Shown in pieces: positions 1 through 64,000 of a DNA stretch of 64,000 nucleotides. The DNA is from Leptolyngbya sp. CCY15150. Its GTDB lineage: Bacteria > Cyanobacteriota > Cyanobacteriia > RECH01. The position numbers and the translations under genes are program-made. Positions within the stretch are counted from its first letter, which is position 1. Each line of letters begins with the position of its first letter. The stretch lies in the NCBI RefSeq assembly GCF_016888135.1, contig NZ_JACSWB010000278.1, positions 62,001 through 126,000 on the forward strand, read 5' to 3'. The notes under the pieces are model-generated. The model saw nothing but the letters and a program-made list of their open reading frames with translations, was not told where the DNA came from and did not search any database.

Positions 1-1
1 G

Positions 2-202
2 TTCCTAGGAGCGGTCTGCCGGTCAGGGTTGTCGATTCAGTCGCCGATTGAACCGGCCGATCGGCAGATCGCTCATCCTGTAGGCGATCGTCTAGACCCC
101 CTGCGGTCTTCACCTCTAGGACAACTACCTGTGGAATCGATGGGCTGGGTGCTTCATCCCAGGATGGCGGATGCCCCCAGTCCATCGCTGTATGTATCTT
201 AG
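2..202 (+). CDS. C-terminal end of an unidentified protein (partial, runs off left edge)
   Basis: One plus-strand frame is open from the left edge of the window to a TAG stop at 200-202, while the other two plus frames close within 50 bases. The 66 residues are polar and proline-rich, with no motif I recognise, and end in PSPSLYVS. This could be the tail of a gene starting outside the window, or chance in GC-rich DNA. The next gene starts 32 bases downstream in the same direction, so a shared transcript is possible. Only the preceding contig sequence can settle it. Confidence 0.35.
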   Translation, partial: FLGAVCRSGLSIQSPIEPADRQIAHPVGDRLDPLRSSPLGQLPVESMGWVLHPRMADAPSPSLYVS

Positions 203-234
203 ATTGTCACTGCGCGGCGGTCTGCGCCTTTTTC

Positions 235-576
235 ATGACTCCTTCCTCCCCTTCCCCCCAATCGAATCTAGGATCATCGTCCCCAGGGGCTGAGTATCAT
301 GCCCCCAGCGATGCTGAGCCAGTTCAAGTGTTGATTGAGTCGTCTACCCGAGCGGGATATTTGATCAACCGGCTCTTTCGCTGGTTTGGGCGGTTGTCCG
401 ACGGCAGCAAATGGATGGTGGGACTGGGGGCGATCGCCGTGGTGCTGACGGTGCTGAGTATTGTGCTAGAACTGATCTCCTTTGTGGTGAAGCTAGCGCT
501 GCTGCTGCTCTTGGGGTTAGGCAGCTACAAGCTACTCCTGATGTGGCGATCGCCCTCGTCTACACCCCGCGATTAG
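235..576 (+). CDS. small hypothetical membrane protein
   Basis: A 113-residue protein. Residues 1-35 are rich in serine and proline and probably disordered. A short amphipathic basic stretch (about 41-58) is followed by two closely spaced hydrophobic segments at about 60-80 and 82-103, ending in a short polar tail. The layout suggests a two-pass or hairpin membrane protein with a cytoplasmic N-terminus. HIP1 sites lie inside the gene. I do not recognise a named family. It is followed on the opposite strand by the DUF948 gene, whose stop lies about 20 bases away (convergent). Confidence 0.6.
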   Translation: MTPSSPSPQSNLGSSSPGAEYHAPSDAEPVQVLIESSTRAGYLINRLFRWFGRLSDGSKWMVGLGAIAVVLTVLSIVLELISFVVKLALLLLLGLGSYKLLLMWRSPSSTPRD

Positions 577-598
577 CTGTTTGGGATGAGACGTAGGA

Positions 599-1129
599 TT
601 AGTCCACCCGCCCGTCATTGTCCGCAGGGGTAGCCCAATATTCGCGCTGCTGAATGCGATCGCCTTCGCTGTTACGGCGATCCTCCGGCTGGGGAGACTG
701 CTCCATCCGATCGTCAAAGGGTTGGCTGCTGCTAGCCGGTAAGCGATCGAGCGATCGCCGCGATGGCTGACGCCGCAGGGTGCGCCAGGCTGCCTTCACC
801 CCAACAACGAGGTTGCGCGTTGACGACTGAGCCCGCTGCACTTGCTTACGGGCACCTCCAAGTCCTTGATCCACTTGCTGCACCACCCGCTTGGCGCTTT
901 GAACGCCATCGTTCACGTCATCGGTCAGTTCACTAATCTCCAGCCCTGTCAGACGAATGGATTCGAGGGTGGGGGGAAGTTCACGGCTTAGGGTATCAAA
1001 CAGCTTTTCGGCACTGCGAGCCGCCCGCGCCAGTTCTTTCAAGGTCGGTATCATTGCAACCAAGACAGCGGCCAAACTCACGGCCACCAGCAGAATGGAT
1101 ACCCCCAGCCAAAATACAGGATCTATCAC
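599..1129 (-). CDS. DUF948-type single-pass membrane protein
   Basis: 176 residues starting at a GTG codon. Residues 6-28 form one hydrophobic N-terminal membrane anchor, followed by a long helical region (about 30-115) with regularly spaced hydrophobics, typical of DUF948 proteins, which resemble methyl-accepting coiled coils. The C-terminal 60 residues are polar, charged and probably disordered. The YtxH-like gene ends 5 bases upstream on the same strand, so the two are almost certainly co-transcribed. DUF948 and YtxH pairs are common and are linked to envelope or stress functions, but the molecular role is unknown. Confidence 0.8.
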   Translation of the reverse strand: MIDPVFWLGVSILLVAVSLAAVLVAMIPTLKELARAARSAEKLFDTLSRELPPTLESIRLTGLEISELTDDVNDGVQSAKRVVQQVDQGLGGARKQVQRAQSSTRNLVVGVKAAWRTLRRQPSRRSLDRLPASSSQPFDDRMEQSPQPEDRRNSEGDRIQQREYWATPADNDGRVD

Positions 1130-1134
1130 AGGTG

Positions 1135-1500
1135 TTACGTCAAACTGGAGTCGTGGGAATGGTTGCTGACCTCAGATCCGGAGTCGTCATCACGGTCAAG
1201 CGCCATCTGGCGATCGCGCTGACTGGCTTCCACCCCCGCCGCGATCGCTTCCCTGAGGCGCGTTAAGGTGCCATCCCAGTTGCGCAGGGCAGATTCTGAG
1301 AGGCGATCGGCCTGGAGCTGGACAGTGGTGGACAAATCTTCGGCAATATCCGGTAGGGCGCTCGCTGATTTTTTCAAAAGCTGACGAGTTTCCCGCCCAG
1401 TCTTAGGGGCTACCAATAGCCCAGTAATGGCTCCAACGGCTGCCCCAATCAGCAACCCGCCTACAAATGCTCCGGACGAACCCGATCGCTTTTCTACCAT
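1135..1500 (-). CDS. YtxH domain-containing protein
   Basis: 121 residues. The N-terminus carries a glycine/alanine-rich membrane segment (about 10-30) followed by the APKTGRETR signature of the YtxH family (gas-vesicle-protein-like, stress related). The rest is a helical region and an acidic, serine-rich tail. The stop is 5 bases before the start of the DUF948 gene, so it is the first gene of a two-gene unit. The 203 bases upstream hold no gene and presumably the promoter. Confidence 0.85.
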   Translation of the reverse strand: MVEKRSGSSGAFVGGLLIGAAVGAITGLLVAPKTGRETRQLLKKSASALPDIAEDLSTTVQLQADRLSESALRNWDGTLTRLREAIAAGVEASQRDRQMALDRDDDSGSEVSNHSHDSSLT

Positions 1501-1703
1501 GCGTTTTTCTTCCTCTGCTGCACCGCATTAACATTAAACAGAAGTCTGGACGTTGTCCATTGATGGCAACCTATGCCTAATGTTGGTGTGCCCCAACTTG
1601 CCCCTAAGATACCTCAATATGTAGCGAGTTTGTGGAATTTCTAGGACAGCGATCATGGGGACTGTGGAGATTCTCCATCGCGACATCAGACCTGTCTAGC
1701 CGC

Positions 1704-2039
1704 TTAACGGTTACGGGGCGATCGCGTCCGGCGACGGGGGGATGGATAGCGGAGCCGCCGCCAGGCCAGTTGACCCACGGCCAGGAGCGATAAAATCTGC
1801 TGCAATCGAGCCACCTGCTGGTTCAGCCGTTCATAACTTTGCCGCAGTTGGTAGGAGCCTTTCTGTGCCGTGATGATCGCCTCCGGTGCTCCATGCAAAA
1901 CATCATGGGTGCTTTGCTCTGCCGACAGGAGCGCATCGGCTACATTGGCCAAGGTGCGCCGCAGGCTCCAAACGTGCCAGGTGATATACCAACAGATGGC
2001 GGCAATCAAGACATTCAAGATCAAGACGGTGGTGACCAT
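1704..2039 (-). CDS. small hypothetical membrane-anchored protein
   Basis: 111 residues. A single hydrophobic N-terminal segment (residues 3-24) precedes a helical region with heptad-like leucine and glutamine spacing (about 30-90) and a very basic C-terminus rich in arginine (about 93-111). It resembles other cyanobacterial one-pass coiled-coil proteins but I cannot name a family. It points the same way as the YtxH/DUF948 pair, with 203 bases between, so it is probably a separate unit. Confidence 0.6.
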   Translation of the reverse strand: MVTTVLILNVLIAAICWYITWHVWSLRRTLANVADALLSAEQSTHDVLHGAPEAIITAQKGSYQLRQSYERLNQQVARLQQILSLLAVGQLAWRRLRYPSPRRRTRSPRNR

Positions 2040-2342
2040 GGGTGTCCTATGGAAAGCAAGGGGAGAGCGATCGCCCGGATGGCTGTTTGTTCATCATACT
2101 ATTGCTAGCTGCTATGAGCCGATTTGAGCCGATCCTAGGCGGTGGGGTGTGGGTTAGAACTATTGGCCCCCTGTCTTGTTCCCAGCAATCAGCCGTAAAC
2201 TGTTGAGGGGCACTAGGGGTTCGCGGTCATCGGGCTATCCAGGACGTAGAATCAAGATCCCCCCGGCCATCCTGAGTTGAACGTTAGGTTACTGTGCCGG
2301 CCTCCATTCCCACTCGTGGCTTTTGTTTAGGGAGAAGCATCC
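2040..2342. other. intergenic region between divergent genes
   Basis: About 300 bases between the divergent small membrane protein and the SLH/amidase gene. It contains one HIP1 site, a 10-base near-tandem repeat (GAGCCGATTT/GAGCCGATCC near 2115-2135) and, directly before the ATG at 2343, the ribosome binding site GGAGAAG. I see no convincing promoter hexamers. Confidence 0.6.
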
Positions 2343-5168
2343 ATGGTTCAGTCTGCCCCAACTTCTGTACAGCGGTATGTTCATCCAGAACGCGGCAACA
2401 ATAATGCGACGGGCGATCGCGCCAATCCGTATAAAACGCTGACCTTTGCCCTGCAGCGGGCTCCCAAGGGCAGCACCATTTACTTGAGCCCAGGAACCTA
2501 CAACACATCCTCCGGTGAGACGTTTCCCATCCAAATTCCAGAAGGGGTGACGCTCATGGGCGAGGAGAGTAACCGGGGGCAAGCGGTGATTATTTCTGGC
2601 GGAGGGCTGTTTAGCAGTGCCTCCTTTGGGCAGCAGAATGTGGCCTTGGTGCCAGCGGATGGGGTGCGGCTGGTGGGGCTGAGTGTCACCAACCCCAATG
2701 CGCGCGGTACTGGCGTTTGGATTGAGTCTAGCCAACCTGCGATCGCCCACTGCACCTTTGTGGACTGCGGGCGGGAAGGTGTGTTTGTCACTGGCAGCGC
2801 GACGCCGGAACTGGTCAACAACCTCTTTCGGCGCAATGCCGCCAGCGGTATCTCTATTGTGCGCAACGCTAAGGGCGAACTACGTCACAATATCTTTCAG
2901 CAAACCGGCTATGGCATCGCCATTAGTGACCAAGCCGCGCCCCTTTTGGCAGACAACCAGATTTTGGAAAATCATTCCGGTATTGTCCTATCGCGATCGG
3001 CCCGGCCGGTGCTGCGCAATAACTGGATTGCCCGCAATACCCGCATTGGCTTGCTGATTCGCGATACGGCCCAGCCCGATCTAGGTCGGAGCCTGTCGCC
3101 GGGGGGCAATGTTTTTGATGGCAATATTCAAGCCGATGTGGTGAACGAAAGTACGGCAAAAGCAGTGTCGGTGGGCAATCAAATCAACCTGAACCGCACC
3201 ACAGGAACGATTGAATTTGCGGCCATGGCTCCTGGGGCAACCCTGCCGACACCCACGCCCAGCTCCCTGCAAGTCCGGGCAGAGCCGGTGGTGGTTCCTC
3301 CAGCGCCAGCGCCCGCGCCTCCAGCACCAGTGCCCGCACCGCCCGCCACCGCATCCACCACAGAGGTGACGCTGACGGATATCCAGGGCTATTGGGCAGA
3401 GCACTTTATTCGCGGCTTGGTGCGTCGGGGCATTGTCAGTGGCTTTACCGATGGCACCTTTCGTCCTGAACTCACCGTGACCCGTGCCCAATATGCCACC
3501 TTTGTCTCCCAGGCGTTTCAACTGCCTGATACGGTCGCGCCAGCTTCGTTTTCCGACGTGCCATCCAATTTCTGGGCGGTGGGGGCGATCGCTAAGGCCC
3601 AAACCATGGGGTTCCTGTCAGGATTTGCGGATGGCACCTTCCGACCCAATCAAACCATGAGCCGCGTTCAGGTGATTGAGTCGTTGGTGAAAGGGCTAGA
3701 TTTAACCGGCGGTACACCCAATTCTCTCCAGGTCTATCGCGATCGCAACCAGATTCCCAGCCAGTCAGCCGTAGCGGTGGCCACGGCCACCCAGAAGCGT
3801 ATGGTTGTGAACCACCCCTTGGTGGATATGCTCAATCCCATGCAAACGATTACCCGTGCCCAGCTTTCGGCCTTGCTCTACCAAGCCTTGGTGATCACGG
3901 GGCGGGGATGGGCGATCGCGTCCCCCTTCATTGTGGAACCTGCCTTGGCAACGCCTTCTTTCTCTGACATTGATGGCCATTGGGCCGCGCCCTTCATCCG
4001 TGGCTTAGCCAGTCAGGGGTTCATCCGTGGCTTTGTAGATGGCACCTTTCGCCCCAATGCGTTGATGACTCGGGCGGAATATGCGGCGCTGCTGTCTGGC
4101 ACCTTCAATCCCCTGCCCGATCGCCCCGTGGTGACCTTTGATGATGTGCCCAATAGTTTTTGGGCCGCTGGGGTGATTCAGCGAGCCTATCGAGGCAAGT
4201 GGCTGTCAGGGTTTGGCGACGGTAGCTTCCGCCCGCAGGATAATTTGCTCAAGCTGCATGTGTTGCTGTCCTTAGCCAGTGGCTTGGGGCTAGAACCAGG
4301 CGATCGCCAGTTGTTGAACTTTTTTACGGATAAGGATCGCATTCCCACCTATGCCCTCGATGCTGTCGCTGCGGCCACTGCCCAGGAAATTGTGGTGAAC
4401 CATCCCCAACTGCAGGAGCTGAATCCCAACCAAACCGCAACCAGGGCAGAGGTCACTGCAATGGTGTATCAGGCCTTGGTGTATGCCCAGCGATCGCAGC
4501 CCGTCACCTCGACGTTTGTGGTGAAGCCTGACGCATCCATTTCCAATGATCCCGACGGATCAGTTATTCCCACTGATCCCAGTGGTTCGGTGGTGATACC
4601 TCCCACAGCTCCAAGGGTGATGCTCGATCCAGGACATGGCGGTACCGATCCCGGCACAGTGGGGGTCGGTGGGTTGAAGGAAAAAGATTTGGTATTGCCC
4701 GTCGCTCAGTCTGTCGCGTTTCAGCTTCAGCAGGCCGGAGTGCTTGTCTCTCTAACGCGATCGACCGATCAAGCCGTGGCGTCGGATGCGCGCGTGAAAG
4801 CAGCCGAAGACTTTAAAGCTGATTTATTGGTCAGTATTCACGCCAATGCCCTAAGTCTCAGTCGCTATGAGGTGAATGGGGTGGAGACCTACTATTACCG
4901 CTCCTCCGATGAGGGGGGAGAGCTAGCGCGAGTGGTGCATGATCAAATTTTGCAAAAAGTAGGCATCAAGGACTTGGGCGTTCGTCAAGCTACGTTCCTC
5001 ACCCTCCGCCAAACCACCATGCCATCGGTGTTAGTGGAAGTTGGCTATGTCACCACTCAAACTGATGAAACCAATCTCATTGACGAGAGTTACGTGAAAA
5101 AGCTCGCCGACGGCATTGCGGAAGGCATTAAGGTTCATCTACGTCGCCGAGGAGCGATCGCCTCCTAG
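2343..5168 (+). CDS. beta-helix (DUF1565) / six SLH / N-acetylmuramoyl-L-alanine amidase fusion
   Basis: A 941-residue envelope protein. Residues 10-75 match DUF1565 (YVHP start, then NPYKTLTFAL), followed by right-handed beta-helix repeats to about 285. A proline/alanine linker (310-340) leads to two trios of S-layer-homology modules: 345-390, 404-452, 463-515 and 540-585, 599-648, 660-712. The C-terminus (758-935) is a zinc amidase of the Amidase_3 family, with likely ligands H765 (DPGHGG), E780 and H833 (SIHAN) and catalytic E899. Such amidases cleave the lactyl-peptide bond of peptidoglycan, and SLH modules bind wall polymers. The in-frame stop at 2328 and the RBS fix the start, and no signal peptide is visible, which is odd for a wall enzyme. 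Confidence 0.92.
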   Translation: MVQSAPTSVQRYVHPERGNNNATGDRANPYKTLTFALQRAPKGSTIYLSPGTYNTSSGETFPIQIPEGVTLMGEESNRGQAVIISGGGLFSSASFGQQNVALVPADGVRLVGLSVTNPNARGTGVWIESSQPAIAHCTFVDCGREGVFVTGSATPELVNNLFRRNAASGISIVRNAKGELRHNIFQQTGYGIAISDQAAPLLADNQILENHSGIVLSRSARPVLRNNWIARNTRIGLLIRDTAQPDLGRSLSPGGNVFDGNIQADVVNESTAKAVSVGNQINLNRTTGTIEFAAMAPGATLPTPTPSSLQVRAEPVVVPPAPAPAPPAPVPAPPATASTTEVTLTDIQGYWAEHFIRGLVRRGIVSGFTDGTFRPELTVTRAQYATFVSQAFQLPDTVAPASFSDVPSNFWAVGAIAKAQTMGFLSGFADGTFRPNQTMSRVQVIESLVKGLDLTGGTPNSLQVYRDRNQIPSQSAVAVATATQKRMVVNHPLVDMLNPMQTITRAQLSALLYQALVITGRGWAIASPFIVEPALATPSFSDIDGHWAAPFIRGLASQGFIRGFVDGTFRPNALMTRAEYAALLSGTFNPLPDRPVVTFDDVPNSFWAAGVIQRAYRGKWLSGFGDGSFRPQDNLLKLHVLLSLASGLGLEPGDRQLLNFFTDKDRIPTYALDAVAAATAQEIVVNHPQLQELNPNQTATRAEVTAMVYQALVYAQRSQPVTSTFVVKPDASISNDPDGSVIPTDPSGSVVIPPTAPRVMLDPGHGGTDPGTVGVGGLKEKDLVLPVAQSVAFQLQQAGVLVSLTRSTDQAVASDARVKAAEDFKADLLVSIHANALSLSRYEVNGVETYYYRSSDEGGELARVVHDQILQKVGIKDLGVRQATFLTLRQTTMPSVLVEVGYVTTQTDETNLIDESYVKKLADGIAEGIKVHLRRRGAIAS

Positions 5169-5244
5169 TACCACAAGACAGAAGAACGAAGATAGAAAAA
5201 CGAAGACAGAAGAACGAAAAGGATTTCCAGGACGCACAAGGTTT

Positions 5245-5270
5245 CCCGCCTGAGCAACTAGGCGGGTTAC
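5245..5270 (+). terminator. hairpin terminator after the SLH/amidase gene
   Basis: A perfect 7-base inverted repeat, CCCGCCT/AGGCGGG, with an 8-base loop, followed by TTACTT. It lies 77 bases beyond the stop codon of the amidase gene and has no other evident role. The U-tract is short, so termination may be partial. Confidence 0.6.
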
Positions 5271-5294
5271 TTCTGTCTCAGAGTATGAGGCTCT

Positions 5295-5362
5295 GGTTTA
5301 AAACCTGCTAAACCCCTTGATCTTTCGTACGAGAGCATCAGGATTTGGATGAGGTTTAAAAC
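5295..5362. repeat. two copies of GGTTTAAAAC, 58 bases apart
   Basis: Identical 10-base copies occur at 5295-5304 and 5353-5362 in the convergent intergenic space. The core TTTAAA is palindromic. They may be protein-binding sites or remnants of a repeat. Nothing ties them to a specific gene. Confidence 0.5.
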
Positions 5363-5408
5363 ACTCCCCAGTACTAAGAGGCGATACGTCCAGGGATGCA
5401 GGGGTAGT

Positions 5409-6101
5409 CTAGATGTCGCGTCTATCGATGGTGTCTAAAATCATCGATAGACGGGGCGTGATGCTAGGAGCGATCGCTTGCGGATAGTGGGTGAGGGCAT
5501 AGAAGGGCTGTCCATCGCGATCGCCCAGAAACAAGGAGCCACGATAAACGGTGTCGTCTACTGTATGTTGAAAGTCAATGCGTTCATCAGCCCACGTATA
5601 GGTGAGCACGCGCGTGCGATCGACCATCTGCCAGCGACGATTGGCGAGGATGCCGTCGTCTCCTAGGACGCGATCGCGCAGCTCATCAATGGTGACCTCG
5701 CCAACTGGGACAACGATTTGGAGATAGATGAATGGGTTGGGTTCGCCGTCATCCTGGGTTTGGTTAAACTGAACAGATTGAGTGTCCCCGACGGTTTCAA
5801 ATAGACGGCTAAACTCTCCTCGGGGGGTGTAAAGCGTGAGGGGAAACTCTTGATGGTCGAACAGCTCAAGTTCTACTTCCGTGGGCTGGCCATCGACCAT
5901 CACTAGGGTCAGCTTGGTGGGTGGGAGTTCTTGTCCAGAATCAGATTCAGGGGGCGTCTCGTTTTCAGAGGGGTCGCTATTGATGTCTAGTTGTTCTCCG
6001 AAGCTCGATGACCAGTTTTCTAGCCAGTCGGGCATGGTTGTGCAGGCCGCTAAGGTTAGACCTGAAACGATGCTCAGAACTATCCAAGGTGTCCATTTCA
6101 T
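5409..6101 (-). CDS. putative lipoprotein of unknown function
   Basis: 230 residues. The N-terminus is a type II signal peptide with lipobox LAAC, the lipidated cysteine being residue 20. An acidic, proline-rich linker follows (about 30-60), then a mixed alpha/beta domain without a motif I can name. The protein should be anchored in the plasma or outer membrane. It is convergent with the SLH/amidase gene and about 200 bases downstream of mutM on the same strand. Confidence 0.75.
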   Translation of the reverse strand: MKWTPWIVLSIVSGLTLAACTTMPDWLENWSSSFGEQLDINSDPSENETPPESDSGQELPPTKLTLVMVDGQPTEVELELFDHQEFPLTLYTPRGEFSRLFETVGDTQSVQFNQTQDDGEPNPFIYLQIVVPVGEVTIDELRDRVLGDDGILANRRWQMVDRTRVLTYTWADERIDFQHTVDDTVYRGSLFLGDRDGQPFYALTHYPQAIAPSITPRLSMILDTIDRRDI

Positions 6102-6297
6102 GGCGAGGTACGGCGAAGAGCTACAGGTTTAATGCGGGAACAAACAAGAGCGATCGCCTGCCTGCATAAGGTATCAAAGACTGGGTTGCAACGGGCTAGA
6201 TTCATAAACGGGCAATGGAACTGAACCGGCTTAGATGGTAAGCAATCATGGGGATTCAAACACGCAGACTGGAATGAAGCTTATCCCAAACTATACG

Positions 6298-7179
6298 CTA
6301 AGGCGAGTCGTTTGCGATCGCTCCCTTCGGCTGGCAGACAGGGCAAAAATGGGCCGATCGCCCCGCCAGCTTGATGCGTTCGATGACGGTGTCACACAAT
6401 CGGCAGCGATCGCCTTCTCGACCATAGACCCAGGCTAAGCCGCCATAGTTGCCGTTGACGCCTTGCAGATCTCGAAAGGTGCTGATGGTGGTGCCGCCCG
6501 ACTCAATGCCTTCCCGCAGCACTCGCTGGATCATGGCGTGTAGGGTCGTGCATTGATCGATCGAAAGGGTGGAGCTATCGGTAGTGGGATGGATGCCGCT
6601 GAGGAACAGCGCTTCATCGGCATAGATATTGCCCACGCCAGCCACAAACTGTTGATCTAACAGGGCCGTTTTAATCGGTCGGCGGCGATCGCTCAGCCAA
6701 TGGGCCACATAGTCCACCGAAAAGTCGGAGGTAAAGGGATCGGGGCCCAGGCGAGTTAAACCGGTGATCACCTGGGAGGGTTCCATGCCCGGCGGCACCC
6801 ACCACATGCGCCCAAAGGTGCGTTGATCGACAAACCGCAGTTCGCGATCGCCCTCAAACCATAGCCGCACTCGACAATGCTTCTCTAGGGGCGTGGTTGG
6901 CGGTACCCAAAAGAGCTGACCGGTCATACGTAGATGCACACCCAACCAGGCCGAGGGGGTTGTTGAGGGTGCTGCTGACGTGATTTCTGCGAGCAAATAC
7001 TTGCCGCGCCGATGCCATTGGGCGATCGCCTGTCCGGTGAGTCCGGCAATGAAATCGTCCATACAAAATGGGTGGGCAATGGTGCGATCAAGCAACACAT
7101 CCCCACCCACAATGGTTTGATGTAGGGTAGCTGCATTCAGCCCCCGACATACTGTTTCAACTTCTGGTAGCTCGGGCAC
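6298..7179 (-). CDS. mutM: formamidopyrimidine-DNA glycosylase
   Basis: 293 residues starting at GTG. The N-terminal PELPEVETV, whose proline is the catalytic nucleophile after Met removal, is diagnostic of Fpg/MutM, which excises 8-oxoguanine and formamidopyrimidines. The central part has the helix-two-turn-helix segment, including GVGNIYADEALF. The C-terminus has the four-cysteine zinc finger (CRLC ... CPVC). It follows psaE by 58 bases on the same strand and may be read from the psaE promoter, which would couple oxidative repair to a photosynthesis transcript. Confidence 0.97.
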   Translation of the reverse strand: MPELPEVETVCRGLNAATLHQTIVGGDVLLDRTIAHPFCMDDFIAGLTGQAIAQWHRRGKYLLAEITSAAPSTTPSAWLGVHLRMTGQLFWVPPTTPLEKHCRVRLWFEGDRELRFVDQRTFGRMWWVPPGMEPSQVITGLTRLGPDPFTSDFSVDYVAHWLSDRRRPIKTALLDQQFVAGVGNIYADEALFLSGIHPTTDSSTLSIDQCTTLHAMIQRVLREGIESGGTTISTFRDLQGVNGNYGGLAWVYGREGDRCRLCDTVIERIKLAGRSAHFCPVCQPKGAIANDSP

Positions 7180-7237
7180 AGTCAGTTTGCAAAACGTAGA
7201 GTAAATCTAGTCTAGCGGCTTTCCGTGCTAGAGAGTC

Positions 7238-7465
7238 TTACTTTTTCTTCGCTGGTGCCGAAACTTCTTCCACTTCATCTAGGGAGAAGTTGTTGGTGTT
7301 AACACCGCCAGCGGAGCCGCTAAAACCGGTGTAGTTTACCTTGTCAAACCGTACAATAACGGGGTATTTAATGCCGCTTTGATCTACGGAAGCAACGGTT
7401 CCTACATCTTTGTACCAGTAGGATTCTTTGCGCAGAATACGAACTTTTGAACCACGTTGAACCAT
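7238..7465 (-). CDS. psaE: photosystem I reaction centre subunit IV (PsaE)
   Basis: 75 residues with the complete PsaE sequence: N-terminal [16 protein letters not shown], central [14 protein letters not shown], and a short lysine-rich tail. PsaE is the small SH3-like stromal subunit of photosystem I that helps ferredoxin docking and cyclic electron flow. The start has a plausible RBS (AAAGGA) 8-10 bases upstream. mutM follows in the same direction. An 8-base inverted repeat lies 50-115 bases upstream of the start. Confidence 0.98.
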
Positions 7466-7513
7466 GAGAGTTTTCCTTTCAGGCTATGTCCAATTATTAA
7501 CGTCGGCACGCTA

Positions 7514-7580
7514 CCCCTTGCCGCTCGATAATACGGGATAAAAAGGTCTGGAGACTTAGCTCATGTTACGGTGCAAGGGG
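7514..7580. promoter_or_regulatory. inverted repeat in the psaE upstream region
   Basis: CCCCTTGC at 7514-7521 and its exact reverse complement GCAAGGGG at 7573-7580 bracket about 50 bases that include a TATTAT sequence suitable as a minus-strand -10 box for psaE. It could be an operator pair or a hairpin. There is no direct evidence of function. Confidence 0.3.
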
Positions 7581-7677
7581 CAAAACAGCGTTGTTTACAG
7601 CGTACTACTGGTTTGGGGGTCTCCGGTCATTTTGGTTTTTAAGTTTTATTGCCGACGGTCACGACCTGGCAACAATT

Positions 7678-9291
7678 TCATAAGACTTTGTCCCAATCGA
7701 TGTCCTCTGGTGTTTGCTGGGCGTCTTGTTCTTCGGAGGGTGTGGTAGGCAGGTCATCCGCTGGGTCAAAGAAGTCTGAGAGATCCACGTTGAATTCTGA
7801 AAGATCGACCTGGTCAGGGTCATTGAACTCTGAGAGAACCACATGGTCAGGGCCGGAGACGGTTCCATGGTTAGCTTCAGCAAGGCTCGTATCACCAGAG
7901 ATACCCATATCACCATGAGAGACATGAGAGACATCTTCATCAGAGATATCTATATCAATGAAGTCTTGGGCCTGGTCAGGGGCGATCGCTGGCTCTTCTG
8001 CCGTTTCTGACACGGTCGTTTCTGATCCGTCTGCTTCTTCCTGCGGGTTGATCACGGGCCCAACCACAATCTGCTGGATGATCTCTTGGTTGTCTCGCAC
8101 ATTGATCAACGTACCTTGCTCAGCCATTTTCTGGAGCTGATCGGCTTGCACCTGTTCTTGATCGCCGTAGAGTTCAGCTAGGGCGTCTCGCATTTCCTGC
8201 ACCCAACTGGAATTTTCGCCCTGGATGATCTGCTCTGTGCCATTGACGAGGGCTTCAATATTGGCCTGCTGCTGCCGGGCTGTTTCGGGGAGGGCGCGCC
8301 ACCAGGCTCGCAGATCGTATAAATCGGATGCGGCGGTGTTGCAAGAAATAAGATTGGGTTCTACCCGCTTAAATTCCAGAAATCCAGCGAAGGCGGCGGC
8401 AAAGGAACTGCTGACGGCAACCCAGACTTCAAAGCCCACGGCAGCCAAGAGGGTGCCGACCCCGCCGAGAATATAAACCCACCATTGAAGCTGGGTGAGT
8501 TCTCGCCCAAGCCGCTGAGCTTTTTTGCGGTAATAGTCAAACTGATCTTCTAGGCGATAGATCAGGTATAAATCAGCGCTTAGGTCTGAGAAACCATCAT
8601 CTCCCCGCGATCGCGCTGCGCCATAGGGCGGTGGTAGCTCGCCATCATAGACGTCCAGCCCAGATTGGTTCACCTGGGTCTCCATGACGTGCTTGCCGAC
8701 AATTTTAATCTTGCGCGCTAGGACAACCTCTCGAATTTCCGATGCATCCGCAGCGTAGATGTCTACCTGGGTGCGATAGCGATAGATTTCCTTTTTCAGG
8801 GTTTCTGCACTGCCCCGCAGCATCACCCAGTTGACCCCCATGTTGAATTTAATGGAGGCAGCAATCAAAATCGTTACCAAAATGGGCAGCAGAATCACCA
8901 AGAGGCTCATTGACCCCATGATGGCCTCGTTGGTATTGCGCAGTCGTCCGGTGGCGACCGATTGAATAAAGTCTGAGAGGGGTGGCCCTTCTTGTCCTAA
9001 GGCAACTTCCAAGACCAGGTATAGGACTGCAATGGTGGTCGAGGCAACTCCTAGGCTGGCGACCCATTTTCGCTGCCGAATGAAGGCTTTTTGAGCCTTG
9101 ACGGCGTTTTTGTCGTAGTCTCCAAAGCGCTGCCAAGCATCCTCAAGCACCGGTGTGCGAGGTTGAGGGGAGTCAGAAGCGTGATCTGGATTGGCCGCCT
9201 GGGAGGTTGTCGAGGCTGGGGTGCCTCTAGCGGCTGGTTTTGGGGTTGGAGGTTGGGAGGACGATGGCGGTTTAGCAGATGCAGATGACAT
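7678..9291 (-). CDS. DUF4231 (SLATT-like) membrane protein with acidic tail
   Basis: 537 residues. The N-terminal 50 residues are proline/serine-rich. Two similar units follow, each a soluble helix plus a pair of membrane segments: 75-97 with 126-147, and 269-287 with 289-305. That is a duplicated DUF4231 layout, a family grouped with SLATT two-TM proteins. The C-terminal third is acidic, with a LSEFN/DLSEFNVDLSDFF repeat near 490-515. SLATT proteins are proposed pores in conflict or cell-death systems, but no nucleotide cyclase or other partner is adjacent, so the role here is unknown. A long hairpin lies in its leader. Confidence 0.8.
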   Translation of the reverse strand: MSSASAKPPSSSQPPTPKPAARGTPASTTSQAANPDHASDSPQPRTPVLEDAWQRFGDYDKNAVKAQKAFIRQRKWVASLGVASTTIAVLYLVLEVALGQEGPPLSDFIQSVATGRLRNTNEAIMGSMSLLVILLPILVTILIAASIKFNMGVNWVMLRGSAETLKKEIYRYRTQVDIYAADASEIREVVLARKIKIVGKHVMETQVNQSGLDVYDGELPPPYGAARSRGDDGFSDLSADLYLIYRLEDQFDYYRKKAQRLGRELTQLQWWVYILGGVGTLLAAVGFEVWVAVSSSFAAAFAGFLEFKRVEPNLISCNTAASDLYDLRAWWRALPETARQQQANIEALVNGTEQIIQGENSSWVQEMRDALAELYGDQEQVQADQLQKMAEQGTLINVRDNQEIIQQIVVGPVINPQEEADGSETTVSETAEEPAIAPDQAQDFIDIDISDEDVSHVSHGDMGISGDTSLAEANHGTVSGPDHVVLSEFNDPDQVDLSEFNVDLSDFFDPADDLPTTPSEEQDAQQTPEDIDWDKVL

Positions 9292-9691
9292 GACTGATTC
9301 CTAAACATGACGATACAGTAAGGCACGGTCAGTAGCTGGGGATGATAGATGATCCCATCCCTTCAACGAGGTGGGGTTGAAGTTTTGAGGGATGGGGTTG
9401 TGTTGATTTTACCTATTTGTTGGAGAGCGATCGCATACCAGGAAAGGAATGCTGTCACGGAGAGTTGATAGCAGCAATAGGAAGATGTCGAGGCTATGTA
9501 TCAAAAACTCTGAAGCGATCGCTCTTGCTTTGAAGGGTGAGAACCCGATAGCGTAAAGGTAGTCTACTTAATAGCGTTGCCCATGGTAGGGTGGCCCCAG
9601 AGGTAGGCATCAACGGTGGGTGAATCCAATGGCGATCGCCTGGTGTGATGTCCCTTGCCCCAATCCAGTGCAGACAAAAGGAAGAATCATC
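9292..9691. other. divergent intergenic region with long hairpin
   Basis: 400 bases between the DUF4231 gene (leftward) and the pterin dehydratase gene (rightward). It holds the two-step hairpin at 9354-9396, three HIP1 sites and the RBS of the rightward gene near 9680. An ATG at 9630 in frame with the dehydratase has no RBS. No small gene is convincing. Confidence 0.6.
9354..9396. promoter_or_regulatory. long two-step hairpin in the DUF4231 leader
   Basis: An outer stem CCCATCCC (9354-9361) / GGGATGGG (9389-9396) encloses an inner stem TTCAAC (9362-9367) / GTTGAA (9376-9381), with a 7-base bulge on one side and an 8-base loop. It is about 63 bases upstream of the DUF4231 start on the minus strand. 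It could be a leader regulator or a terminator of upstream transcription. No long U-tract follows on either strand. Confidence 0.5.
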
Positions 9692-9973
9692 ATGGCTCAG
9701 CTTCTAAGTGAAACCGATATTCAACAGCGTTTAGACGATCTGTCAGGTTGGACGTTGGCGGGCAACGAGATTCAATGCCAGCGTACGTTTAAAGACTTCA
9801 TTGAAGCGATCGCCTTTGTGAATCGCTTGGTGGAACCAGCCGAAGCAGCCGGACACCATCCAGACATTGCCGTTTCCTACAACAAGGTGACCATTTCCTT
9901 GACCAGCCACGATGCTGGTGGTCTGACGGCGAGTGACTTTGACATGGCTAAGGTCATCTCTGGTTTAGCGTGA
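9692..9973 (+). CDS. 4a-hydroxytetrahydrobiopterin dehydratase (pterin carbinolamine dehydratase)
   Basis: 93 residues from the ATG at 9692, chosen because AAAGGAAG sits about 8-10 bases before it and the family begins here; an upstream TTG/ATG extension would add a non-conserved tail. The sequence has the family's short alpha/beta fold and the GHHPDI active-site histidine motif. The enzyme dehydrates 4a-hydroxypterins and in bacteria is often linked to pterin or molybdopterin metabolism. The stop codon lies in a 17-base near-tandem duplication. Confidence 0.92.
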   Translation: MAQLLSETDIQQRLDDLSGWTLAGNEIQCQRTFKDFIEAIAFVNRLVEPAEAAGHHPDIAVSYNKVTISLTSHDAGGLTASDFDMAKVISGLA

Positions 9974-9989
9974 TCTCTGGTTTAGAGTA
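9956..9989. repeat. 17-base tandem duplication across a stop codon
   Basis: ATCTCTGGTTTAG occurs at 9956-9968 and again at 9973-9985. The first copy encodes the last residues (ISGL) of the pterin dehydratase, and the TGA stop straddles the junction. It looks like a replication-slippage duplication. Confidence 0.7.
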
Positions 9990-10163
9990 AGTTGTCCCAT
10001 CGGCTTGACCGACCTTTGAACATCTTGACTTGGGGGCGATCGCCCTGCTGTTTGCCAAAAGTTAACCCAACTATGGCAATCTGGAAGAAAGACATGCGTT
10101 AGTCGGGGCGATCGCCTCGGTCTAACCTGTCCCCCAACTAATCCGCATTTTGGCGAATCCTCT

Positions 10164-11384
10164 ATGCAAACCCTGCCCACTCCCACTGCATCTAGTCCGG
10201 CTTCCGACGCCTTTGATACCACCATTCGTCGCCGCAAAACCCGCCCCGTGCCCGTGGGGGCAGTCACCATTGGCGGTGGATATCCGGTGGTGGTGCAGTC
10301 AATGATCAATGAAGATACGCTAGATATCGAGGGTTCGGTGGCAGGCATTCGCCGACTCCATGAAATCGGCTGTGAAATTGTGCGGGTAACCGTGCCCAGC
10401 ATGGCCCACGCTAAGGCTCTCGCTGTGATTAAGCAAAAGCTAGAGGCAACCTATCAGCCGGTTCCCCTGGTCGCTGATGTCCATCACAACGGCATGAAGA
10501 TTGCCCTAGAAGTGGCCAAGCATGTCGATAAGGTGCGCATCAACCCCGGGCTGTACGTGTTTGAAAAACCCAAGAGCGATCGCACTGAATATAGCCAAAG
10601 CGAGTTTGACGAAATTGGCGACAAGATTCGCGAAACCCTAGAGCCGCTGGTGATCTCCCTTCGTGATCAAGGCAAGTCCATGCGCATTGGCGTCAACCAT
10701 GGTTCCTTGGCAGAACGAATGCTCTTCACCTATGGCGATACTCCCGAAGGCATGGTGGAGTCGGCGCTAGAGTTTATTCGCATCTGTGAATCCTTAGATT
10801 TCCGCAACTTGGTGATTTCCCTGAAAGCCTCCCGCGTGCCGGTGATGCTAGCCGCCTATCGCCTCATGGCGAAGCGCATGGATGACCTCGGCATGGACTA
10901 TCCCCTCCACCTCGGCGTCACCGAAGCTGGGGATGGCGAGTATGGCCGCATCAAGTCCACAGCGGGCATTGCCACCCTCTTGGCCGATGGCATTGGCGAT
11001 ACCCTGCGTGTGTCTCTCACGGAAGCACCCGAGAAGGAAATTCCCGTCTGCTACAGCATTCTGCAAGCCCTGGGTCTGCGCAAGACCATGGTGGAATACG
11101 TCGCCTGTCCCTCCTGCGGTCGCACCCTGTTTAATCTAGAAGAAGTGCTCGACAAGGTGCGCAATGCCACCAAGCATCTGACGGGGCTAGATATTGCCGT
11201 CATGGGCTGTATTGTGAATGGCCCAGGAGAAATGGCCGATGCCGACTATGGCTATGTGGGCAAGCAGGCGGGCTATATTTCCCTCTATCGCGGTCGCGAA
11301 GAAATCAAACGCGTGCCTGAAGATCAAGGCGTTTCAGAGCTGATTAATCTGATTAAGGCAGACGGACGATGGGTTGATCCCTAA
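10164..11384 (+). CDS. ispG: 4-hydroxy-3-methylbut-2-en-1-yl diphosphate synthase (IspG/GcpE)
   Basis: 406 residues. The N-terminal TIM barrel carries VQSMINEDT and RVTVPSM. The C-terminal iron-sulfur domain has CPSCGRTLF and a further Cys in [10 protein letters not shown], giving the three cysteines that ligate the [4Fe-4S] cluster. IspG makes HMBPP in the plastidial-type isoprenoid (MEP) pathway, using reduced ferredoxin in cyanobacteria. Its length is normal. A strong hairpin terminator follows. Confidence 0.98.
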
Positions 11385-11421
11385 GCGAATGAGGCGTCTG
11401 GAGGACAAGATCGGACAAATT

Positions 11422-11447
11422 CAGGCTGATTTCTCAGCCTGTTCTCA
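11422..11447 (+). terminator. hairpin terminator after ispG
   Basis: A perfect 8-base stem CAGGCTGA (11422-11429) / TCAGCCTG (11434-11441) with a TTTC loop, followed by TTCTCAT. It lies 38 bases past the ispG stop and before the next gene, so it most likely ends the ispG transcript. Confidence 0.7.
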
Positions 11448-11500
11448 TATCGCTTGTGCTAGATTGGGCCTAATTCTCGTCTCTTCATCGGAATCAAGAC

Positions 11501-12793
11501 ATGGTTATTACGAAGCGCGGACTTGTTCTAGGTGCAACGGCTGTGGCGGTTACGGCAGTTACGCTCACGGGTGCTGGATTGCAGCTATCTAGAGGTCAAG
11601 CCTTCTTTCAAGATAGTCCTAAGGAGTTGATCGACGAAGTTTGGCAGTTAATTGACCGCACCTATGTGGATGCTACCTTCAATCAGGTCGATTGGCGGGC
11701 CGTTCGTCAAGATTACCTCGAACGCTCCTATCAAGATCAGGACGATGCCTACGTTGCCATTCGGGAGATGTTGGATCAGCTCGATGATCCCTACACTCGC
11801 TTTATGGATCCCCGCGAGTTTCGTGACATGCAAATCGATACCTCTGGAGAGCTCACAGGGGTCGGTATTCAGCTCACTCAGGATGAAGAGACGGATGAGC
11901 TGGTTGTGGTGTCACCCATCGAAGACACCCCAGCGTTTGAAGCTGGGGTTCTTGCCCAAGATGTGATTGTCGAAATTGATGGACAAAGCACGGAGGGTAT
12001 GAACGTCAACGATGCGGTCAACCTGATCCGTGGCCCTGTGGGTACGGAAATCACCTTGACGATTCGTCGGGGGGAGCAAGAACTAGACTTTCAGTTGCGC
12101 CGTGACTTGATTGAGATTCATCCAGTTCGGTATTCGCTACAGGAAACGGAGACCGGTGATGTTGGCTATATTCGCCTCACCCAGTTCAGTGCCAACGCTG
12201 CCCAAGAGATGGAAGAAGCGATTCAAGACCTCCAGAATCAGGGTGTATCCGGCTACGTCCTCGATCTGCGTTCCAACCCCGGTGGGTTGCTCTATTCCAG
12301 TATTGACATTGCTCGTATGTGGCTGGATGAAGGCGGTATTGTCTCAACCGTGAATCGTCAGGGCGTCTCCGATCGCGAAGTGGCCAATGGCACCGCATTA
12401 ACCGATTTGCCGCTGGTGGTGTTGGTTGATGGTGGTTCTGCTAGCGCCAGTGAGATTCTTTCCGGTGCGCTGCAGGATAATGAACGTGCCACCTTGGTGG
12501 GAACCCAAACCTTCGGTAAGGGCTTGGTGCAGTCGGTGCGCGGTCTGGGAGATGGTTCCGGAATTGCCGTGACGGTAGCTAAATATCTCACGCCCAATGG
12601 TCGAGATATTAACCAAGAGGGCATTGAGCCAGACGTGATTGTGGAGCTAACGGAAGAGCAGATTGAGGTGCTGTTTAACGATCGCACCCTGATTGGCACC
12701 GATCGCGATCCGCAGTTCTCCCAAGCATTAGAGATCTTGTCTGACCAGATGACTGCTCAGCGACGCCCCACTCAGGCGAATGTGCAGCCTTAG
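11501..12793 (+). CDS. carboxyl-terminal processing protease (S41 family)
   Basis: 430 residues. The N-terminal segment is hydrophobic (about 8-30) and serves as signal peptide or membrane anchor. A PDZ domain follows (about 110-190, with GVGIQL and VNLIRGPVGT). The S41 domain has the catalytic Ser in GGSASASEIL and the Lys in FGKGLVQ. This is the CtpA/CtpB/CtpC group. In cyanobacteria CtpA matures the D1 protein in the lumen, while paralogues process other exported proteins. I cannot assign the exact paralogue from sequence alone. Confidence 0.93.
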   Translation: MVITKRGLVLGATAVAVTAVTLTGAGLQLSRGQAFFQDSPKELIDEVWQLIDRTYVDATFNQVDWRAVRQDYLERSYQDQDDAYVAIREMLDQLDDPYTRFMDPREFRDMQIDTSGELTGVGIQLTQDEETDELVVVSPIEDTPAFEAGVLAQDVIVEIDGQSTEGMNVNDAVNLIRGPVGTEITLTIRRGEQELDFQLRRDLIEIHPVRYSLQETETGDVGYIRLTQFSANAAQEMEEAIQDLQNQGVSGYVLDLRSNPGGLLYSSIDIARMWLDEGGIVSTVNRQGVSDREVANGTALTDLPLVVLVDGGSASASEILSGALQDNERATLVGTQTFGKGLVQSVRGLGDGSGIAVTVAKYLTPNGRDINQEGIEPDVIVELTEEQIEVLFNDRTLIGTDRDPQFSQALEILSDQMTAQRRPTQANVQP

Positions 12794-12838
12794 GATGTGG
12801 TCTTGCCACCGGGACGGAACTTGGGACGGATAAGCGTC

Positions 12839-13033
12839 CTAGCGTGGACGGCAATGGCCGGCGCGAATCAGACCAATACGGTGAGCGATCGCCTCGGCTT
12901 GGGATGCATAGGGGCCCCATTGCTTGGGCGTGGGACTGGCTGGGGACGATGCATCTTCAGGCTGAGTGTGGGTAATGTCGCATTGACCATCACTCTGCTG
13001 CACGATATACCAAGTGTCTGGTTGGGATGACAT
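12839..13033 (-). CDS. small conserved-looking hypothetical protein
   Basis: 64 residues with a compact pattern: an N-terminal DTWYIVQ strand motif, a polar linker, and C-terminal WGPYASQAEAIAHRIGLIRAG. It looks like a small folded domain, and I believe similar short proteins occur in other cyanobacteria, sometimes labelled as transposase-related without clear reason. No catalytic triad is visible. It is convergent with the protease gene and divergent from lepB. Confidence 0.6.
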   Translation of the reverse strand: MSSQPDTWYIVQQSDGQCDITHTQPEDASSPASPTPKQWGPYASQAEAIAHRIGLIRAGHCRPR

Positions 13034-13213
13034 AGTTCATAGAGGGTAGAGAACTGGGCGGGCCATGGGGATCCCCGAGGGATCCAGGATCTAGCCCAAG
13101 GGATCCAACAGGTATGATACGCTTTGAAGCTGGGTGCTGTCTTGGCGGTGGGGCGATCGCCTGCTTCTCCCACACCTTGTTCACCCAGTAGAATGCCTCA
13201 GGTTGACGCTGTT

Positions 13214-13948
13214 ATGACCGCCCAAGATTCAAACCCGACGAAGCCACCGGCTGGATCCGATACGGATCGTATCCCTGACGAGGTGCCTACCTCAACGGTA
13301 ACGGCCGATGCCTCAAACCCTGCCGGTGGCTCCGGGGATACCTCGCCCAATCCTCAACCGCCGCCCGAATCCCGCCGTGATACCTTGCGCACGATTGTTG
13401 TCGCCGTGGCATTAGCGCTGCTGGTTCGCCTCTTCATTGCCGAACCTCGGTTTATTCCATCCGACTCCATGGTGCCGACCTTGGCGGTGGGCGATCGCTT
13501 GGTGATTGAAAAAATATCCTACGCCTTTCGCGAGCCTCAGCCTGGCGATATTGTCGTCTTCGTGCCGCCAGAAGCGCTGCAGGCCCAGGGCTATGAAGCC
13601 AACCAAGTGTTTATCAAACGTCTTATTGCCGGGCCGGGGCAGGTGGTGCAGGTGCAGGATGGGCATGTTTGGGTGGATGGGGTGGCGATCGCCGAACCCT
13701 ACATTGCCGAACCGCCGAACTATGTGCTGAATCCCTTGGTGGTGCCGCCGGATCAGGTTTTTATGCTGGGCGATAATCGCAACTATAGTTTTGACTCCCA
13801 TGTGTGGGGATTTTTGCCGCGCCAAAATATTATTGGACGGGCGATCGTTCGGTTTTGGCCCCTCGATCGCTTGGGTGTTGTTCCTCGTCCGCCTCGAATC
13901 ACGCTCAATGAGACTCCTAGCCCCACTCCGGTGGATCTAGCCAGTTAA
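13214..13948 (+). CDS. lepB: signal peptidase I
   Basis: 244 residues from the ATG at 13214; in-frame starts at 13124 and 13193 would only add a non-conserved leader. After a proline-rich cytoplasmic N-terminus of about 50 residues there is one membrane segment (TIVVAVALALLVRLFI), then the catalytic Ser in PSDSMVPTL, the catalytic Lys in FIKRLIAGPG, and the GDNRNYSFDSH box. The enzyme cleaves signal peptides of exported proteins at the plasma or thylakoid membrane. Its TAA stop overlaps the stop of the convergent helix-hairpin-helix gene. Confidence 0.97.
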   Translation: MTAQDSNPTKPPAGSDTDRIPDEVPTSTVTADASNPAGGSGDTSPNPQPPPESRRDTLRTIVVAVALALLVRLFIAEPRFIPSDSMVPTLAVGDRLVIEKISYAFREPQPGDIVVFVPPEALQAQGYEANQVFIKRLIAGPGQVVQVQDGHVWVDGVAIAEPYIAEPPNYVLNPLVVPPDQVFMLGDNRNYSFDSHVWGFLPRQNIIGRAIVRFWPLDRLGVVPRPPRITLNETPSPTPVDLAS

Positions 13949-14505
13949 AGCACGAGGTAATGCATCAGGCTGCCCATGAGAGAAGCTGGGAGGGCGAGTC
14001 GCTGCTGTAGGTCGGCCATGCTTTGAAACCGCCCTCGCTGCTCACGATTTTGGACGATCGCCCTGGCTAAAAAGAGATCCACATCGGGAATGCGGGTGAG
14101 CTGCTCCACAGAAGCGCTATTGGGATTCACCGGCTGGATGGTGCAAATGCTGTCGGCATCGTAGTAGCAAAACCTCAGGACGGGGGCAAGCCGCTGAATG
14201 TTGGATACGGGTACGCTTAGCGCCGCTGCAATATCTTCTAGGCAATGAAACTGAAGGCCTGAACGCTGTAGGCTAACGAGCGATCGCGCTTGGTGAATCG
14301 AGAGCCCCGGTAGCCGCAGCCAGTCATCAACCGTAGCCTGGTTGGCATCAATGACTACGCCAATCTGGGCGGCCAGGGCCAGTTCCTCAGCATTCTGAAA
14401 GCGATAGTAGGGATCCTTCAGCAGGCGGGTTTTTAGGGGTTGCAGGCGGGTTTTTAGGCCGTTGCCCACCCGTTCCATGGCTGTTAGCCAGCTCGATCGC
14501 CTCAT
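13945..14505 (-). CDS. helix-hairpin-helix (ComEA-like) protein
   Basis: 186 residues. Two helix-hairpin-helix segments are visible: one around DANQATVDDWLRLPGLSIHQARSL and one near VNPNSASVEQLTRIPDV, both like ComEA-type DNA-binding modules. There is no signal peptide, so unlike true ComEA it should be cytoplasmic. It follows the TM2 gene by 32 bases on the same strand. It may bind DNA non-specifically; the function is not established. Confidence 0.82.
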   Translation of the reverse strand: MRRSSWLTAMERVGNGLKTRLQPLKTRLLKDPYYRFQNAEELALAAQIGVVIDANQATVDDWLRLPGLSIHQARSLVSLQRSGLQFHCLEDIAAALSVPVSNIQRLAPVLRFCYYDADSICTIQPVNPNSASVEQLTRIPDVDLFLARAIVQNREQRGRFQSMADLQQRLALPASLMGSLMHYLVL

Positions 14506-14537
14506 GGGTCACTCCTCTGCCACGTGGTGAATGGGGG

Positions 14538-14921
14538 TTAGGCAATGCGATCGAGCAACTGTCGTCGCTTTTGCTCAAACTCGTAGTCGGAAATCAGACC
14601 ATCTTGCCGTAGTTGATCCAGGTGGCGTAGGGAATCGGCGATCGCCCCCACCTGTTTGGGATCCACCGGCGGCTCTGCTGGGGTCTGGGGTGCCAGATTG
14701 GGGTTCATGGTCAGGTCAAATTCATCGGGATGCTGGGATAGATACCACACGCCCTCAATGGCGCTAGCAACGCGGGGAATGGGTGTCCAGGATAGGAGCA
14801 GGTAGAGAATGCCCCAGCCATATTGCCCAAGGTAAAACTTATGTAGCCCCGAGACAGGAGCTACGGCCCCTGCAAAGGCGAGGATAATAGCCAGCTTCCG
14901 GTTTTTTGCTTTGACAATCAT
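14538..14921 (-). CDS. TM2 domain protein with C-terminal SHOCT-like motif
   Basis: 127 residues. The N-terminal 60 residues form a TM2 domain: two membrane segments around the motif GLHKFYLGQYGWGILYLL. A linker with prolines follows, and the C-terminus (about 93-127) has the short helical LDQLRQDGLISDYEFEQKR pattern of SHOCT motifs. Such proteins are common in bacteria, with no defined activity. It is separated from tsf upstream by the tsf terminator. Confidence 0.88.
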   Translation of the reverse strand: MIVKAKNRKLAIILAFAGAVAPVSGLHKFYLGQYGWGILYLLLSWTPIPRVASAIEGVWYLSQHPDEFDLTMNPNLAPQTPAEPPVDPKQVGAIADSLRHLDQLRQDGLISDYEFEQKRRQLLDRIA

Positions 14922-15108
14922 CGTGGGACGCTCCGGTGGGGAGACGGCATGGAAAGTAGTCTGGGCGATCGCTCTCCCTTGCCTTTTCTATCATATCCAC
15001 ATCCGTCTCTCCGCTGCCCCACCTTGAAGCTACTCCCAACGGCGGATAACCGAACGTCATGGGGCGATCGCCCGAAAAATGCCATCACCAATCCCACAAA
15101 AATCCCAC

Positions 15109-15134
15109 AAAAAAGGGACTGTAGAACAGCCCCT
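15109..15134 (-). terminator. rho-independent terminator of the rpsB-tsf operon
   Basis: Read on the minus strand, GGGGCTG/CAGTCCC forms a 7-base stem with one G-U pair and a 5-base loop, followed directly by TTTTTT. It begins 74 bases after the tsf stop and is the best canonical terminator in the window. Confidence 0.8.
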
Positions 15135-15207
15135 CAGGATCTTGAAAAACGCTAGAGTTCAGGATTGGATCTAGGAGGAGCGATCGCCCCCATAAATCCC
15201 AGCTCTC

Positions 15208-16008
15208 CTACTTTTTCTTCTTACCGCCGCCCTTCTTCTTTCCACCAGAAGGCTTGGCGTCTGAAGCTGGAGCTTCTTTCACAGCAGGTGTTTCAGCGAC
15301 CGGAGCCGGAGCTTCTTCCACTGCTGGCGCTTCCGCAACCGCAGCAGGCGCAGCAGCACCGGTTTGGGCGGCGACTTCTGCAGCAAAGTCAGACTCTTCC
15401 TTCTCGATGCCTTCCCCTAGAACAAAGCGCACAAAGCGACGCACCTGGATGTTTTCACCCAGCTTGGACACATTCTGGGTGACCAATTCTTGCACCGTGA
15501 TGCTTTGATCTTTGATGTAGGGCTGATCCATCAACGAGAGTTCTTTCAGGCGCTTTTCAATGCGCCCGACTACAATTTTCTCGCGGATGGCTTCGGGCTT
15601 GCTGGCCAAGTCATCCCGACCCATTTCAATCTCTTTTTCCTTTTCCGCGAAGGTAGCGGGAATATCTTCGGTGCGCACATACTCAACGTTCGGGCAAGCG
15701 GCAATCTGCATGGCAATATTGCGCACTAAAGCCTGAAAGTCTTCGTTGCGAGCTACGAAGTCGGTTTGGCAGTTGACTTCTACCAACACACCGATGCGGC
15801 CGCCGGTGTGGATATAGCTGTCAACCAATCCTTCTGCTGCGACCTTGCCGGCTTTTTTCTCGGCCGAGGCAATCCCTTTCTGCCGCAACCATTCGCCAGC
15901 CTTGGCGATATCACCCTCATTTTCCTGCAGGGCTTTTTTGCAGTCCATCATGCCTGCGCCAGTCTTATCGCGCAGTTCTTTGACTAATTTTGCTGAGATC
16001 TCCGGCAT
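15208..16008 (-). CDS. tsf: translation elongation factor Ts with lysine-rich tail
   Basis: 266 residues. The N-terminal UBA-like part ([20 protein letters not shown]) and the core motif CQTDFVARN identify EF-Ts, the GDP/GTP exchange factor for EF-Tu. The conserved protein ends near residue 205-210. A further 55 residues form an alanine/proline/glutamate-rich tail ending in [12 protein letters not shown], longer than usual for cyanobacterial EF-Ts. It is downstream of rpsB on the same strand, with a hairpin in the gap and a terminator after it. Confidence 0.98.
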
Positions 16009-16084
16009 TGTGCTTAACCCCTACATCTACATGTATCAACAGTCCGCGGTATATCCGCAGTTGATCGGACAGACGAGGGAACCT

Positions 16085-16114
16085 CTCTAGATGGGGATAA
16101 CTCACCCTCTAGAG
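16085..16114 (-). promoter_or_regulatory. hairpin between rpsB and tsf
   Basis: CTCTAGA (16085-16091) and TCTAGAG (16108-16114) pair as a 7-base stem, extended by GGG/CCC after a one-base bulge, with an 8-10 base loop. It sits 13 bases after rpsB (stop at 16127) and 77 bases before the tsf start. It could be a partial terminator or an RNA-processing site that sets the S2 to EF-Ts ratio. Confidence 0.5.
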
Positions 16115-16126
16115 CCCCCTGCTGCG

Positions 16127-16912
16127 TTAGCTATTACCCGACTCGTCATTGCCGTCGGAGACGTCACTATCATCGTAATCGTCTTCGGCACCGTCGTACT
16201 CATCGTAGTCGTCGTAATCCACCTCTCCTTGACCATGATGCCCTTCGTAAATGGCATCGGCCAGCTTACCGACAATCAGCTTGATGGAACGAATAGCGTC
16301 GTCGTTGGCGGGAATGGGAATGTCTACAACGTCAGGATCGCAGTTGGTATCCAAGAGGGCAATGATGGGAATGCCGAGCTTTTGGCACTCTTGCACAGCG
16401 TTATATTCTCGACGGTGATCCACAATCAGCACCATGTCGGGTAGCTTGCGCATACTCTTGATGCCACCCAGATATTTCTGCAGCTTTTCCATCTCGCGGC
16501 GGAGAACAGCGGCTTCTTTTTTGGGTAGAAGGGCTAGGGCTCCGGTTTCTTCACGGTGCTCTAGTTCCTTGAGGCGATCGACGCGGGTTTTGATGGTGGC
16601 CCAGTTGGTGAGCATACCGCCCAGCCAGCGCTGGTTTACAAAGTAAGCACCGCAGCGAGCAGCTTCTTGAGCAACGATGCCGGCTGCCTGACGCTTGGTA
16701 CCCACGAACAGTACTTTCTTGCCTTGCTCCGATGCGTCTCGGACGGTGGCGTAGGCTTCTTCGATGAGCTGAGCCGTTTGGACTAGGTCAATGATGTGAA
16801 CGCCGTTCCGTGAGGTGTAGATGTACGGCGACATCTTGGGATTCCAACGGCGGGTTTGATGGCCAAAGTGAACGCCGGACTCTAAGAGTTCGGCCAAAGA
16901 TACTACGGGCAT
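16127..16912 (-). CDS. rpsB: 30S ribosomal protein S2 with acidic tail
   Basis: 261 residues. [24 protein letters not shown] and [12 protein letters not shown] are signature segments of S2. The conserved part ends near residue 222 (AIYEGHHG). The last 35-40 residues are strikingly acidic, with repeated YDD/DYDE. The start is supported by an ideal Shine-Dalgarno AAAGGAGT 8 bases upstream. It heads the rpsB-tsf operon, a conserved bacterial arrangement. Two hairpins lie in its leader and may serve autoregulation by S2, which is known in other bacteria. Confidence 0.98.
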
Positions 16913-16953
16913 GTGTTTTGACTCCTTTCGGGTTTATCCTCCACCCAAGTGCA

Positions 16954-16989
16954 TTTCGCAAACTGCGAAACACCCGAATATCTGGGTGT
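16954..16989 (-). promoter_or_regulatory. two adjacent hairpins in the rpsB leader
   Basis: On the minus strand ACACCC/GGGTGT (16970-16975 with 16984-16989, 8-base loop) is followed at once by TTTCGC/GCGAAA (16954-16959 with 16965-16970, 5-base loop), sharing one base. Both stems are perfect. They lie about 40-75 bases upstream of the rpsB start, just before the Shine-Dalgarno region, a natural place for feedback control by S2. Confidence 0.55.
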
Positions 16990-17194
16990 GCGATTTTTGA
17001 CAACTTTTCCAGAATAACACAATCGCTGATCATCTTTCTTGGTGATCTCAACAACCTTTTTTCAATCGAGGCCGTTTGTCAATCGATGGTCTTGAAAGCG
17101 CTGTACCCCTAAGATTGTGGGGGGTAAATGGGGCGCTAGTCTGAGACGGGTTACGTGATATCTGTTCCCTATCTATTCAGCAGGATCATCTCTT

Positions 17195-18244
17195 ATGCAG
17201 CGGCGGCATTTTTTACGTTTGAGTGCTTGGGCAACTGCCGGGGCAGCGATCGCTCCCCTTGTTCCGTATCGGGCGATGGCGATCAGGGGCGATCGCATCA
17301 AACCAGCGCGATTGGCAGCCGGGGATGCTGTGGGAATCATCAGTCCAGCAACGGCGGCTTTCCTGCGGGAGGATGTGGAGATTGTTCTAGAGGCGGTGCG
17401 AGCCCTGGGGCTAGAGCCGGTGTTAGGCGAGCATCTGTTTGATCGCTATGGCTACTTGGCAGGCCAGGATCGCGATCGCGCGGCGGATATCAATCGTTTC
17501 TTTGCCGATCCGGCGATCAAAGCGTTGATTCCTGTTCAGGGCGGCTGGGGCAGTAGTCGGGTCTTGCCCTATTTAGACTATGACCTGATTCGCGAGAATC
17601 CTAAAATCCTCGTTGGCTTTAGCGACATCACGGCTCTGCTCATGGGCATTACCGGGCAGACTGGGTTGGTGACCTTCCATGGCCCCAATGGGCTATCTGG
17701 ATGGCGATCGCAGGAGGTGGATATGTTTCGCCGAGTGTTGTTCAATGGCGAGGCAGTGACCTTTTCCAATCGTCTTGCTGGTGTTGATAGCGATCGCCTC
17801 ATGCAGGTGTCGAACCGCACCCAGACGATCACGGCGGGGCAGGCTCGGGGGATGTTGGTCGGTGGCAATTTGTCGGTGCTGTCGGGGATTGTTGGATCGC
17901 CCTATATGCCGGATCTCACGGGGGGCATTCTATTTCTGGAAGATGTGGGAGAGTCGATTTATCGGATTGACCGGATGATGACCCAGTTGGCCCTAGCAGG
18001 GGTATTTGACAACTTGGCGGGCTTTATTTTTGGGCAATGCACTCGCTGTGGCCCCGATGCGGATTATGGGTCGCTCACCCTGGAAGAAGTGGTATGGGAT
18101 CACCTTGAACCTCGGGGCATTCCAGCTTGGTATGGGGCAGCGATCGGTCACCTAGAGCCGTTGTTGACCCTGCCCGTAGGCCTAGAGGTGGAGATTGACG
18201 CCACGGCGGCCACCATTCAGATGACAGAGTCAGCGGTGACCTAG
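17195..18244 (+). CDS. LD-carboxypeptidase (S66 / MccF-like), Tat-exported
   Basis: 349 residues. The N-terminus (MQRRHFLRLSAWATAG) is a twin-arginine signal with a hydrophobic stretch and a likely AMA cleavage site near residue 28. The mature part has the S66 family pattern: GDAVGIISPAT, QGGWGSSRVLPYLDYD, and the GFSDITALL nucleophile-region motif. S66 enzymes cut the L,D-peptide bond of murein tetrapeptides or act on microcin-like substrates. Tat export indicates a periplasmic role in peptidoglycan recycling or remodelling. It diverges from rpsB. Confidence 0.9.
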   Translation: MQRRHFLRLSAWATAGAAIAPLVPYRAMAIRGDRIKPARLAAGDAVGIISPATAAFLREDVEIVLEAVRALGLEPVLGEHLFDRYGYLAGQDRDRAADINRFFADPAIKALIPVQGGWGSSRVLPYLDYDLIRENPKILVGFSDITALLMGITGQTGLVTFHGPNGLSGWRSQEVDMFRRVLFNGEAVTFSNRLAGVDSDRLMQVSNRTQTITAGQARGMLVGGNLSVLSGIVGSPYMPDLTGGILFLEDVGESIYRIDRMMTQLALAGVFDNLAGFIFGQCTRCGPDADYGSLTLEEVVWDHLEPRGIPAWYGAAIGHLEPLLTLPVGLEVEIDATAATIQMTESAVT

Positions 18245-18343
18245 CCGGGATGGATCTAGCAGATGCCTGAAAAATCCTCAACGGCTTATGCCAAAATGGC
18301 CAGAGATCTGCATCCCGCATTCCAGTAAGTTTAGGAGAAGCTC

Positions 18344-20920
18344 GTGGAGTCCCGTTACAACCCAGGAGAGATTGAACCCAAGTGGCAACAGGTTTGGGCT
18401 GACCAAGGCAGCGATCGCGCCGAAGAAAACGAGAAGCCGAAGTACTACGCGCTGTCGATGTTTCCCTATCCATCGGGTAATCTGCACATGGGTCACGTGC
18501 GCAACTATACGATCACCGACGTGATTGCGCGGGTGCGGCGGATGCAGGGCTACCGGGTGCTCCACCCCATGGGCTGGGATGCTTTTGGGCTGCCGGCGGA
18601 AAATGCGGCCATCGATCGCGGGGTTCATCCAGCGACCTGGACTTACCAAAATATTGAAACCATGAAGGGGCAGCTCAAGCGACTGGGTCTGTCCTACGAC
18701 TGGGATCGGGAAGTGGCCACCTGCGCACCAGACTACTACAAATGGACGCAGTGGATTTTTATTGAATACCTGAAGGCGGGGCTAGCCTACCGCAAAGAGG
18801 CCGCGGTGAACTGGGATCCGGTGGATCAAACCGTGGTGGCCAATGAACAGGTGGATGCGGATGGTCGTTCCTGGCGATCGGGGGCGATCGTCGAAAAGCG
18901 GATGCTCAGCCAGTGGTTTTTGAAAATTACTGACTACGCCGAACAGTTGCTCACCGATCTGCAAACTCTGGACGGCTGGCCTGAGCGCGTCAAGCTGATG
19001 CAGGAAAACTGGATTGGCAAGTCCACCGGGGCAGAGGTCACCTTCAAGACAGAAGATGGGGCAGACCTGACGGTGTTCACCACCCGCCCGGATACCCTCT
19101 GGGGGGCCACGTTCATGGTGCTGTCGCCGGAGCATCCCTTGGTAGACAAGCTAACCAAGCCGGAGCAGGCTGAGGCTATCCAGACCTATCGCACGGCGGC
19201 TGCCAGCAAGAGCGACCTGGATCGCATGGTGGAGGATCGGGAAAAGACCGGGGTCTGGACGGGAAGCTACGCCCTCAACCCAGTGAATGGTGCGAAGGTG
19301 CCGGTGTGGATTGCCGACTATGTGCTCATGGGCTACGGTACTGGGGCCATTATGGCGGTGCCAGCCCACGACCAGCGGGACTTTGAATTTGCCCGCCAGT
19401 TTGGCCTGCCGGTGGTCGTTGTGGTGCAGCCGGAGGGCGAGACCCTAGACGGCGATGCTATGGCCAAGGCCTGGCCAGGCGACGGGGTGATGGTGCAGTC
19501 GGGGCCGCTGGATGGGATTCCCGCTGGGAAAGGGCCGGGGCAGAGCGTGGAGAAGGCGATCGCTTGGCTTGAATCTGAAGGCAAGGGTAAGGGGACAGCC
19601 ACCTATCGCCTGCGGGATTGGCTGATTTCCCGGCAGCGCTACTGGGGCGTGCCCATTCCGGTGGTGCATTGCCCCACCTGCGGCATCGTGCCGGTGCCCG
19701 AGTCGGATCTGCCGGTGGTCTTGCCAGACAACGTGGAGCTATCGGGGCGGGGCGGCTCTCCCTTGGCCAAGCTGGAGGACTGGGTGAATGTGCCCTGTCC
19801 CACCTGTGGCACGCCGGCCAAGCGGGAAACCGATACCATGGACACCTTCATTGATTCCTCCTGGTACTACCTGCGCTACGCCGATGCTCGCAATGAAAGC
19901 CAGGTGTTTGAGCCTGCCAAGGCCAACGACTGGCTGCCGGTGGATCAATATGTGGGCGGGATTGAACATGCCATTCTGCACCTGCTCTACTCGCGATTTT
20001 TCACCAAATTCCTGCGCGATCGCGGCCTGTTGAACTTTGACGAACCCTTCCAGCGCCTGCTCACCCAGGGCATGGTGCAGGGGCTCACCTACCGCAACCC
20101 CAACCGGGGTGGGAAAGACCAGTGGATTCCCTCCGATCGCGTTGCCGATCCTAGCGATCCCCGCGATCCAGACACCGGCGAACCCCTAGAGCGTCTCTAT
20201 GCCACCATGTCCAAATCCAAGGGCAATGGCGTGGCTCCGGAGGACGTAATTGCCAAGTATGGGGTAGACACCGCCCGCATGTTTATCCTGTTCAAAGCGC
20301 CGCCGGAGAAGGATCTGGAATGGGATGATGCGGATGTGGAAGGGCAGTCCCGCTTTCTGAATCGCGTGTGGCGGCTGGTGACTGACTACCGTGCGCCATC
20401 GCCTGCGCCGACCCTGCCTGAGACTCTGACGAAGGCGGAAAAGGATCTGCGGCGAGCGGTGCATCTGGCGATTAAAGACATCACGGAGGACATCGACGGC
20501 GACTACCAGTTCAACACGGCGGTGTCGGAGTTGATGAAGCTGAGCAATGCCCTGAGTGACGCTGACGGTAAAACCTCGGCGGTGTATCACGAGGGTATTG
20601 AAACGCTGGTGATCCTCCTGGCTCCCTTCTCTCCCCACATTGCCGAAGAGCTGTGGCAGGGCTTGGGATACAGCGAATCGGTGCATCAGCACCCTTGGCC
20701 CAGCCATGATCCTGACGCGTTGGTGGTGGACGAAATCACCCTGGTGATTCAGATTATGGGCAAAACCCGAGGCACCATCCAGGTTCCCGCCGCTGCCAGC
20801 AAAGCCGAGCTAGAACAGTTTGCCACTGAGTCGGAGGTGGCCCAGCGCTACCTCGAAGGCAAGACCCTCAAGAAGGTGATTGTGGTGCCGGGCAAGCTGG
20901 TGAATTTTGTGGTGACCTAG
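18344..20920 (+). CDS. leuS: leucyl-tRNA synthetase
   Basis: 858 residues from a GTG start with AGGAGAAG just before it. The HIGH motif appears as [10 protein letters not shown] near residue 42-51, the editing (CP1) domain spans roughly 225-410, and the KMSKS motif is TMSKSKGNG. Two CxxC pairs (CPTCG) mark the zinc-binding region. It charges tRNA-Leu and proofreads non-leucine residues. Length is typical for bacterial LeuRS. The preceding gene ends 99 bases upstream. Confidence 0.98.
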
Positions 20921-20985
20921 ACAGCGGGTCTAGCGCGGGGTAGAGGCCGGGGTTCGGGAATTTCGGCTGGTGGGTACAGGGCAAG

Positions 20986-21006
20986 GTATGGGAATGTCTC
21001 CCATAC
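20986..21006 (+). terminator. hairpin between leuS and the TspO-like gene
   Basis: A perfect 8-base stem GTATGGGA (20986-20993) / TCCCATAC (20999-21006) with a 5-base loop, 66 bases after the leuS stop and 31 bases before the next start codon. No U-tract follows, so it may be a terminator, an attenuator or a leader hairpin. Confidence 0.45.
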
Positions 21007-21036
21007 TAGAAGTACCGTTATGAATTGCGATCGCCC

Positions 21037-21819
21037 ATGCCAGTCCAGCCGACTTTCATCGCCAAAGCTCGCCCCTACGCAACCATCGTTGCCATCATCG
21101 GCACCTTCCTTGTGAATGCTTGGTCGAACATTGACCCCATCAATGGCGAGTCTATTGGCGCGATCTCCAACCGGGTCTTTGGGGATGTGATGATTATTCC
21201 CGCCAACTATGCCTTTATTATCTGGGGGCTAATTTATCTAGGGCTGATTGCCTTTGGGATTTATCAACTGCTGCCCAGCCAGCGATCGCGCTCTGACTTA
21301 GACCCCGTGCGCCATGCCCTGATCCTCAGCTCTGTGGCTCAAGGCGTTTGGGTCTTTTTGTTTCTATATCGACTCTTTTGGGGCTCCATGATTGCCATGG
21401 CGGCCATTCTTATTGCCCTAGCCTATGGCTACTACCATCAGCGGCAGACCGTGACGCCTAGCCGCCGCGATCGCTGGCTGGTAAACCGACCCCTGAGCCT
21501 ATACCTGGGCTGGATTAGCGTAGCCACCATTGTGAATGGCGCGATCGCCCTCTACAGTACAGGCTGGACGGAGTTGGGATTGGGAATGCCGGCGTGGACG
21601 GTGATTATGCTGGCGGTGGCCACCCTCTTGGGGAGTGTGATGGCCTTTCTCTATCGGGATGCGGTGTTTACCGGTGTTTTGATCTGGGCGTTTGTGGCGA
21701 TCGCGGTGCGTCATGCCGATCAAGGGCTGGTGTCACCGGTGGCGATCGCTGCCTCTGTCGTTTTGATCGCGGCCCTCGGAGTTGCTCGATGGAAGCAGGT
21801 TGCCCCGCGTTCGTTATAA
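21037..21819 (+). CDS. TspO/MBR-related (tryptophan-rich sensory protein family) membrane protein
   Basis: 260 residues from the ATG at 21037 (a TTG at 21025 is possible). Eight or more hydrophobic segments cover most of the protein. The part NYAFIIWGLIYLGLIAFGIYQLLP resembles the WGLIY signature of the TspO-like family, but the protein is longer than classical TspO (about 155 residues) and belongs to the larger variant. TspO proteins bind porphyrins and act in stress responses; whether this variant does is unknown. Confidence 0.75.
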   Translation: MPVQPTFIAKARPYATIVAIIGTFLVNAWSNIDPINGESIGAISNRVFGDVMIIPANYAFIIWGLIYLGLIAFGIYQLLPSQRSRSDLDPVRHALILSSVAQGVWVFLFLYRLFWGSMIAMAAILIALAYGYYHQRQTVTPSRRDRWLVNRPLSLYLGWISVATIVNGAIALYSTGWTELGLGMPAWTVIMLAVATLLGSVMAFLYRDAVFTGVLIWAFVAIAVRHADQGLVSPVAIAASVVLIAALGVARWKQVAPRSL

Positions 21820-21848
21820 GCAGAGCCTGAGTAACGCGTCTATGAGCC

Positions 21849-21881
21849 GGTGCGTTACGGCTACGCCTAACCGCACCCTAC
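21849..21881. repeat. copy 1 of a dispersed imperfect palindrome
   Basis: GGTGCGTTACGGC followed by GCCTAACCGCACC and CTAC forms an imperfect palindrome between the convergent TspO-like and hybrid-kinase genes. Related copies lie at 40897-40930 and 58731-58760. Such elements resemble the REP-like or miniature repeats common in filamentous cyanobacteria. Confidence 0.65.
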
Positions 21882-22981
21882 ACCATGGTTGATTGGGATC
21901 CACCGACGTAGATTGGTAGTGAAATCGTAAACACCGAACCCTGAGGATGATTGTCATCCACCCGAATATCGCCACCGTGGGCTTCCACCGCTAGCTTGCA
22001 GAAGGCTAGTCCTAGCCCCAGTTGGGTCACGCCCTCAGCACTCATGCCCGTTTCATACTTCTCGAAAATAATCTGTCTGAGGTCAAGGCGTACGCCGGTA
22101 CCCTGATCCGCCACCTGAATAATAGTGGACTGATCCAACGAATCGGCTTTGAGAACAACTTGGCTGCCCTTGGGAGAAAACTTGACGGCATTGGACAGTA
22201 AGTTATCAATCACCCGGCGCAGCATAGTGGCATCGACGTGAACCGGATTTAACTGAGCCGGTAAGTCTCCCACAAGGTCTAGATGTTTTTGCTGGGCGAT
22301 CGCTTCAAATTCTTCCAAGGCTTTTTTACATAGATGTCTCAAGTCCACCGTAGTGCGATCGACCAGCATCTGACCATCTTCGATGCGCGCCATGATCAAC
22401 AGGTCATCAATCAGGGCTTGCAATTGGCGAGCGGCGGTCATAATCTGCTCAGCTTTATGGTGCTGTTTCGCTGCGGTGAGCTGACCGCTTTGCAGCATAT
22501 CTGCCGATAGCACGATGCTAGATAGGGGCGTGCGCAGATCATGGACAATCATATTGACCATATCTTCGCGCAGTCTCAACAGGTTTTGCACGCTTGCATA
22601 TTGCTGGCGGATGCGCAGCATGGAATTGACCCTAGCCCGCAGTTCTGTGCCGTTGACGGGTTTGCTGATAAAGTCATCGGCTCCGGCATTCAAACAGCGC
22701 GATAAGTCATCCTTACTAGTTAATGCCGTCACCATAATGATCGGAATTCCCTGCCACTGGGGATCAGCTTTGATGATCTGACAGGCTTCGATGCCGCTCA
22801 TGTGGGGCATCATCACATCCATCAAAATGACATCAGGCTGAATATCCTGTAAGCGAGCTATGGCACGGCTGCCGCTGGAAGCATAGGATAGCTGGATGTT
22901 GTCATCGTGCAAAAAAGTGTCGATGACATCAAAATTATCGGGCTCGTCATCGATAACTAGAATGGACGCTGAGATTGTCAT
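21878..22981 (-). CDS. hybrid response regulator / histidine kinase
   Basis: 367 residues. A receiver domain (1-122, phosphoacceptor D55 in LMDVMM, conserved K107) is followed by a dimerisation/phosphoacceptor domain with H147 in VHDLRTPLSS and a HATPase domain (about 255-360) with the N-box LLSNAVKFSP and the GLGLAFC box. It lies 88 bases downstream of the large sensor kinase on the same strand. The receiver is the likely target of the sensor, with the output being its own kinase domain, so a relay to an unseen regulator is expected. Confidence 0.93.
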   Translation of the reverse strand: MTISASILVIDDEPDNFDVIDTFLHDDNIQLSYASSGSRAIARLQDIQPDVILMDVMMPHMSGIEACQIIKADPQWQGIPIIMVTALTSKDDLSRCLNAGADDFISKPVNGTELRARVNSMLRIRQQYASVQNLLRLREDMVNMIVHDLRTPLSSIVLSADMLQSGQLTAAKQHHKAEQIMTAARQLQALIDDLLIMARIEDGQMLVDRTTVDLRHLCKKALEEFEAIAQQKHLDLVGDLPAQLNPVHVDATMLRRVIDNLLSNAVKFSPKGSQVVLKADSLDQSTIIQVADQGTGVRLDLRQIIFEKYETGMSAEGVTQLGLGLAFCKLAVEAHGGDIRVDDNHPQGSVFTISLPIYVGGSQSTMV

Positions 22982-23069
22982 ACCAAAATACCGTTTTCAT
23001 AAATCATTCGGAACGGTGCTACAGGTGGATTGGGTGAGTCTAGATCCGTTGATGAGGGTTGGGAGATGC

Positions 23070-26000
23070 TCATTCAGGATGCGGCAAAAGCTGTTGAATC
23101 GTTTCTAACAGCAGCTTTAACCGAATTGGTTTGGTTAAGTAATCGTTGGCCCCAGCCGTGAGGCATCGATCGCGATCGCCTGGCATGGCCAAGGCTGTCA
23201 TTGCAAGGATGGGCATGGTGGGGGAGATGGTAGTTCGAATTTGATGAATGGCATCTAGTCCGCTCAGTCCAGGCATTTGAATATCCATGAGGATCAAGTC
23301 TGGTGTTTGGACTTGGGCCATGTTGACGGCCTCATACCCATTATGGGCATAAATGAGATGGTAGCCTTTGAGGGTGAGGTAGTCGGCGATCGTTTCAATA
23401 TTGGCTGGGTTGTCTTCTGCGACCAGAATGACAGGGTCATGATGATGGTTAGGGTAGCTGGGCGTAATGACGGTAGGACTGAGGCGATCGCCCCCGTCTT
23501 GTGTCGGCAAGAGACGACGAATGGCCGCATGGAGATGGACTCGGGTAATGGGTTTGACTAAGTAATCCACTGCTCCTAATGCTAACCCTTGATCTTGCTC
23601 ATCTACCACTGAGGCAATGATGACCGGGATGTGAGCTGTGGCCGGGATATCCTTGAGCTGGGTTAAGATCTCCCAGCCGGACGCCTCTGGCAGCAGGAGG
23701 TCTAGAATAATTAATGACGGCATGAACGTCTTGGCTTGAGCGATCGCATCCTCCCCACATCGGCAAACCGTAGAAGACATTCCTAGCTCGGTTAAATAAC
23801 GCTGGAGCTGATCTGCCACGTCTTGTGAATCTTCAATAATCAGAACCGATCGCATATTCGTTCGTGGCGCGATCGCAAGGGGACTGGCTTCCTTCTCGGT
23901 AGATGGGGCGGGAGGATGGACGTAGGGAATCTGTACTGAGAAGCAGCTCCCTTGTCCTGGGGTGCTATCGACGGTGATATGGCCGCCGTGGAGATCTATT
24001 AAACGTTTGACCAAAGACAGCCCCAGTCCGGTGCCCGTATGTTTTCGATTGAGGGCGCTATCAATTTGGACAAACGGCTGGAAGAGCTTCGTGCGATCGC
24101 TCTCGGCAATGCCGATGCCCGTATCGTTGATCGAGAAAACAACGCTTGGCAGGGTCGATAGGTGGGATGGGCTAGACGGATCGGGAGGTTGTGCAGGAGG
24201 TTGGCTCGTGACGGTAAGGGAAACAACGCCGCCATCAGGGGTAAACTTCACGGCATTCACCAGCAAGTTAATTAAAATTTGCCGCAAACGACGCTCATCG
24301 GCATAGAGGGATGTCACCCCCTGAATGTGATGCTCTAGGTGAATATGTTTCCGCATCGCCTCTTCTTGCACGAAGGCTAAGCTAGCTTGGCAGAGGGTGC
24401 TGATGGATACGAGGCTAGGCTGGAGCTCCAGCTTGCCTGCCTCGATTTTGGATAGGTCAAGAATGTCGTTAATCAGCTCTAGTAAATGCTGTCCACTGCG
24501 CTCAATGGTGGCGATCGCCTTCTGTTGTCGAGGATTCAGCGCTCCGAAAATATCCTCCTGTAGCCCCTCCGACATGCCCAAAATGGCATTGAGGGGGGTG
24601 CGCAGTTCATGGCTCATGCTGGCTAAGAACTCATCCTTGAGCCGGGTGGCCCGCTCTAGCTCTAGGTTGGCGCGGCTGAGCTGGTCGTTCTGAATTTGGA
24701 TGCGCTGCTGGGCTTCTTGCCGTTTGGTAATATCAAAATTAATGCCGACCATGCGCACGGGCTGACCCTGGGCACTACGCTGCACCTGCCCGTAGGCTTT
24801 AATGAAGCGTGGGCTGCCATCGGGCCAGACAATTCGAAAGGTAGCGTCAAACTCTTGCTCTCCTTGGAGCGCTTGCGCTAGAACGAGCTCAGTAGCTTGA
24901 CGATCCTCGGGATGAAGGTTTTGCTGCCAATCTGCGCCGCTTTTGACAGGATCATCGAGCGATCGCCCATGCAGACGATACATTTGCTCATCCCAGACTA
25001 AATGATCCTGCAGCAAGTCCCATTCCCAGATGCCGATCGCGCCCGACTTGAGCGCTAGGGCTAACCGTTCTGACACCTGCCGCAACTGCTGCTCATCGTG
25101 CTTGCGATCGGTAATATCGCGGCCTGCGGATTGATATTCCAAGAGCTGACCTTGGTCGTCAAAAATGGCGCGATCGGTCCACAATTGCCAAGCCGTCGTG
25201 CCATCGGGTAGCAGGACGCGGTGCTCATAGGTCACGGTGGGGCTCTCTGGAGTCAGGCCTAGCACCTTCGTGCGCACAAAATCTAGCTCATCATCAGGGA
25301 TATATTGCCAGATGGCATTGTTATCTGGCAGGGTGGTGTCTAGATTGAAATAGCGACGGTAGGCGGTGTTGGCAAAACTGAGGGAACCATCCGGGCGAAA
25401 GCGGCAAATCATCTCTGTTTGGTCTTCCACGATCGCTCGATAGCGGGTCTCGCTGCGCTGTAGCGCTAGTTCAATGCGTTTGCGATCGGTAATGTCATGC
25501 CCCACCGATTGATACTCGATCACCTGTCCTTGATCGTCAAACATGGCCCGATCCGTCCATAGCTGCCAGCGCTCTTCACCGCTAGCCGTCAAGGTTTTTT
25601 GCTCGGTGGTGATGGTTGGTGTTTCGGGAGTCAGGTGGGACAGCAGTTGCTGGAGGCAAGCATATTCTTCAGGTGGTACCAGTTGCTCAAGAGAGTAACC
25701 AATGCCGATCTCTGGATCAATCTGTACATATTGACAGTAGGCATAGTTTGCAAAGGTGAGCCGACCGTCTGGCAAGAAACGACAAATTAAGTCCGTTTGG
25801 TCTTCCACAACGGCGCGGTAGCGAGCTTCGCTACATTTGCGTTTCATGTCGGCAAGTTTACGATCGGTGATATCGAGGACTGTACCGACGAAGCGGCTGA
25901 GTTGCCCGCTGGCATCAAAGATGGGTTCTCCCCGAGCTGCCACCCAGCCTCGGGATCCATTGGGCCGGTGAAATTCAATTTCTAGGCTATAGGGTATTTG

Positions 26001-27083
26001 CTGGGCGATCGCCTGCTCCAACACGTGGCGGTGATGCAGGCGGGCTTCTGGGCTAAAACGAGCCTCAAGCTGCTCCAGGGTCGGTTCGCCATCGGCTGCC
26101 TCAAAGCCAAAGACCACAAAGCTTTGGGGTGACCAGGTGATTGCTCCGGTCTGAATATCAAACTCCCAACTGCCTAGATTGGCGATGCGCTGGGCGGCAC
26201 TGAGATGGGCCGCTTGCTGCTTCAGGCGCTGCTCAATCTGTTTTTGCTCCGTGATATCAATGACATATCCCACAATTTCAACGGGGATGCCTTGGGGATC
26301 AAACACCATCCGCAAACCGCTACCGAGCCAGAGATAGTGACCGTCGTGGTGTAAAAAACGATACTCGTGCTTTTGAACGCCTTGGGTCGGCAAGAGCGCT
26401 AGGGCACTGAGGAGGCGATCGCGATCGTCAGGATGGAGGCGATCGCTCCAAAGATTGGGCTCTTGGACAAACATCTGGGGCGAATATCCCAGCAGTTCCT
26501 GGATGTTTGCACTGACAAAGGTAGTTTTGTAGTTGTCCCCTGGATGACAGGTGAACATGACCGCAGGACTGGTGGCGATCATGCTTTGGAGGCGAGAGCA
26601 GGGGACTGGAACTCCTAGGAGAATTGGTTGAGGGGTGGGTAGGGAGGCGCTGAGCTGATCCCCAAGCATGTGCAGCATATGGGCCGTATCTAGACAACCG
26701 ATGATCTGCCCTTGATCGATGACTGGAAGGCAGCATCGGCTTGCCTGCTGCATGCGGGGTAGGAGGCTGGGAAGATGGGTCACCTCTGCTAAGGGAATAG
26801 GGCTTGGGGGAGGTGCCATCATCTCGCCGACGAGCGTTTGGGCGGGGATCCGTCCGGCAGCTAAGGCGGCTACTATATCGCGATCGCTCACCAGCCCCAC
26901 CAAGGTGTCTTGCTCCATCACAAGGGCACAGCAACCTGACGATGCGACCGCTGCATGGTGAGATGTCCGAAACCGTTCGATGTCAGCAATCGCTTTATCT
27001 AGGGTTGTTGTGCTAGAAAGCACGGGTAAATTGCGGGCGATCGCTAGATTGATCTGCCCGCTGGAGGAGCTTAAACCGCGCAT
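23070..27083 (-). CDS. large hybrid sensor kinase: CBS pair, five PAS, HisKA/HATPase, two receivers
   Basis: 1,337 residues from the ATG at 27083; a TTG at 27116 would add 11 residues, and neither has a clear RBS. From the N-terminus: two CBS repeats (about 20-155), five PAS domains of which the third and fourth are near-duplicates (YRAVVEDQTDLICRF and YRAIVEDQTEMICRF), a HisKA box MSHELRTPLNAILGM, a HATPase domain, and two receivers (LIILDLLLP and LILMDIQMP). There is no membrane segment, so it senses cytoplasmic signals, possibly adenine nucleotides through CBS and redox or light through PAS cofactors. It heads a two-gene operon. Confidence 0.93.
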   Translation of the reverse strand: MRGLSSSSGQINLAIARNLPVLSSTTTLDKAIADIERFRTSHHAAVASSGCCALVMEQDTLVGLVSDRDIVAALAAGRIPAQTLVGEMMAPPPSPIPLAEVTHLPSLLPRMQQASRCCLPVIDQGQIIGCLDTAHMLHMLGDQLSASLPTPQPILLGVPVPCSRLQSMIATSPAVMFTCHPGDNYKTTFVSANIQELLGYSPQMFVQEPNLWSDRLHPDDRDRLLSALALLPTQGVQKHEYRFLHHDGHYLWLGSGLRMVFDPQGIPVEIVGYVIDITEQKQIEQRLKQQAAHLSAAQRIANLGSWEFDIQTGAITWSPQSFVVFGFEAADGEPTLEQLEARFSPEARLHHRHVLEQAIAQQIPYSLEIEFHRPNGSRGWVAARGEPIFDASGQLSRFVGTVLDITDRKLADMKRKCSEARYRAVVEDQTDLICRFLPDGRLTFANYAYCQYVQIDPEIGIGYSLEQLVPPEEYACLQQLLSHLTPETPTITTEQKTLTASGEERWQLWTDRAMFDDQGQVIEYQSVGHDITDRKRIELALQRSETRYRAIVEDQTEMICRFRPDGSLSFANTAYRRYFNLDTTLPDNNAIWQYIPDDELDFVRTKVLGLTPESPTVTYEHRVLLPDGTTAWQLWTDRAIFDDQGQLLEYQSAGRDITDRKHDEQQLRQVSERLALALKSGAIGIWEWDLLQDHLVWDEQMYRLHGRSLDDPVKSGADWQQNLHPEDRQATELVLAQALQGEQEFDATFRIVWPDGSPRFIKAYGQVQRSAQGQPVRMVGINFDITKRQEAQQRIQIQNDQLSRANLELERATRLKDEFLASMSHELRTPLNAILGMSEGLQEDIFGALNPRQQKAIATIERSGQHLLELINDILDLSKIEAGKLELQPSLVSISTLCQASLAFVQEEAMRKHIHLEHHIQGVTSLYADERRLRQILINLLVNAVKFTPDGGVVSLTVTSQPPAQPPDPSSPSHLSTLPSVVFSINDTGIGIAESDRTKLFQPFVQIDSALNRKHTGTGLGLSLVKRLIDLHGGHITVDSTPGQGSCFSVQIPYVHPPAPSTEKEASPLAIAPRTNMRSVLIIEDSQDVADQLQRYLTELGMSSTVCRCGEDAIAQAKTFMPSLIILDLLLPEASGWEILTQLKDIPATAHIPVIIASVVDEQDQGLALGAVDYLVKPITRVHLHAAIRRLLPTQDGGDRLSPTVITPSYPNHHHDPVILVAEDNPANIETIADYLTLKGYHLIYAHNGYEAVNMAQVQTPDLILMDIQMPGLSGLDAIHQIRTTISPTMPILAMTALAMPGDRDRCLTAGANDYLTKPIRLKLLLETIQQLLPHPE

Positions 27084-27116
27084 GGGAGAAATAAAGTAAT
27101 AGGCTTCAGCACTCAA

Positions 27117-27739
27117 CCATCAACTTAGAAAAAATGGTGAGGATGGTGATGGTTCTTACTGTTATCTTAAATGCTGCAAGAAAGCCTGCCAAAGGTAATT
27201 CTGCGGATTCATGGCCGGGAGCGATTGTGAAGAAATGATTGAGCTGGGGGATGAATGGGGGATGAAGTATGAAGCGCAATTCATCGTTGACCCCATCGCC
27301 CGCGATCGCCCGCGATCGGAGAACAGAGGTTTGACCTTGATGGGTTCGAAGGGGGGGATCGCGACGTCAGGATCCCCTATCCCAAGATTACAACTCTCCA
27401 CATTCCTGTGGAAGTTTTCCACAGGTTTTCCACAGGAAAAGCGAGTTTTCCACAGGAAATGGCATAGTTTTCCACAGGCGCTTGGGAAAAACCTGTGGAA
27501 AACCTGTGGAAAACCAACATGATTATTTAAGTTAAATGACGGGCGTTGTCCTTGAACTAACGTCGAACTAACGTCCCATCTCATCTACAGAGTGTCGTTT
27601 CATATGGAGACCCAGCGATCGCACCCCGGCGATCCATTGTAAGCGATCTGAGGGACTGGATTGCTCCAGTTTCCCTCAAGGCTCGTTCACGTTTCGCTGG
27701 TTGTTGGGGGACTCTACCTAGGGGCGATCGCTATCCTGC
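27117..27739. other. gene-free region holding a DnaA-box cluster
   Basis: About 620 bases between the start of the sensor kinase and the 3' end of guaA, both leftward. The centre (27394-27540) holds the DnaA-box cluster and an AT-rich segment. Near 27300-27320 CGCCCGCGAT is directly repeated around HIP1-like sites. Overlapping open frames on both strands (27162-27584 and 27211-27522) are low-complexity by-products of the repeats and not genes. Confidence 0.8.
27394..27540. promoter_or_regulatory. DnaA-box cluster with adjacent AT-rich segment (candidate oriC or DnaA-binding locus)
   Basis: Six perfect copies of the cyanobacterial DnaA box TTTTCCACA: forward at 27415-27423, 27426-27434, 27446-27454 and 27468-27476; reverse at 27494-27502 and 27505-27513. 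Two weaker copies lie at 27394-27402 and 27407-27415. All six share the longer form GTTTTCCACAGG. Spacings of 11, 20, 22 and 11 bases suggest sites close to helical phase. An AT-rich stretch (27517-27536) follows directly, like a duplex-unwinding element. Known cyanobacterial origins use this box; neither dnaA nor dnaN lies in this window. Confidence 0.8.
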
Positions 27740-29347
27740 CTATTCCCACTCGATGGTGCCTGGGGGCTTGGACGTAATATCGTACACAACGCGATTGACG
27801 CCCTTCACTTCGTTGACAATCCTCGTGGAAATGGCTTCTAGCAAATCGTAGGGCGCACGCGACCAATCAGCCGTCATGCCATCTTCACTAGAAACGCAGC
27901 GCAGCACGATTGGGTAAGCGTAGGTGCGTTGATCGCCCATCACTCCCACGCTGCGAATGGGCAGCAGCACAGCGAAGGCTTGCCAGAAGTCGTTATACAG
28001 ACCGCGTTGGTTGATCTCCTGCCGCACGATGAAATCCGCATCGCGCAGGATGCTCAGCTTTTCTGCCGTCACTTCGCCCAGAATGCGAATGGCTAGACCC
28101 GGGCCTGGGAAGGGATGGCGTTTGACAATCTCTTCGGGAAGACCGATGGACAGCCCGACTTTGCGCACTTCGTCTTTAAACAATTTGCGCAGGGGCTCGA
28201 CGAGCTTGAAGCGCAGATCCTTGGGTAGCCCACCCACGTTGTGGTGGCTCTTGATCTTCACCGCCACCCGCTCTCCAGTTTTGGGATCAACGTTGGTGTC
28301 GGCTGACTCGATCACATCAGGGTAGAGGGTGCCCTGGGCTAGGTAGTCGAAGGGGCCAAGACGCTTGGATTCTTCTTCAAAAACCTGAATGAACTCGTGG
28401 CCAATGCGCTTACGTTTTTCCTCGGGATCGCTGATGCCTTCAATGACTGCCAAGAAGCGATCGCGGGCCTGAACGTGTACCACGGGAATGTGGAACTGTT
28501 CGTGGAACAATTTCACCAGGCGCTCTGGCTCATACTTGCGCATGAAGCCTTGGTCGATAAACATGCAGGTGAGCTGATCCCCGATGGCCTGGTGCAGCAA
28601 AAAGGCTAGAGTTGAGGAGTCAACGCCGCCGGATAGCGCCAGCAGCACCCGCTTCTCGCCAATGCGGGCCCGGATTTCACGAATAGCATCTTCTACAAAC
28701 GCTTCGGTTGTCCAAGTTGGTTCGCAACAACAGACGTGATAAACAAAGTTGCGAATCAGCGCCAGACCGCCGATGGAATGCACCACTTCGGGATGGAACT
28801 GGACGCCGTAGAGCTTGCGCTCATGGTGGGCGATCGCGGCGCAGGGAGTATTGTCGGTGTGGGCGAGCAGCTCAAAGCCATCGGGCAACGCCTTGACGGA
28901 GTCTCCATGACTCATCCACATGGTGGTGCCGTCGTCTACGTTGGTGAGGAGATCGGTGGGATCATCGATGTAGAGCGATGCCTTGCCATATTCACCGCGC
29001 AGGGCCCGCTCAACGCTGCCACCCAACTGTTCTACCATCAACTGCATACCGTAGCACACCCCTAGAACAGGGATGCCCAGATCCCAAATTTTGGGATCGC
29101 AGTGGGGAGCGTTGTCGTCATAGACGGAGCTTGGACCACCCGATAGAATAATGCCCTTGGGATTGAGTTGCTGGAGTTGCTCAACCGTGGTGCGGTAGGA
29201 AAGCACTTCAGAATAGACTTGGGTTTCGCGAATTCGTCGAGCAATGAGTTCAGAATATTGCGAGCCAAAGTCGAGGATCACAATCATCTGACGGGTGATG
29301 TGCTCAGTGGTGTAAGCGTCGGGTGGAAGTTGGGTTTGGAGAGTCAC
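27740..29347 (-). CDS. guaA: GMP synthase (glutamine-hydrolysing)
   Basis: 535 residues from a GTG start. The glutamine amidotransferase half has the nucleophile in GVCYGMQLM and FHPEV. The ATP-pyrophosphatase half has the P-loop [11 protein letters not shown], and the dimerisation part ends in the diagnostic KPPGTIEWE. It converts XMP to GMP. The reading frame is complete. The 285 bases upstream contain TATATA-like sequence near 29522-29530 that may be its promoter. Confidence 0.98.
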
Positions 29348-29632
29348 CGATTGAGTCCTGGTCAGTCATGAAGGATAGAAAACAATAAGTATGCCTGATC
29401 GAGATCATGGTCTGGGAAAAGTGGCCTTTGCGAGAGAATCATCCAATCCTTCTAGAGGGAGGGGTTGAGATCCTCGATCGCGAACCATGTCACCGCTGCC
29501 CGATCTGCATCATGCACGTATCTATATAACGGTAATTAATGTCCCCGTATTGTGACTGATTTTCCTACAGAGGGCAAGGAGGCGATCGCTGAGATATCGT
29601 GTCATTGTTCAGATCAAAGGCGCTGGTGCAGG

Positions 29633-32600
29633 CTAGGGGTTGGTCTGGACATCAAATAATGAGGAGCTATCCTGTTGATCCACGTTGCGACATAGGGCGC
29701 GATCGCCATCGAGCTGTCGAAGATAATCCTGAACCCATGCACAGGCATAGTCGATCTCTGTGATCTCAAGGATTTCGGTCAGATCCCAAATCATCAGCCT
29801 GCCGTCATGCCCGCCGGAAATGAGGCGATCGTCCATGCCGCCAAACCCTAGGGCGACTATGCTGCCGCGATGACCGCTGAGGATGGCGCTGATGGCGGTA
29901 TTACGGGCATTATGGTCTAAATTCCAGACCTGAATCATACCGTCTTCCCGACTAGCGGCTAGACGGTTGCCGCTGGGGCTAAAGCTGATGCGATGGATGG
30001 GGCTGGAATAGTTGGTGATCGAACCGGTTGGGGTTAGCTTGCTGTCCGAGTCGATCTGCCAAAGCTTCACCGATCCATCAATGCTGGCGGTAGCTATTGT
30101 CTGCCCTTGAGGACTGAAAGCAGCGTCGGCGATCGCTTGGTCATGCGCCGGTAGGGTCTGCAGACGTTTGCCTTCCAAATCCCAAAGAAAGAGGTTTTGA
30201 CCACCGCCGACCATAATCCAATCTCTGGTGGGATGGGCGTCGAGACCTAGCAATCGTTGGTCTTCCTCGGTAGACAGCACCTGCAGCATCTGTCCGCTGA
30301 GATCCCAAATCCGCACGGTGCCATCTGCTCCGCTAGAAATGAGGCGATCGCCCCTAGCGTTGAATATGAGATCATGAATGGCTCCCTCGTGGCCGTCTAA
30401 ACGTTGTGCCAACGTTATGTCTAGGGTATCCACCGCCCCTGCATCGGTGAGTTGGGTCATGTCATCAGCGATCGCCCATAGAAGGATGCGTCCCTCATGG
30501 TCTCCTGAGGCGAGATAGCTGCCATTGGGGCTAAAGGCAACGGCTTCCACAGTATCGTTGTGCTCGGTGAGTTCTTGAAGCTGTTGGCCGGTCTGCCGCC
30601 ATAGACGTACCCGTTGATCGCCGCTGGCGGTGGCAATGATGCCGCTGGCTGTATGGACGGCATGGTCATTGATTTCCCAATTAGGATGGGCGTTAATGAT
30701 GCGGCGGCGGGTATTTTGTTGCCAGAGTCGCAGGGTGCGATCGGCGCTGACGGAGGCGATCGCACCGGTGGGATGTACGGCTAGATCTAAGACCTGATGC
30801 TCATGACCCAAAAATGTTTCCTTGAGGACGCCATCTGTAGACCAGAGATGAATGCGTCGGTCGCGTCCAGCGGAGACGAGGGTGTCGCGATCGGCAAAGG
30901 CGAGGGCTTCGATTCTGCTGACATGGGCTGATGAGATTGTCCCGACCTGAACACCGGCTGCATCCCAGAGGGTGACGGTGCCATTTTGAGCGCCCGCTGC
31001 AATCAGGTCGCCGTCGGGATGGATGGCGATCGCTGAAATGGATCCGGTATCCGTCGTCATTTGCCGTAGCAGGTCTCCCGTTAGTGACCATTGGTCTATC
31101 CCGCGGTCATGGCTGGTGAGGATGGTTTGGCCATCGGGCATCATGGCGACTTGGGTCACGGAGCCATCTGGCAGGGGCGTGGTTTGCTGGACTTGGCCAT
31201 CGAGTGTCCAGCGCTTCATGGTCTGATCTTGTCCTACCGAGAGCAGATGTGCCCCATCGGGACTGTAGACCATACTGACCACGCCTCCAGGGTGGGCTTC
31301 GGGGATGGTGGAGGTGAGAGTACCGTCTAGCGACCACTGTTTGAGGGTGCCATCCTCACTGGCGGTCAGTACAGATTGGCTGGTGGGATGAAATAGAACT
31401 TGGGTGATGGGGCGATCGCTCCTATGGCCAAAGCTTGCCTTGAGGTCGCCCTGAACCGTCCAGATCGTTCCGGTGCCATTTTCGTAGGATACCGCCATCC
31501 ATTGCCCATCGGGACTGAAGGCGACGCTGGTTGGGATGTCGGCAGTGCTAATTCGGTTAAATTCCTGAATACTGTAGACAACTTGCCGCAGGGCAAGATC
31601 GACTTGGTTGCGTGCTGCTACGGTGTCGGCTTGCTGAGTTAGCCAGTAATCGCTGCGTTGCCTTGCTTGCAAAACCTCGACGAGGGCATCGAGATGATTA
31701 TTATCGTTGGATAAGATACGGCTATAGAGACTCGTGATCTTCACCGTTTGGATGGATGACCGACGATATTCTGACAGAGCAACGCCCACAGCTCCCAGCA
31801 GCGCAAACAGACCGAGGGTGACCACCTGCAGCAGCAGGCGCTGGCGTTTAAATGATTGTTGTTCAGCCGCTAGCCGTCCTTCCGCTTCTTGAGCTCGTTC
31901 TTCCTGGAGTTTCAGCAGAATAGCCTGCTTACGGCTTTCCTCGGCGGTGATGGTGTCGGCAAGCTGCTGGCTGGCATTAATAAACTGTCGCTGCAGCTTG
32001 GTAACAGGGGGATTTTTCTGGGTATCGTCCGCCTCTCTGAGCCAGGTATTAGCGATCGCCAACTCACTGCCCCGCAACAGCAGATCGGGGTTTTTCTGTT
32101 TATCTCCCCAAGCGATCGCCCTCTGAAGCCAGTGGGTATGGCTATGGACATGGTCGCGATCGACCTCTAGCATCCGCACCAGTTCACTAAAGTTGATGGT
32201 GAAGCTACCGCCATCGTCACTAAAATCGATGGGGGGAATTCCCTTCAGGATGTCTGGCAGTTCGTCGCTGAGTCCGTAGGGTAAGACGGGAATAATTCGC
32301 TTGTTGATTTGGAGAGCGTGATGTACTTCTGACTCATGATTGGGAAGATCAAGGGTATAGGGCGCAATGATGACCAGGACGTTATCACAGGTTTCTAGCC
32401 CATGCAGCACCTCGGCATCCGCGCCAAGACGGGATTCTACATTATCTTGATCAAACCAGGTGGTCTTTCCTTGAAGCTGTAGTGCTTCATTGAGCCGCCG
32501 CGCAAAATCTGCTTCCTCCATGGGATAGGAAATAAAGACGTCCAGCGATTCTTCAGGCGGATGACTGAGACTGGCGTTGATGTAGTCCTGTTGTAGAGAG

Positions 32601-33931
32601 GTGGGGGGATGGTCGGGATTTTGCTGGGTGCTCTTGAGCCATGCCTCGGCTTGTTCTAGACGATAGCCTCGTAATAAGATGCTGGTATTTCGGTTCTGAT
32701 CGCGCCATTTGAGGGCGCGGGTGAGCAAGATTTTATGAAGTTCGTAATACTGGGCGTTATCCTGAAGGGTAGCAATTAGTTTATCTAAACTGGCGTGATA
32801 ATGAATCGGATCATCCGCTTGGCTAAAGTCAATAAACTGCAGCGATCGCAACTGCAGCGGTAGGGCATGAACGGGGGCATCCTCTTCTAGCTTGGTGTAA
32901 ATTGCATCTAGACCGCGTCGGTTGCGCCGAGAGGATGATGTTAATGCGTCGATCGCTTCCATCTGTAGGGGAATGATCCGTTTGTGATGGCTGAAGGCAT
33001 GGGCTAACTGATGCTGACAGTCGTCGCTGCTGAGGGATGCCTGGGAGAGCAGATAGACAACGGCGTCGGCTCCTTCAATGCCGCGATCGCTCACCGCCTG
33101 CGTATCTTCTCCGGTGCGAATGTCGGTGGTGTCTGTCCAAACCGTAAAGCCCTTGCGCATCAGGCTTCGCCGAATGTTCTCCATACGGGGGCGATCGCTG
33201 TCGGCGTAGCATAGAAATACCTGCGCCATCAAGTTATTGGCGTTTTTGATGCTCTCGCAGATAAATTCACAGTGGAGATCGGTGGGTTCGCAGGGGGCTT
33301 GCTCGGTGGTGAACTGAACGCGTAGCCAGTCTTCTCCTAGGAGGCGATCGCGCCCGGTGAGTAAGTAACGTGATTGCTGTTGATTGCGAGACCAAGTGAG
33401 AGCTTGGTTTAGGAAAACCGTATGGCGATGGACATAGTCGCGATGACGATGCATAACCTCCAACAGCCCGGCAAAGGAGGTGTCAAAATCATCCATGCCC
33501 TCTCGGAAATAAACCCAATTAATTTTGCCAATCACGGGATGCATGTTGGGAAAGCTGGAGTGCAATCCTTGGGCTTGGTAGTCTTGCCATTGGGCGATCG
33601 TCTGGCTGGGGTAGCGCTGCTGCCACGTTTCGTAGGAAATTTGCTCAACGTGTAAGAGCGGAATAATCCGTTTCTGGCAGTTCAGGGCTAACTCAATTTC
33701 CTTACCGCAGTAGGGAGAGTTAACCGCGTGGGGAGCGATAATAAATAAGAAGTTATGAGACTGCTCAATGCCAACGTCAATTTGATTTTGAAAATCAACT
33801 CCCAGGGGAATATTGTTTTGGTCGAACCAAATATCAAGGTCATGGTTCACCAAGTGGGCGTGGAGTTTTTTGGCAAACACGAGGCTGTCGGCACGGCCGT
33901 AGGAGATAAACGCATCCTGGAAGTCGGGCAT
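29633..33931 (-). CDS. triple-TIR / transmembrane / 14 WD40-repeat protein
   Basis: 1,432 residues from the ATG at 33931, where the first TIR domain begins (MPDFQDAFISYGRAD); an upstream start would add 53 non-conserved residues. Three TIR domains lie at about 4-145, 234-375 and 462-575, each followed by a similar helical module (about 150-230, 380-455, 585-655). A charged coiled coil (660-698) leads to one membrane segment (about 700-720), then 14 WD40 repeats (about 798-1385), enough for two seven-bladed propellers. Position-matched catalytic Glu is E78 in TIR1 and E535 in TIR3, but Q308 in TIR2. Bacterial TIRs often cleave NAD+ in immunity; here that is an inference. Confidence 0.92.
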   Translation of the reverse strand: MPDFQDAFISYGRADSLVFAKKLHAHLVNHDLDIWFDQNNIPLGVDFQNQIDVGIEQSHNFLFIIAPHAVNSPYCGKEIELALNCQKRIIPLLHVEQISYETWQQRYPSQTIAQWQDYQAQGLHSSFPNMHPVIGKINWVYFREGMDDFDTSFAGLLEVMHRHRDYVHRHTVFLNQALTWSRNQQQSRYLLTGRDRLLGEDWLRVQFTTEQAPCEPTDLHCEFICESIKNANNLMAQVFLCYADSDRPRMENIRRSLMRKGFTVWTDTTDIRTGEDTQAVSDRGIEGADAVVYLLSQASLSSDDCQHQLAHAFSHHKRIIPLQMEAIDALTSSSRRNRRGLDAIYTKLEEDAPVHALPLQLRSLQFIDFSQADDPIHYHASLDKLIATLQDNAQYYELHKILLTRALKWRDQNRNTSILLRGYRLEQAEAWLKSTQQNPDHPPTSLQQDYINASLSHPPEESLDVFISYPMEEADFARRLNEALQLQGKTTWFDQDNVESRLGADAEVLHGLETCDNVLVIIAPYTLDLPNHESEVHHALQINKRIIPVLPYGLSDELPDILKGIPPIDFSDDGGSFTINFSELVRMLEVDRDHVHSHTHWLQRAIAWGDKQKNPDLLLRGSELAIANTWLREADDTQKNPPVTKLQRQFINASQQLADTITAEESRKQAILLKLQEERAQEAEGRLAAEQQSFKRQRLLLQVVTLGLFALLGAVGVALSEYRRSSIQTVKITSLYSRILSNDNNHLDALVEVLQARQRSDYWLTQQADTVAARNQVDLALRQVVYSIQEFNRISTADIPTSVAFSPDGQWMAVSYENGTGTIWTVQGDLKASFGHRSDRPITQVLFHPTSQSVLTASEDGTLKQWSLDGTLTSTIPEAHPGGVVSMVYSPDGAHLLSVGQDQTMKRWTLDGQVQQTTPLPDGSVTQVAMMPDGQTILTSHDRGIDQWSLTGDLLRQMTTDTGSISAIAIHPDGDLIAAGAQNGTVTLWDAAGVQVGTISSAHVSRIEALAFADRDTLVSAGRDRRIHLWSTDGVLKETFLGHEHQVLDLAVHPTGAIASVSADRTLRLWQQNTRRRIINAHPNWEINDHAVHTASGIIATASGDQRVRLWRQTGQQLQELTEHNDTVEAVAFSPNGSYLASGDHEGRILLWAIADDMTQLTDAGAVDTLDITLAQRLDGHEGAIHDLIFNARGDRLISSGADGTVRIWDLSGQMLQVLSTEEDQRLLGLDAHPTRDWIMVGGGQNLFLWDLEGKRLQTLPAHDQAIADAAFSPQGQTIATASIDGSVKLWQIDSDSKLTPTGSITNYSSPIHRISFSPSGNRLAASREDGMIQVWNLDHNARNTAISAILSGHRGSIVALGFGGMDDRLISGGHDGRLMIWDLTEILEITEIDYACAWVQDYLRQLDGDRALCRNVDQQDSSSLFDVQTNP

Positions 33932-34142
33932 GGACGATTTAAGGAGAGGGTAAAAACAACAAAGGACTGCTTCAATCCTACCGATAGATCTCCCGTTCTT
34001 TCTCCCTAGTTTGCCGATTGTTGTGAATACATGATGACCCTGGTGGGTTTCACCCAAGGCCAGGATGACCTCATGTATCAACCCAAACATCTCATCCCGT
34101 ATGGGGTGACTGGGTTGAAGGTGCCTTAGTTAATATCGCCAG

Positions 34143-35798
34143 CTAATGTCGCCAGCGGGCTCGATAGCCTCGGGCGTCGAGGTGGCTGAGGCTGGGAAAG
34201 CTGGTGTAGCGACCGAGTCCGCCGGGCCACCATGGATCGAGCGACCAATAGAGCTGATCGCCGGTGAGGCCATCGCAGTAAAAATCGATGGCATCGCCTA
34301 CAATATGCCGACTTTCCGATGCACCCCCCACCCGGCGGTTAATATCGGGTGGACGATACCAGCTGGTGATGCGGAAGGGGCGACCAATGCGATCGCGGGC
34401 CTGTTGAGCCAGGGTAGCGATGCGGATAATGGCGTTCACCGTGGCCTGATCCGGGGGCATCCTCGTGCCGCCGTGGGTGGCTTCTGCCCAGGTAAAGTTG
34501 CCGTTGGGAATAATCGAGGCGTGGATTTGAATATTGGACGGTGTCCATCGAGCTGGACGGGGCGGTGTTGGGGGCGGCTGGGGTGCTGGGGCGGCATCGG
34601 GGGAGCCGCGCTGGGCCGTTTGCATGCGGCGCACGTCTTCGAGCAGGGTTTGAATGGCCGCATCCCGCGAGTCTACATTACGCCAGAGCTGGACTAAGCG
34701 GATCAAAGCATTGCGCTGGCTTTCCTTTTCTTGGTAGGAGCCGGGTACCCGCTGGACAAAATTGACGAGTTCGCGATCGAGCTGGGCGGCAATGCTGGCG
34801 AGGCGATCGCGATCAACATCTCCGGAAAACACTTGGGGGCTGACGCCCAGGGAAATCAGGGCGCTGGTGCGAGAATCGAGGGCCCGCCAGAGCCGGACCC
34901 CTTCGGTGAGGGCATTGCGCTGCTCGGCTCGCCCAGCATAGAACTGGGGAATGCGCTGCATGAAGGCCACCAAGGCAGGATCAACAATGCTGGGGCTGGA
35001 AAGGGCGGAGTTATTTTCCCGAAGGGAGGCGATCGCTTCTTCCCGAGATTCGAGCTGCCGCCAGAGCTGCACCATGCGAATCATGGATTCTCGCTGGTGG
35101 GGATAGCCGCTGTAGTAGCGCGGCACGTTGAAGATAAACTGCAGCAGCGGTTGATCGAGGCTGGTTAGGTCTGTAGGAGGTGCGCCGTCGGTGGTGTTTT
35201 GCAGGGCTGAGAAGACCGCCTGACGGCTGCCCAGCTTGCGCCACATGCGAAAGGCTTCCAGCAAGGCATCCCGCTGAAACTGTAGACCTTGGTAGTAGCG
35301 GGGCACTCGTTCGGCAAAGGTGAGCAGGGCACCATCGAGATAGACTAAGTTCTGCGGTAGTTCTGCCCCTTGATAGTCAATCGTCAGGTCTTCGATGTAG
35401 GCTTCTGTTAGCCGCAGACCATCGGTGGCTTCGAGCAAGGCCGCTTCGGTGTCATTGGATGGCGGTGAATAGCCTTCAGCGATCGCTTGAATGAATCGAT
35501 CGGCATAGCGGCCGCGATCAGCATTCCACAGGTCGGTGCCCCGCCAGCCTTGGGCCGTCAGGCGATCGGTGATACTGCGCACCGTGTTGGCGGCATACTG
35601 AACCTGTCCGGCAAAGGTGGCGAGATCGGCGGCGGGAATGCGATGAATGGGATAGACGCCCAGCCCTGTTTCGCCGCTGTCAAGCTGGGGCGCACCGTGG
35701 GCACTGTAGAGCGCCGCCAATATGGGTTTATGGATACCGTTACGTTCAGCCTCTATTAGGTAGTAGTAGTTACGCTGATCGGGAGACAGTTTTGCCAT
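34143..35798 (-). CDS. M15 family D-Ala-D-Ala carboxypeptidase-like protein with four internal repeats
   Basis: 551 residues from the ATG at 35798 (35810 also possible). An N-terminal domain (1-150) is followed by four repeats of about 60 residues (cores at about 154-200, 214-260, 272-316, 341-386) with the pattern hydrophobic-VPxYY-G-QR-AL-WR-L-SR. A proline-rich linker precedes the C-terminal M15A domain (about 425-551) with SRHIVGDAIDF and SLSHLDARG supplying zinc ligands. M15A enzymes trim peptidoglycan peptides. No signal peptide is visible. It lies 212 bases upstream of the TIR gene on the same strand. Confidence 0.85.
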   Translation of the reverse strand: MAKLSPDQRNYYYLIEAERNGIHKPILAALYSAHGAPQLDSGETGLGVYPIHRIPAADLATFAGQVQYAANTVRSITDRLTAQGWRGTDLWNADRGRYADRFIQAIAEGYSPPSNDTEAALLEATDGLRLTEAYIEDLTIDYQGAELPQNLVYLDGALLTFAERVPRYYQGLQFQRDALLEAFRMWRKLGSRQAVFSALQNTTDGAPPTDLTSLDQPLLQFIFNVPRYYSGYPHQRESMIRMVQLWRQLESREEAIASLRENNSALSSPSIVDPALVAFMQRIPQFYAGRAEQRNALTEGVRLWRALDSRTSALISLGVSPQVFSGDVDRDRLASIAAQLDRELVNFVQRVPGSYQEKESQRNALIRLVQLWRNVDSRDAAIQTLLEDVRRMQTAQRGSPDAAPAPQPPPTPPRPARWTPSNIQIHASIIPNGNFTWAEATHGGTRMPPDQATVNAIIRIATLAQQARDRIGRPFRITSWYRPPDINRRVGGASESRHIVGDAIDFYCDGLTGDQLYWSLDPWWPGGLGRYTSFPSLSHLDARGYRARWRH

Positions 35799-35893
35799 AG
35801 CCAACCCCATGATTCCGTAGTATCGAGATGATCCCGAGGCGATCGCGACGGATTGCCAGGCGATCGCGACCCGTTCTTCATCCCCAAGTGTAT

Positions 35894-36682
35894 ATGCAGG
35901 ACTACCCACTGACCGAGCGCTTGCCCAACTTTGCTCCTGATTTTCTCAAAAAAGTGGGGCTGATTGCCACCGATATGGACGGCACCCTCACCCGCCATGG
36001 GCGATTTACCTCCCAGCTACTCCAGACCCTGGAGGCGCTGAAAGCAGCGAATATTCCCGTGGTGATCACCACAGGGCGATCGGCAGGATGGGTGCAGGGC
36101 TTGGTCAACTATCTGCCGGTGCAGGGGGCGATCGCTGAAAATGGCGGACTTTTCTACGCCCATGGCAATGCTGCGCCAGAGTGGCTGAGCGAGATTTCCG
36201 ATCGGCCCAGCCATCGCCCAGCCCTGGCCCAGATGTTTGCCAATCTACAGGACGAGTATCCCCACCTGCAAGCATCCACCGATAACCACTTTCGGCTGAC
36301 GGATTGGACGTTTGACGTGGGAGAACTATCGGCGGTGGATCTACAGCGCTTGGGCGATCGCTGCCAGCAGGAGGGCTGGGGTTTCACCTACAGTACCGTG
36401 CAGTGTCACATTCGACCGCTGGCGCAAAACAAAGGGCAAGGATTGCTAGCCGTGCTACAGCACCATTTTCCCCAATACCCTCCACATTTAGTGGTGACCG
36501 TGGGCGATAGTCCCAATGATCAAGAATTGTTTCAGGACTTTCAAAACGGAGTGGGGGTGGCCAATCTACAGCCCTATCTCGATCGCCTCACCTATCGCCC
36601 TGCCTACCTCACTCTGGGGGAAGAAATTGATGGATTTTGCCAACTGGCGATCGCCCTAATTCAAGCCCGTCCGGGATCCTGA
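35894..36682 (+). CDS. HAD-superfamily (IIB, Cof-like) phosphatase
   Basis: 262 residues from the ATG at 35894; an upstream in-frame start would add a basic tail from HIP1 sequence. HAD motifs are present: I in ATDMDGTLT, II in VVITTGRS, III around KGQGLLAVL, IV in VTVGDSPNDQELF. The IIB cap (about 85-190) fits sugar-phosphate phosphatases. The substrate is unknown; sucrose-6-phosphate or glycosyl phosphates are possibilities only. It diverges from the M15 gene. Confidence 0.9.
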   Translation: MQDYPLTERLPNFAPDFLKKVGLIATDMDGTLTRHGRFTSQLLQTLEALKAANIPVVITTGRSAGWVQGLVNYLPVQGAIAENGGLFYAHGNAAPEWLSEISDRPSHRPALAQMFANLQDEYPHLQASTDNHFRLTDWTFDVGELSAVDLQRLGDRCQQEGWGFTYSTVQCHIRPLAQNKGQGLLAVLQHHFPQYPPHLVVTVGDSPNDQELFQDFQNGVGVANLQPYLDRLTYRPAYLTLGEEIDGFCQLAIALIQARPGS

Positions 36683-36702
36683 ACTAGGAATGCTAATGCT
36701 AC

Positions 36703-36747
36703 ATATAGCGTTATAAACCAAGTTTCTGCCTAAAAGCTGCGCTATAT
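36703..36747. repeat. 8-base inverted repeat ATATAGCG/CGCTATAT
   Basis: ATATAGCG (36703-36710) and CGCTATAT (36740-36747) enclose 29 bases just downstream of the HAD gene. The element may be a long-loop terminator or a small mobile-repeat remnant. The rest of the gap to 36969 contains a T8 run near 36914 and a TATACT box near 36800. Confidence 0.45.
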
Positions 36748-36969
36748 TTGGAAAGTATTTTCCCGGCTGCTGGGCTACCAACCGATATCAAAATCTAGGC
36801 TATACTGCCCTATTATCAGCGGTTTGTGAGAGAGGCATTTCTTCGAACAGGGTGATGCAATCTTCAACCCAACGGCGTCGTCTGCCGCGATCGCCCTGAC
36901 TGTTTGCGGCCATTTTTTTTGGCCCGTTTGCTTGCTGGTTCTCCCAGATTCTTTCAGTAGAGTAGTTTT

Positions 36970-37506
36970 ATGGTTTCCCAAATTGAAACCCATGCCCTGA
37001 ATGATCACCGCCCCTTCTGCCATACCATTGAAGGGCTGATTCAGGTGTTTACTGGGCCGCATCGAAGCTTTTTCACCAGCGTGATGGCTCAGTCCCTCCG
37101 CTTGGCAGGTCAAGGTACACCGGTGCTGGTGGTTCAGTTTCTCAAAGGTGGGATTCAGCAAGGGCCCGACCACCCCGTTCAGCTTGGTCAGCACCTCACC
37201 TGGCTGCGCTGTGATTTGCCGCGATGTATCGATACGCCCCATATCGAAGAGGCAGAGGCGATCGCCCTGCAGGCGCTTTGGGACTATACCAAGACGGCGG
37301 TCTACAGCGGCGACTATGCGCTGATCGTGCTAGACGAACTGAGCCTAGCAACCAAATTTGGCCTCATTCCTGAAGCCGAAGTTCTAGAATTTCTGCACCA
37401 GCGCCCCAGCCAAGTGGATGTGATTTTGACCGGCCCCGACATGCCCGAATCCATCCTCAACATTGCGGATCAAATTACCGAACTGCGCCGCAGTTACCGT
37501 TCTTAA
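36970..37506 (+). CDS. BtuR/CobO-like P-loop protein with degenerate Walker A
   Basis: 178 residues. The order of motifs matches the cobalamin adenosyltransferase BtuR/CobO fold: VFTG at the P-loop position, then GQGTPVLVVQFLKGG, VLDELSLA (Walker B) and VILTGPDMPE. However the Walker A reads TGPHRSFFTS and lacks the GKGKS glycine-lysine core needed to bind phosphate. Nucleotide hydrolysis is therefore doubtful and the protein may have another role. It is followed by dcd 38 bases downstream on the same strand, suggesting co-transcription. Confidence 0.8.
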   Translation: MVSQIETHALNDHRPFCHTIEGLIQVFTGPHRSFFTSVMAQSLRLAGQGTPVLVVQFLKGGIQQGPDHPVQLGQHLTWLRCDLPRCIDTPHIEEAEAIALQALWDYTKTAVYSGDYALIVLDELSLATKFGLIPEAEVLEFLHQRPSQVDVILTGPDMPESILNIADQITELRRSYRS

Positions 37507-37544
37507 ACCCATTCTTTGCCTGCTCTGCAAGCCGTAAGCACATC

Positions 37545-38138
37545 ATGATTAAAAACGATACGTGGATTCATCAAATGGCTAACCAGGGCATGATTGCGCC
37601 CTTCGAGCCATCCCTTGTGCGGCGCTTGGAGTCGGCAGGGGGCGATCGCTTGGTGATTAGCTATGGCCTCTCTTCCTATGGCTACGACATTCGCCTATCG
37701 CCAGCGGAGTTTCGTATCTTTCGGCACATACCCGGTACGGTGGTCGATCCCAAATGTTTCAACCCTGATAACTTGGTGCAAACCCAGCTCCATCAAGACG
37801 AAAGCGGCGAATTTTTCATCCTGCCGGCCCATTCCTATGGTCTAGGTGTTGCCCTGGAAAAACTGAGTATTCCTGACAATATCACCGTAATTTGTATCGG
37901 TAAATCCACGTATGCACGCTGTGGTATCATTGCCAATCTAACGCCCGCCGAAGCAGCATGGCGCGGCCATTTGACCCTGGAATTTTCCAACTCGTCGAGC
38001 GCCGACTGTCGCATTTATGCCAACGAGGGCATTGTGCAACTGCTGTTTTTGGAAGGAGAGCCTTGTCAGGTGAGCTACGAAGCCAGGCAGGGCAAGTATC
38101 AAGATCAATCCGAGACGGTGACTATTGCACGGGTTTAG
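37545..38138 (+). CDS. dcd: dCTP deaminase
   Basis: 197 residues. Conserved segments are SYGLSSYGYDIRLS, ILPAHSYGLGVALEKL, IGKSTYARCGII and PAEAAWRGHLTLEFSN, whose glutamate acts in deamination. The enzyme forms dUTP from dCTP for thymidylate synthesis. Length and ends are normal. It probably shares a transcript with the P-loop protein upstream. Confidence 0.97.
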   Translation: MIKNDTWIHQMANQGMIAPFEPSLVRRLESAGGDRLVISYGLSSYGYDIRLSPAEFRIFRHIPGTVVDPKCFNPDNLVQTQLHQDESGEFFILPAHSYGLGVALEKLSIPDNITVICIGKSTYARCGIIANLTPAEAAWRGHLTLEFSNSSSADCRIYANEGIVQLLFLEGEPCQVSYEARQGKYQDQSETVTIARV

Positions 38139-38195
38139 GGCAGTCCGCGTGGGATTATGGCAGGATAGAGGAGCAGCGTCAACCTGGGTCTGACT

Positions 38196-38768
38196 ATGGG
38201 CGTATTTGAAGACTTTAGCCGCTTTCTGGAAACGCGATTAGAGGAGTTTCTTCGTGATAATCCCCATCTTGAGTTGATGGCGCTAGAAGAGCAGCTTTAC
38301 CAACAAGAGGAGGATGCTATCAATTTACTTGCAGAACTACAGACCCGTGAGCAGCACCTCAAGGATCAAATCCTCGAAACTGCTCAGGACGTGCAGCGCT
38401 GGCATGGACGGGTGGAAAAGGCGAAAGCCGCTCAACGATTTGATTTAGTGAAGCCTGCAGAGGAACGGGAAGCCGCTCTATTGCGCCAGGGCAATCAGCT
38501 TTGGGGGCAGATGCAGTTGACGAAGGAGCGCATCCAGCAAGCGATCGCTCTCCAAAACCAAATTCAGCAGCGTCGGAAAGAAGTGCAGTCTAAGCGAGCT
38601 GAGGCTGAGGCTGTACGCACTAGCACCCAGGCCGAACAAACCTGGCAGGCAACGGGCTGGAGCCAGAAAGATTACACGTTCCAGTCGGCTCCCGATCCGC
38701 TGGAAGCCACATTTCAGCGATGGGAGATGGATGAAGAACTTGACCATCTCAAGCGTAAGCAACGGTGA
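38196..38768 (+). CDS. coiled-coil hypothetical protein (TIGR04376-like)
   Basis: 190 residues. The sequence is almost entirely helical and charged: an N-terminal GVFEDFSRFLETRLEEFLRDNPHLEL block, then a coiled coil from about 30 to 150, then an aromatic segment with WSQKDYTFQSAPDPLEATFQRWEMDEEL. The ends match a small cyanobacterial family I recall as TIGR04376; function unknown. The N-terminal helix resembles membrane-associated PspA-type proteins only in composition. Confidence 0.78.
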   Translation: MGVFEDFSRFLETRLEEFLRDNPHLELMALEEQLYQQEEDAINLLAELQTREQHLKDQILETAQDVQRWHGRVEKAKAAQRFDLVKPAEEREAALLRQGNQLWGQMQLTKERIQQAIALQNQIQQRRKEVQSKRAEAEAVRTSTQAEQTWQATGWSQKDYTFQSAPDPLEATFQRWEMDEELDHLKRKQR

Positions 38769-38794
38769 TCTGATCGCCCATGGCCCCGGTCGCC

Positions 38795-38980
38795 CTATTG
38801 AGGCTGTTGGTTACTAGAAGCCTCGCGAAAGAGATGACCTAACACATGGAGCGATCGCTCAAACTCTTGCTGGCCACGCTGAATGTGCTGGCGCTTGCGC
38901 TGACGAACGGTTGTTTTGCCCTTGCCCTGGGTGGCAGATGCTAAGTGAGACGGTGAGCGATAGCTATTAACGTGATCCAT
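38795..38980 (-). CDS. small basic hypothetical protein
   Basis: 61 residues. A good Shine-Dalgarno (AGGAG, 8 bases before the ATG) supports the start. The middle is rich in lysine, arginine and glutamine (GKTTVRQRKRQHIQRGQQEF), followed by an amphipathic helix (about 42-54). It could bind nucleic acid. It is convergent with the coiled-coil gene and divergent from the MpaB-like gene, sharing with the latter the CRP-like operator region. Confidence 0.5.
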   Translation of the reverse strand: MDHVNSYRSPSHLASATQGKGKTTVRQRKRQHIQRGQQEFERSLHVLGHLFREASSNQQPQ

Positions 38981-39109
38981 AGCTCAACTCCTAAACCCTG
39001 ATTTGTAGATGTGACTGTATTGTGGACGAAGTGGCGCTGGGGCGACGTGAGGCGATCGCCTTAGATGTGTGAAGTCGGTCAGTCTTTAAGGTGATCGATC
39101 CATGCCTAT

Positions 39110-39129
39110 CCTGTGATTGCAATCACAGG
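39110..39129. promoter_or_regulatory. perfect CRP-type operator upstream of the MpaB-like gene
   Basis: A 20-base perfect palindrome whose core is TGTGA-N6-TCACA (39112-39127), the consensus of cAMP receptor proteins and of the cyanobacterial homologue SyCRP1. It is centred about 75 bases before the ATG of the MpaB-like gene and about 140 bases from the start of the divergent small basic gene. A site of this quality in an intergenic region is unlikely by chance. Confidence 0.75.
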
Positions 39130-39193
39130 CTGAGGGCGGAGGCGTGGAGTTATTCATGGATGTAGTCCCTTTGATGCCCATGGGAGAACCTAT

Positions 39194-40090
39194 ATGCAAA
39201 GACTTGCTCGATTCCATGCCATTCAACAGCTCGACCCAGTGCGGGATACCTGCGACATCTGTCGGCAGCTTGCGGGGTATGAATTTCCTTGGGATATCAC
39301 TCGTGCCTTAGAAATTGCCTTATTCCGCACCTTTTGTGTTCCGAGTGTGGCGACGCTCCTCGATCGCACGGCGGAATTTCATCGTCATCCCCAAAAACGA
39401 TACGATGATACGGGTCTGATGGTCTCGATGATTCTCAAATGGGGCTATGACTCTCCTAAAGGGCAGTCCGTGATTCAACGGATGAATCAGATCCACGGTC
39501 ACTTTCCTATTCAAAATGCTGATTTTCTCTACGTCCTTTCCACCTTTATCTATGAGCCGGTGCGATGGATTGAGCGCTTTGGCTGGCGTCCCTTAAGCCC
39601 CTTAGAAAAGCAGGCTTTATTTTATTTTTGGTTGTCCATAGGGCAGCTCATGCATATTCAAGATATTCCCAGCAGCTATGAAGCCTTTGAAGCCTATAAC
39701 CTAGACTACGAGCGCCAGCATTTTCACTACAGCGACGCGAATCAACGGGTGGGAGAATCTACGTTAAATCTATTTCTCAGTTGGTTTCCCCAGCCCCTGC
39801 GTCCTCTGGTGCGCCCTTTTGTTTATGCGATCATGGACGATCGCATGATCCATGCCTTTGGCTTCCCCACGCCCCAACCCTGGCAGCGTCGAGTTGTAGA
39901 GCAAGCGCTGCGATCGCGTGGCAACATCCTCCGCTACGTTCCCCCTCGGCAAACGCCTAGTTTCTACATGGATGAACCGCAACGTAGTTATCCTCAAGGG
40001 TATGAACTAACCGATCTGGGCCCGCCTCAGATGTTGCCTAAGCTCAATGCCCCTGAGGCTGGACAGACCGATTCGGGACATCAAGATTGA
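39194..40090 (+). CDS. MpaB-like oxygenase family (DUF2236) protein
   Basis: 298 residues. The middle has the family-like pattern YDDTGLMVSMILKWGYDSPKG, FIYEPVRWIERFGWRPLSPLEKQALFYFWLSIGQLMHI and further conserved aromatics, similar to DUF2236/MpaB-like oxygenases, which include rubber oxygenase relatives that bind haem. A Cys pair (DTCDIC) occurs near residue 20. Haem binding and substrate are not established here. The gene has a perfect CRP-type operator upstream. Confidence 0.8.
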   Translation: MQRLARFHAIQQLDPVRDTCDICRQLAGYEFPWDITRALEIALFRTFCVPSVATLLDRTAEFHRHPQKRYDDTGLMVSMILKWGYDSPKGQSVIQRMNQIHGHFPIQNADFLYVLSTFIYEPVRWIERFGWRPLSPLEKQALFYFWLSIGQLMHIQDIPSSYEAFEAYNLDYERQHFHYSDANQRVGESTLNLFLSWFPQPLRPLVRPFVYAIMDDRMIHAFGFPTPQPWQRRVVEQALRSRGNILRYVPPRQTPSFYMDEPQRSYPQGYELTDLGPPQMLPKLNAPEAGQTDSGHQD

Positions 40091-40101
40091 CGAGGGCGAT
40101 C

Positions 40102-40134
40102 GCTGTGGATATGCTGTGGACATGCTGTGGATAC
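40102..40134. repeat. three tandem 11-base copies of GCTGTGGAYAY
   Basis: Copies at 40102-40112, 40113-40123 and 40124-40134 differ only at two pyrimidine positions. Each contains TGTGGAYA, which on the other strand resembles a DnaA box (TTATCCACA type, up to 8 of 9 matches). It lies just after the MpaB-like gene and before the next gene. Confidence 0.6.
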
Positions 40135-40263
40135 GATAGGTGTCTGAGATTGATAACAAGGCTATATAGATAAGCGATCGCCCGACTCCTTGCTCATACA
40201 GGCAAGCTGTTCTCGTTGATAGGTGCACTCGCGGGTTCTTTCAGGTCATCAGCGCCAACACAT

Positions 40264-40815
40264 ATGCAGTCACGCCAAATTCTTAACCCATCGATGCAGG
40301 TGCTAGATCATTCACCACAGCAGTTGGTGATTCTTGATGGCGCAAGACTTTACAGCTATGGAGGAACACCCAGCGCTAAAAAATTGGTGATTCAACCTCT
40401 GATATTTTTTGGGGTGGCCAGCGCCTTTGTTTTCTTCGCTAGCTCAGTTCTATGGCCGGCGCTTGTATTGGGAGCGATCGCTGCTGCCTTGCCCTTCACA
40501 GGCATCTTAATCGCCAGAGGGTTGGGCGGTGGTCGCTATGCAACCTATACCTTTGATCAACAAGTTGGCACCCTCACCTGTTCTACCCCGGCAATTTTTC
40601 CTGGAAGACCTCCAAAAATTATTCGTTATCCATTAAGTAGAATTTTGTCTGTTGAGCCTGTCACTAAAGATAATGATGATCCTCCACCTGTATCTTGGCT
40701 GTCGATAGAGGTTAGAATGGCAGATGAAACACTATGCCTGTATCCTGGACATAATCAGCAGGTTCAGAGCGCTATGACGTATCTAATTCGAGATTTTCTA
40801 GGTTTGGTTGCCTGA
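40264..40815 (+). CDS. hypothetical two-pass membrane protein
   Basis: 183 residues from the ATG at 40264; a TTG at 40216 is less likely. Residues about 42-85 hold two membrane segments (PLIFFGVASAFVFFASSVLW and LVLGAIAAALPFTGILIARG). The C-terminal 95 residues look like a soluble beta-rich domain (YTFDQQVGTLTCST; SIEVRMADETLCLYPG), similar in layout to small PH-like or DUF3592-like proteins, though I cannot assign a family. Codon use is slightly less GC-rich than the neighbours. Confidence 0.65.
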   Translation: MQSRQILNPSMQVLDHSPQQLVILDGARLYSYGGTPSAKKLVIQPLIFFGVASAFVFFASSVLWPALVLGAIAAALPFTGILIARGLGGGRYATYTFDQQVGTLTCSTPAIFPGRPPKIIRYPLSRILSVEPVTKDNDDPPPVSWLSIEVRMADETLCLYPGHNQQVQSAMTYLIRDFLGLVA

Positions 40816-40896
40816 TGCATGTGAGGTAGAGGAGATTATCCTATCTATGACAGATTCAGTAGGGTAGTGGTGGGACACACCTAACGTGTTGTACCA

Positions 40897-40930
40897 GTAG
40901 GGTGCTGTTAGGCGAAGCCGTAACGCACCG
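40897..40930. repeat. copy 2 of the dispersed imperfect palindrome
   Basis: GTAGGGTGCTGTTAGGC followed by GAAGCCGTAACGCACCG. It is the same element as at 21849-21881, in the opposite orientation, between two convergent genes, where a folded transcript could also help termination. A related segment precedes it (40871-40893). Confidence 0.65.
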
Positions 40931-40964
40931 TCTGGGTTGACGGATGGACGATGGGCTGTGGCCG

Positions 40965-42386
40965 CTAGCCAGCCAAGACCGCCAGTTGAGCCTTAGCTTT
41001 TTGCAAGGATTCCTCCCACTCCAGACCGGGATCACTGTCGGCAACGATGCCCGCACCCACCTGCCCATAGATATGAAACGGTTGTGCGCCGGTGATGAAT
41101 GGTTCATCGGGGACGGCCAGGAGGGTACGAATTAAGATATTTAGATCTAGATGTCCACGCCAGTCGAGATAGCCGCAAGAACCGTAGAAGAGGCTGCGGC
41201 GTACGGGCTCTAGCTCTTCGATAATGTCCATGCAGCGCACCTTGGGGCAGCCGGTGATGGTGCCGCCGGGGAAGAGGGCGCGAATCAGGGCGATCGCATC
41301 AATATCAGGACTCACGATCCCTCGAACATTGCTCACCAGATGCATCACGTGGCTGTAGCGCTCAATGGCGAGCAGTTCATCAACCTCCACCGTGCCCCAG
41401 TCGCAAACTCGCCCTAGGTCATTGCGCTCCAGATCCACCAGCATGATGTGTTCGGCGTTTTCCTTGGCATTGCTGAGCAGCTCTTGCTCGTAGTGGCGAT
41501 CGCTCTCTGGCGTTTTTCCTCGGGGACGGGTGCCAGCAATGGGGCGGGTTTGGGCTTGGCGACCGACGCGATGGACTAAACGTTCGGGGGAACAGCTGAT
41601 GACGGCACCCCAGGGCGTTTGCCAATAGCTCGCGAAGGGGGAGGGGTTGATCTGATGGAGGGTACGGTAAAGTTGCCAGGGGTCGGCAAAGCCAGTGGTA
41701 ACAAATCGCAGGGAGAGGTTGGTCTGGAAGATATCGCCCGCTTGGATATAGTGCTGGGCCCGACGCACGGCGGCTTGGTAGTCGTTAGCTTGGGTGGCAT
41801 AGGAGGCGCGACCCATCTGAGGCAGGCTGAGGATAGGGTTGGGGAGGGAGGTTTCTAGCTGGTGCTGGAGGCGATCGCCCGCTTGGGGATCGGTGGTGGC
41901 AATCCAGATCTGCTGCTGCCAATGGTCGAGCACGGCGAAATTCTCGGGTTCGTACCAGTAGGCAACGGGGAAGGGCAGTTGATCCTCCCGTCGCCAGGGC
42001 AGCCGTTCAATTTCCCAGGCGAGGTCATAGCCGAGCCAGCCGAGCCAGCCGCCGATAAAGGGGAGGTCGGCGTTGGGAATGTCGCTGTCACCATGGTGGA
42101 GATGCTGCAAGGTGGGCAGAATTTGCCCGAGGTTGGGAGTCCAGATGCGCCATTGATTGCCATCACGGCGGGGTGCTCCCGCACAGATGGAGTAGCGCGA
42201 TTGGGGGTAGGGCTGGCTGGAATCGTAGGGGGAATAGGTGGCGGGGCTTTCCAGCAGGGTGGCGATCGCTCCAATGCCTGTACAAAAGGGCGATCGAAAT
42301 AATTGCTCAAAGACGTCCGATCCGGTGCGCTGTTGCAAGGGCAGCGATCGCCAGTGCCAGGGTCGGCTGTTGGACTCTCGGCTCAT
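40965..42386 (-). CDS. anthranilate / aminodeoxychorismate synthase component I family protein
   Basis: 473 residues from the ATG at 42386, which overlaps the stop of the ecfT gene (ATGA), so translation is coupled; a longer open frame upstream is not conserved. The chorismate-binding domain has PIAGTRPRG, MLVDLERNDLGRVC, SHVMHLVSNV and FPGGTITGCPKVRCM, ending in GAGIVADSDP. PabB enzymes usually carry Lys in PIKGT and TrpE Ala in PIAGT. This one has Ala, so anthranilate synthase-like chemistry is possible, while other segments look PabB-like. Called pabB in some genomes; the assignment is open. Confidence 0.9.
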   Translation of the reverse strand: MSRESNSRPWHWRSLPLQQRTGSDVFEQLFRSPFCTGIGAIATLLESPATYSPYDSSQPYPQSRYSICAGAPRRDGNQWRIWTPNLGQILPTLQHLHHGDSDIPNADLPFIGGWLGWLGYDLAWEIERLPWRREDQLPFPVAYWYEPENFAVLDHWQQQIWIATTDPQAGDRLQHQLETSLPNPILSLPQMGRASYATQANDYQAAVRRAQHYIQAGDIFQTNLSLRFVTTGFADPWQLYRTLHQINPSPFASYWQTPWGAVISCSPERLVHRVGRQAQTRPIAGTRPRGKTPESDRHYEQELLSNAKENAEHIMLVDLERNDLGRVCDWGTVEVDELLAIERYSHVMHLVSNVRGIVSPDIDAIALIRALFPGGTITGCPKVRCMDIIEELEPVRRSLFYGSCGYLDWRGHLDLNILIRTLLAVPDEPFITGAQPFHIYGQVGAGIVADSDPGLEWEESLQKAKAQLAVLAG

Positions 42387-43348
42387 CCGCGCCCGCCCCA
42401 ATAGATGCGCAGCCCCCAAAAGGCTAGGATGCCGACCATGATGATGCCATCCCTGAGCTGTAGGCGAAATTCGTACCAGCGTACCTGGTGTTGATTGGCA
42501 CCGACAAAGCCACGCACGAGCATGGCGCTGGCAATTTGCTCGGCCCGCAGCAGTAGGTTTTCCAAGAATCGTTCGGCCACCGTCAGCCAAACTTGGGCGG
42601 AGCCGCGAAAGCCCAGCTTTTTCCAGCTAATGCCTCGGGTGCGCACGGCGCGAACCAGGTTTTGCACTTCCTCCAACACCAGGGGAATGAACCGCAGGGA
42701 GAGGGTGAGGGTGAGCACAATTTCGGTCACGGGAACACCGAACCGTTTCAGGGGTTGGGCGAGGTATTCAAAGGCGGCGGCAATTTCTTCGGGTGCGGTG
42801 GTCAAGAGATACAGCGTGCTGCTGTAGAGCAGGATAAACGTGAGGCTGCCGATACGAACCGCGAGGTCGAGGGAGCGCTGGGTCACTTTGAGGATCACCT
42901 GCCGGTTGCCCATGCGAAAGAGGGGCTGCTGCACCAAAATGTAGCGGTAGCTGGTGGGCTGGGGTAAATTAGCGAGGGCTTCGTCGGCGGGTTCGGGTGG
43001 TGCATCAGGCGATCGCACCCTATTGAAGGTGAGATCCTGGGCCGGCAATCGGGGCGTGTAAGACACATTCAGCCCATCGGGGGCAATGGTGGTGATGCCA
43101 AACAACAGCAGGCTGAAGGCAGCTAAGAGACCCAACTGCCGCCGCCATACCCGTCCTGGAATGCGCAGGATAAAGGTGAGGACGATCAGAAAGCCAACGA
43201 TGGAAAGCCGCCAAGCAGAATTGGCAGCAATGGGGCTAAGCAAAATGCTGACCAACCACCCGAGTTTGATCCGCGGATCGGTTTTATGCAGCCAAGTAAC
43301 GGGCGTTTCAAGATAGAGCCCAATCGGGAGCGATCGCAATAAATCCAT
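42383..43348 (-). CDS. energy-coupling factor transporter T component (CbiQ/EcfT family)
   Basis: 321 residues. About five to six membrane segments, with the two ARG-type coupling motifs of EcfT proteins (AVRTRGISW and AMLVRGF) in the C-terminal half. ECF transporters import vitamins or metal ions and need two ATPases and a substrate-binding S protein; none of these is adjacent, so the T subunit may be shared. The stop overlaps the start of the chorismate-enzyme gene by 4 bases. It follows der by 73 bases on the same strand. Confidence 0.9.
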   Translation of the reverse strand: MDLLRSLPIGLYLETPVTWLHKTDPRIKLGWLVSILLSPIAANSAWRLSIVGFLIVLTFILRIPGRVWRRQLGLLAAFSLLLFGITTIAPDGLNVSYTPRLPAQDLTFNRVRSPDAPPEPADEALANLPQPTSYRYILVQQPLFRMGNRQVILKVTQRSLDLAVRIGSLTFILLYSSTLYLLTTAPEEIAAAFEYLAQPLKRFGVPVTEIVLTLTLSLRFIPLVLEEVQNLVRAVRTRGISWKKLGFRGSAQVWLTVAERFLENLLLRAEQIASAMLVRGFVGANQHQVRWYEFRLQLRDGIIMVGILAFWGLRIYWGGRG

Positions 43349-43421
43349 AGAAGACCAGAGGTGCCCAATCGACTTTCCATCCTACCCTGATTCCGCCCTG
43401 CCCTAAGTTTGCCTAGCGGCG

Positions 43422-44780
43422 CTACACGCGGGTGGCGCGGTTGGATCCCCGTTCCATTTCGCGCATCTTCTTACCGCGCCACAGGAGACGAACCGGGGTG
43501 CCCGCAAAGCCAAGGCTTTCGCGGAATTTGCGTTCAATATAGCGCTGGTAGTTGTTGCCAAAGAGTTTAGGATCGTTGACAAAGAGGGCGATGGAGGGCG
43601 GCTGGCTGGTCACTTGGGTGCCGTAGTAAATCCGACCCTGGCGACCTTGGCGGGTGGTGGGCGGCGAGTGCCAACGGGCAGCGTCTTCCAAGACTTCGTT
43701 GATCACTGAGGTGGAGACGCGGCGCTGGTGCTGTTCAGCAGCCCGATCGACTAGTTCCAAAATCTTGGGTACCCGCTGTCCAGTGAGGGCGCTGACGTAA
43801 ATCATCTCGGCCCATTCCACAAAGTAGAGGCGATCGCGGGTTTTCTGTTCGTGGTCGTAGATGGTGTAGGAGTCTTTTTCGACGCCGTCCCATTTGTTTA
43901 CCACCACCACACAGGCCCGGCCTTCTTCGGCGATGCGTCCGGCTAGCTTCTGGTCTTGCTCGGTGACGCCATCGACGGCATCAATCACCAACAGCACCAC
44001 ATTGGCTCGGCGAATGGCCTTAAAGGCTCGGTTGATGCCAAAAAACTCTGGGCCGTATTCCACCTGTTTCTTTTTGCGAATACCGGCCGTGTCGATGAGC
44101 CGGTAGCGCTTGCCGTCTCGTTCCACCACCATGTCAATGGCATCGCGGGTGGTGCCGGAAATGGGGCTAACGATCGCCCTGGCTTCGCCCACAAAGGCAT
44201 TGAGCAGGCTCGATTTACCCACGTTGGGTCGTCCGACGATGGCCACACGGATTTCGTCCAGTTCTTCCAGTTCACTAATCGGCGGTAGATGGGTGATTAG
44301 CTGATCCAGCAGATCGCCGGTGCCGTTACCGTGGATGCCTGAGACGGGAAAGGGTTCGCCCAGTCCTAGGCTCCAAAATTCCGCCGCCTGCATCAGCCCC
44401 TTGTCGGGCGATTCGCACTTGTTCACCGCAATCAACACCGGCACGGAATGCTGACGTAGCCAGGTAGCAATTTCTTCATCACTGTTGGTGACGCCGTCTT
44501 GACCATCCACCACCATGATCGCCGCGCTAGCTTCGGCGAGGGCCGCCATGGCCTGTTCGCGAATCAGCGGCAGAAATTCCGTATCGTCATCAAACACAAG
44601 ACCGCCGGTATCGACGACTAAAAAGTCTCGATCTTGCCAGAAAGCTGGCTTGTAGGTGCGATCGCGCGTCACCCCGGGCTCATCATGAACGATCGCTTCG
44701 TTCACCCCAGCGAGACGATTGACCAGCGTAGACTTGCCCACATTGGGGCGACCAATAATTGCAACAACCGGCAGTACCAT
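43422..44780 (-). CDS. der: ribosome assembly GTPase Der (EngA)
   Basis: 452 residues. Two tandem GTPase domains, each with GRPNVGKS (residues about 8-16 and 184-191), DTGG/DTAG and NKCE/NKWD motifs, followed by a KH-like domain. This double arrangement is unique to Der, required for 50S assembly. The N-terminus [18 protein letters not shown] is typical. It is first in a der-ecfT-chorismate-enzyme unit. Confidence 0.98.
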
Positions 44781-44969
44781 AGACTTATGCGTGAGACGTC
44801 AGCCGCGATAGAGAGTGATTCAGAATAGACGAGTAAAAATCTGAGCCATTCACGAACCCCCATCACCCCCGCCGTAATGATGCGATCGCCTTGTCTAGAG
44901 CATTGCTAGACTGCTTAGAACTCCGCTGCTCAAATACCCAAATTTCTATTGTACTCGCAATCTTAGAAC

Positions 44970-45665
44970 TCAGGGGGCGATCGCCATGCCCAACTCGCAG
45001 ATGCCGGCTTCCGCCTCTTGCCGCAGTCGGTGGGCAATGCGAAACAGTTCTTGCCCCGTATGGATGTAATGCTCGGCATAGCTGGCGGTGAAGCGATCGA
45101 GTTCATCCACGCCATCGCTAAGCTGGCTGAGACAGTAGTAAAGATTGGCTGCGGCCCCGGCAACGCTGGCGGGGTTGGGCATGGATTGAAAAAGCTGATG
45201 GGCCAGGGCTAGGGCTTCTCGGCACTGTTCCAAATAGGCTTGAAAATCGTCCATCAACTCATCATCAAAGGGATCGGCGGCGAGGTCGTCAATTTGCTCA
45301 TCTAGAGAGTACAACACCTCACACAGTTCACGATTGACCGGTTGATAGACTCGCTGCAGCCATTGGCGCAGATGTTCATCCGCATCTCGTCCTCGGCGGC
45401 GCTGGCGGGGAGATGGCCCACGCTCTGCCTGGCGATCGGGTTTGTGCTGACCATAGCCAAGCTGGCGATCGTAGGAACGCCGGGTTTGGGGATCGCTGAG
45501 AATTTCGTAGGCAGCATTAATCTGGGCGATCGCTTCATGACTGCCGATATGCCGATTGCTGTCAGGATGGAAGCGTTTAACCAACTGCCGGTAGGAACGC
45601 TTAATGTCCGCCTGGGTTGCAGAGGGGCTAACAGAAAGGGTGTGGTAATGGGTTGCGTTGACCAT
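44970..45665 (-). CDS. J-domain protein (DnaJ-like)
   Basis: 231 residues from the ATG at 45665 (a TTG six codons upstream is unlikely). A J domain occupies about 3-68, with HPD at the end of helix II (VKRFHPDSN), which stimulates Hsp70 ATPase. No G/F or zinc-finger part follows; instead there is a basic linker and a helical C-terminal domain (about 95-231) of unknown role. It is therefore a type III J-protein that recruits DnaK to a specific task. Confidence 0.92.
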   Translation of the reverse strand: MVNATHYHTLSVSPSATQADIKRSYRQLVKRFHPDSNRHIGSHEAIAQINAAYEILSDPQTRRSYDRQLGYGQHKPDRQAERGPSPRQRRRGRDADEHLRQWLQRVYQPVNRELCEVLYSLDEQIDDLAADPFDDELMDDFQAYLEQCREALALAHQLFQSMPNPASVAGAAANLYYCLSQLSDGVDELDRFTASYAEHYIHTGQELFRIAHRLRQEAEAGICELGMAIAP

Positions 45666-45717
45666 AAAAGCTATTGTAATCAAGGGTCAGCGCAGCGTCA
45701 GCCGATTGCTCAGGATG

Positions 45718-46383
45718 TCATGACCCAGAGTTAAGGTAGGCCTTGGCTTCTTGGGCAACCGACTCCATGGGATCGTGGGACAGGTGCTCTAGGGTAGCTC
45801 GGACGTCAGGACTATCGAGACGGCTCAGGGCCTGCACGACGCGGTAGCGCACTTGCCAATCATCGCTGTTGGCATAGGGAATTAAGAGGGGGATGGCTCG
45901 ATGATCGCCAAATTCTCCCAGGGCCCCGATCGCCACCGTGCGCACCAGTTCATTCTCAGAACTCAAGGCCGTACAGAGCAGCTCAAAGGCACGCGGTTCG
46001 CCCATTTCGCTCAAGGCAGCCACGATGCTGACGTGGATCAGCCACTCGGAGGTGGAGTGGTACAGCTTTTCCAAGTCGTCGTAGGCCTCGGTGAGCTTCA
46101 GCGCGCCTAGGGAGTCGGCTGCGGCCGCCTGCACGTCGAGCTCGGGATCATTCAGAAGGCGATCGCGCAAGAGATGCAGGGCATGGTGCCGATCTTGGAG
46201 CCCTAGGGACGCCAGTTGGCTGACGGCGGCATACCGCACCCGCACATTGGCGTCGTTAATGGCGGGCTGGATCATCTGAAAGGCAACGGCTGGATCAATC
46301 TTTCGGAGTTGATTGATGCCACTGATGCGATCGCCGGCATCATCGGCAGTGAGTAAGGCCTGGATCGACTCTGGATGGGTCAT
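45718..46383 (-). CDS. nblB: HEAT-repeat protein, probable phycobilisome degradation protein NblB
   Basis: 221 residues from the ATG at 46383. The whole length is PBS-lyase-type HEAT repeats of about 30 residues, for example VRVRYAAVSQLASLG, DVQAAAADSLGAL, ELVRTVAIGALGEFG and WQVRYRVVQALSRL. The length and the EWLIHVSIVAALSEMG segment fit NblB, which helps detach chromophores or dismantle phycobilisomes. CpcE/CpcF-type lyase subunits share the fold, so the name is probable and not certain. It lies between the J-protein and CBS genes, all leftward. Confidence 0.7.
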   Translation of the reverse strand: MTHPESIQALLTADDAGDRISGINQLRKIDPAVAFQMIQPAINDANVRVRYAAVSQLASLGLQDRHHALHLLRDRLLNDPELDVQAAAADSLGALKLTEAYDDLEKLYHSTSEWLIHVSIVAALSEMGEPRAFELLCTALSSENELVRTVAIGALGEFGDHRAIPLLIPYANSDDWQVRYRVVQALSRLDSPDVRATLEHLSHDPMESVAQEAKAYLNSGS

Positions 46384-46446
46384 GGGCAAATACACTTGTC
46401 TCAAAGGGGCTTCGTGATCCGATCTCGGGACGGGACTGGCGGGGAT

Positions 46447-46908
46447 CTAGTCTTGGCTAGCCATATGGCGAATGATGTCACCTCGGGTCAAAATGCCGAC
46501 CAAGGTGCCGTCACTGTCTACCACGGGTAGGCGACGTACATGGCGCTCGTGCATGAGCTGGGCGGCGGCATTCAGTGGCTTACTGGGCGGCACGGTGACA
46601 CTTTCTTTGGTCATGACTTCGCCCACGGTTTGCCCCAAGGCTTTGTGGAGTTCGCGGTCGTAGCGAGCTGGATTTTCGAGATAGATGACGCTATCCAGCA
46701 GCATGATATAGGCGGGCGGGGTCACCCCCGTTTGCTGCCACATCAGATCGCTTTCGGAAATGACGCCGACCAGTTTGCCCTGATCGTCAACCACGGGCAA
46801 TCCACTAATGTGGCGCTCCGCCAAAATTTGAATTGCTTCTTTGAGGGGAGAGTTGGGATTGACCGTGATCGGATCCCGACTCATGACCTCGGCGACGGTT
46901 ATGGGCAT
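46447..46908 (-). CDS. CBS domain pair protein
   Basis: 153 residues, consisting only of two CBS repeats: VAEVMSRDPITV with GLPVVDDQGKLVGVISESDL, and VGEVMTKESVTV with RLPVVDSDGTLVGILTRGDI. The pair should bind adenine nucleotides in the central cleft. Free-standing CBS proteins can regulate enzymes or thioredoxins in photosynthetic cells. No partner is evident nearby. Confidence 0.93.
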   Translation of the reverse strand: MPITVAEVMSRDPITVNPNSPLKEAIQILAERHISGLPVVDDQGKLVGVISESDLMWQQTGVTPPAYIMLLDSVIYLENPARYDRELHKALGQTVGEVMTKESVTVPPSKPLNAAAQLMHERHVRRLPVVDSDGTLVGILTRGDIIRHMASQD

Positions 46909-47094
46909 AGTTGAACCTAAAGGGCGATGGATTATCTATGTTCCATTATTAAGGACGGTCGGGGATCAGCCCTGAGGGATTCACAGGTTGTTACATCCGA
47001 CACGGTTTTCCCCAGGGAGGGCGATCGCTCTTCACAAGTCACCGTTGGGGATTGGGTGGGATTGGGTAGGTGGCTTAGCTTAGGAATCCCTGCT

Positions 47095-48249
47095 CTACCC
47101 TAACGACTCGCAATAATGCTGCAGGATGGTGATGCAATGGGCGATCGCATCCAGGTGGGCGATCTCGTAGCCGTGGGTGTTTTCGGTGGGAAAGCTCAGG
47201 CAGGCGGCCCGCCCCACGTGACCGTTTTTCATGGCGATGGAGGCATCACTGCCAAAGCCGCTGAGGGCCGCGAGCTGCAGGGGGATCTGGGCAGCGATCG
47301 CCGCCTGTTGCAGCTCTTGGTTGAGCCCATCGTCATAGATCCCGTAGCCGTCCTGCACCAGCAGCACCGGGGCTGGCCCATCCTGCACCGGATATTCCAG
47401 CGACAGGGGGCAAATTTCTAAGGCAATCAGGGCGTCGAGGGTTTGAGACTGGGCAATCTGCCGGGCGATCGCTTCTAGGGTATTGCGGGGGACGGTGTCG
47501 TCTTGATCGAGAGACTGGAGCAGCCGCTGGCTGAAGCTTTGGGCGAAGTGCTGGGTGAAGTACAGCGCCCCGATCGCGCCCACTTCTTCCTTCGCGGAAG
47601 CAACGAGGTAGACATCCACGGCGGGCGATCGCAGGCCTTCGCCCAAGCCCAGCAAAATGGCTAGCGATGCCTTGTTGTCTAGGGTGTAGCTGGCGATGTG
47701 ATCCTGCAGGCGAAAGGGGCGCTTGCGGTGCTTGCCGATCACCATGCGGGTGCCGGGATGGATGCCCGCGGCCGCCAGCTCCTCGGGGGTACGCTTGGTT
47801 TCCACCCAGGCATCTTGCCAGCGGACAGTCTGATCGTCCTGGAGCACCTTTTGGGGTGATTCGTGGGACACATGGCGTGATCCAAAGCTGAGGATGCCGC
47901 TGACGGTGTGGCGATCGCCCAAAAGATCCACCACGCCCTCCCCATAGACCCAGGGAAAGGCACCGCCGAGCTTGCCCACCCGTACCCGTCCCTCGGCGTC
48001 AATGGTTTTCACCAAGCCGCCAATTTCGTCCTTATGGGCAGTGATGGCGATCGCCCGGCTAGAATCCTGCCCGGCCACGCGGGCGATCACATTTCCGGCT
48101 GGATCCTGCCAACAGTCGAGCCCGAGGGCGGTGAACTGCGCTCGCAAATAGCCATCAATCTCACCCTCAGCGCCGCTGGGGGAATGGTGCATCACCAGGG
48201 TTTCGATGACCTGGAAGAGGCGATCGCGATCGGTCATGGCTGGGGTCAT
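47095..48249 (-). CDS. M42 family metallopeptidase
   Basis: 384 residues, start overlapping the stop of queF (ATGA); an ATG four codons downstream is also possible. The family pattern includes the metal-site segments ITAHKDEIGGLV, YTLDNKASLAILLG and VASAKEEVGAIGA, plus a late GYEIAH motif with a His. M42 enzymes are large-shell aminopeptidases with two metal ions, often active on peptides or glutamyl substrates. The overlap with queF implies co-translation, but the two activities are not obviously linked. Confidence 0.92.
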   Translation of the reverse strand: MTPAMTDRDRLFQVIETLVMHHSPSGAEGEIDGYLRAQFTALGLDCWQDPAGNVIARVAGQDSSRAIAITAHKDEIGGLVKTIDAEGRVRVGKLGGAFPWVYGEGVVDLLGDRHTVSGILSFGSRHVSHESPQKVLQDDQTVRWQDAWVETKRTPEELAAAGIHPGTRMVIGKHRKRPFRLQDHIASYTLDNKASLAILLGLGEGLRSPAVDVYLVASAKEEVGAIGALYFTQHFAQSFSQRLLQSLDQDDTVPRNTLEAIARQIAQSQTLDALIALEICPLSLEYPVQDGPAPVLLVQDGYGIYDDGLNQELQQAAIAAQIPLQLAALSGFGSDASIAMKNGHVGRAACLSFPTENTHGYEIAHLDAIAHCITILQHYCESLG

Positions 48250-48695
48250 TGGGCTGGCTTTTGGTGATGAACTTCCACCACGGTATGCACGTTACCGCGA
48301 GGGGTGAAGTCGCCCTTGATGGTCATCTCTAGGGGATCGCAGGCGGCGACTAAATCGTCCAAAATCTGGTTCACCGATTCTTCGTGGGAGATGTAGCGAT
48401 CGCGATAGCTGTTGATATAGAGCTTAATGGCCTTCAGTTCCACCACCCGCTGGTTGGGTACATAGGTGACGTAGATGGTGGCAAAGTCGGGATAGCCGGA
48501 AAACGGACATTTGCAGGTAAATTCCGGCAGGCTGATGGCAATGGTATAGCGGCGGCCGGGACGGGGGTTGGGGAAGGTAATCAGGTTGCCTTCGGCGATT
48601 TCCCGTTCTCCATACTTGGGTTCATCGTTTTGGGCCGTAGCTTGGGTGTTGGGTTGATGGTCTACGGTGGTGGAGCTAGATGCAGGGTTAGTCAT
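48246..48695 (-). CDS. queF: NADPH-dependent 7-cyano-7-deazaguanine reductase
   Basis: 149 residues of the short, unimodular type. The CKCPFSGYPDFATIYVTY segment holds the catalytic cysteine and the following Asp; ELKAIKLYINSYRD and HEESVNQI give the substrate-binding Glu and His. QueF reduces preQ0 to preQ1 in the queuosine pathway. The first 25 residues are a variable leader. queA, which uses the next intermediate on tRNA, lies about 1.3 kb downstream. Confidence 0.96.
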   Translation of the reverse strand: MTNPASSSTTVDHQPNTQATAQNDEPKYGEREIAEGNLITFPNPRPGRRYTIAISLPEFTCKCPFSGYPDFATIYVTYVPNQRVVELKAIKLYINSYRDRYISHEESVNQILDDLVAACDPLEMTIKGDFTPRGNVHTVVEVHHQKPAQ

Positions 48696-49005
48696 GGCTT
48701 GCGTTGAGTCTAATTGGTTCTAGATATTAGGTGCATGGTCTACTTCTACCATCATCTCTTGATGGGCAGGTGTGGGGCAAGTCGTAACCAATTTCGCAAA
48801 AACGGGATCGATCGCTCAAATTTCAGCTACCCTAAGGTCAGTCTTTTCCGTCGATGTACATGTTCTGTCCAGGCACGCCTGCCTTGATTCAGTCCTTAGA
48901 TGTGGGCAGCGGATGAAGACTCACGGATGATCAAGGTTTCCCGGCTCCCCCGCCTTGCACCACCCAGTTGTTCAGCTCAGTATTCTAAGACAGCGTTTGT
49001 AACTG
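48696..49005. other. divergent intergenic region
   Basis: About 310 bases between queF (leftward) and the rightward hypothetical gene. I see no preQ1 riboswitch signature, no hairpin longer than 6 base pairs and no clear promoter motifs. Confidence 0.55.
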
Positions 49006-49578
49006 ATGGCACCCAAACTTCACTCTCAAACCACTCCGTCTGTGACTCCGCCTGCTGCAAGCGGGGGAAATGGCTACGCGCCCTCTGTCCCCATTTCAGT
49101 CTACCGGCAGCTTGCGGCGGAGCTAGAAACCACCAAAGGTCAACTCATTTCCGTCAGCCATAAAAACCAGCAACTCATCCAGCACAATCAGCAACTGCAG
49201 CAGGCTCTTACCAGCCTAGTGCAGTCAGCGTTGATGGTGCAGCCCTTGGTGGGCGGTACGGCTGCACCATCTACTGCGGCAGCTTCTCCCCCATCAGCTC
49301 CATCTGCCCCGGCCCCATCAGCTCCGACAGCATCGGCCAGGCCCATGGCGGAACCGTCATCTGCGACAGGCCAAGCGCCATCGGCTCCTGATCTACCCAG
49401 CTTCGATGCCTTCTTTACGGAGCAGACCGAAGCCCCCCAGCCTGCAGAAACTCGTCAGCCTCGGAGTATGAATGGACTTTGGCTGACGCTGGTGATTGTG
49501 GTGGTGATGCTCACCGCCTTTGGAGCTGGTTTCTTAGTGGTGCGTCCGCTGCTGCAAAATAATGGCAGCGATCGCTAG
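49006..49578 (+). CDS. hypothetical protein with coiled coil and C-terminal membrane anchor
   Basis: 190 residues. An N-terminal low-complexity part (1-25) is followed by a short coiled coil (about 30-70, LETTKGQLISVSHKNQQLIQ), a long alanine/proline/serine linker (80-150) and a C-terminal membrane segment (about 155-180, LWLTLVIVVVMLTAFGAGFLVV). It looks like a tail-anchored protein. No family is recognised. Convergent with the SRPBCC gene, with 2 bases between stops. Confidence 0.7.
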   Translation: MAPKLHSQTTPSVTPPAASGGNGYAPSVPISVYRQLAAELETTKGQLISVSHKNQQLIQHNQQLQQALTSLVQSALMVQPLVGGTAAPSTAAASPPSAPSAPAPSAPTASARPMAEPSSATGQAPSAPDLPSFDAFFTEQTEAPQPAETRQPRSMNGLWLTLVIVVVMLTAFGAGFLVVRPLLQNNGSDR

Positions 49579-49580
49579 GG

Positions 49581-50027
49581 CTACAGCTCGCAGTAGCGCT
49601 GGGTGACCTGATGCCGGTAGGCGAATAATCGATCAAGCTGGGCTTGGACAAACCAACCGCCCATGAGATCGCTAACCCAACCGCCGGGTAGGGAAAAGGC
49701 GATCGCATCCGTGAGCCGAGTATGATCGCCCTCGGCTTTGAACTGATGGCGATGTTGCCAGTAGGCGAAGGGGCCGGTGACCTGTTCGTCGATAAATTCT
49801 TCGTAGAGATCGCAGGCGGTATGGCGGGCCAGCCAGCGCAGGGGAATGGGCCCCAGGAAAAGCTGAAATTCACTTTCCGCACCCACCCCCAGGCCGCCCT
49901 CACGCCGCACTACAGACACGGCCTGCCAGGGCGGGGTGAGCAGGTCTAGCACATCAGGGCGTTCGTGGAACTCCCAAACGGTGCTGGCGGGGGCTTGGAT
50001 CAGACTGGAACGGGAAAAGTTCATCAT
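49581..50027 (-). CDS. SRPBCC (START/polyketide cyclase-like) family protein
   Basis: 148 residues from the ATG at 50027 (a TTG three codons upstream is possible). The pattern FSRSSLIQAPASTVWEFHERPDVLDLLTPP at the start, the central FIDEQVTGPFAYWQHRHQF and the C-terminal LDRLFAYRHQVTQR are typical of small cyanobacterial SRPBCC proteins that bind hydrophobic ligands. Its stop is 15 bases past the queA stop region on the same strand; ligand unknown. Confidence 0.88.
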   Translation of the reverse strand: MMNFSRSSLIQAPASTVWEFHERPDVLDLLTPPWQAVSVVRREGGLGVGAESEFQLFLGPIPLRWLARHTACDLYEEFIDEQVTGPFAYWQHRHQFKAEGDHTRLTDAIAFSLPGGWVSDLMGGWFVQAQLDRLFAYRHQVTQRYCEL

Positions 50028-50042
50028 GGGGTTCAAGGGGCG

Positions 50043-51194
50043 TCACAGGGGTGGGGCTAGGTCAGGAGATGCATCTATGCGGGCTTCGGGCAAGATCAGC
50101 ATGGCATCCCCAAAGGAATAAAAGCGGTAGGCTTGGGCGATCGCGTCTTGGTAGAGCGACAGCAGCCGTTCGCGGCCAATTAAGGCGCTGACTAGCATCA
50201 TCAAGCTTGATTTGGGCAAGTGGAAGTTGGTAATCATGCCGTCAACCACCTGCCAGGTGTAGCCGGGATAGATAAATAAATTGGTTTTGCCGGAGAAAGG
50301 CTGTAGGTGCCCCGATTGGGCTGCCCCTTCAAGGGCCCGCACCACCGTTGTTCCCACTGCAAAAACGCGGCCGCCTTGGGCCTTCGTGCGGGCGATCGCC
50401 TCCACGGTTTCTGGGGAAATATCCAGCCACTCGCCATGCATTTGGTGGTTGGTGATCACCTCCGCCTCCACGGGGCGAAAGGTGCCCACGCCCACATGCA
50501 GCGTCAGGTAGGTATGGTTAATGCCAGCGGATTGTAGGGTTTCGAAGAGTTCTGGGGTAAAGTGCAGACCAGCCGTGGGCGCGGCAACGGCTCCCGGACG
50601 CTCGGCGTAGACGGTTTGATATTGCTCGGGCTCGGCGGTGCTTTCGGTGATGTAGGGCGGTAGGGGAATCTTGCCCAGGTCATCGAGGAGCGACAGCAGC
50701 GATCGCCCTGGTGGGGTTTGAAATTCAATAATCCGCCCGCTGGTTTCGGGATCGACCTCTTGGATCGTGCCGACGAGGGTTAAGGACGGATCTTGGTCGG
50801 GATTGCCAAAGGTGATCTGGGCACCGGGGCGCAGCCGCCGTCCGGGGCGCACCAGGGCGAGCCATTGGTTCACCCCCCGTTCCTCCAAGAGTAAAATTTC
50901 CGCCGCCGCCCCACCGGGTTTGCGGCCATAGAGACGGGCGGGCAGCACACGGGTATTGTTGAGTACCAGTAAGTCCCCAGGTTTTAACCACTGCGGTAAG
51001 TTGTAGAAATGCTGATGCTCATGGGTGGTGGTCGAGTTGACTACGAGCAGCCGAGAGCGATCGCGGGGGACGACTGGATTTTGGGCAATTCGCTCCTCCG
51101 GAAGGTGGTAATCATAGGCCGAGAGCGATCGATCCAGGTCATTAGATGGGTTTGATGGCACAGGTGGTGGCGTGGCCAAACTGTCGTAGGTCAT
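50043..51194 (-). CDS. queA: S-adenosylmethionine:tRNA ribosyltransferase-isomerase
   Basis: 383 residues. Segments [65 protein letters not shown] and [18 protein letters not shown] are diagnostic of QueA. The enzyme transfers ribosyl from SAM to preQ1 in tRNA, giving epoxyqueuosine. The C-terminus has the family's GDAMLI. It is probably co-transcribed with the SRPBCC gene downstream. Confidence 0.98.
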
Positions 51195-51272
51195 AGAAGA
51201 GAGTGCGGTTCACTAAAATGTTGGGGTTAGGTGGCCTAGAATGCCCCAATCCGTTAGGTTGAAGCAGCAAGG

Positions 51273-51332
51273 GGTGCTGATTAGCATATCGCACCGTTCC
51301 TAAGGATGGGTTAGCACAACCCAACAAAACAA
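51273..51332. repeat. degenerate intergenic repeats upstream of queA
   Basis: GGTGC and GCACC pair around 51273-51298, followed by GATGGGTTAGCACAACCCAAC (51308-51328), in which GGGTT and AACCC form a small hairpin. The second motif resembles short genome-wide repeats commonly seen between cyanobacterial genes. Confidence 0.5.
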
Positions 51333-51455
51333 GGGAAGGGTTAACCCGGCTAATACCCAGAAAATCCAGAACTTGGGTGGACTTCCCCATAGTAAGTCGG
51401 GTGCTTCTCCCCTACTCACCCCTGTCTAAAGGAACCACAATGAGAACAGGGAGAA

Positions 51456-51872
51456 ATGAGGCTCAACTTCGAGCAAAAAGATATGGAATACCTTTACTAT
51501 CTAGCCAACGCCAGCTTAGTGCTTCGGGTGATCGAACGTCTACACAACACCACCTGGCTGCCAGTACAGTTTATGACCGTGATCCACCAAATTGATGGAT
51601 GGGTGGTGAAAGTTAAGATCGATGGATGCCTTGATGCTCAGCGCCACGGAGACTTTCAGGCGTTTCTTGCTGAACTTGGCATTCCCAGTGAACCCGATAT
51701 CCGCGTGCGCATGGCGCTGTGGGGTCTGGAAAATGGACAATCGCCAGTAGACGTGATGCGTCGCTACCAAGTGGCTGTGGTGTCCCATGGGCAGCCCGAC
51801 CGCAATGAAATTGAAGAATTTCGCCGTCAGTTTGTGCAAGGTCTTGGCTACTGCCCAGAAACGCTAGCCTAA
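51456..51872 (+). CDS. conserved-looking hypothetical protein
   Basis: 138 residues with a good RBS (AGGGAGAA) directly before the ATG. It is a small alpha/beta protein, with FEQKDMEYLYYLANASLVLRVIERL at the start, a charged middle (VVKVKIDGCLDAQRHGDF) and C-terminal VRMALWGLENGQSPVDVMRRYQ. It looks like a single folded domain with no membrane segment. I do not recognise a family. Convergent with the YraN gene, with adjacent stops. Confidence 0.7.
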   Translation: MRLNFEQKDMEYLYYLANASLVLRVIERLHNTTWLPVQFMTVIHQIDGWVVKVKIDGCLDAQRHGDFQAFLAELGIPSEPDIRVRMALWGLENGQSPVDVMRRYQVAVVSHGQPDRNEIEEFRRQFVQGLGYCPETLA

Positions 51873-52400
51873 TCACAAGCCCTCATCAAAAGCATTGACG
51901 ATGTAATCTAGGGTGAGCCAGTCGTTGTCGTAGATGACCGGTATCCCAAGTTGAATAGAGACTGGTTGACTGGTTTGACCATCAGCACTGCCTGGAGAGA
52001 TCGGGCGGTGCTGTTTTGCATCTGGCTGTTTTGCGTTAACAGGGGGCGATCGCCGCAGGACAAGGGCAACATCAAAGCGGCAGTCCATATCGCTCAGGTG
52101 AGGATAGCGGGATAGAAACAGCTCTGCGGCTCGGCCCAGTTTAATTTTCTTGCCAGGGGTGATCGCCAATCGTCCGTCGGCATCCCAGTTGCCAGTGCTG
52201 CGGGTTTTCACTTCCACGAAGGATAGGGTGCCACGGCTGCGTCCGTCGGAGCGATAGGCCACTAGGTCTAGCTCACCCCATTGGCAGCGCCAGCGCCGCT
52301 GTAAAATCGTCCAACCTTCTTGGATCAGCCACTGGGCTACCAAGCGTTCACCGCGATCGCCTAATGCTGCTCGGTCTTGCTGCTTGCTGTCATCTCCCAT
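51873..52400 (-). CDS. YraN/UPF0102 family endonuclease-like protein
   Basis: 175 residues. The N-terminal [26 protein letters not shown] and the VEVKTRS motif match the UPF0102/YraN family, which has a restriction-endonuclease-like (Holliday-junction-resolvase-like) fold. A polar insert in the C-terminal half (about 115-150) is longer than usual. The biological role is unknown. The opposite neighbour is the hypothetical gene; a tandem repeat lies in the promoter space to the pentapeptide gene. Confidence 0.9.
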
Positions 52401-52414
52401 GCTTGACCTCCTCT

Positions 52415-52442
52415 GTCTACTGATCGAAGTCTACTGATCGAA
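52415..52442. repeat. perfect 14-base tandem repeat
   Basis: GTCTACTGATCGAA occurs at 52415-52428 and immediately again at 52429-52442, in the divergent promoter space between yraN and the pentapeptide gene. Confidence 0.8.
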
Positions 52443-52498
52443 CGATCCTGCCCCAGATTCCGGTAGTATCAGGATACAGCGTCGCGTTGAACAAGGGT

Positions 52499-53065
52499 AT
52501 GGAACGTTTTCCAGTAGGTCGAAATCTCCGACAAGTGGTTGTCCGTTTTCAGGCCATGGGGCAGGTTCTTCGTCAGCAATGGCACCGATTAGGGGCGATC
52601 GCCCTGGTGGGAATCTTAGGGGGAGCGATCGCCCTAACCTTTTATCCTGGTAAGGCTTGGGCAGAAGACTACACCAAGCAAAACCTAGTGGATTCAGATT
52701 TTTCCCATCGTGTTTTGACGGACTCTAGTTTTACCAAAGCCAATCTGCGTAACAGTGATCTCAGCTATTCAGACCTGCGTGGGGTTAGCTTTTTTGGCGC
52801 AAACTTAGAAAACACAAATCTAGAAGGTGCGGATCTTAGCTACGCGACCCTCGATACGGCTCGTCTAGTCCGCTCGAATTTGACCAACGCGGTACTCGAA
52901 GGTGCCTTTGCCTTTAATACAAAGTTTGATGGTGCCACCATTAGCGGGGCAGATTTCACCGATGTGCTGCTGCGGGGCGATGTTCAGGAACAGCTTTGTG
53001 ACATGGCGTCAGGCACCAATCCCACCACCGGACGCGATACCCGCGAAAGTTTGAGCTGTTATTAA
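52499..53065 (+). CDS. secreted pentapeptide-repeat protein
   Basis: 188 residues from the ATG at 52499 (TTG at 52487 less likely). A basic N-terminus and hydrophobic stretch (about 24-48, LGAIALVGILGGAIALTFYP) end in a likely AWA cleavage site, so it is exported to the lumen or periplasm. Pentapeptide repeats (A-[D/N]-L-x-x) run from about 60 to 145 (ANLRNSDLSYSDLRGVSFFGANLENTNL). The short C-terminus has two cysteines. Lumenal pentapeptide proteins are typical of cyanobacteria; function unknown. Confidence 0.9.
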   Translation: MERFPVGRNLRQVVVRFQAMGQVLRQQWHRLGAIALVGILGGAIALTFYPGKAWAEDYTKQNLVDSDFSHRVLTDSSFTKANLRNSDLSYSDLRGVSFFGANLENTNLEGADLSYATLDTARLVRSNLTNAVLEGAFAFNTKFDGATISGADFTDVLLRGDVQEQLCDMASGTNPTTGRDTRESLSCY

Positions 53066-53095
53066 TCAGATATTGATCAGAAATGGATGACGGCA

Positions 53096-53124
53096 TTCCG
53101 CAGGCCAAGCCACAGCCTGCGGAA
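53096..53124. terminator. bidirectional hairpin terminator between convergent genes
   Basis: A perfect 10-base stem TTCCGCAGGC (53096-53105) / GCCTGCGGAA (53115-53124) with a 9-base loop, placed between the stop codons of the pentapeptide gene and sucrose synthase. It can serve both directions, although the flanking U-tracts are weak. Confidence 0.75.
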
Positions 53125-53140
53125 CGCGTTCTACTTGAGG

Positions 53141-55561
53141 TTACGCCTGCATATGTTTTTCCAACAGGCTCTTCGCCATGGGTTTGTAGAGCAGGTGGAA
53201 CAGCATTTCAATGTACCGCAGCATATCTTCGCGGTTTTCTTGAGAGGTGTAGTTCCAGAAGCCGTAGATTTTGGAGAGCGAGAGGAGTTTGGTGGCGTGG
53301 ATCTTCCAGGTGTAGGTACTGTAGACCCGGTCGATGCCCCGCTGGGAGATCTCTTTCCAATAGTCGGGTTTATGCTCACACTTCGATAGGAAGTCGAGAA
53401 TGACCTCCGCCATGTCTTCGTGGTGGGTGGGGTTAATGTAAAACCCGTTGTGCTTGTCTTGGATAATTTCCAGCGGCCCACCAAACCGGGTGCCGAAGGT
53501 GGGTAATCCGGAGATCATCGCTTCCAAAATGGTGAGACCAAAGGCTTCAAACAGGGCAGGCTGCACGAAGATGCCTTGGCGATCGGCAATGACGCGATAG
53601 ACTTCCCCCGAATCGGTCTTAGGTAGCCGCACCCCTAGCCAGCGTATTTTCCCCTGCAGATTGTACTGATCAATGATGTGATACAGCTTCTCAATTTCGC
53701 TGATTTCTTCGCGATCGGTGGAATCCTCGGTGCGCAGCTTACCGGCAATCAGGATCAAATTGCACTGTTCTTGGAGGGCTTCGCTTTTGCCAAAACATTC
53801 TGCTAAGCCGGTGAGATTTTTGATCCGATCCAGCCGGGCCATGGAGAACAGAGGACGCTTGTTAGGGTCATCTAGGGTGCCGAAGATGGCGGCTGGATCG
53901 TTGTCGGTAAACAGGAGCTTGTCGAGGCGATCGCGATCGCCCGGCACTCGATCTTCGCTGCGGTGATAGGGGAAATAGACGGTTTCATTGACGCCCGGCG
54001 GCACCACGTTAAATTTGGGGCTAAACAGATCAATGCCATTCACCACGTGGTACAGCTCCGGCATGGTGAAGCGATGGTAGGACTCGTATTGACCCACACT
54101 TTCCTTCGTGCCTACAATTTCTTGGTAGGTACTGCTAACCACAAAGTTGGCGGAGTTCATGGCAATCAGATCGGCCGTGAACTGGATGGAGAAGTGATAC
54201 TGCTCTTCTAGATCCTGCCAATAGAGGTTGCTGAACAGATATTTCGACTTTTCGAGGGCATGGGCAATGATGCACTGAGTTACCTTGAGCCGTCGGGCCA
54301 GCAGGAAGCTGACGAGGTTGCCATCTGAGTAGTTGCCGATAATCAAATCGGGCTTGCCTTGAAACTCCGCCAGCAGCTCCCGTTCGGCATCAATGGCAAA
54401 GGTTTCTAAATAGGGCCAAATCTCAAAGCGCGAGATCCAGTTTTGGGTGTACTTGGGATTAAATTCCCGGAACGGAACCCGCAGAATCCAGGCGTTGTGG
54501 GTGGCGTGGATTTTCTCCAGCCGTTGGTTACACAGCGTATCTTCGCAGTTGGGCAGCAGGCGCGTCAGCACAATCACCTTGGGATAGGCCGATTGCACAT
54601 CCAGACCCGCCAGGCTAATCTCTTCCTGAAGCTGCTGCTCGATACTGCGCACTTGATCCAGCACATAGACCACCTGTCCGCCGGTATCGGGGCGGCCCAG
54701 CACCCCTTCTTGGCCAAACCAGCCATGGGGAGACAGCAACACCACGCGGAAGATCATGGGAATCCGCGAGATGAAGGTTTCTAGGGCTTGGTGGTCGGGG
54801 GAGTCGATCAGGCTGTCCAGCATGTCTAAGGTTTCGCGCACCCGTCCTGCGGTGTTGCCCCAGCCGGGTTCAAACCCTAGTTCCTGCAGCTCAAATCGGA
54901 ATTTGTTGTAGGGTTCGTTGGTGTCATAGCGACTGACAAAGTTAATGGCGCGCTTAATTTGGCTGGAAAGCTGCTGCTGGGATTGGATGCGACCATTAAT
55001 CAGCAGTTGGGTGCCGTTATGGCGGTGCAGGCTGAGGAATTTATACAGCGCCTCTAGCCACTGGGTGGGATCCTGGAAGAGCTTACTCGACATAAACCGG
55101 TTCAGGTAGTCTACGCCCTTGCCGATATTTTTTGAGTCGCGGATGGCGGGGGAGTAGTCGTAGAAAGGTTCGAAGTCGATTTCTAGGACGTCTCCCTCTT
55201 GGGGATGGTGGCGGTTGACGAAGCGATCGCGTAGGTCTAGCAAGTCCTGGGGCGTCATCGGTTCAATCGTTAGGTCTTCAAAGACCCAATAGGCCTGCTC
55301 GTTGGCAATTTTGGGGCGGATGATTAAACAAAGGCTCTCCTGCTCTAGGATGATTTCCTGGACATAGTAGATGAGTTTGCTGAGGTGAGACTGCTGACGA
55401 AAGTCCTCTGACCTGTCGTAGGTGTTGCAATAGTCTGAGAAGGCGGTGAGAATATCGTTGCGCAGCAGGTAGCGCTGGTCTCGTTTCCGCAGTTCGCTGG
55501 CAAACTGACGTAGGTCGGTACGTTCGTTGCTGTCTAGGACGGCTTGGATCAATTCGGACAT
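53141..55561 (-). CDS. susA: sucrose synthase
   Basis: 806 residues. The N-terminal regulatory part (about 1-270) is present, followed by the GT-B catalytic halves: SPHGWFGQEGVLGRPDTGGQVVYVLD, GNYSDGNLVSFLLARRL, HALEKSKYLFSN, NGIDLFSPKFNVVPPGVNE, and the GT4 E-x7-E motif in FEAFGLTILEAMISGLP. The enzyme reversibly converts sucrose and a nucleoside diphosphate to nucleotide sugar and fructose, mostly sucrose breakdown in filamentous species. A 10-base hairpin lies 144 bases upstream, and a long gene-free region beyond it. Confidence 0.97.
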   Translation of the reverse strand: MSELIQAVLDSNERTDLRQFASELRKRDQRYLLRNDILTAFSDYCNTYDRSEDFRQQSHLSKLIYYVQEIILEQESLCLIIRPKIANEQAYWVFEDLTIEPMTPQDLLDLRDRFVNRHHPQEGDVLEIDFEPFYDYSPAIRDSKNIGKGVDYLNRFMSSKLFQDPTQWLEALYKFLSLHRHNGTQLLINGRIQSQQQLSSQIKRAINFVSRYDTNEPYNKFRFELQELGFEPGWGNTAGRVRETLDMLDSLIDSPDHQALETFISRIPMIFRVVLLSPHGWFGQEGVLGRPDTGGQVVYVLDQVRSIEQQLQEEISLAGLDVQSAYPKVIVLTRLLPNCEDTLCNQRLEKIHATHNAWILRVPFREFNPKYTQNWISRFEIWPYLETFAIDAERELLAEFQGKPDLIIGNYSDGNLVSFLLARRLKVTQCIIAHALEKSKYLFSNLYWQDLEEQYHFSIQFTADLIAMNSANFVVSSTYQEIVGTKESVGQYESYHRFTMPELYHVVNGIDLFSPKFNVVPPGVNETVYFPYHRSEDRVPGDRDRLDKLLFTDNDPAAIFGTLDDPNKRPLFSMARLDRIKNLTGLAECFGKSEALQEQCNLILIAGKLRTEDSTDREEISEIEKLYHIIDQYNLQGKIRWLGVRLPKTDSGEVYRVIADRQGIFVQPALFEAFGLTILEAMISGLPTFGTRFGGPLEIIQDKHNGFYINPTHHEDMAEVILDFLSKCEHKPDYWKEISQRGIDRVYSTYTWKIHATKLLSLSKIYGFWNYTSQENREDMLRYIEMLFHLLYKPMAKSLLEKHMQA

Positions 55562-55704
55562 TGGCGATTCCCCTTAAAATGCTGTGAATTTAAAGTACAT
55601 GTGGTGAAGAATCTCCCGGTGGATCGTTGAGATCTGAGGAGAGATGCGGTCAGAAGTCCCAAGATGGTTGGGTGATAGGCCAGAGCCGGACTGCGTTTAG
55701 GTGC

Positions 55705-55729
55705 GACTGTAGCCACCTAGGCTACAGTC
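55705..55729 (-). promoter_or_regulatory. perfect 10-base hairpin in the susA leader
   Basis: GACTGTAGCC (55705-55714) / GGCTACAGTC (55720-55729) with the loop ACCTA, starting 144 bases upstream of the susA start. No U-tract follows on the minus strand. It may be a leader hairpin or an operator. Confidence 0.6.
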
Positions 55730-55748
55730 TGGCAGACGTTTGGCGTTC

Positions 55749-56090
55749 CTCAGCGAGCTGAGTCGTTGAGGATGAGAGCAGGCACTGACGTTATGATCAG
55801 GCACGGATCGACAGGATGGGTATGGGGCGATCGCCCTAGGATCTCTCTAGCTGGAGAGGATTCCTCAACCCATGGGTCGGTTGTGTGTTGGAGTCCCTAT
55901 GACGTCGTCCCTGAAGATGGGGGACGGGCTGCGCGGTGATGCCCAGCGGTCGGGGGTGGACGGGCGATGACGACGAGGGCAGCAGCGCTAGCTAGTGGAC
56001 AAGCTAAACGATGCCCTCAGTCCATTGAGGGACGACAACGGCAAGGCAATTCCCTATGGGTCACCTCCATTGAGGGAGTGTGACATCCAT
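55749..56090. ncRNA. hairpin-rich segment, possible structured RNA (unclassified)
   Basis: Consecutive perfect stems: CTCAGC/GCTGAG (55749-55762), CTCTC/GAGAG (55843-55858), ACCCATGGGT (55869-55878), a long-range GTCGTCCCT/AGGGACGAC (55904-55912 with 56028-56036) enclosing GAGGGCA/TGCCCTC (55975-55981 with 56012-56018) and TAGCT/AGCTA (55989-55993 with 56002-56006), and GTCACCTCC/GGAG-GTGAC with one bulge (56060-56084). A 12-base direct repeat TCCATTGAGGGA occurs at 56021 and 56066. It matches no RNA family I can recognise by eye (not RNase P, tmRNA or a known riboswitch). Strand unknown. Confidence 0.4.
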
Positions 56091-57005
56091 CTTGACGGAT
56101 CAATGCGCTGCGTAAATCTATCTAGGTGTTGATAAATTTCTAGGCGGGACGACAATGCAGACCGGTGGAATGATGGTAGAGATCTGGACTCAGAGATGAA
56201 GAACGATGCGATCGCCATCCTTGAGCAACCTTGAACCTAGCCCATCCACGGCCTTACACCCTGCATATTGCTTAATGCCACTCCATCTTAATCACAACCC
56301 CTAGGCGATCGCCTTTAGAAATGTATAAAGTTACGCAATAAAATCTTGAATTTTTGTGAGACGTAGCGATGTCATGGTTTTCTGATGGACAGCGAATGCA
56401 AGGGGGATTGGGTCGAGGGTTGGGATCATCATGGCTGACGTTGGCAGATCGGTGCTGTTGTCCGTGAGTGTTTGTGCTTATAGATGCCTTGGTGTATCTC
56501 GGGTGCCAAGACAGGCGAGGAACCCTAGTCTTTAAAGTTAGATAAAAATAGCTGAGGTGAACCGATAAGCGATACTGTAAGAGTGGTATTGCATCGAGTT
56601 GGACAGGAGCGATCGCCCTCACCTAGATAAGGTTAACGCGGGCTAGAGATGGTTAGCATGGGTGCCCACCTGCAGGTCGCACATCGAGACTGTAGACATC
56701 CAGCGCTCGGCTGAGCTGACGCCGAAGCCCCTAACCCTTCAATCTCCAAATCAGGGGTTAAGAAGAGCCGATATCTAGTGCTGTCTCCCAGGCTTGGAAG
56801 GCAGTTAGGGTGAGGGACAGATCATGGAGTTCTTGAGCCGGACAGTATCCTGTGCTGGTGCTGGCTTTAGCTGTTGTAAGAGATAAAGAGGTGCGGCACC
56901 CTTGCCTTACTCTCGGGTCTTCATGGTGAGGATCGAGAGGGGTGAGGGATGGGTGTCCATCTTCTAGATCGCGGTTGTGTTGTATCCCTTTTAACGACAA
57001 CTTTT

Positions 57006-58592
57006 ATGGCTCGCTCTCCTCTCTATCGTTCTTTTGTGCGGATTTTTCGTCAAGCTTGTGTTGCCAATGGGGGGCATGGTTCTGGGCGGCGCTCGCCTCG
57101 TTTCGGTCGGCGGCGCTTTCTCAACTATGCTGCCCTAGCTGGGGGTGGGGCGATCGCGGCAACGGTTTGGCCTAGGGTGCAGGCTGTGTGGGGCGATACT
57201 CCGCCCACGGTGGCGATCATTGGCGGTGGTTTGGCGGGGCTGACGGCGGCCTACCACTTGCAAAAAGCGGGCATTCTGGCGACGGTGTATGAGGCCAAGT
57301 CTCGACCGGGAGGGAGGGTGCGATCGGTGACCCACGCGGTAGGGCCCAATCTCACGGTTGAGTTAGGGGCTGAGTTGATCAACACCGATCATGCTGATCT
57401 GCTGGCCTTGGTGGATGATCTGGGGTTGACGCTCTACAGTCGCTTAGACGAACTGACCCAGTCTGCTTGGCCGGAGTCTGCTTACTATTTTGAGGGCACA
57501 GCCTGGACGGAGGAAACTCTGGTGGAGGCCTTTCGTCCCATGGCGGCACAGTTGCTAGAAGATGCCAATCGTCTCGATGAGGCTTGGGATCGCTATGCCC
57601 CCATCCTTGATCGTCTATCGGTGGCAGACTATTGCGAACGCCATCGCGATCGCCTCCCGGAACCGGTTGTCTACAAGTTGCTAGCATCCACCATTCGCAG
57701 TGAATATGGCGTGGAGCCGGAGGAGTCCTCCATGCTGCAGTTGATCTTTAGCCTGCCCTTGATCACCGATGATGATCAACTAGAACTCCTGAGCACCAGT
57801 GATGAAGCCTATACGGTGGAGGGCGGTAGCGATCGGATCATTACGGCCTTACGCGATCGCTTGCCGGGACAGCTTCAGCTCCAGAAACGCCTGGTGCAGC
57901 TACGAAGTGTGGGCGATCAATACCGCCTTACCTTCGCCGATGCTACGGAGGTGGAAGCTCAGGTGGTAATTGTGGCGATTCCCTTCCCGGTGCTGCGGGA
58001 TGTGGAGCTGAATGTGAATCTTCCAGCTCGGTTTCGGCGATTTATTAACCAGGCCCAGCTTGGCCTGAATGAAAAGCTGATTATGGGCGTGACGGATCGC
58101 GTGTGGCGACAGGCGGAAGGTTTTGCTGGCACGGCTTGGACTGATCTAGGGTTTGTGTCAGCCTGGGATGCTACCCAGCGGCAATCCCAACGCTCGGATG
58201 GAGCAATCACGTTCTTTATGGGCGGACAGGAGGTAGAGGCAACGAGGGCGGTGGGGGCCCAGAGTTTGGCCCAGCGCTTTGTGGAACGCATGGCCTCCTA
58301 TCTGCCGGATCTGCCGGATGCCCAGGGCGATCGCTCCATTCGCACCTATTGGTACAACGACGCTTTGGTCAAGGGCGGATACAGCACCTTCCGACCAGGG
58401 CAATATACAGCGTTTAGCCAGTTTCTCTACGTTGACTCGGATGATCCTGAGGAACGGCAGCAGGTTGCTTTTGGTAATCTAATCTTTGCGGGCGAACATC
58501 TCAGTGACGCTTATTATGGCTATATGAATGGTGCCGTGGAAACGGGTCGCCTCGCGGCCGGCGTTGCCCAACGACAACTGACCATGGGTTAA
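57006..58592 (+). CDS. Tat-exported FAD-dependent amine oxidase family protein
   Basis: 528 residues from the ATG at 57006 (an upstream ATG at 56949 would add 19 non-conserved residues). The N-terminus has GRRRFLNYAALAGGGAIAA, a twin-arginine signal. The mature part begins with the dinucleotide-binding motif VAIIGGGLAGLTAAYHLQKAG and has the second GGR motif in RPGGRVRS, and near the C-terminus NLIFAGEHLSDAYYGYMNGAVETG, as in flavin amine oxidases and L-amino-acid oxidases. Export suggests oxidation of extracellular amines or amino acids; substrate unknown. A short tandem duplication surrounds the stop. Confidence 0.92.
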   Translation: MARSPLYRSFVRIFRQACVANGGHGSGRRSPRFGRRRFLNYAALAGGGAIAATVWPRVQAVWGDTPPTVAIIGGGLAGLTAAYHLQKAGILATVYEAKSRPGGRVRSVTHAVGPNLTVELGAELINTDHADLLALVDDLGLTLYSRLDELTQSAWPESAYYFEGTAWTEETLVEAFRPMAAQLLEDANRLDEAWDRYAPILDRLSVADYCERHRDRLPEPVVYKLLASTIRSEYGVEPEESSMLQLIFSLPLITDDDQLELLSTSDEAYTVEGGSDRIITALRDRLPGQLQLQKRLVQLRSVGDQYRLTFADATEVEAQVVIVAIPFPVLRDVELNVNLPARFRRFINQAQLGLNEKLIMGVTDRVWRQAEGFAGTAWTDLGFVSAWDATQRQSQRSDGAITFFMGGQEVEATRAVGAQSLAQRFVERMASYLPDLPDAQGDRSIRTYWYNDALVKGGYSTFRPGQYTAFSQFLYVDSDDPEERQQVAFGNLIFAGEHLSDAYYGYMNGAVETGRLAAGVAQRQLTMG

Positions 58593-58606
58593 CTATGGGT
58601 TAACCA
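58583..58606. repeat. 11-base tandem duplication at the oxidase stop codon
   Basis: ATGGGTTAAC occurs twice in a row, the TAA stop being in the first copy. It is the second such duplication at a gene end in this window. Confidence 0.6.
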
Positions 58607-58730
58607 GCGGCCTCCAAGGCGATCGCCCCACCTCCGTTCTCCATCCGTGAGTTCGATGATGTTATGGCTAGAAAACCGATGGATGGGTTGATGCATGAGC
58701 GGCAGCATCCTGTATCAGCGCTCCACGAGA

Positions 58731-58760
58731 CGGTGCTGGTTGCGCCTAACAGCGCCCTAC
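58731..58760. repeat. copy 3 of the dispersed imperfect palindrome (degenerate)
   Basis: CGGTGCTGGTTG followed by CGCCTAACAGCGCCCTAC, related to the copies near 21.85 and 40.9 kb but more diverged. It lies in the 250-base gap after the oxidase gene. Confidence 0.5.
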
Positions 58761-58842
58761 AACTAGCTCAGGATGAACGAAGAGGCTGATAACCTCCGTC
58801 GAACTCACGTGCTCCCCATCAAACTGCTAGAGCTGTGCCACC

Positions 58843-59190
58843 ATGAACCTCACCCTTACGGCAGATACTTTCTCGGTTGAGCTGGAGCCTATGGAACGCT
58901 TTTGGGCGTTTCACCTTGGGGCTCGCATTGACATCCCTCGCGCTCATATTCAATCGGTGAGCAGCACGATGCCGCCCCTCAGTTGGCGGGTGCTGCGTGC
59001 GCCAGGAACGGGTTTGCCCTGGCTGGTGGCGGGCACGTTCTACACTGAGCAGGGGCGCGAATTTTGGTACATCACCCAACGCGATCGCATTCTAACCCTG
59101 GATCTGACGTCCCAGGACTACTACAAGCGGCTGATTCTCACCGTGGAGGATCCGTCTGCCTGGCTAGCTCGACTGCAGCCGCTGCTTTAG
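58843..59190 (+). CDS. hypothetical protein, possible PH-like fold
   Basis: 115 residues, mostly predicted beta strand by pattern (alternating hydrophobics: FSVELEPMERFWAFHLGARIDIP; GREFWYITQRDRILTLDL), ending in an amphipathic helix (DPSAWLARLQPLL). This order resembles small bacterial PH-domain proteins, though I cannot confirm it. It ends 7 bases before the methyltransferase start on the same strand, so they are likely co-transcribed. Confidence 0.75.
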   Translation: MNLTLTADTFSVELEPMERFWAFHLGARIDIPRAHIQSVSSTMPPLSWRVLRAPGTGLPWLVAGTFYTEQGREFWYITQRDRILTLDLTSQDYYKRLILTVEDPSAWLARLQPLL

Positions 59191-59197
59191 GATCTCC

Positions 59198-60142
59198 ATG
59201 TCTTCGCCTTCTAATTTATTGCTAAAACTCAGTCGGCGGATCTGCCGCGATCCAGATGAGCAAGCGGCTTTTATGGCAGCGTTGACCCAGCCCCAGCCGT
59301 TTCATCCTTGTTTTCTTTGGTGCCACGAGCCGCCAGAGCGACCGTTTGCTACCCTGCCTCCCCTGCCCTGGCAGCCCAAGTTTGTCGATCGCCTTGTTCT
59401 CCATGAACAGCCGGGTAAACATCCGCTCCATGAGGCGGGCTATGGCTACTGTCTGGATTTTTCGTCCGTGTTTGCCGCCTCGGTTCTGGAAGCGATCGCC
59501 CCACCGGAGCCGCTGGTGGTGGATGTTTGTGCATCGCCGGGGGGCAAGAGTGTGTTTGCTTGGCGATCGCTTCAGCCTAGGCTGTTGATTGCCAATGAAA
59601 CCATCGGCAAACGGGTGCCGGCCCTGCGGTCAAACCTGAAGCGCTGCCGTATCTCGCCGGCCCTCAGCCTCAGTGTCGATCCCCAGGTGTTGGCAGACCT
59701 GATGCCCCATACCGCCGATGTGGTGATCGTGGATGCGCCCTGCTCAGGACAGTCGCTGCTGGCCAAGGGCAGCAAAGCACCGGGCTGTTTCCATCCGGTG
59801 ACTATTAATAAAAATGCCAACCGCCAAAAACGCATCTTGGCCAATGCCGCTCAGGTGGTGGTTCCAGGGGGTTACCTGGTCTATATGACCTGTGCCTATT
59901 CACCGGAGGAAAACGAGCAGGTGGGCGATTGGTTTCTCCAGCGGTTTCCCCAGTTTGCCGCGGTAACCGTGCCCCATCTGGCGGCCTACCAATCTACCCT
60001 CAGCGATCGCCCCTGCTATCGCATGTTTCCTCAGGATGGCCTAGGTGCTGGAGCCTTTGCCCTGCTGCTGCGCTCCACCAAGGCAGGACAGCCCGCGCCC
60101 CTGCCGGTGTTGACCGATCATCCCGCCGTTAGGATACATTAG
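59198..60142 (+). CDS. RsmB/NOP2-type RNA (cytosine-C5) methyltransferase
   Basis: 314 residues. SAM-binding motif VVDVCASPGGKSVFAW, the catalytic-loop DAPCSGQSLL and the second cysteine in MTCAYSPEENE are classic for RNA m5C methyltransferases (RsmB/RsmF/NSUN group). It lacks the N-terminal NusB-like domain of RsmB, so it is closer to RsmF or NSUN types. The target RNA is unknown. Upstream gene overlaps in transcription unit; thiL follows 47 bases downstream. Confidence 0.92.
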   Translation: MSSPSNLLLKLSRRICRDPDEQAAFMAALTQPQPFHPCFLWCHEPPERPFATLPPLPWQPKFVDRLVLHEQPGKHPLHEAGYGYCLDFSSVFAASVLEAIAPPEPLVVDVCASPGGKSVFAWRSLQPRLLIANETIGKRVPALRSNLKRCRISPALSLSVDPQVLADLMPHTADVVIVDAPCSGQSLLAKGSKAPGCFHPVTINKNANRQKRILANAAQVVVPGGYLVYMTCAYSPEENEQVGDWFLQRFPQFAAVTVPHLAAYQSTLSDRPCYRMFPQDGLGAGAFALLLRSTKAGQPAPLPVLTDHPAVRIH

Positions 60143-60189
60143 TTCTCTGGGCTGGGGCGATCGCTGGAATCACCTGGCTCGTTGATTGT

Positions 60190-61269
60190 GTGAGTGCGAC
60201 CCCTATGGTGTCTGAGCCTAAGCCTGAATCTGAGTTAGTCGTGCAAGAGATTGGCGAGCAGGGCCTCCTGCGCCGTTTGCAGAGCTACTGTCCGCCGGAG
60301 ATGGTGGGGGATGATGCTGCGGTGCTGGCTCTACCGCCGGATCAGGATTTGGTGGTCACCACCGATGTGTTGGTGGATGGCGTTCACTTCAGTTTGGGGC
60401 TAGCCCTGCCCCAGCAAACCACGTCGCCGACGGATGTGGGCTGGCGGGCGATCGCTGCCAATCTCTCTGACCTGGCCGCCATGGGCGCTAGACCGGTGGG
60501 GTTGACCATTGGGCTGAGCCTGCCGGGGACAGTGCCAGTGGCTTGGGTGGAAGCGCTGTACCAGGGTATGGCCGCCTGTGCCGCTGCCTATGGAACGGCG
60601 ATTGTGGGCGGCGATATTTGCCGATCGCCCGTGGTCACCTTGGGGATCACGGCTTTGGGCCAGGTGCATCCCCAGCGAGTGCTGCGGCGATCGGCGGCTC
60701 AGGTGGGGGACGCCATTGTGGTGACCGGTGAACATGGCGCTTCGCGGGCTGGGCTAGAGCGGTTGCTGTCTCCTGACGATCCCTGTCCGCTGTCTGTGGG
60801 CCAGCAACAGCGGTTGATCCAAGCCCATCAGCGTCCTCGGCCTCGGCTGGATGTCTTGCCCTTGCTGGAGGCCGTGGGAGTCTGGCAGCTTGATCGGCCG
60901 ATCGCTGCCATGGATAGCAGTGATGGTCTAGCCGATGCTGTGCTGCAAATCTGTCAGGCTAGTGGCGTCGGTGCCCTTCTGGAGCGATCGCGCCTACCGA
61001 CACCGCCGGAGGTGGCCCAGTGGCAATCGGCAGAGCAGGCCCTAACCTGGACGCTCTATGGTGGGGAAGATTTTGAGCTGGTGCTATGTCTGCCGGAGGC
61101 GATCGCCCCAGCCTTCGTTGCCCAGTGCCCCGGCGCGGCGATCATTGGCTATACGACGTCAGCGCTTGAGGTGGTGGTGGGCGATCGCTCCCAGTCGGGT
61201 GAGTCTCAGCCCAGGGATGCATCCTATCTTTCCCTACAGCAAGGGTTTCAGCATTTTGACGAAGCCTAG
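60190..61269 (+). CDS. thiL: thiamine-monophosphate kinase
   Basis: 359 residues from the GTG at 60190; an ATG five codons later is an alternative start. ThiL motifs are present: GDDAAVLALPPDQDLVVTTDVLVDGVHF, WRAIAANLSDLAAMGARPVG, IVGGDICRSP and AMDSSDGLADAV. It phosphorylates thiamine phosphate to the cofactor thiamine diphosphate. The length is usual. It is the last of three rightward genes and is convergent with the next small gene. Confidence 0.97.
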   Translation: MSATPMVSEPKPESELVVQEIGEQGLLRRLQSYCPPEMVGDDAAVLALPPDQDLVVTTDVLVDGVHFSLGLALPQQTTSPTDVGWRAIAANLSDLAAMGARPVGLTIGLSLPGTVPVAWVEALYQGMAACAAAYGTAIVGGDICRSPVVTLGITALGQVHPQRVLRRSAAQVGDAIVVTGEHGASRAGLERLLSPDDPCPLSVGQQQRLIQAHQRPRPRLDVLPLLEAVGVWQLDRPIAAMDSSDGLADAVLQICQASGVGALLERSRLPTPPEVAQWQSAEQALTWTLYGGEDFELVLCLPEAIAPAFVAQCPGAAIIGYTTSALEVVVGDRSQSGESQPRDASYLSLQQGFQHFDEA

Positions 61270-61304
61270 ATTGGGAAGCCATTGGGGGAGCGATCGCGGA
61301 TCAC

Positions 61305-61631
61305 CTAGCCCAGCTTGGGCTGGTTGGCCGCCGATAGGCTGGTCACGGCATCGGCGGAGCAGAGCCGCTCTAACACCTGTTCCGCCGTAATCAAGCGCTT
61401 GAGCACGACCTGCCCAATGGCCCCAGGTGAGTTCAAGGCACCCGGCTTCACTTCCACCATCACCACCGCATCCTCAACTCGGTAGAGCCATAGGGTTTCG
61501 CCCTGCTCCACCAGATAGAGGTTCATGCGATGAAGTTCAGGATTGCGCCGCCAGGCCAGCTCGTCCCACAGCCCGCCAATCCCCCAGACTCGACCAATAA
61601 CCCAGCCATCAGACAAAAAGAAATACTTCAC
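61305..61631 (-). CDS. hypothetical protein
   Basis: 108 residues from a GTG start. The N-terminal KYFFLSDGWVIGRVWGIGGLWDELAWRR is unusually tryptophan-rich; the middle MNLYLVEQGETLWLYRVEDAVVMVEV looks like an edge-strand beta domain, followed by a helix (LKRLITAEQVLERL). It looks like a folded small protein but I cannot assign a family. Convergent with thiL. Confidence 0.6.
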   Translation of the reverse strand: MKYFFLSDGWVIGRVWGIGGLWDELAWRRNPELHRMNLYLVEQGETLWLYRVEDAVVMVEVKPGALNSPGAIGQVVLKRLITAEQVLERLCSADAVTSLSAANQPKLG

Positions 61632-61852
61632 GGATGTGTCCTGTTCTACACAACCTCAACTCATGCCCCAGAGTGATGGCCATGACGCCATCAACGACTG
61701 CGGCAATGGTGAGTGGGAACCGATATGTACTGAATTAGATTATCACCCTTGCTGCAATCGGTAGCGCTTTCACCGCTTGGCTTAGGGATTGGGGGCAGGT
61801 TGGAAGGGCAGATGGGGGCGATCGCCCCGTCCTCCGGCAACCGGCTGGGCCC

Positions 61853-62563
61853 TTAGTCAACCTGCAAGTCGGCGGCGGCGGAGCTAGCGTCGAGGGCATC
61901 CTTGAGCCGGGCGGTGCCGCCGTCGAGGTAAATGGTGCGAATATCCACCGGCAGCAAGTCTTCAAGCTGCTGGCAGCCTTTTTGAAATTCGGCGCGCACG
62001 GTAGTGGGGGTGAGCATATCTCCTTCGGCCTGCAGGTAGGCGGAGATACGGGTATCGCTCCAGTGAAAGGTGTGGCTGAGCAAGACAATTAAGCGCCGCG
62101 TGGGGGGAAGTTGCTCAAGGGCTTGGTCAACGTAGCACCAGAGGGGCGGTGAGGTGTGATCTAGGGAATAGTGAATGTCTTCCACCGGGGGCAGCTCAGC
62201 TCGGTTGATGCACACCGCCGTGATGTTAATCAGCCAGCTTTGCAGGGTCATCTGGGCGGCTCCCCCTTCGGCTCCTGCCGGCCGTTCCCGTCCCGGTTCA
62301 TACAAATCCAGCCCCCCCAGCTCGTGATAGATATGTCGCCAGGTCATGGCAAAGAGATAGTCTGCCTGAACCGGCGATCGCGCTGAATGGCGGATGAGGG
62401 TGTAAACCAGCGGGCTATAGCGGCAAAAAATCGCAGTAAAGTATTGCCCCGCTTCAGGATGGCGCTGGAATAGGGTCAACAGCTCTTGATCGCTATAGTG
62501 AGACAGCGATCGAATCAGCGGATGACTACATTCTGGAAAGTTGGGGACTTGCACAATAGCCAA
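61853..62563 (-). CDS. sigma-70-like (ECF-type) regulatory protein
   Basis: 236 residues from a TTG start (a GTG three codons downstream is an alternative). The segment SDQELLTLFQRHPEAGQYFTAIFCRYSPLVYTLIRHSARSPVQADYLFAMTWRHIYHELG fits sigma region 2, including the W-R-H pattern, and ALEQLPPTRRLIVLLSHTFHWSDTRISAYL resembles region 4 with its DNA-binding helix. The linker is longer than in most ECF sigmas and no anti-sigma gene is adjacent. It may direct or modulate transcription; promoter specificity unknown. Confidence 0.75.
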   Translation of the reverse strand: MAIVQVPNFPECSHPLIRSLSHYSDQELLTLFQRHPEAGQYFTAIFCRYSPLVYTLIRHSARSPVQADYLFAMTWRHIYHELGGLDLYEPGRERPAGAEGGAAQMTLQSWLINITAVCINRAELPPVEDIHYSLDHTSPPLWCYVDQALEQLPPTRRLIVLLSHTFHWSDTRISAYLQAEGDMLTPTTVRAEFQKGCQQLEDLLPVDIRTIYLDGGTARLKDALDASSAAADLQVD

Positions 62564-63164
62564 TAACCAAAATCAAAACCTGGGAGACAAGGGGGCGATC
62601 GCTTGTCCGACTTGAAGCCTCCCTAGCCTGACGCCCTATCCATGGAGTCAAGTCCTCTGAATTATAAACAGTCCTTGCTGTTCCCAACGAAAATTTCACG
62701 GGAGGTGTCGGTCGGGAGGGCGATCGCCTTCCAGCGGCGGCGGCCACGTCACCGTGTTGATCAAGGAGCTGATGGAATGGCACACCCTGATGGAGCAGCT
62801 TCAGGATTGATCGAGATCACTCATAGACCATCCTTGATACTGATGGGTACCAAGATGGGCATAGATGTGGGTATAAATGCCAAAGTATAGGGGTATAACC
62901 TAGACCCAGCCTAGGCTGGCTGGGTTACTGGTAACCAGCGATGGGAAGATGGCAACGGGAGCGATCGCCCCTCACTTAAGCACAACTTATCAAACTGTCC
63001 TAAACTTCCTAGGGGTCTCTGTCCGATTGTTAAGTCACGCAACGATATACTGAACAGTAGAAAAACCACTAGTTGTTCAGCTTATACAAGCTTGGCTCAG
63101 CATCCTCGGTTCTATCCAGCGATCGCTCAGCCTGATTGAAGCCCATCCACCAAACTTCGAGCGT
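62564..63164. other. intergenic region before ndhA
   Basis: About 600 bases between the sigma-like gene (leftward) and ndhA (rightward). Apart from a TATACT sequence near 63045, a possible -10 box, I see no clear structure. A short plus frame at 62642-62890 is low complexity and has no RBS. Confidence 0.5.
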
Positions 63165-64000
63165 ATGAACTCATCTGGTATTGATTTACAGCGAAGTTTT
63201 ATTGAACTCCTGATCCAGCTAGGCCTGCCAGCGGAGCTTGCTAAGGCCGTTTGGGTTCCCCTACCCTTGCTCCTGATGCTGGTCTCTGCCACCGTTGGCG
63301 TGTTGGTCACCACCTGGCTAGAACGAAAAGTATCTGCCGCTGCCCAACAACGGATTGGCCCCGAATATGCCGGGCCCTTTGGGATGCTGATTCCCGTCGC
63401 CGATGGCGTCAAGCTTTTATTTAAAGAAGACATTGTCCCGGCAAAAGCCGATCGCTGGCTCTTTACCCTGGGCCCGGTGTTGGTGGTGGTGCCGGTGTTC
63501 CTCTCCTTCATCGTGGTGCCCTTCGGCCAACACATGCTGATTACGGACCTCGGGGTCGGCATTTTTCTATGGATTGCCCTGTCGAGCATTGCCCCCATCG
63601 GTCTGCTGATGTCAGGCTATGCCTCCAACAATAAATATGCGCTTCTCGGTGGTCTACGGGCCGCTGCCCAGTCGATCAGCTATGAAATTCCCTTGGCGCT
63701 CGCGGTCTTGGCCATCGTCATGATGTCCAACTCCCTGAGCACCATCGACATTGTGGAACAGCAGTCGGGCTACGGCATCCTCGGATGGAATATCTGGCGG
63801 CAGCCGGTCGGATTCCTCATTTTCTGGGTGTCTGCCCTGGCCGAATGTGAGCGCTTGCCCTTTGACTTGCCTGAAGCGGAAGAAGAACTGGTGGCGGGCT
63901 ACCAAACAGAATATTCGGGCATGAAGTTTGCCCTCTTCTACCTAGGCTCCTACGTTAACCTAGTGCTATCTGCCCTGCTGGTAGCCGTGCTATACCTCGG
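63165..64000 (+). CDS. ndhA: NAD(P)H-quinone oxidoreductase subunit 1 (partial, runs off right edge)
   Basis: 278 codons from the ATG at 63165 to the window edge with no stop. Segments [68 protein letters not shown] and [30 protein letters not shown] are diagnostic of NdhA/NuoH, the quinone-site membrane subunit of NDH-1, acting in respiration and cyclic electron flow. ndhI, ndhG and ndhE usually follow and should lie just beyond the window. Confidence 0.97.

Follow-up and report, generated by a model that had tools for sequence, protein, structure and literature searches.

The DnaA-box array beside guaA is probably a dedicated DnaA-binding site outside the origin, which would titrate DnaA and/or modulate its state; we infer both the binding and this output from sequence comparison. 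The window, that is the whole 64-kb stretch analysed here, corresponds to C278:62001-126000 of a 5.75-Mb draft genome in 304 contigs. A scan of its full length finds six exact copies of the box TTTTCCACA within 99 bp (27415-27513) and no further exact copy in the remaining window. Dinucleotide shuffles of the 64-kb window contain on average 0.39 copies by chance, with a maximum of two. The spacings are 11, 20 and 22 bp, with 11 bp in the reverse-strand pair, and direct reading of the letters shows that the extended form GTTTTCCACAGG is common to all six boxes. The core of the array consists of three head-to-tail boxes at 20-22 bp, equal to two helical turns, and all three face guaA. The A+T content of the adjacent segment is exceptional compared to the 45% of the window, as only 0.23% of the window's 27-mers reach the same value of 74%. 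In all these countable details, including the strands, the two weaker copies and the adjacent A+T-rich segment, the sequence-only reading of this DNA was accurate. The open reading frames 27162-27584 and 27211-27522, both overlapping the array, were not accepted as genes.

Table 1. Coordinates of the array, its neighbours and related loci (window positions unless a contig or locus is given)
Feature	Position	Strand	Remark
DnaA-box array, whole constrained element	27410..27522	.	congener identity 98.2%
DnaA box 1, exact TTTTCCACA	27415..27423	+	window scan
DnaA box 2, exact	27426..27434	+	opens conserved 20/22-bp triplet; window and phylum scans
DnaA box 3, exact	27446..27454	+	middle of triplet; window and phylum scans
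DnaA box 4, exact	27468..27476	+	closes triplet; window and phylum scans
DnaA box 5, exact	27494..27502	-	opposed to boxes 1-4; kept in both congeners; window scan, alignment
DnaA box 6, exact	27505..27513	-	kept in both congeners; window scan, alignment
Weak box CTCTCCACA	27394..27402	+	2 mismatches
Weak box TGTGGAAGT	27407..27415	-	2 mismatches
A+T-rich segment	27514..27540	.	74% A+T; mostly outside best-conserved block
guaA (GMP synthase)	27740..29347	-	3' end faces array
Multi-PAS hybrid histidine kinase gene	23070..27116	-	start 299 bp from array
Array near guaA	27415-27513		6 boxes in 99 bp
dnaN-proximal oriC cluster	C145:27677-28229		6 boxes in 553 bp
Third cluster (array B)	C292:44513-44564		3 boxes in 52 bp
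Array B with DUF2811 region	L061:9513-10181 = C292:44513-45181		further loci L269-L358
Clear guaA-array-CDF examples	G400 (L380), Trichocoleus (L071)

In the entire genome TTTTCCACA occurs 76 times, compared to 35 occurrences of the reversed control. The sequence-only reading had proposed such a genome-wide count, and it yields clusters of at least three close boxes at three places only (Table 1). TTTTCCACAGG is present in 14 copies in 5.75 Mb, and six of them belong to the guaA-side array.

Six boxes adjoining an A+T-rich segment resemble an origin, and the sequence-only reading had named the chromosome origin as one of its explanations. The location of the replication genes and the GC skew argue against it. 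The gene dnaN is found at C145:28396 with six exact boxes immediately upstream, and there the skew changes from consistently negative to consistently positive. Around the guaA-side array, the skew does not change sign and remains positive over some 100 kb or more in both directions (computed on the 320 kb of C278, the 40 kb of C145 and two 20-kb pieces). Of the paired observations that had been named as speaking against an origin, a skew minimum elsewhere together with a lack of DnaA binding here, the first half is thus what we find. The absence of dnaA and dnaN from the neighbourhood, as had been remarked, is borne out, with dnaN on C145 and dnaA at C172:48659. The encoded DnaA looks intact and contains N-terminal, ATPase and C-terminal DNA-binding domains.

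Cyanobacterial oriC beside dnaN with the same box TTTTCCACA is a documented arrangement in Cyanothece, Anabaena and S. elongatus (PMC4674748), and the boxes at guaA are identical to those at oriC of the same genome. Beyond the shared box, the two loci differ. The array has a box cluster as oriC does, but neither a dnaN or dnaA neighbour nor a skew switch, and its core is a 20-22-bp ladder, whereas box pairs at 9, 11 and 12 bp are common at dnaN. The A+T-rich segment lies only partly within the conserved block. Relatives with closed genomes have the array at guaA (array A) 0.57-2.9 Mb away from their dnaN or dnaA origin. On the dnaN-side boxes and the skew we reject the origin hypothesis and conclude that the guaA-side array is not oriC and that the oriC of this genome is at dnaN on C145; the array is very unlikely to serve as the chromosome origin or as a further active one. 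The other half of the sequence-only proposal, a DnaA-titration or regulatory locus, fares better in view of the constraint among congeners and the recurrence of a phased array at guaA in many families.

Origin-like clusters were also encountered in other arrangements. In family f19 (L243-L246), a cluster of five to six boxes on both strands lies away from dnaN, with a hisD-like gene nearby in three of the four loci; these clusters look like oriC separated from dnaN. In one closed genome (G030, L237, position about 1.7 kb), an oriC-like cluster adjoins dnaA, and dnaN is about 1.6 Mb away.

For the window genome and two congeners (G002 and G003), which carry the array on the same side of guaA, the block 27410-27522 is 98.2% identical in each of the three pairs with gaps counted. 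Identity is 65-77% in the 115-bp flank on the guaA side (27523-27637) and 26-65% in the opposite 115-bp flank (27295-27409). The 54 box positions are invariant among the three congeners, and of the 45 non-box positions within the array two differ. From this alignment we conclude that the guaA-side array is under strong constraint. Since the entire 113-bp block is conserved among congeners, non-box bases included, it could in principle be a small RNA, a terminator or a mobile repeat that merely holds the motif. Between families, however, conservation is for the most part confined to the boxes and their spacing of 20-22 bp, while the spacers are largely free. The array block has no match to an Rfam RNA, and no terminator-like site was found in it. 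A conserved feature unrelated to DnaA is therefore a most unlikely explanation. Upstream of guaA, the window encodes a 1485-residue protein that combines three TIR domains with WD40 repeats (29633-34090, minus strand), a relative of which is found beside guaA in both congeners.

The association with guaA extends well beyond the genus. We compared 80 guaA loci from named cyanobacteria that were not selected by box spacing and in which Nostocales dominate. Within 900 bp downstream of guaA there are 43 exact boxes in 15 loci, versus five boxes in four loci upstream; phased box pairs occur downstream in 13 of the 80 loci and upstream in one. Most of these arrays again show the 20-22-bp spacing, although spacing played no part in picking the loci. 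Array-bearing loci include Leptolyngbyaceae, Trichocoleus, Oscillatoriaceae, Kastovskya, Kaiparowitsia, Elainella and Phormidium, with lineage counts based on numbered families. A phylum scan detects three tandem boxes in 38 of 386 genomes and one match for the reversed control, but it admitted spacings of 17-23 bp only and is thus no proof of phasing on its own. The core boxes point towards guaA throughout the 31 array loci compared, except where guaA is absent and they follow the strand of the gene for the CDF transporter. When both genes flank the array, they are always convergent and the array is placed between two 3' ends. The neighbour on the far side is this CDF gene in many other lineages, and in the window's genus the multi-PAS histidine kinase gene takes its place; the opposed box is restricted to this genus and a few others.

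This layout bears on the alternative that DnaA serves as a transcription factor at this locus, as it does in other bacteria (PMC7198777), and that the array couples expression of a neighbour, the histidine kinase gene starting at 27116, to replication. In the window's genus the array lies 299 bp upstream of this gene, and the region 27150-27294 adjoining it is 83-91% identical among congeners. An array upstream of the DUF2811 gene, described below, has the orientation of that gene. Against such a role, place and orientation of array A are constant relative to guaA, while the opposite neighbour varies between CDF transporter, kinase and others. In the CDF-containing lineages, the two neighbouring genes have their 3' ends at the array, so that no promoter is available there for regulation. 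We consider transcriptional control of the neighbour by array A rather unlikely.

Given that an array between two gene ends cannot be a promoter, the simplest role would be to sequester DnaA away from oriC or else to modify its nucleotide state. As in titration clusters, several strong boxes lie outside oriC and under selection. We propose that DnaA docks on the head-to-tail boxes as it does at oriC and forms a stable complex, in which the distance of 20-22 bp would place the DnaA monomers on the same side of the helix. The complex may withdraw DnaA from oriC and/or alter its nucleotide state. Because the array is duplicated by a passing fork, it would couple initiation to the copy number of the chromosome. 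The distance of array A from the origin ranges from 0.10 to 0.43 of the genome in closed genomes, and from 0.01 to 0.47 for all arrays (genome length rounded for G400), which argues against strict timing by position and also counts against the proposed role.

Control of DnaA by box-containing loci outside oriC is established in E. coli (PMC4585315, PMC10380432), where titration of DnaA has been argued from experiments (PMC12371093). The locus datA, which mediates DDAH, reduces the amount of active DnaA and requires an IHF site between its boxes 2 and 3 (PMC4585315). Like our array, it is a cluster of DnaA boxes in non-coding DNA away from oriC. Compared to datA, the boxes of the array are perfect and set in a regular 20-22-bp ladder. 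DARS1 and DARS2 contain three DnaA boxes in non-coding DNA outside oriC, as does the array, but DARS requires boxes I and II in head-to-head orientation (PMC10380432), and nearly all lineages have the core of the array arranged head-to-tail. The window itself contains a single opposed pair (27468/27494). Biochemically, datA stimulates ATP hydrolysis on DnaA, and DARS promotes the release of its ADP. Both datA and DARS keep a conserved distance from oriC, which we did not find for the cyanobacterial array in closed genomes. The best reading is that the array would be functionally similar to datA and DARS without being assigned to either class, in the case of DARS because most copies lack a head-to-head pair. 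DnaA-box clusters in Bacillus subtilis and Streptomyces have a titration role. They resemble the array by description, as strong intergenic boxes away from oriC, and intergenic DnaA sites of B. subtilis are cited in PMC7198777. The guaA/CDF context and the strict phasing are features of the array, described from cyanobacteria. For cyanobacterial arrays of this type we found no description in the open-access literature. Nothing specific was found on DnaA titration in cyanobacteria either: the papers found treat oriC binding and light dependence, and those searched do not mention titration.

Most of the 80 loci, mainly from Nostocales, have no array at guaA, a point against the proposed role, and none of the Nostocales guaA loci sampled (among L067-L142) shows a phased array there. 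DnaA is dispensable in Nostoc 7120 (PMC7198777), and the absence of array A at guaA in the sampled Nostocales may bear on such dispensability. Phased arrays at other places (L203, L213, L217-L219, L227, L230, L234, L247, L254, L255), several of them in genomes without an array A seen at guaA, are possibly relocated copies.

The third cluster of the genome is a triplet with spacings of 22 and 21 bp upstream of the gene for a 74-residue DUF2811 protein; we refer to it as array B. Of 135 genomes of the class, 134 contain DUF2811; the only one of 14 control genomes to have it is Synechococcus elongatus. We fetched 90 DUF2811 loci irrespective of boxes. An exact box is found within 900 bp upstream of the gene in 80 of the 90 loci (182 boxes in 80.1 kb) and downstream in two (four boxes in 53.9 kb). 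The boxes share the orientation of the gene in 167 of 181 cases within 750 bp. Among neighbouring same-strand pairs no more than 60 bp apart, 54 of 68 are spaced by 20-22 bp, and the box distances peak at 11, 21-22, 32-33, 43 and 54 bp, which is a helical ladder. Located a few hundred bp upstream of DUF2811, array B appears better placed than array A to serve as a DnaA-responsive control region.

An impression that DUF2811 might be ribbon-helix-helix-like was dropped, as fold and profile comparison lent it no support; neither method gives a credible match, and the AlphaFold model is weak (mean pLDDT 71, pTM 0.52). Open-access papers contain no mention of DUF2811 that we could find. We put forward only tentatively that the two phased non-oriC arrays, A at guaA or relocated and B upstream of DUF2811, constitute a cyanobacterial replication-control system, with DUF2811 as a possible DnaA-controlled replication regulator and a circuit of array A and DUF2811 in place of control of the datA/DARS type. 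Arrays A and B are two concrete, testable candidate sites for DnaA regulation in polyploid cyanobacteria. Array A is short, conserved and deletable, and array B is upstream of a near-universal gene.

For 70 arrays that were not picked via guaA, 19 belong to the guaA/CDF class, which also counts loci that retain no more than the CDF gene or its neighbour, 29 to DUF2811 and four to dnaN or dnaA, and 18 are found elsewhere. The array spacers show a weak TTT in an 11-bp register.

What the first reader, a model, noticed from the sequence alone, without database searches (positions are those of the whole stretch)
29633..33931. Giant triple-TIR, 14-WD40 protein: candidate NAD-depleting immune or death effector
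Seen: three TIR domains, a membrane segment, and 14 WD40 repeats in one 1,432-residue protein. Known: many bacterial TIR domains cleave NAD+ in antiphage or cell-death systems; propellers often act as sensors or scaffolds. Inference: the propellers detect a ligand and multiple TIR domains are activated by clustering at a membrane. Architectures with several TIRs and WD40 exist in other cyanobacteria, but I know of no characterised role for them.
Basis: partly seen in the sequence, partly recalled or inferred. Interest (0 to 1): 0.7.

Follow-up and report, generated by a model that had tools for sequence, protein, structure and literature searches.

The report
Triple-TIR transmembrane receptor with outside propellers
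A cyanobacterial gene encodes what looks like a membrane receptor whose propeller-shaped sensor sits outside the cytoplasm and whose three TIR domains, relatives of immune NAD-cutting enzymes, sit inside, so it resembles an upside-down Toll-like receptor more than an internal virus detector.

Summary
One ORF (29633-33931, minus strand, 1432 aa) carries three TIR domains, one membrane helix (about 699-721) and 14 WD40 repeats. It belongs to a cyanobacterial family: array matches in 58 of 388 genomes of the class. Of 64 family ORFs, 45 end in WD40 propellers and 19 in CHASE2, an extracytoplasmic sensor domain. TIR1 keeps the SARM1-type catalytic Glu in 63 of 63 non-redundant arrays; TIR2 in 56, TIR3 in 52. 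In this genus TIR2 has lost it.

New point: the propellers are probably outside the cytoplasm. WD40 regions behind a membrane helix hold 13 Cys in 40,055 aa, against 312 in 18,096 aa in helix-free WD40 proteins; nearly all end in one Cys pair. Positive-inside charge and the CHASE2 swap agree. Distant relatives sit near secreted-protein genes and, in 10 of 66 arrays, near SLOG (LSDAT) and/or SLATT (DUF4231) genes.

Most likely: a transmembrane receptor that turns an envelope cue into TIR NAD+ chemistry. NADase activity, ligand and any phage role are untested. Prior art: periplasmic WD40 was predicted for planctomycete kinases (PMC11032199).

The parts
29633..33931 (-). triple-TIR / transmembrane / 14-WD40 protein, 1432 aa
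33632..33922 (-). TIR1 (residues 4-100); candidate catalytic Glu78 (33698-33700), aligned with the Glu of the KEI motif of the SARM1 TIR
32942..33229 (-). TIR2 (residues 235-330); catalytic position is Gln308 (33008-33010), Lys in both relatives of the genus: probably not catalytic here
32261..32548 (-). TIR3 (residues 462-557); Glu535 kept (32327-32329)
31838..33631 (-). stretch that holds, around TIR2 and TIR3, the helical linker modules that follow each TIR, and the long helix before the membrane
   Evidence: internal alignment; secondary structure
31769..31837 (-). membrane-spanning helix (residues 699-721) with KRQR before it
   Evidence: hydropathy; flanking charge
29774..31543 (-). 14 WD40 repeats (residues 797-1386), probably two seven-bladed propellers, no cysteine
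29690..29743 (-). C-terminal Cys pair Cys1397 and Cys1414, the only cysteines after the membrane helix; predicted disulfide

Best explanation
It is a single-pass membrane receptor. Shown by sequence: three TIR modules, one hydrophobic helix, 14 WD40 repeats without cysteine, and a C-terminal Cys pair. Inferred: the TIR array is in the cytoplasm and the double propeller is outside (periplasm, or thylakoid lumen), closed by a Cys1397-Cys1414 disulfide. An envelope or extracellular cue bound by the propellers changes the packing of the array or clusters receptors. TIR1, perhaps with TIR3, then becomes an active NAD+-cleaving site, with TIR2 as a structural partner. The product is either a nucleotide signal read by SLOG-type proteins (suggested by LSDAT and SLATT/DUF4231 genes beside distant relatives) or simple NAD+ loss. 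Which of the two, and the ligand, are unknown.
For: Topology. (1) WD40 regions preceded by a membrane helix hold 13 Cys in 40,055 aa (68 proteins), against 312 in 18,096 aa in 40 proteins without a helix; even the 19 helix-free proteins with 9 or fewer repeats have 39 in 5,624 aa. The part before the helix in the same 68 proteins has 1.04 Cys per 100 aa, so the depletion is one-sided. (2) 65 of 68 carry a C-terminal Cys pair. (3) K+R in the 15 residues before the helix 4.34, after 2.24; before exceeds after in 56 of 68, equal in 10. (4) In 19 of 64 family ORFs the WD40 part is replaced by CHASE2 (6 of 6 scanned by Pfam, 13 by BLAST to those), described in print as extracellular (PMC8195603, PMC5587647, passages). 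(5) The same helix plus Cys-poor WD40 unit is attached to nSTAND1 NTPases, a protein kinase and AAA_35 domains, which need ATP. (6) Helix-free exceptions with a Cys pair: L118 and L112 have weaker hydrophobic segments at the right place; L134, with no such segment, has lost the pair and has 5 Cys. (7) The genome encodes VKOR. (8) CHASE2 members lie near DUF928, TPS and ShlB genes (DUF928 cluster 14 loci, 13 of them CHASE2-type), and 6 WD40 members beside a DUF2141 gene whose representative has a signal-peptide-like start. Chemistry: TIR1 Glu78 invariant 63 of 63 with W35, D37, Y11; nearest solved sequences SARM1 TIR; Foldseek top hit SARM1. Signal: LSDAT within 10 kb of an array for 8 of 59 genes, about 0.30 expected by random placement; DUF4231 9 of 58.
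Against: No topology or activity experiment. The helix-linked propellers share ancestry, so low Cys is partly inherited; related sequences were not down-weighted. L037 (a Draconibacterium-labelled MAG contig) has five TIRs, a helix and WD40 but 10 Cys in the 817 aa after the helix, none of them near the C-terminus. In the window's own genome LSDAT is unlinked and no DUF4231 was found; 56 of 66 arrays have neither gene within 10 kb. The Cys-pair region has pLDDT near 30, and the array model has pTM 0.42, so neither disulfide geometry nor TIR packing was modelled reliably. Only neighbours in relatives, not this locus, point to the envelope.
Confidence: 0.55

Rival explanations
1. Cytoplasmic immune or death effector: the helix only anchors it, the propellers face the cytoplasm and bind a phage or stress ligand, and clustered TIRs deplete NAD+ to stop infection.
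For: TIR and WD40 are common in cyanobacterial conflict proteins (PMC7159879, PMC9218822, passages); PADLOC and NCBIfam give TIR similarity to ThsB, ThcB4 and retron-TIR proteins, for NCBIfam below cut-off; 10 of 66 arrays lie within 10 kb of LSDAT and/or DUF4231 genes, which I recall as conflict genes; one distant member has a Cys-containing propeller.
Against: One-sided cysteine depletion, Cys pair, charge bias and the CHASE2 swap; no defence neighbours found and a syntenic housekeeping position in a sister species.
Confidence: 0.2
2. Non-enzymatic TIR scaffold receptor: extracytoplasmic propellers as in the best explanation, but the three TIRs only assemble with other TIR proteins, as in MyD88 or Toll-like receptors.
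For: TIR2 and TIR3 often lack the catalytic Glu; TIR2's weak solved-structure hits include MyD88, behind two bacterial TIR proteins.
Against: TIR1 Glu78 is invariant in 63 of 63 arrays, unexpected for a pure scaffold.
Confidence: 0.2
3. Ordinary envelope stress or adhesion sensor with no conflict role, using TIR chemistry for regulation. This overlaps with the best explanation in topology and differs in purpose.
For: Neighbour genes for DUF928, TPS/ShlB, CHAT and DUF2141 proteins in relatives; PMC5587647 (passage) links CHASE2, DUF928 and WD40 genes to extracellular signals; housekeeping position here.
Against: Faster-evolving ectodomain (dN/dS 0.17 against 0.04) also fits a recognition role in conflict; SLOG and SLATT neighbours in some relatives.
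Confidence: 0.3

Closest known systems
Animal Toll-like and IL-1 receptors
   Same: Membrane receptor with TIR in the cytoplasm and a repeat ectodomain outside (as described in PMC7075850, passages); here inferred
   Different: N-terminal TIRs, three of them, with a kept catalytic Glu in TIR1; WD40 or CHASE2 ectodomain instead of LRR or Ig; no homology claimed outside TIR
SARM1 and bacterial TIR NADases (AbTIR, ThsB)
   Same: TIR fold; Glu78 aligns with the catalytic region of SARM1
   Different: Three unequal TIRs in one chain with helical linkers, membrane helix and propellers; no activity data
Planctomycete Ser/Thr kinases with WD40 repeats predicted in the periplasm (PMC11032199, abstract and passages)
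   Same: Cytoplasmic signalling domain, single helix, WD40 array predicted in the periplasm
   Different: Kinase instead of TIR; different phylum; the cysteine signature was not in the passages I read
Cyanobacterial STAND-WD40 proteins such as WRAP
   Same: 14 WD40 blades as two propellers; 2ymu, a highly repetitive propeller, is the nearest solved structure
   Different: WRAP follows a STAND ATPase (PMC9218822, passage); no STAND domain appears among the 25 of 54 Pfam matches shown for the window protein
Thoeris (TIR signal read by a SLOG domain)
   Same: TIR gene near a SLOG-type gene in some relatives
   Different: No ThsA found beside this gene; scores far below family cut-offs; receptor architecture

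Membership tests
TIR NADase | TIR fold | tested here: met
   PF13676 three stretches; SARM1 TIR hits
TIR NADase | catalytic Glu of the Ser-x-[WY]-Cys-x-x-Glu region (motif recalled) | tested here: met
   TIR1 63 of 63 arrays; TIR3 52 of 63 and kept here; TIR2 56 of 63 and lost here
TIR NADase | NAD+ cleavage | not testable with these tools
   needs purified protein
Thoeris type III (ThcB4, NF058526) | score above NCBIfam cut-off 220 | tested here: not met
   68.1 bits
Retron TIR (NF042941) | score above cut-off 600 | tested here: not met
   51.6 bits
Thoeris (ThsA/ThsB) | ThsA-like gene beside the TIR gene | tested here: not met
   PADLOC gave no Thoeris hit in the five neighbouring proteins scanned
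Toll-like receptor | ectodomain - helix - cytoplasmic TIR topology | tested here: inconclusive
   Cys, charge and domain-swap evidence only
Toll-like receptor | LRR ectodomain at the N-terminus | tested here: not met
   WD40 at the C-terminus
STAND-WD40 (WRAP type) | STAND NTPase between effector and propellers | tested here: not met
   none among the 25 of 54 Pfam matches shown; the 240 aa between TIR3 and the first repeat hold a membrane helix
VMAP/iSTAND ternary systems | vWA and MoxR partner genes | not tested
   no search for these domains was run

The most novel reading that the evidence does not exclude
A bacterial counterpart of Toll-like receptors: a widespread cyanobacterial receptor family with exchangeable extracytoplasmic sensors (disulfide-closed WD40 double propellers or CHASE2) that converts an outside cue into a NAD+-derived messenger through a three-TIR array with one strictly conserved catalytic TIR, read in some lineages by SLOG (LSDAT) and SLATT pore proteins encoded nearby. 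More broadly, cysteine-free propellers behind a membrane helix would be a common class of exported WD40 sensor in cyanobacteria, fused to TIR, kinase and STAND outputs.
Probability: 0.35. Interest if true: 0.85.

Novelty: new variant of a known kind. Interest (0 to 1): 0.62.

Why it matters
The bacterial TIR systems in the papers whose passages I read are intracellular sensors or effectors. A family that carries TIR output across a membrane from an exported propeller would show that receptor-TIR coupling exists in bacteria with a different ectodomain, and gives a clean system for asking how an outside signal switches a TIR enzyme. The cysteine test is also a simple way to call the side of the membrane on which bacterial WD40 propellers sit.

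Tried and rejected
Viral homologues: a profile scan of viral contigs found no relative. Genome contigs gave only two named loci, L036 and L037. A Thoeris-like partner next to the window gene was looked for and not found. LSDAT and SLATT as the partner in this species: not shown, since LSDAT is unlinked and DUF4231 was not found. Equal roles for the three TIRs: rejected on the Glu counts. Cysteine poverty as a general property of WD40 repeats: rejected for long helix-free proteins (273 Cys in 12,472 aa for those with 11 or more repeats) and weakened for short ones (39 in 5,624 aa). The type tally (45 and 23) wrongly counts single-TIR loci as CHASE2 and is not used; one search is. In one search, L071 and L075 were put in the wrong class and truncated ORFs were included, so counts come. 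AlphaFold models were too weak for domain packing. No Rfam match in the window; promoter and terminator matches at shuffle level or below.

Sampling limits: the control set came from 60 regions that I chose from a truncated list in six genomes, plus the family loci; identical sequences, truncated ORFs and proteins with fewer than 5 repeats were dropped (112 ORFs with matches, 110 kept: 68, 40 and 2 'other'). The LSDAT and DUF4231 searches used 46 of the 58 genomes with arrays and 66 array places taken; the expectation assumes uniform placement and ignores clustering of such genes. One search aligned 69 arrays, 63 after removing those 90% or more identical. One search scanned 6 of the 19 CHASE2-type members.
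Full report
OBSERVATION. The finding is real. The minus-strand ORF ending at 29633 translates to 1432 aa from the ATG at 33931. Pfam gives TIR_2 in three stretches (E 3.1e-60) and WD40 in 12 (E 1.9e-88); a repeat model built here finds 14 repeats (797-1386) and three TIRs (4-100, 235-330, 462-557). One hydrophobic segment peaks at residue 699 (2.34 on the Kyte-Doolittle scale). A helical linker follows each TIR, so the N-terminal half is a three-fold repeat of TIR plus linker. The C-terminal model lists 55 strands, as expected for about 14 blades, and its nearest solved structure is 2ymu, a highly repetitive propeller.

GENOME AND CONTEXT. The window lies in a 5.75 Mb assembly. An orthologue with a 96% identical array is in L036, labelled Leptolyngbya sp. 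DLM2.Bin15; G002 contig C372 has the same length as that record and an ORF of the same length, so L036 and L098 were treated as one. The gene lies between an M15-type peptidase gene (34143-35909) and guaA (27740-29347), in the same order in G002 (guaA named from its sequence by me). No tRNA is in the window. PADLOC gave no hit in four of five neighbouring proteins scanned and weak hits inside a histidine kinase. A 42% identical paralogue lies on contig C162.

FAMILY. A search of 388 genomes of the class found arrays (E <= 1e-30) in 58. I fetched loci for most of them. Among 64 family ORFs longer than 800 aa, 43 are three-TIR WD40, 14 three-TIR CHASE2, 5 five-TIR CHASE2, one five-TIR WD40 (L037) and one two-TIR WD40 (L068, whose first TIR is in a separate ORF). 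CHASE2 was confirmed by Pfam in 6 of 6 scanned. The array is thus the constant part and the sensor is exchanged.

TIR CHEMISTRY. HMMER aligns TIR1 with the SARM1 TIR so that Glu78 falls on the Glu of its KEI motif; that this is SARM1 Glu642, the catalytic residue, I take from knowledge, with the title of 7cm7 ('NAD+-bound Sarm1 E642A') in agreement. In 63 non-redundant arrays Glu is kept in TIR1 63 times, TIR2 56, TIR3 52; W35, D37 and Y11 are invariant in TIR1. In this genus TIR2 has Gln (window) or Lys (both relatives). So TIR1 is the likely catalytic unit; TIR2 is likely structural here. Activity is inference.

SIDE OF THE MEMBRANE. After the helix the window protein has two cysteines, Cys1397 and Cys1414; before it, eight. 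To test whether this is merely how WD40 repeats look, I collected other WD40 proteins. With a helix in front: 68 proteins, 13 Cys in 40,055 aa. Without a helix: 40 proteins, 312 in 18,096 aa (Mann-Whitney P about 5e-16, not corrected for relatedness). The N-terminal parts of the 68 have 1.04 Cys per 100 aa. A C-terminal Cys pair is found in 65 of 68; by the same loose pattern it is also scored in 11 of 40 helix-free proteins, several of them Cys-rich and so plausibly by chance. Two helix-free proteins with Cys-free repeats and a pair, L118 and L112, have a weaker hydrophobic segment at the expected place; L134 has none, has lost the pair and has 5 Cys. Positive charge is heavier before the helix (4.34 against 2.24 per 15 residues). 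The N-terminal partners of the same module include nSTAND1, AAA_35 and protein kinase domains, all ATP users. The genome encodes VKOR. Against this, L037 has 10 Cys after its helix; it may have another topology or a less oxidising envelope (speculation).

NEIGHBOURS IN RELATIVES. Of 63 loci examined for neighbours within 6 kb, 14 have a member of the DUF928 cluster, 7 of the ShlB cluster, 6 of DUF2141, 6 of LSDAT_prok and 4 of DUF4231 (one representative of each named by Pfam). DUF928 and ShlB neighbours go almost wholly with CHASE2 members (13 of 14, 7 of 7), DUF2141 with WD40 members (6 of 6); two pairs of these loci are near-identical relatives. L167 shows TPS-like, ShlB-like, CHAT-TPR-like and receptor genes in a row, with LSDAT and DUF4231 genes divergent (read by eye from translations, with LSDAT and DUF4231 placed). 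In 46 genomes, 8 of 59 LSDAT genes lie within 10 kb of an array, about 0.30 expected; 9 of 58 DUF4231 genes do; 10 of 66 arrays have one or both. LSDAT is a SLOG-type domain by its Pfam description; [quoted passage not shown]

MECHANISM. Shown: parts, conservation, cysteine and charge asymmetry, sensor swap, neighbours. Inferred: orientation, disulfide, ligand sensing, activation by rearrangement or clustering, TIR1 catalysis, messenger output. The part after the helix changes about four times faster relative to synonymous change than the array (0.17 against 0.04), as expected of a sensor, yet both are constrained.

PRIOR WORK. Searches for TIR with WD40 and cyanobacteria, periplasmic WD40 TIR, CHASE2 with TIR, prokaryotic WD40 transmembrane, bacterial TIR receptor, LSDAT with SLATT and TIR, repetitive propellers and a mixed query showed me no description of this receptor family in the held library, which lacks most subscription papers. 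Passages read: PMC7159879, PMC10907252, PMC8195603, PMC5587647, PMC7075850, PMC11032199, PMC9218822, PMC7517822, PMC9153377, PMC13174449. PMC11032199 already predicts periplasmic WD40 arrays on planctomycete kinases, so the topology idea is not wholly new; its use with TIR arrays and the cysteine evidence appear to be, as far as those searches go.

VERDICT. Observation confirmed; interpretation partly supported. A new variant of known kinds (TIR signalling proteins, single-pass bacterial receptors).

Noticed in passing
window 21878-27116: Two large histidine-kinase-type genes (one multi-PAS hybrid kinase of 1348 aa, one response-regulator/kinase) lie downstream of guaA on the same strand.
   Followed up: no
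window 27425-27515: Short tandem repeats (periods 20 and 11) in a 140 aa ORF region of doubtful coding value between guaA and the hybrid kinase.
   Followed up: no
L166 5106-9784: A family-like locus in which a TIR ORF and a WD40 ORF with nearly identical repeats are separate neighbours, possibly a recently amplified and disrupted propeller.
   Followed up: no
L056, L061, L064, L070, L071: CHASE2-type members with five TIR domains in one chain: array length varies in this family.
   Followed up: partly
L088 6017-7925: LSDAT gene next to a gene whose translation looks like a patatin-like phospholipase (by eye), beside a triple-TIR WD40 gene.
   Followed up: no
L134 2422-5964: AAA_35-WD40 protein without membrane helix that lacks the C-terminal Cys pair and has cysteines in its repeats: a natural control for the topology test.
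   Followed up: yes
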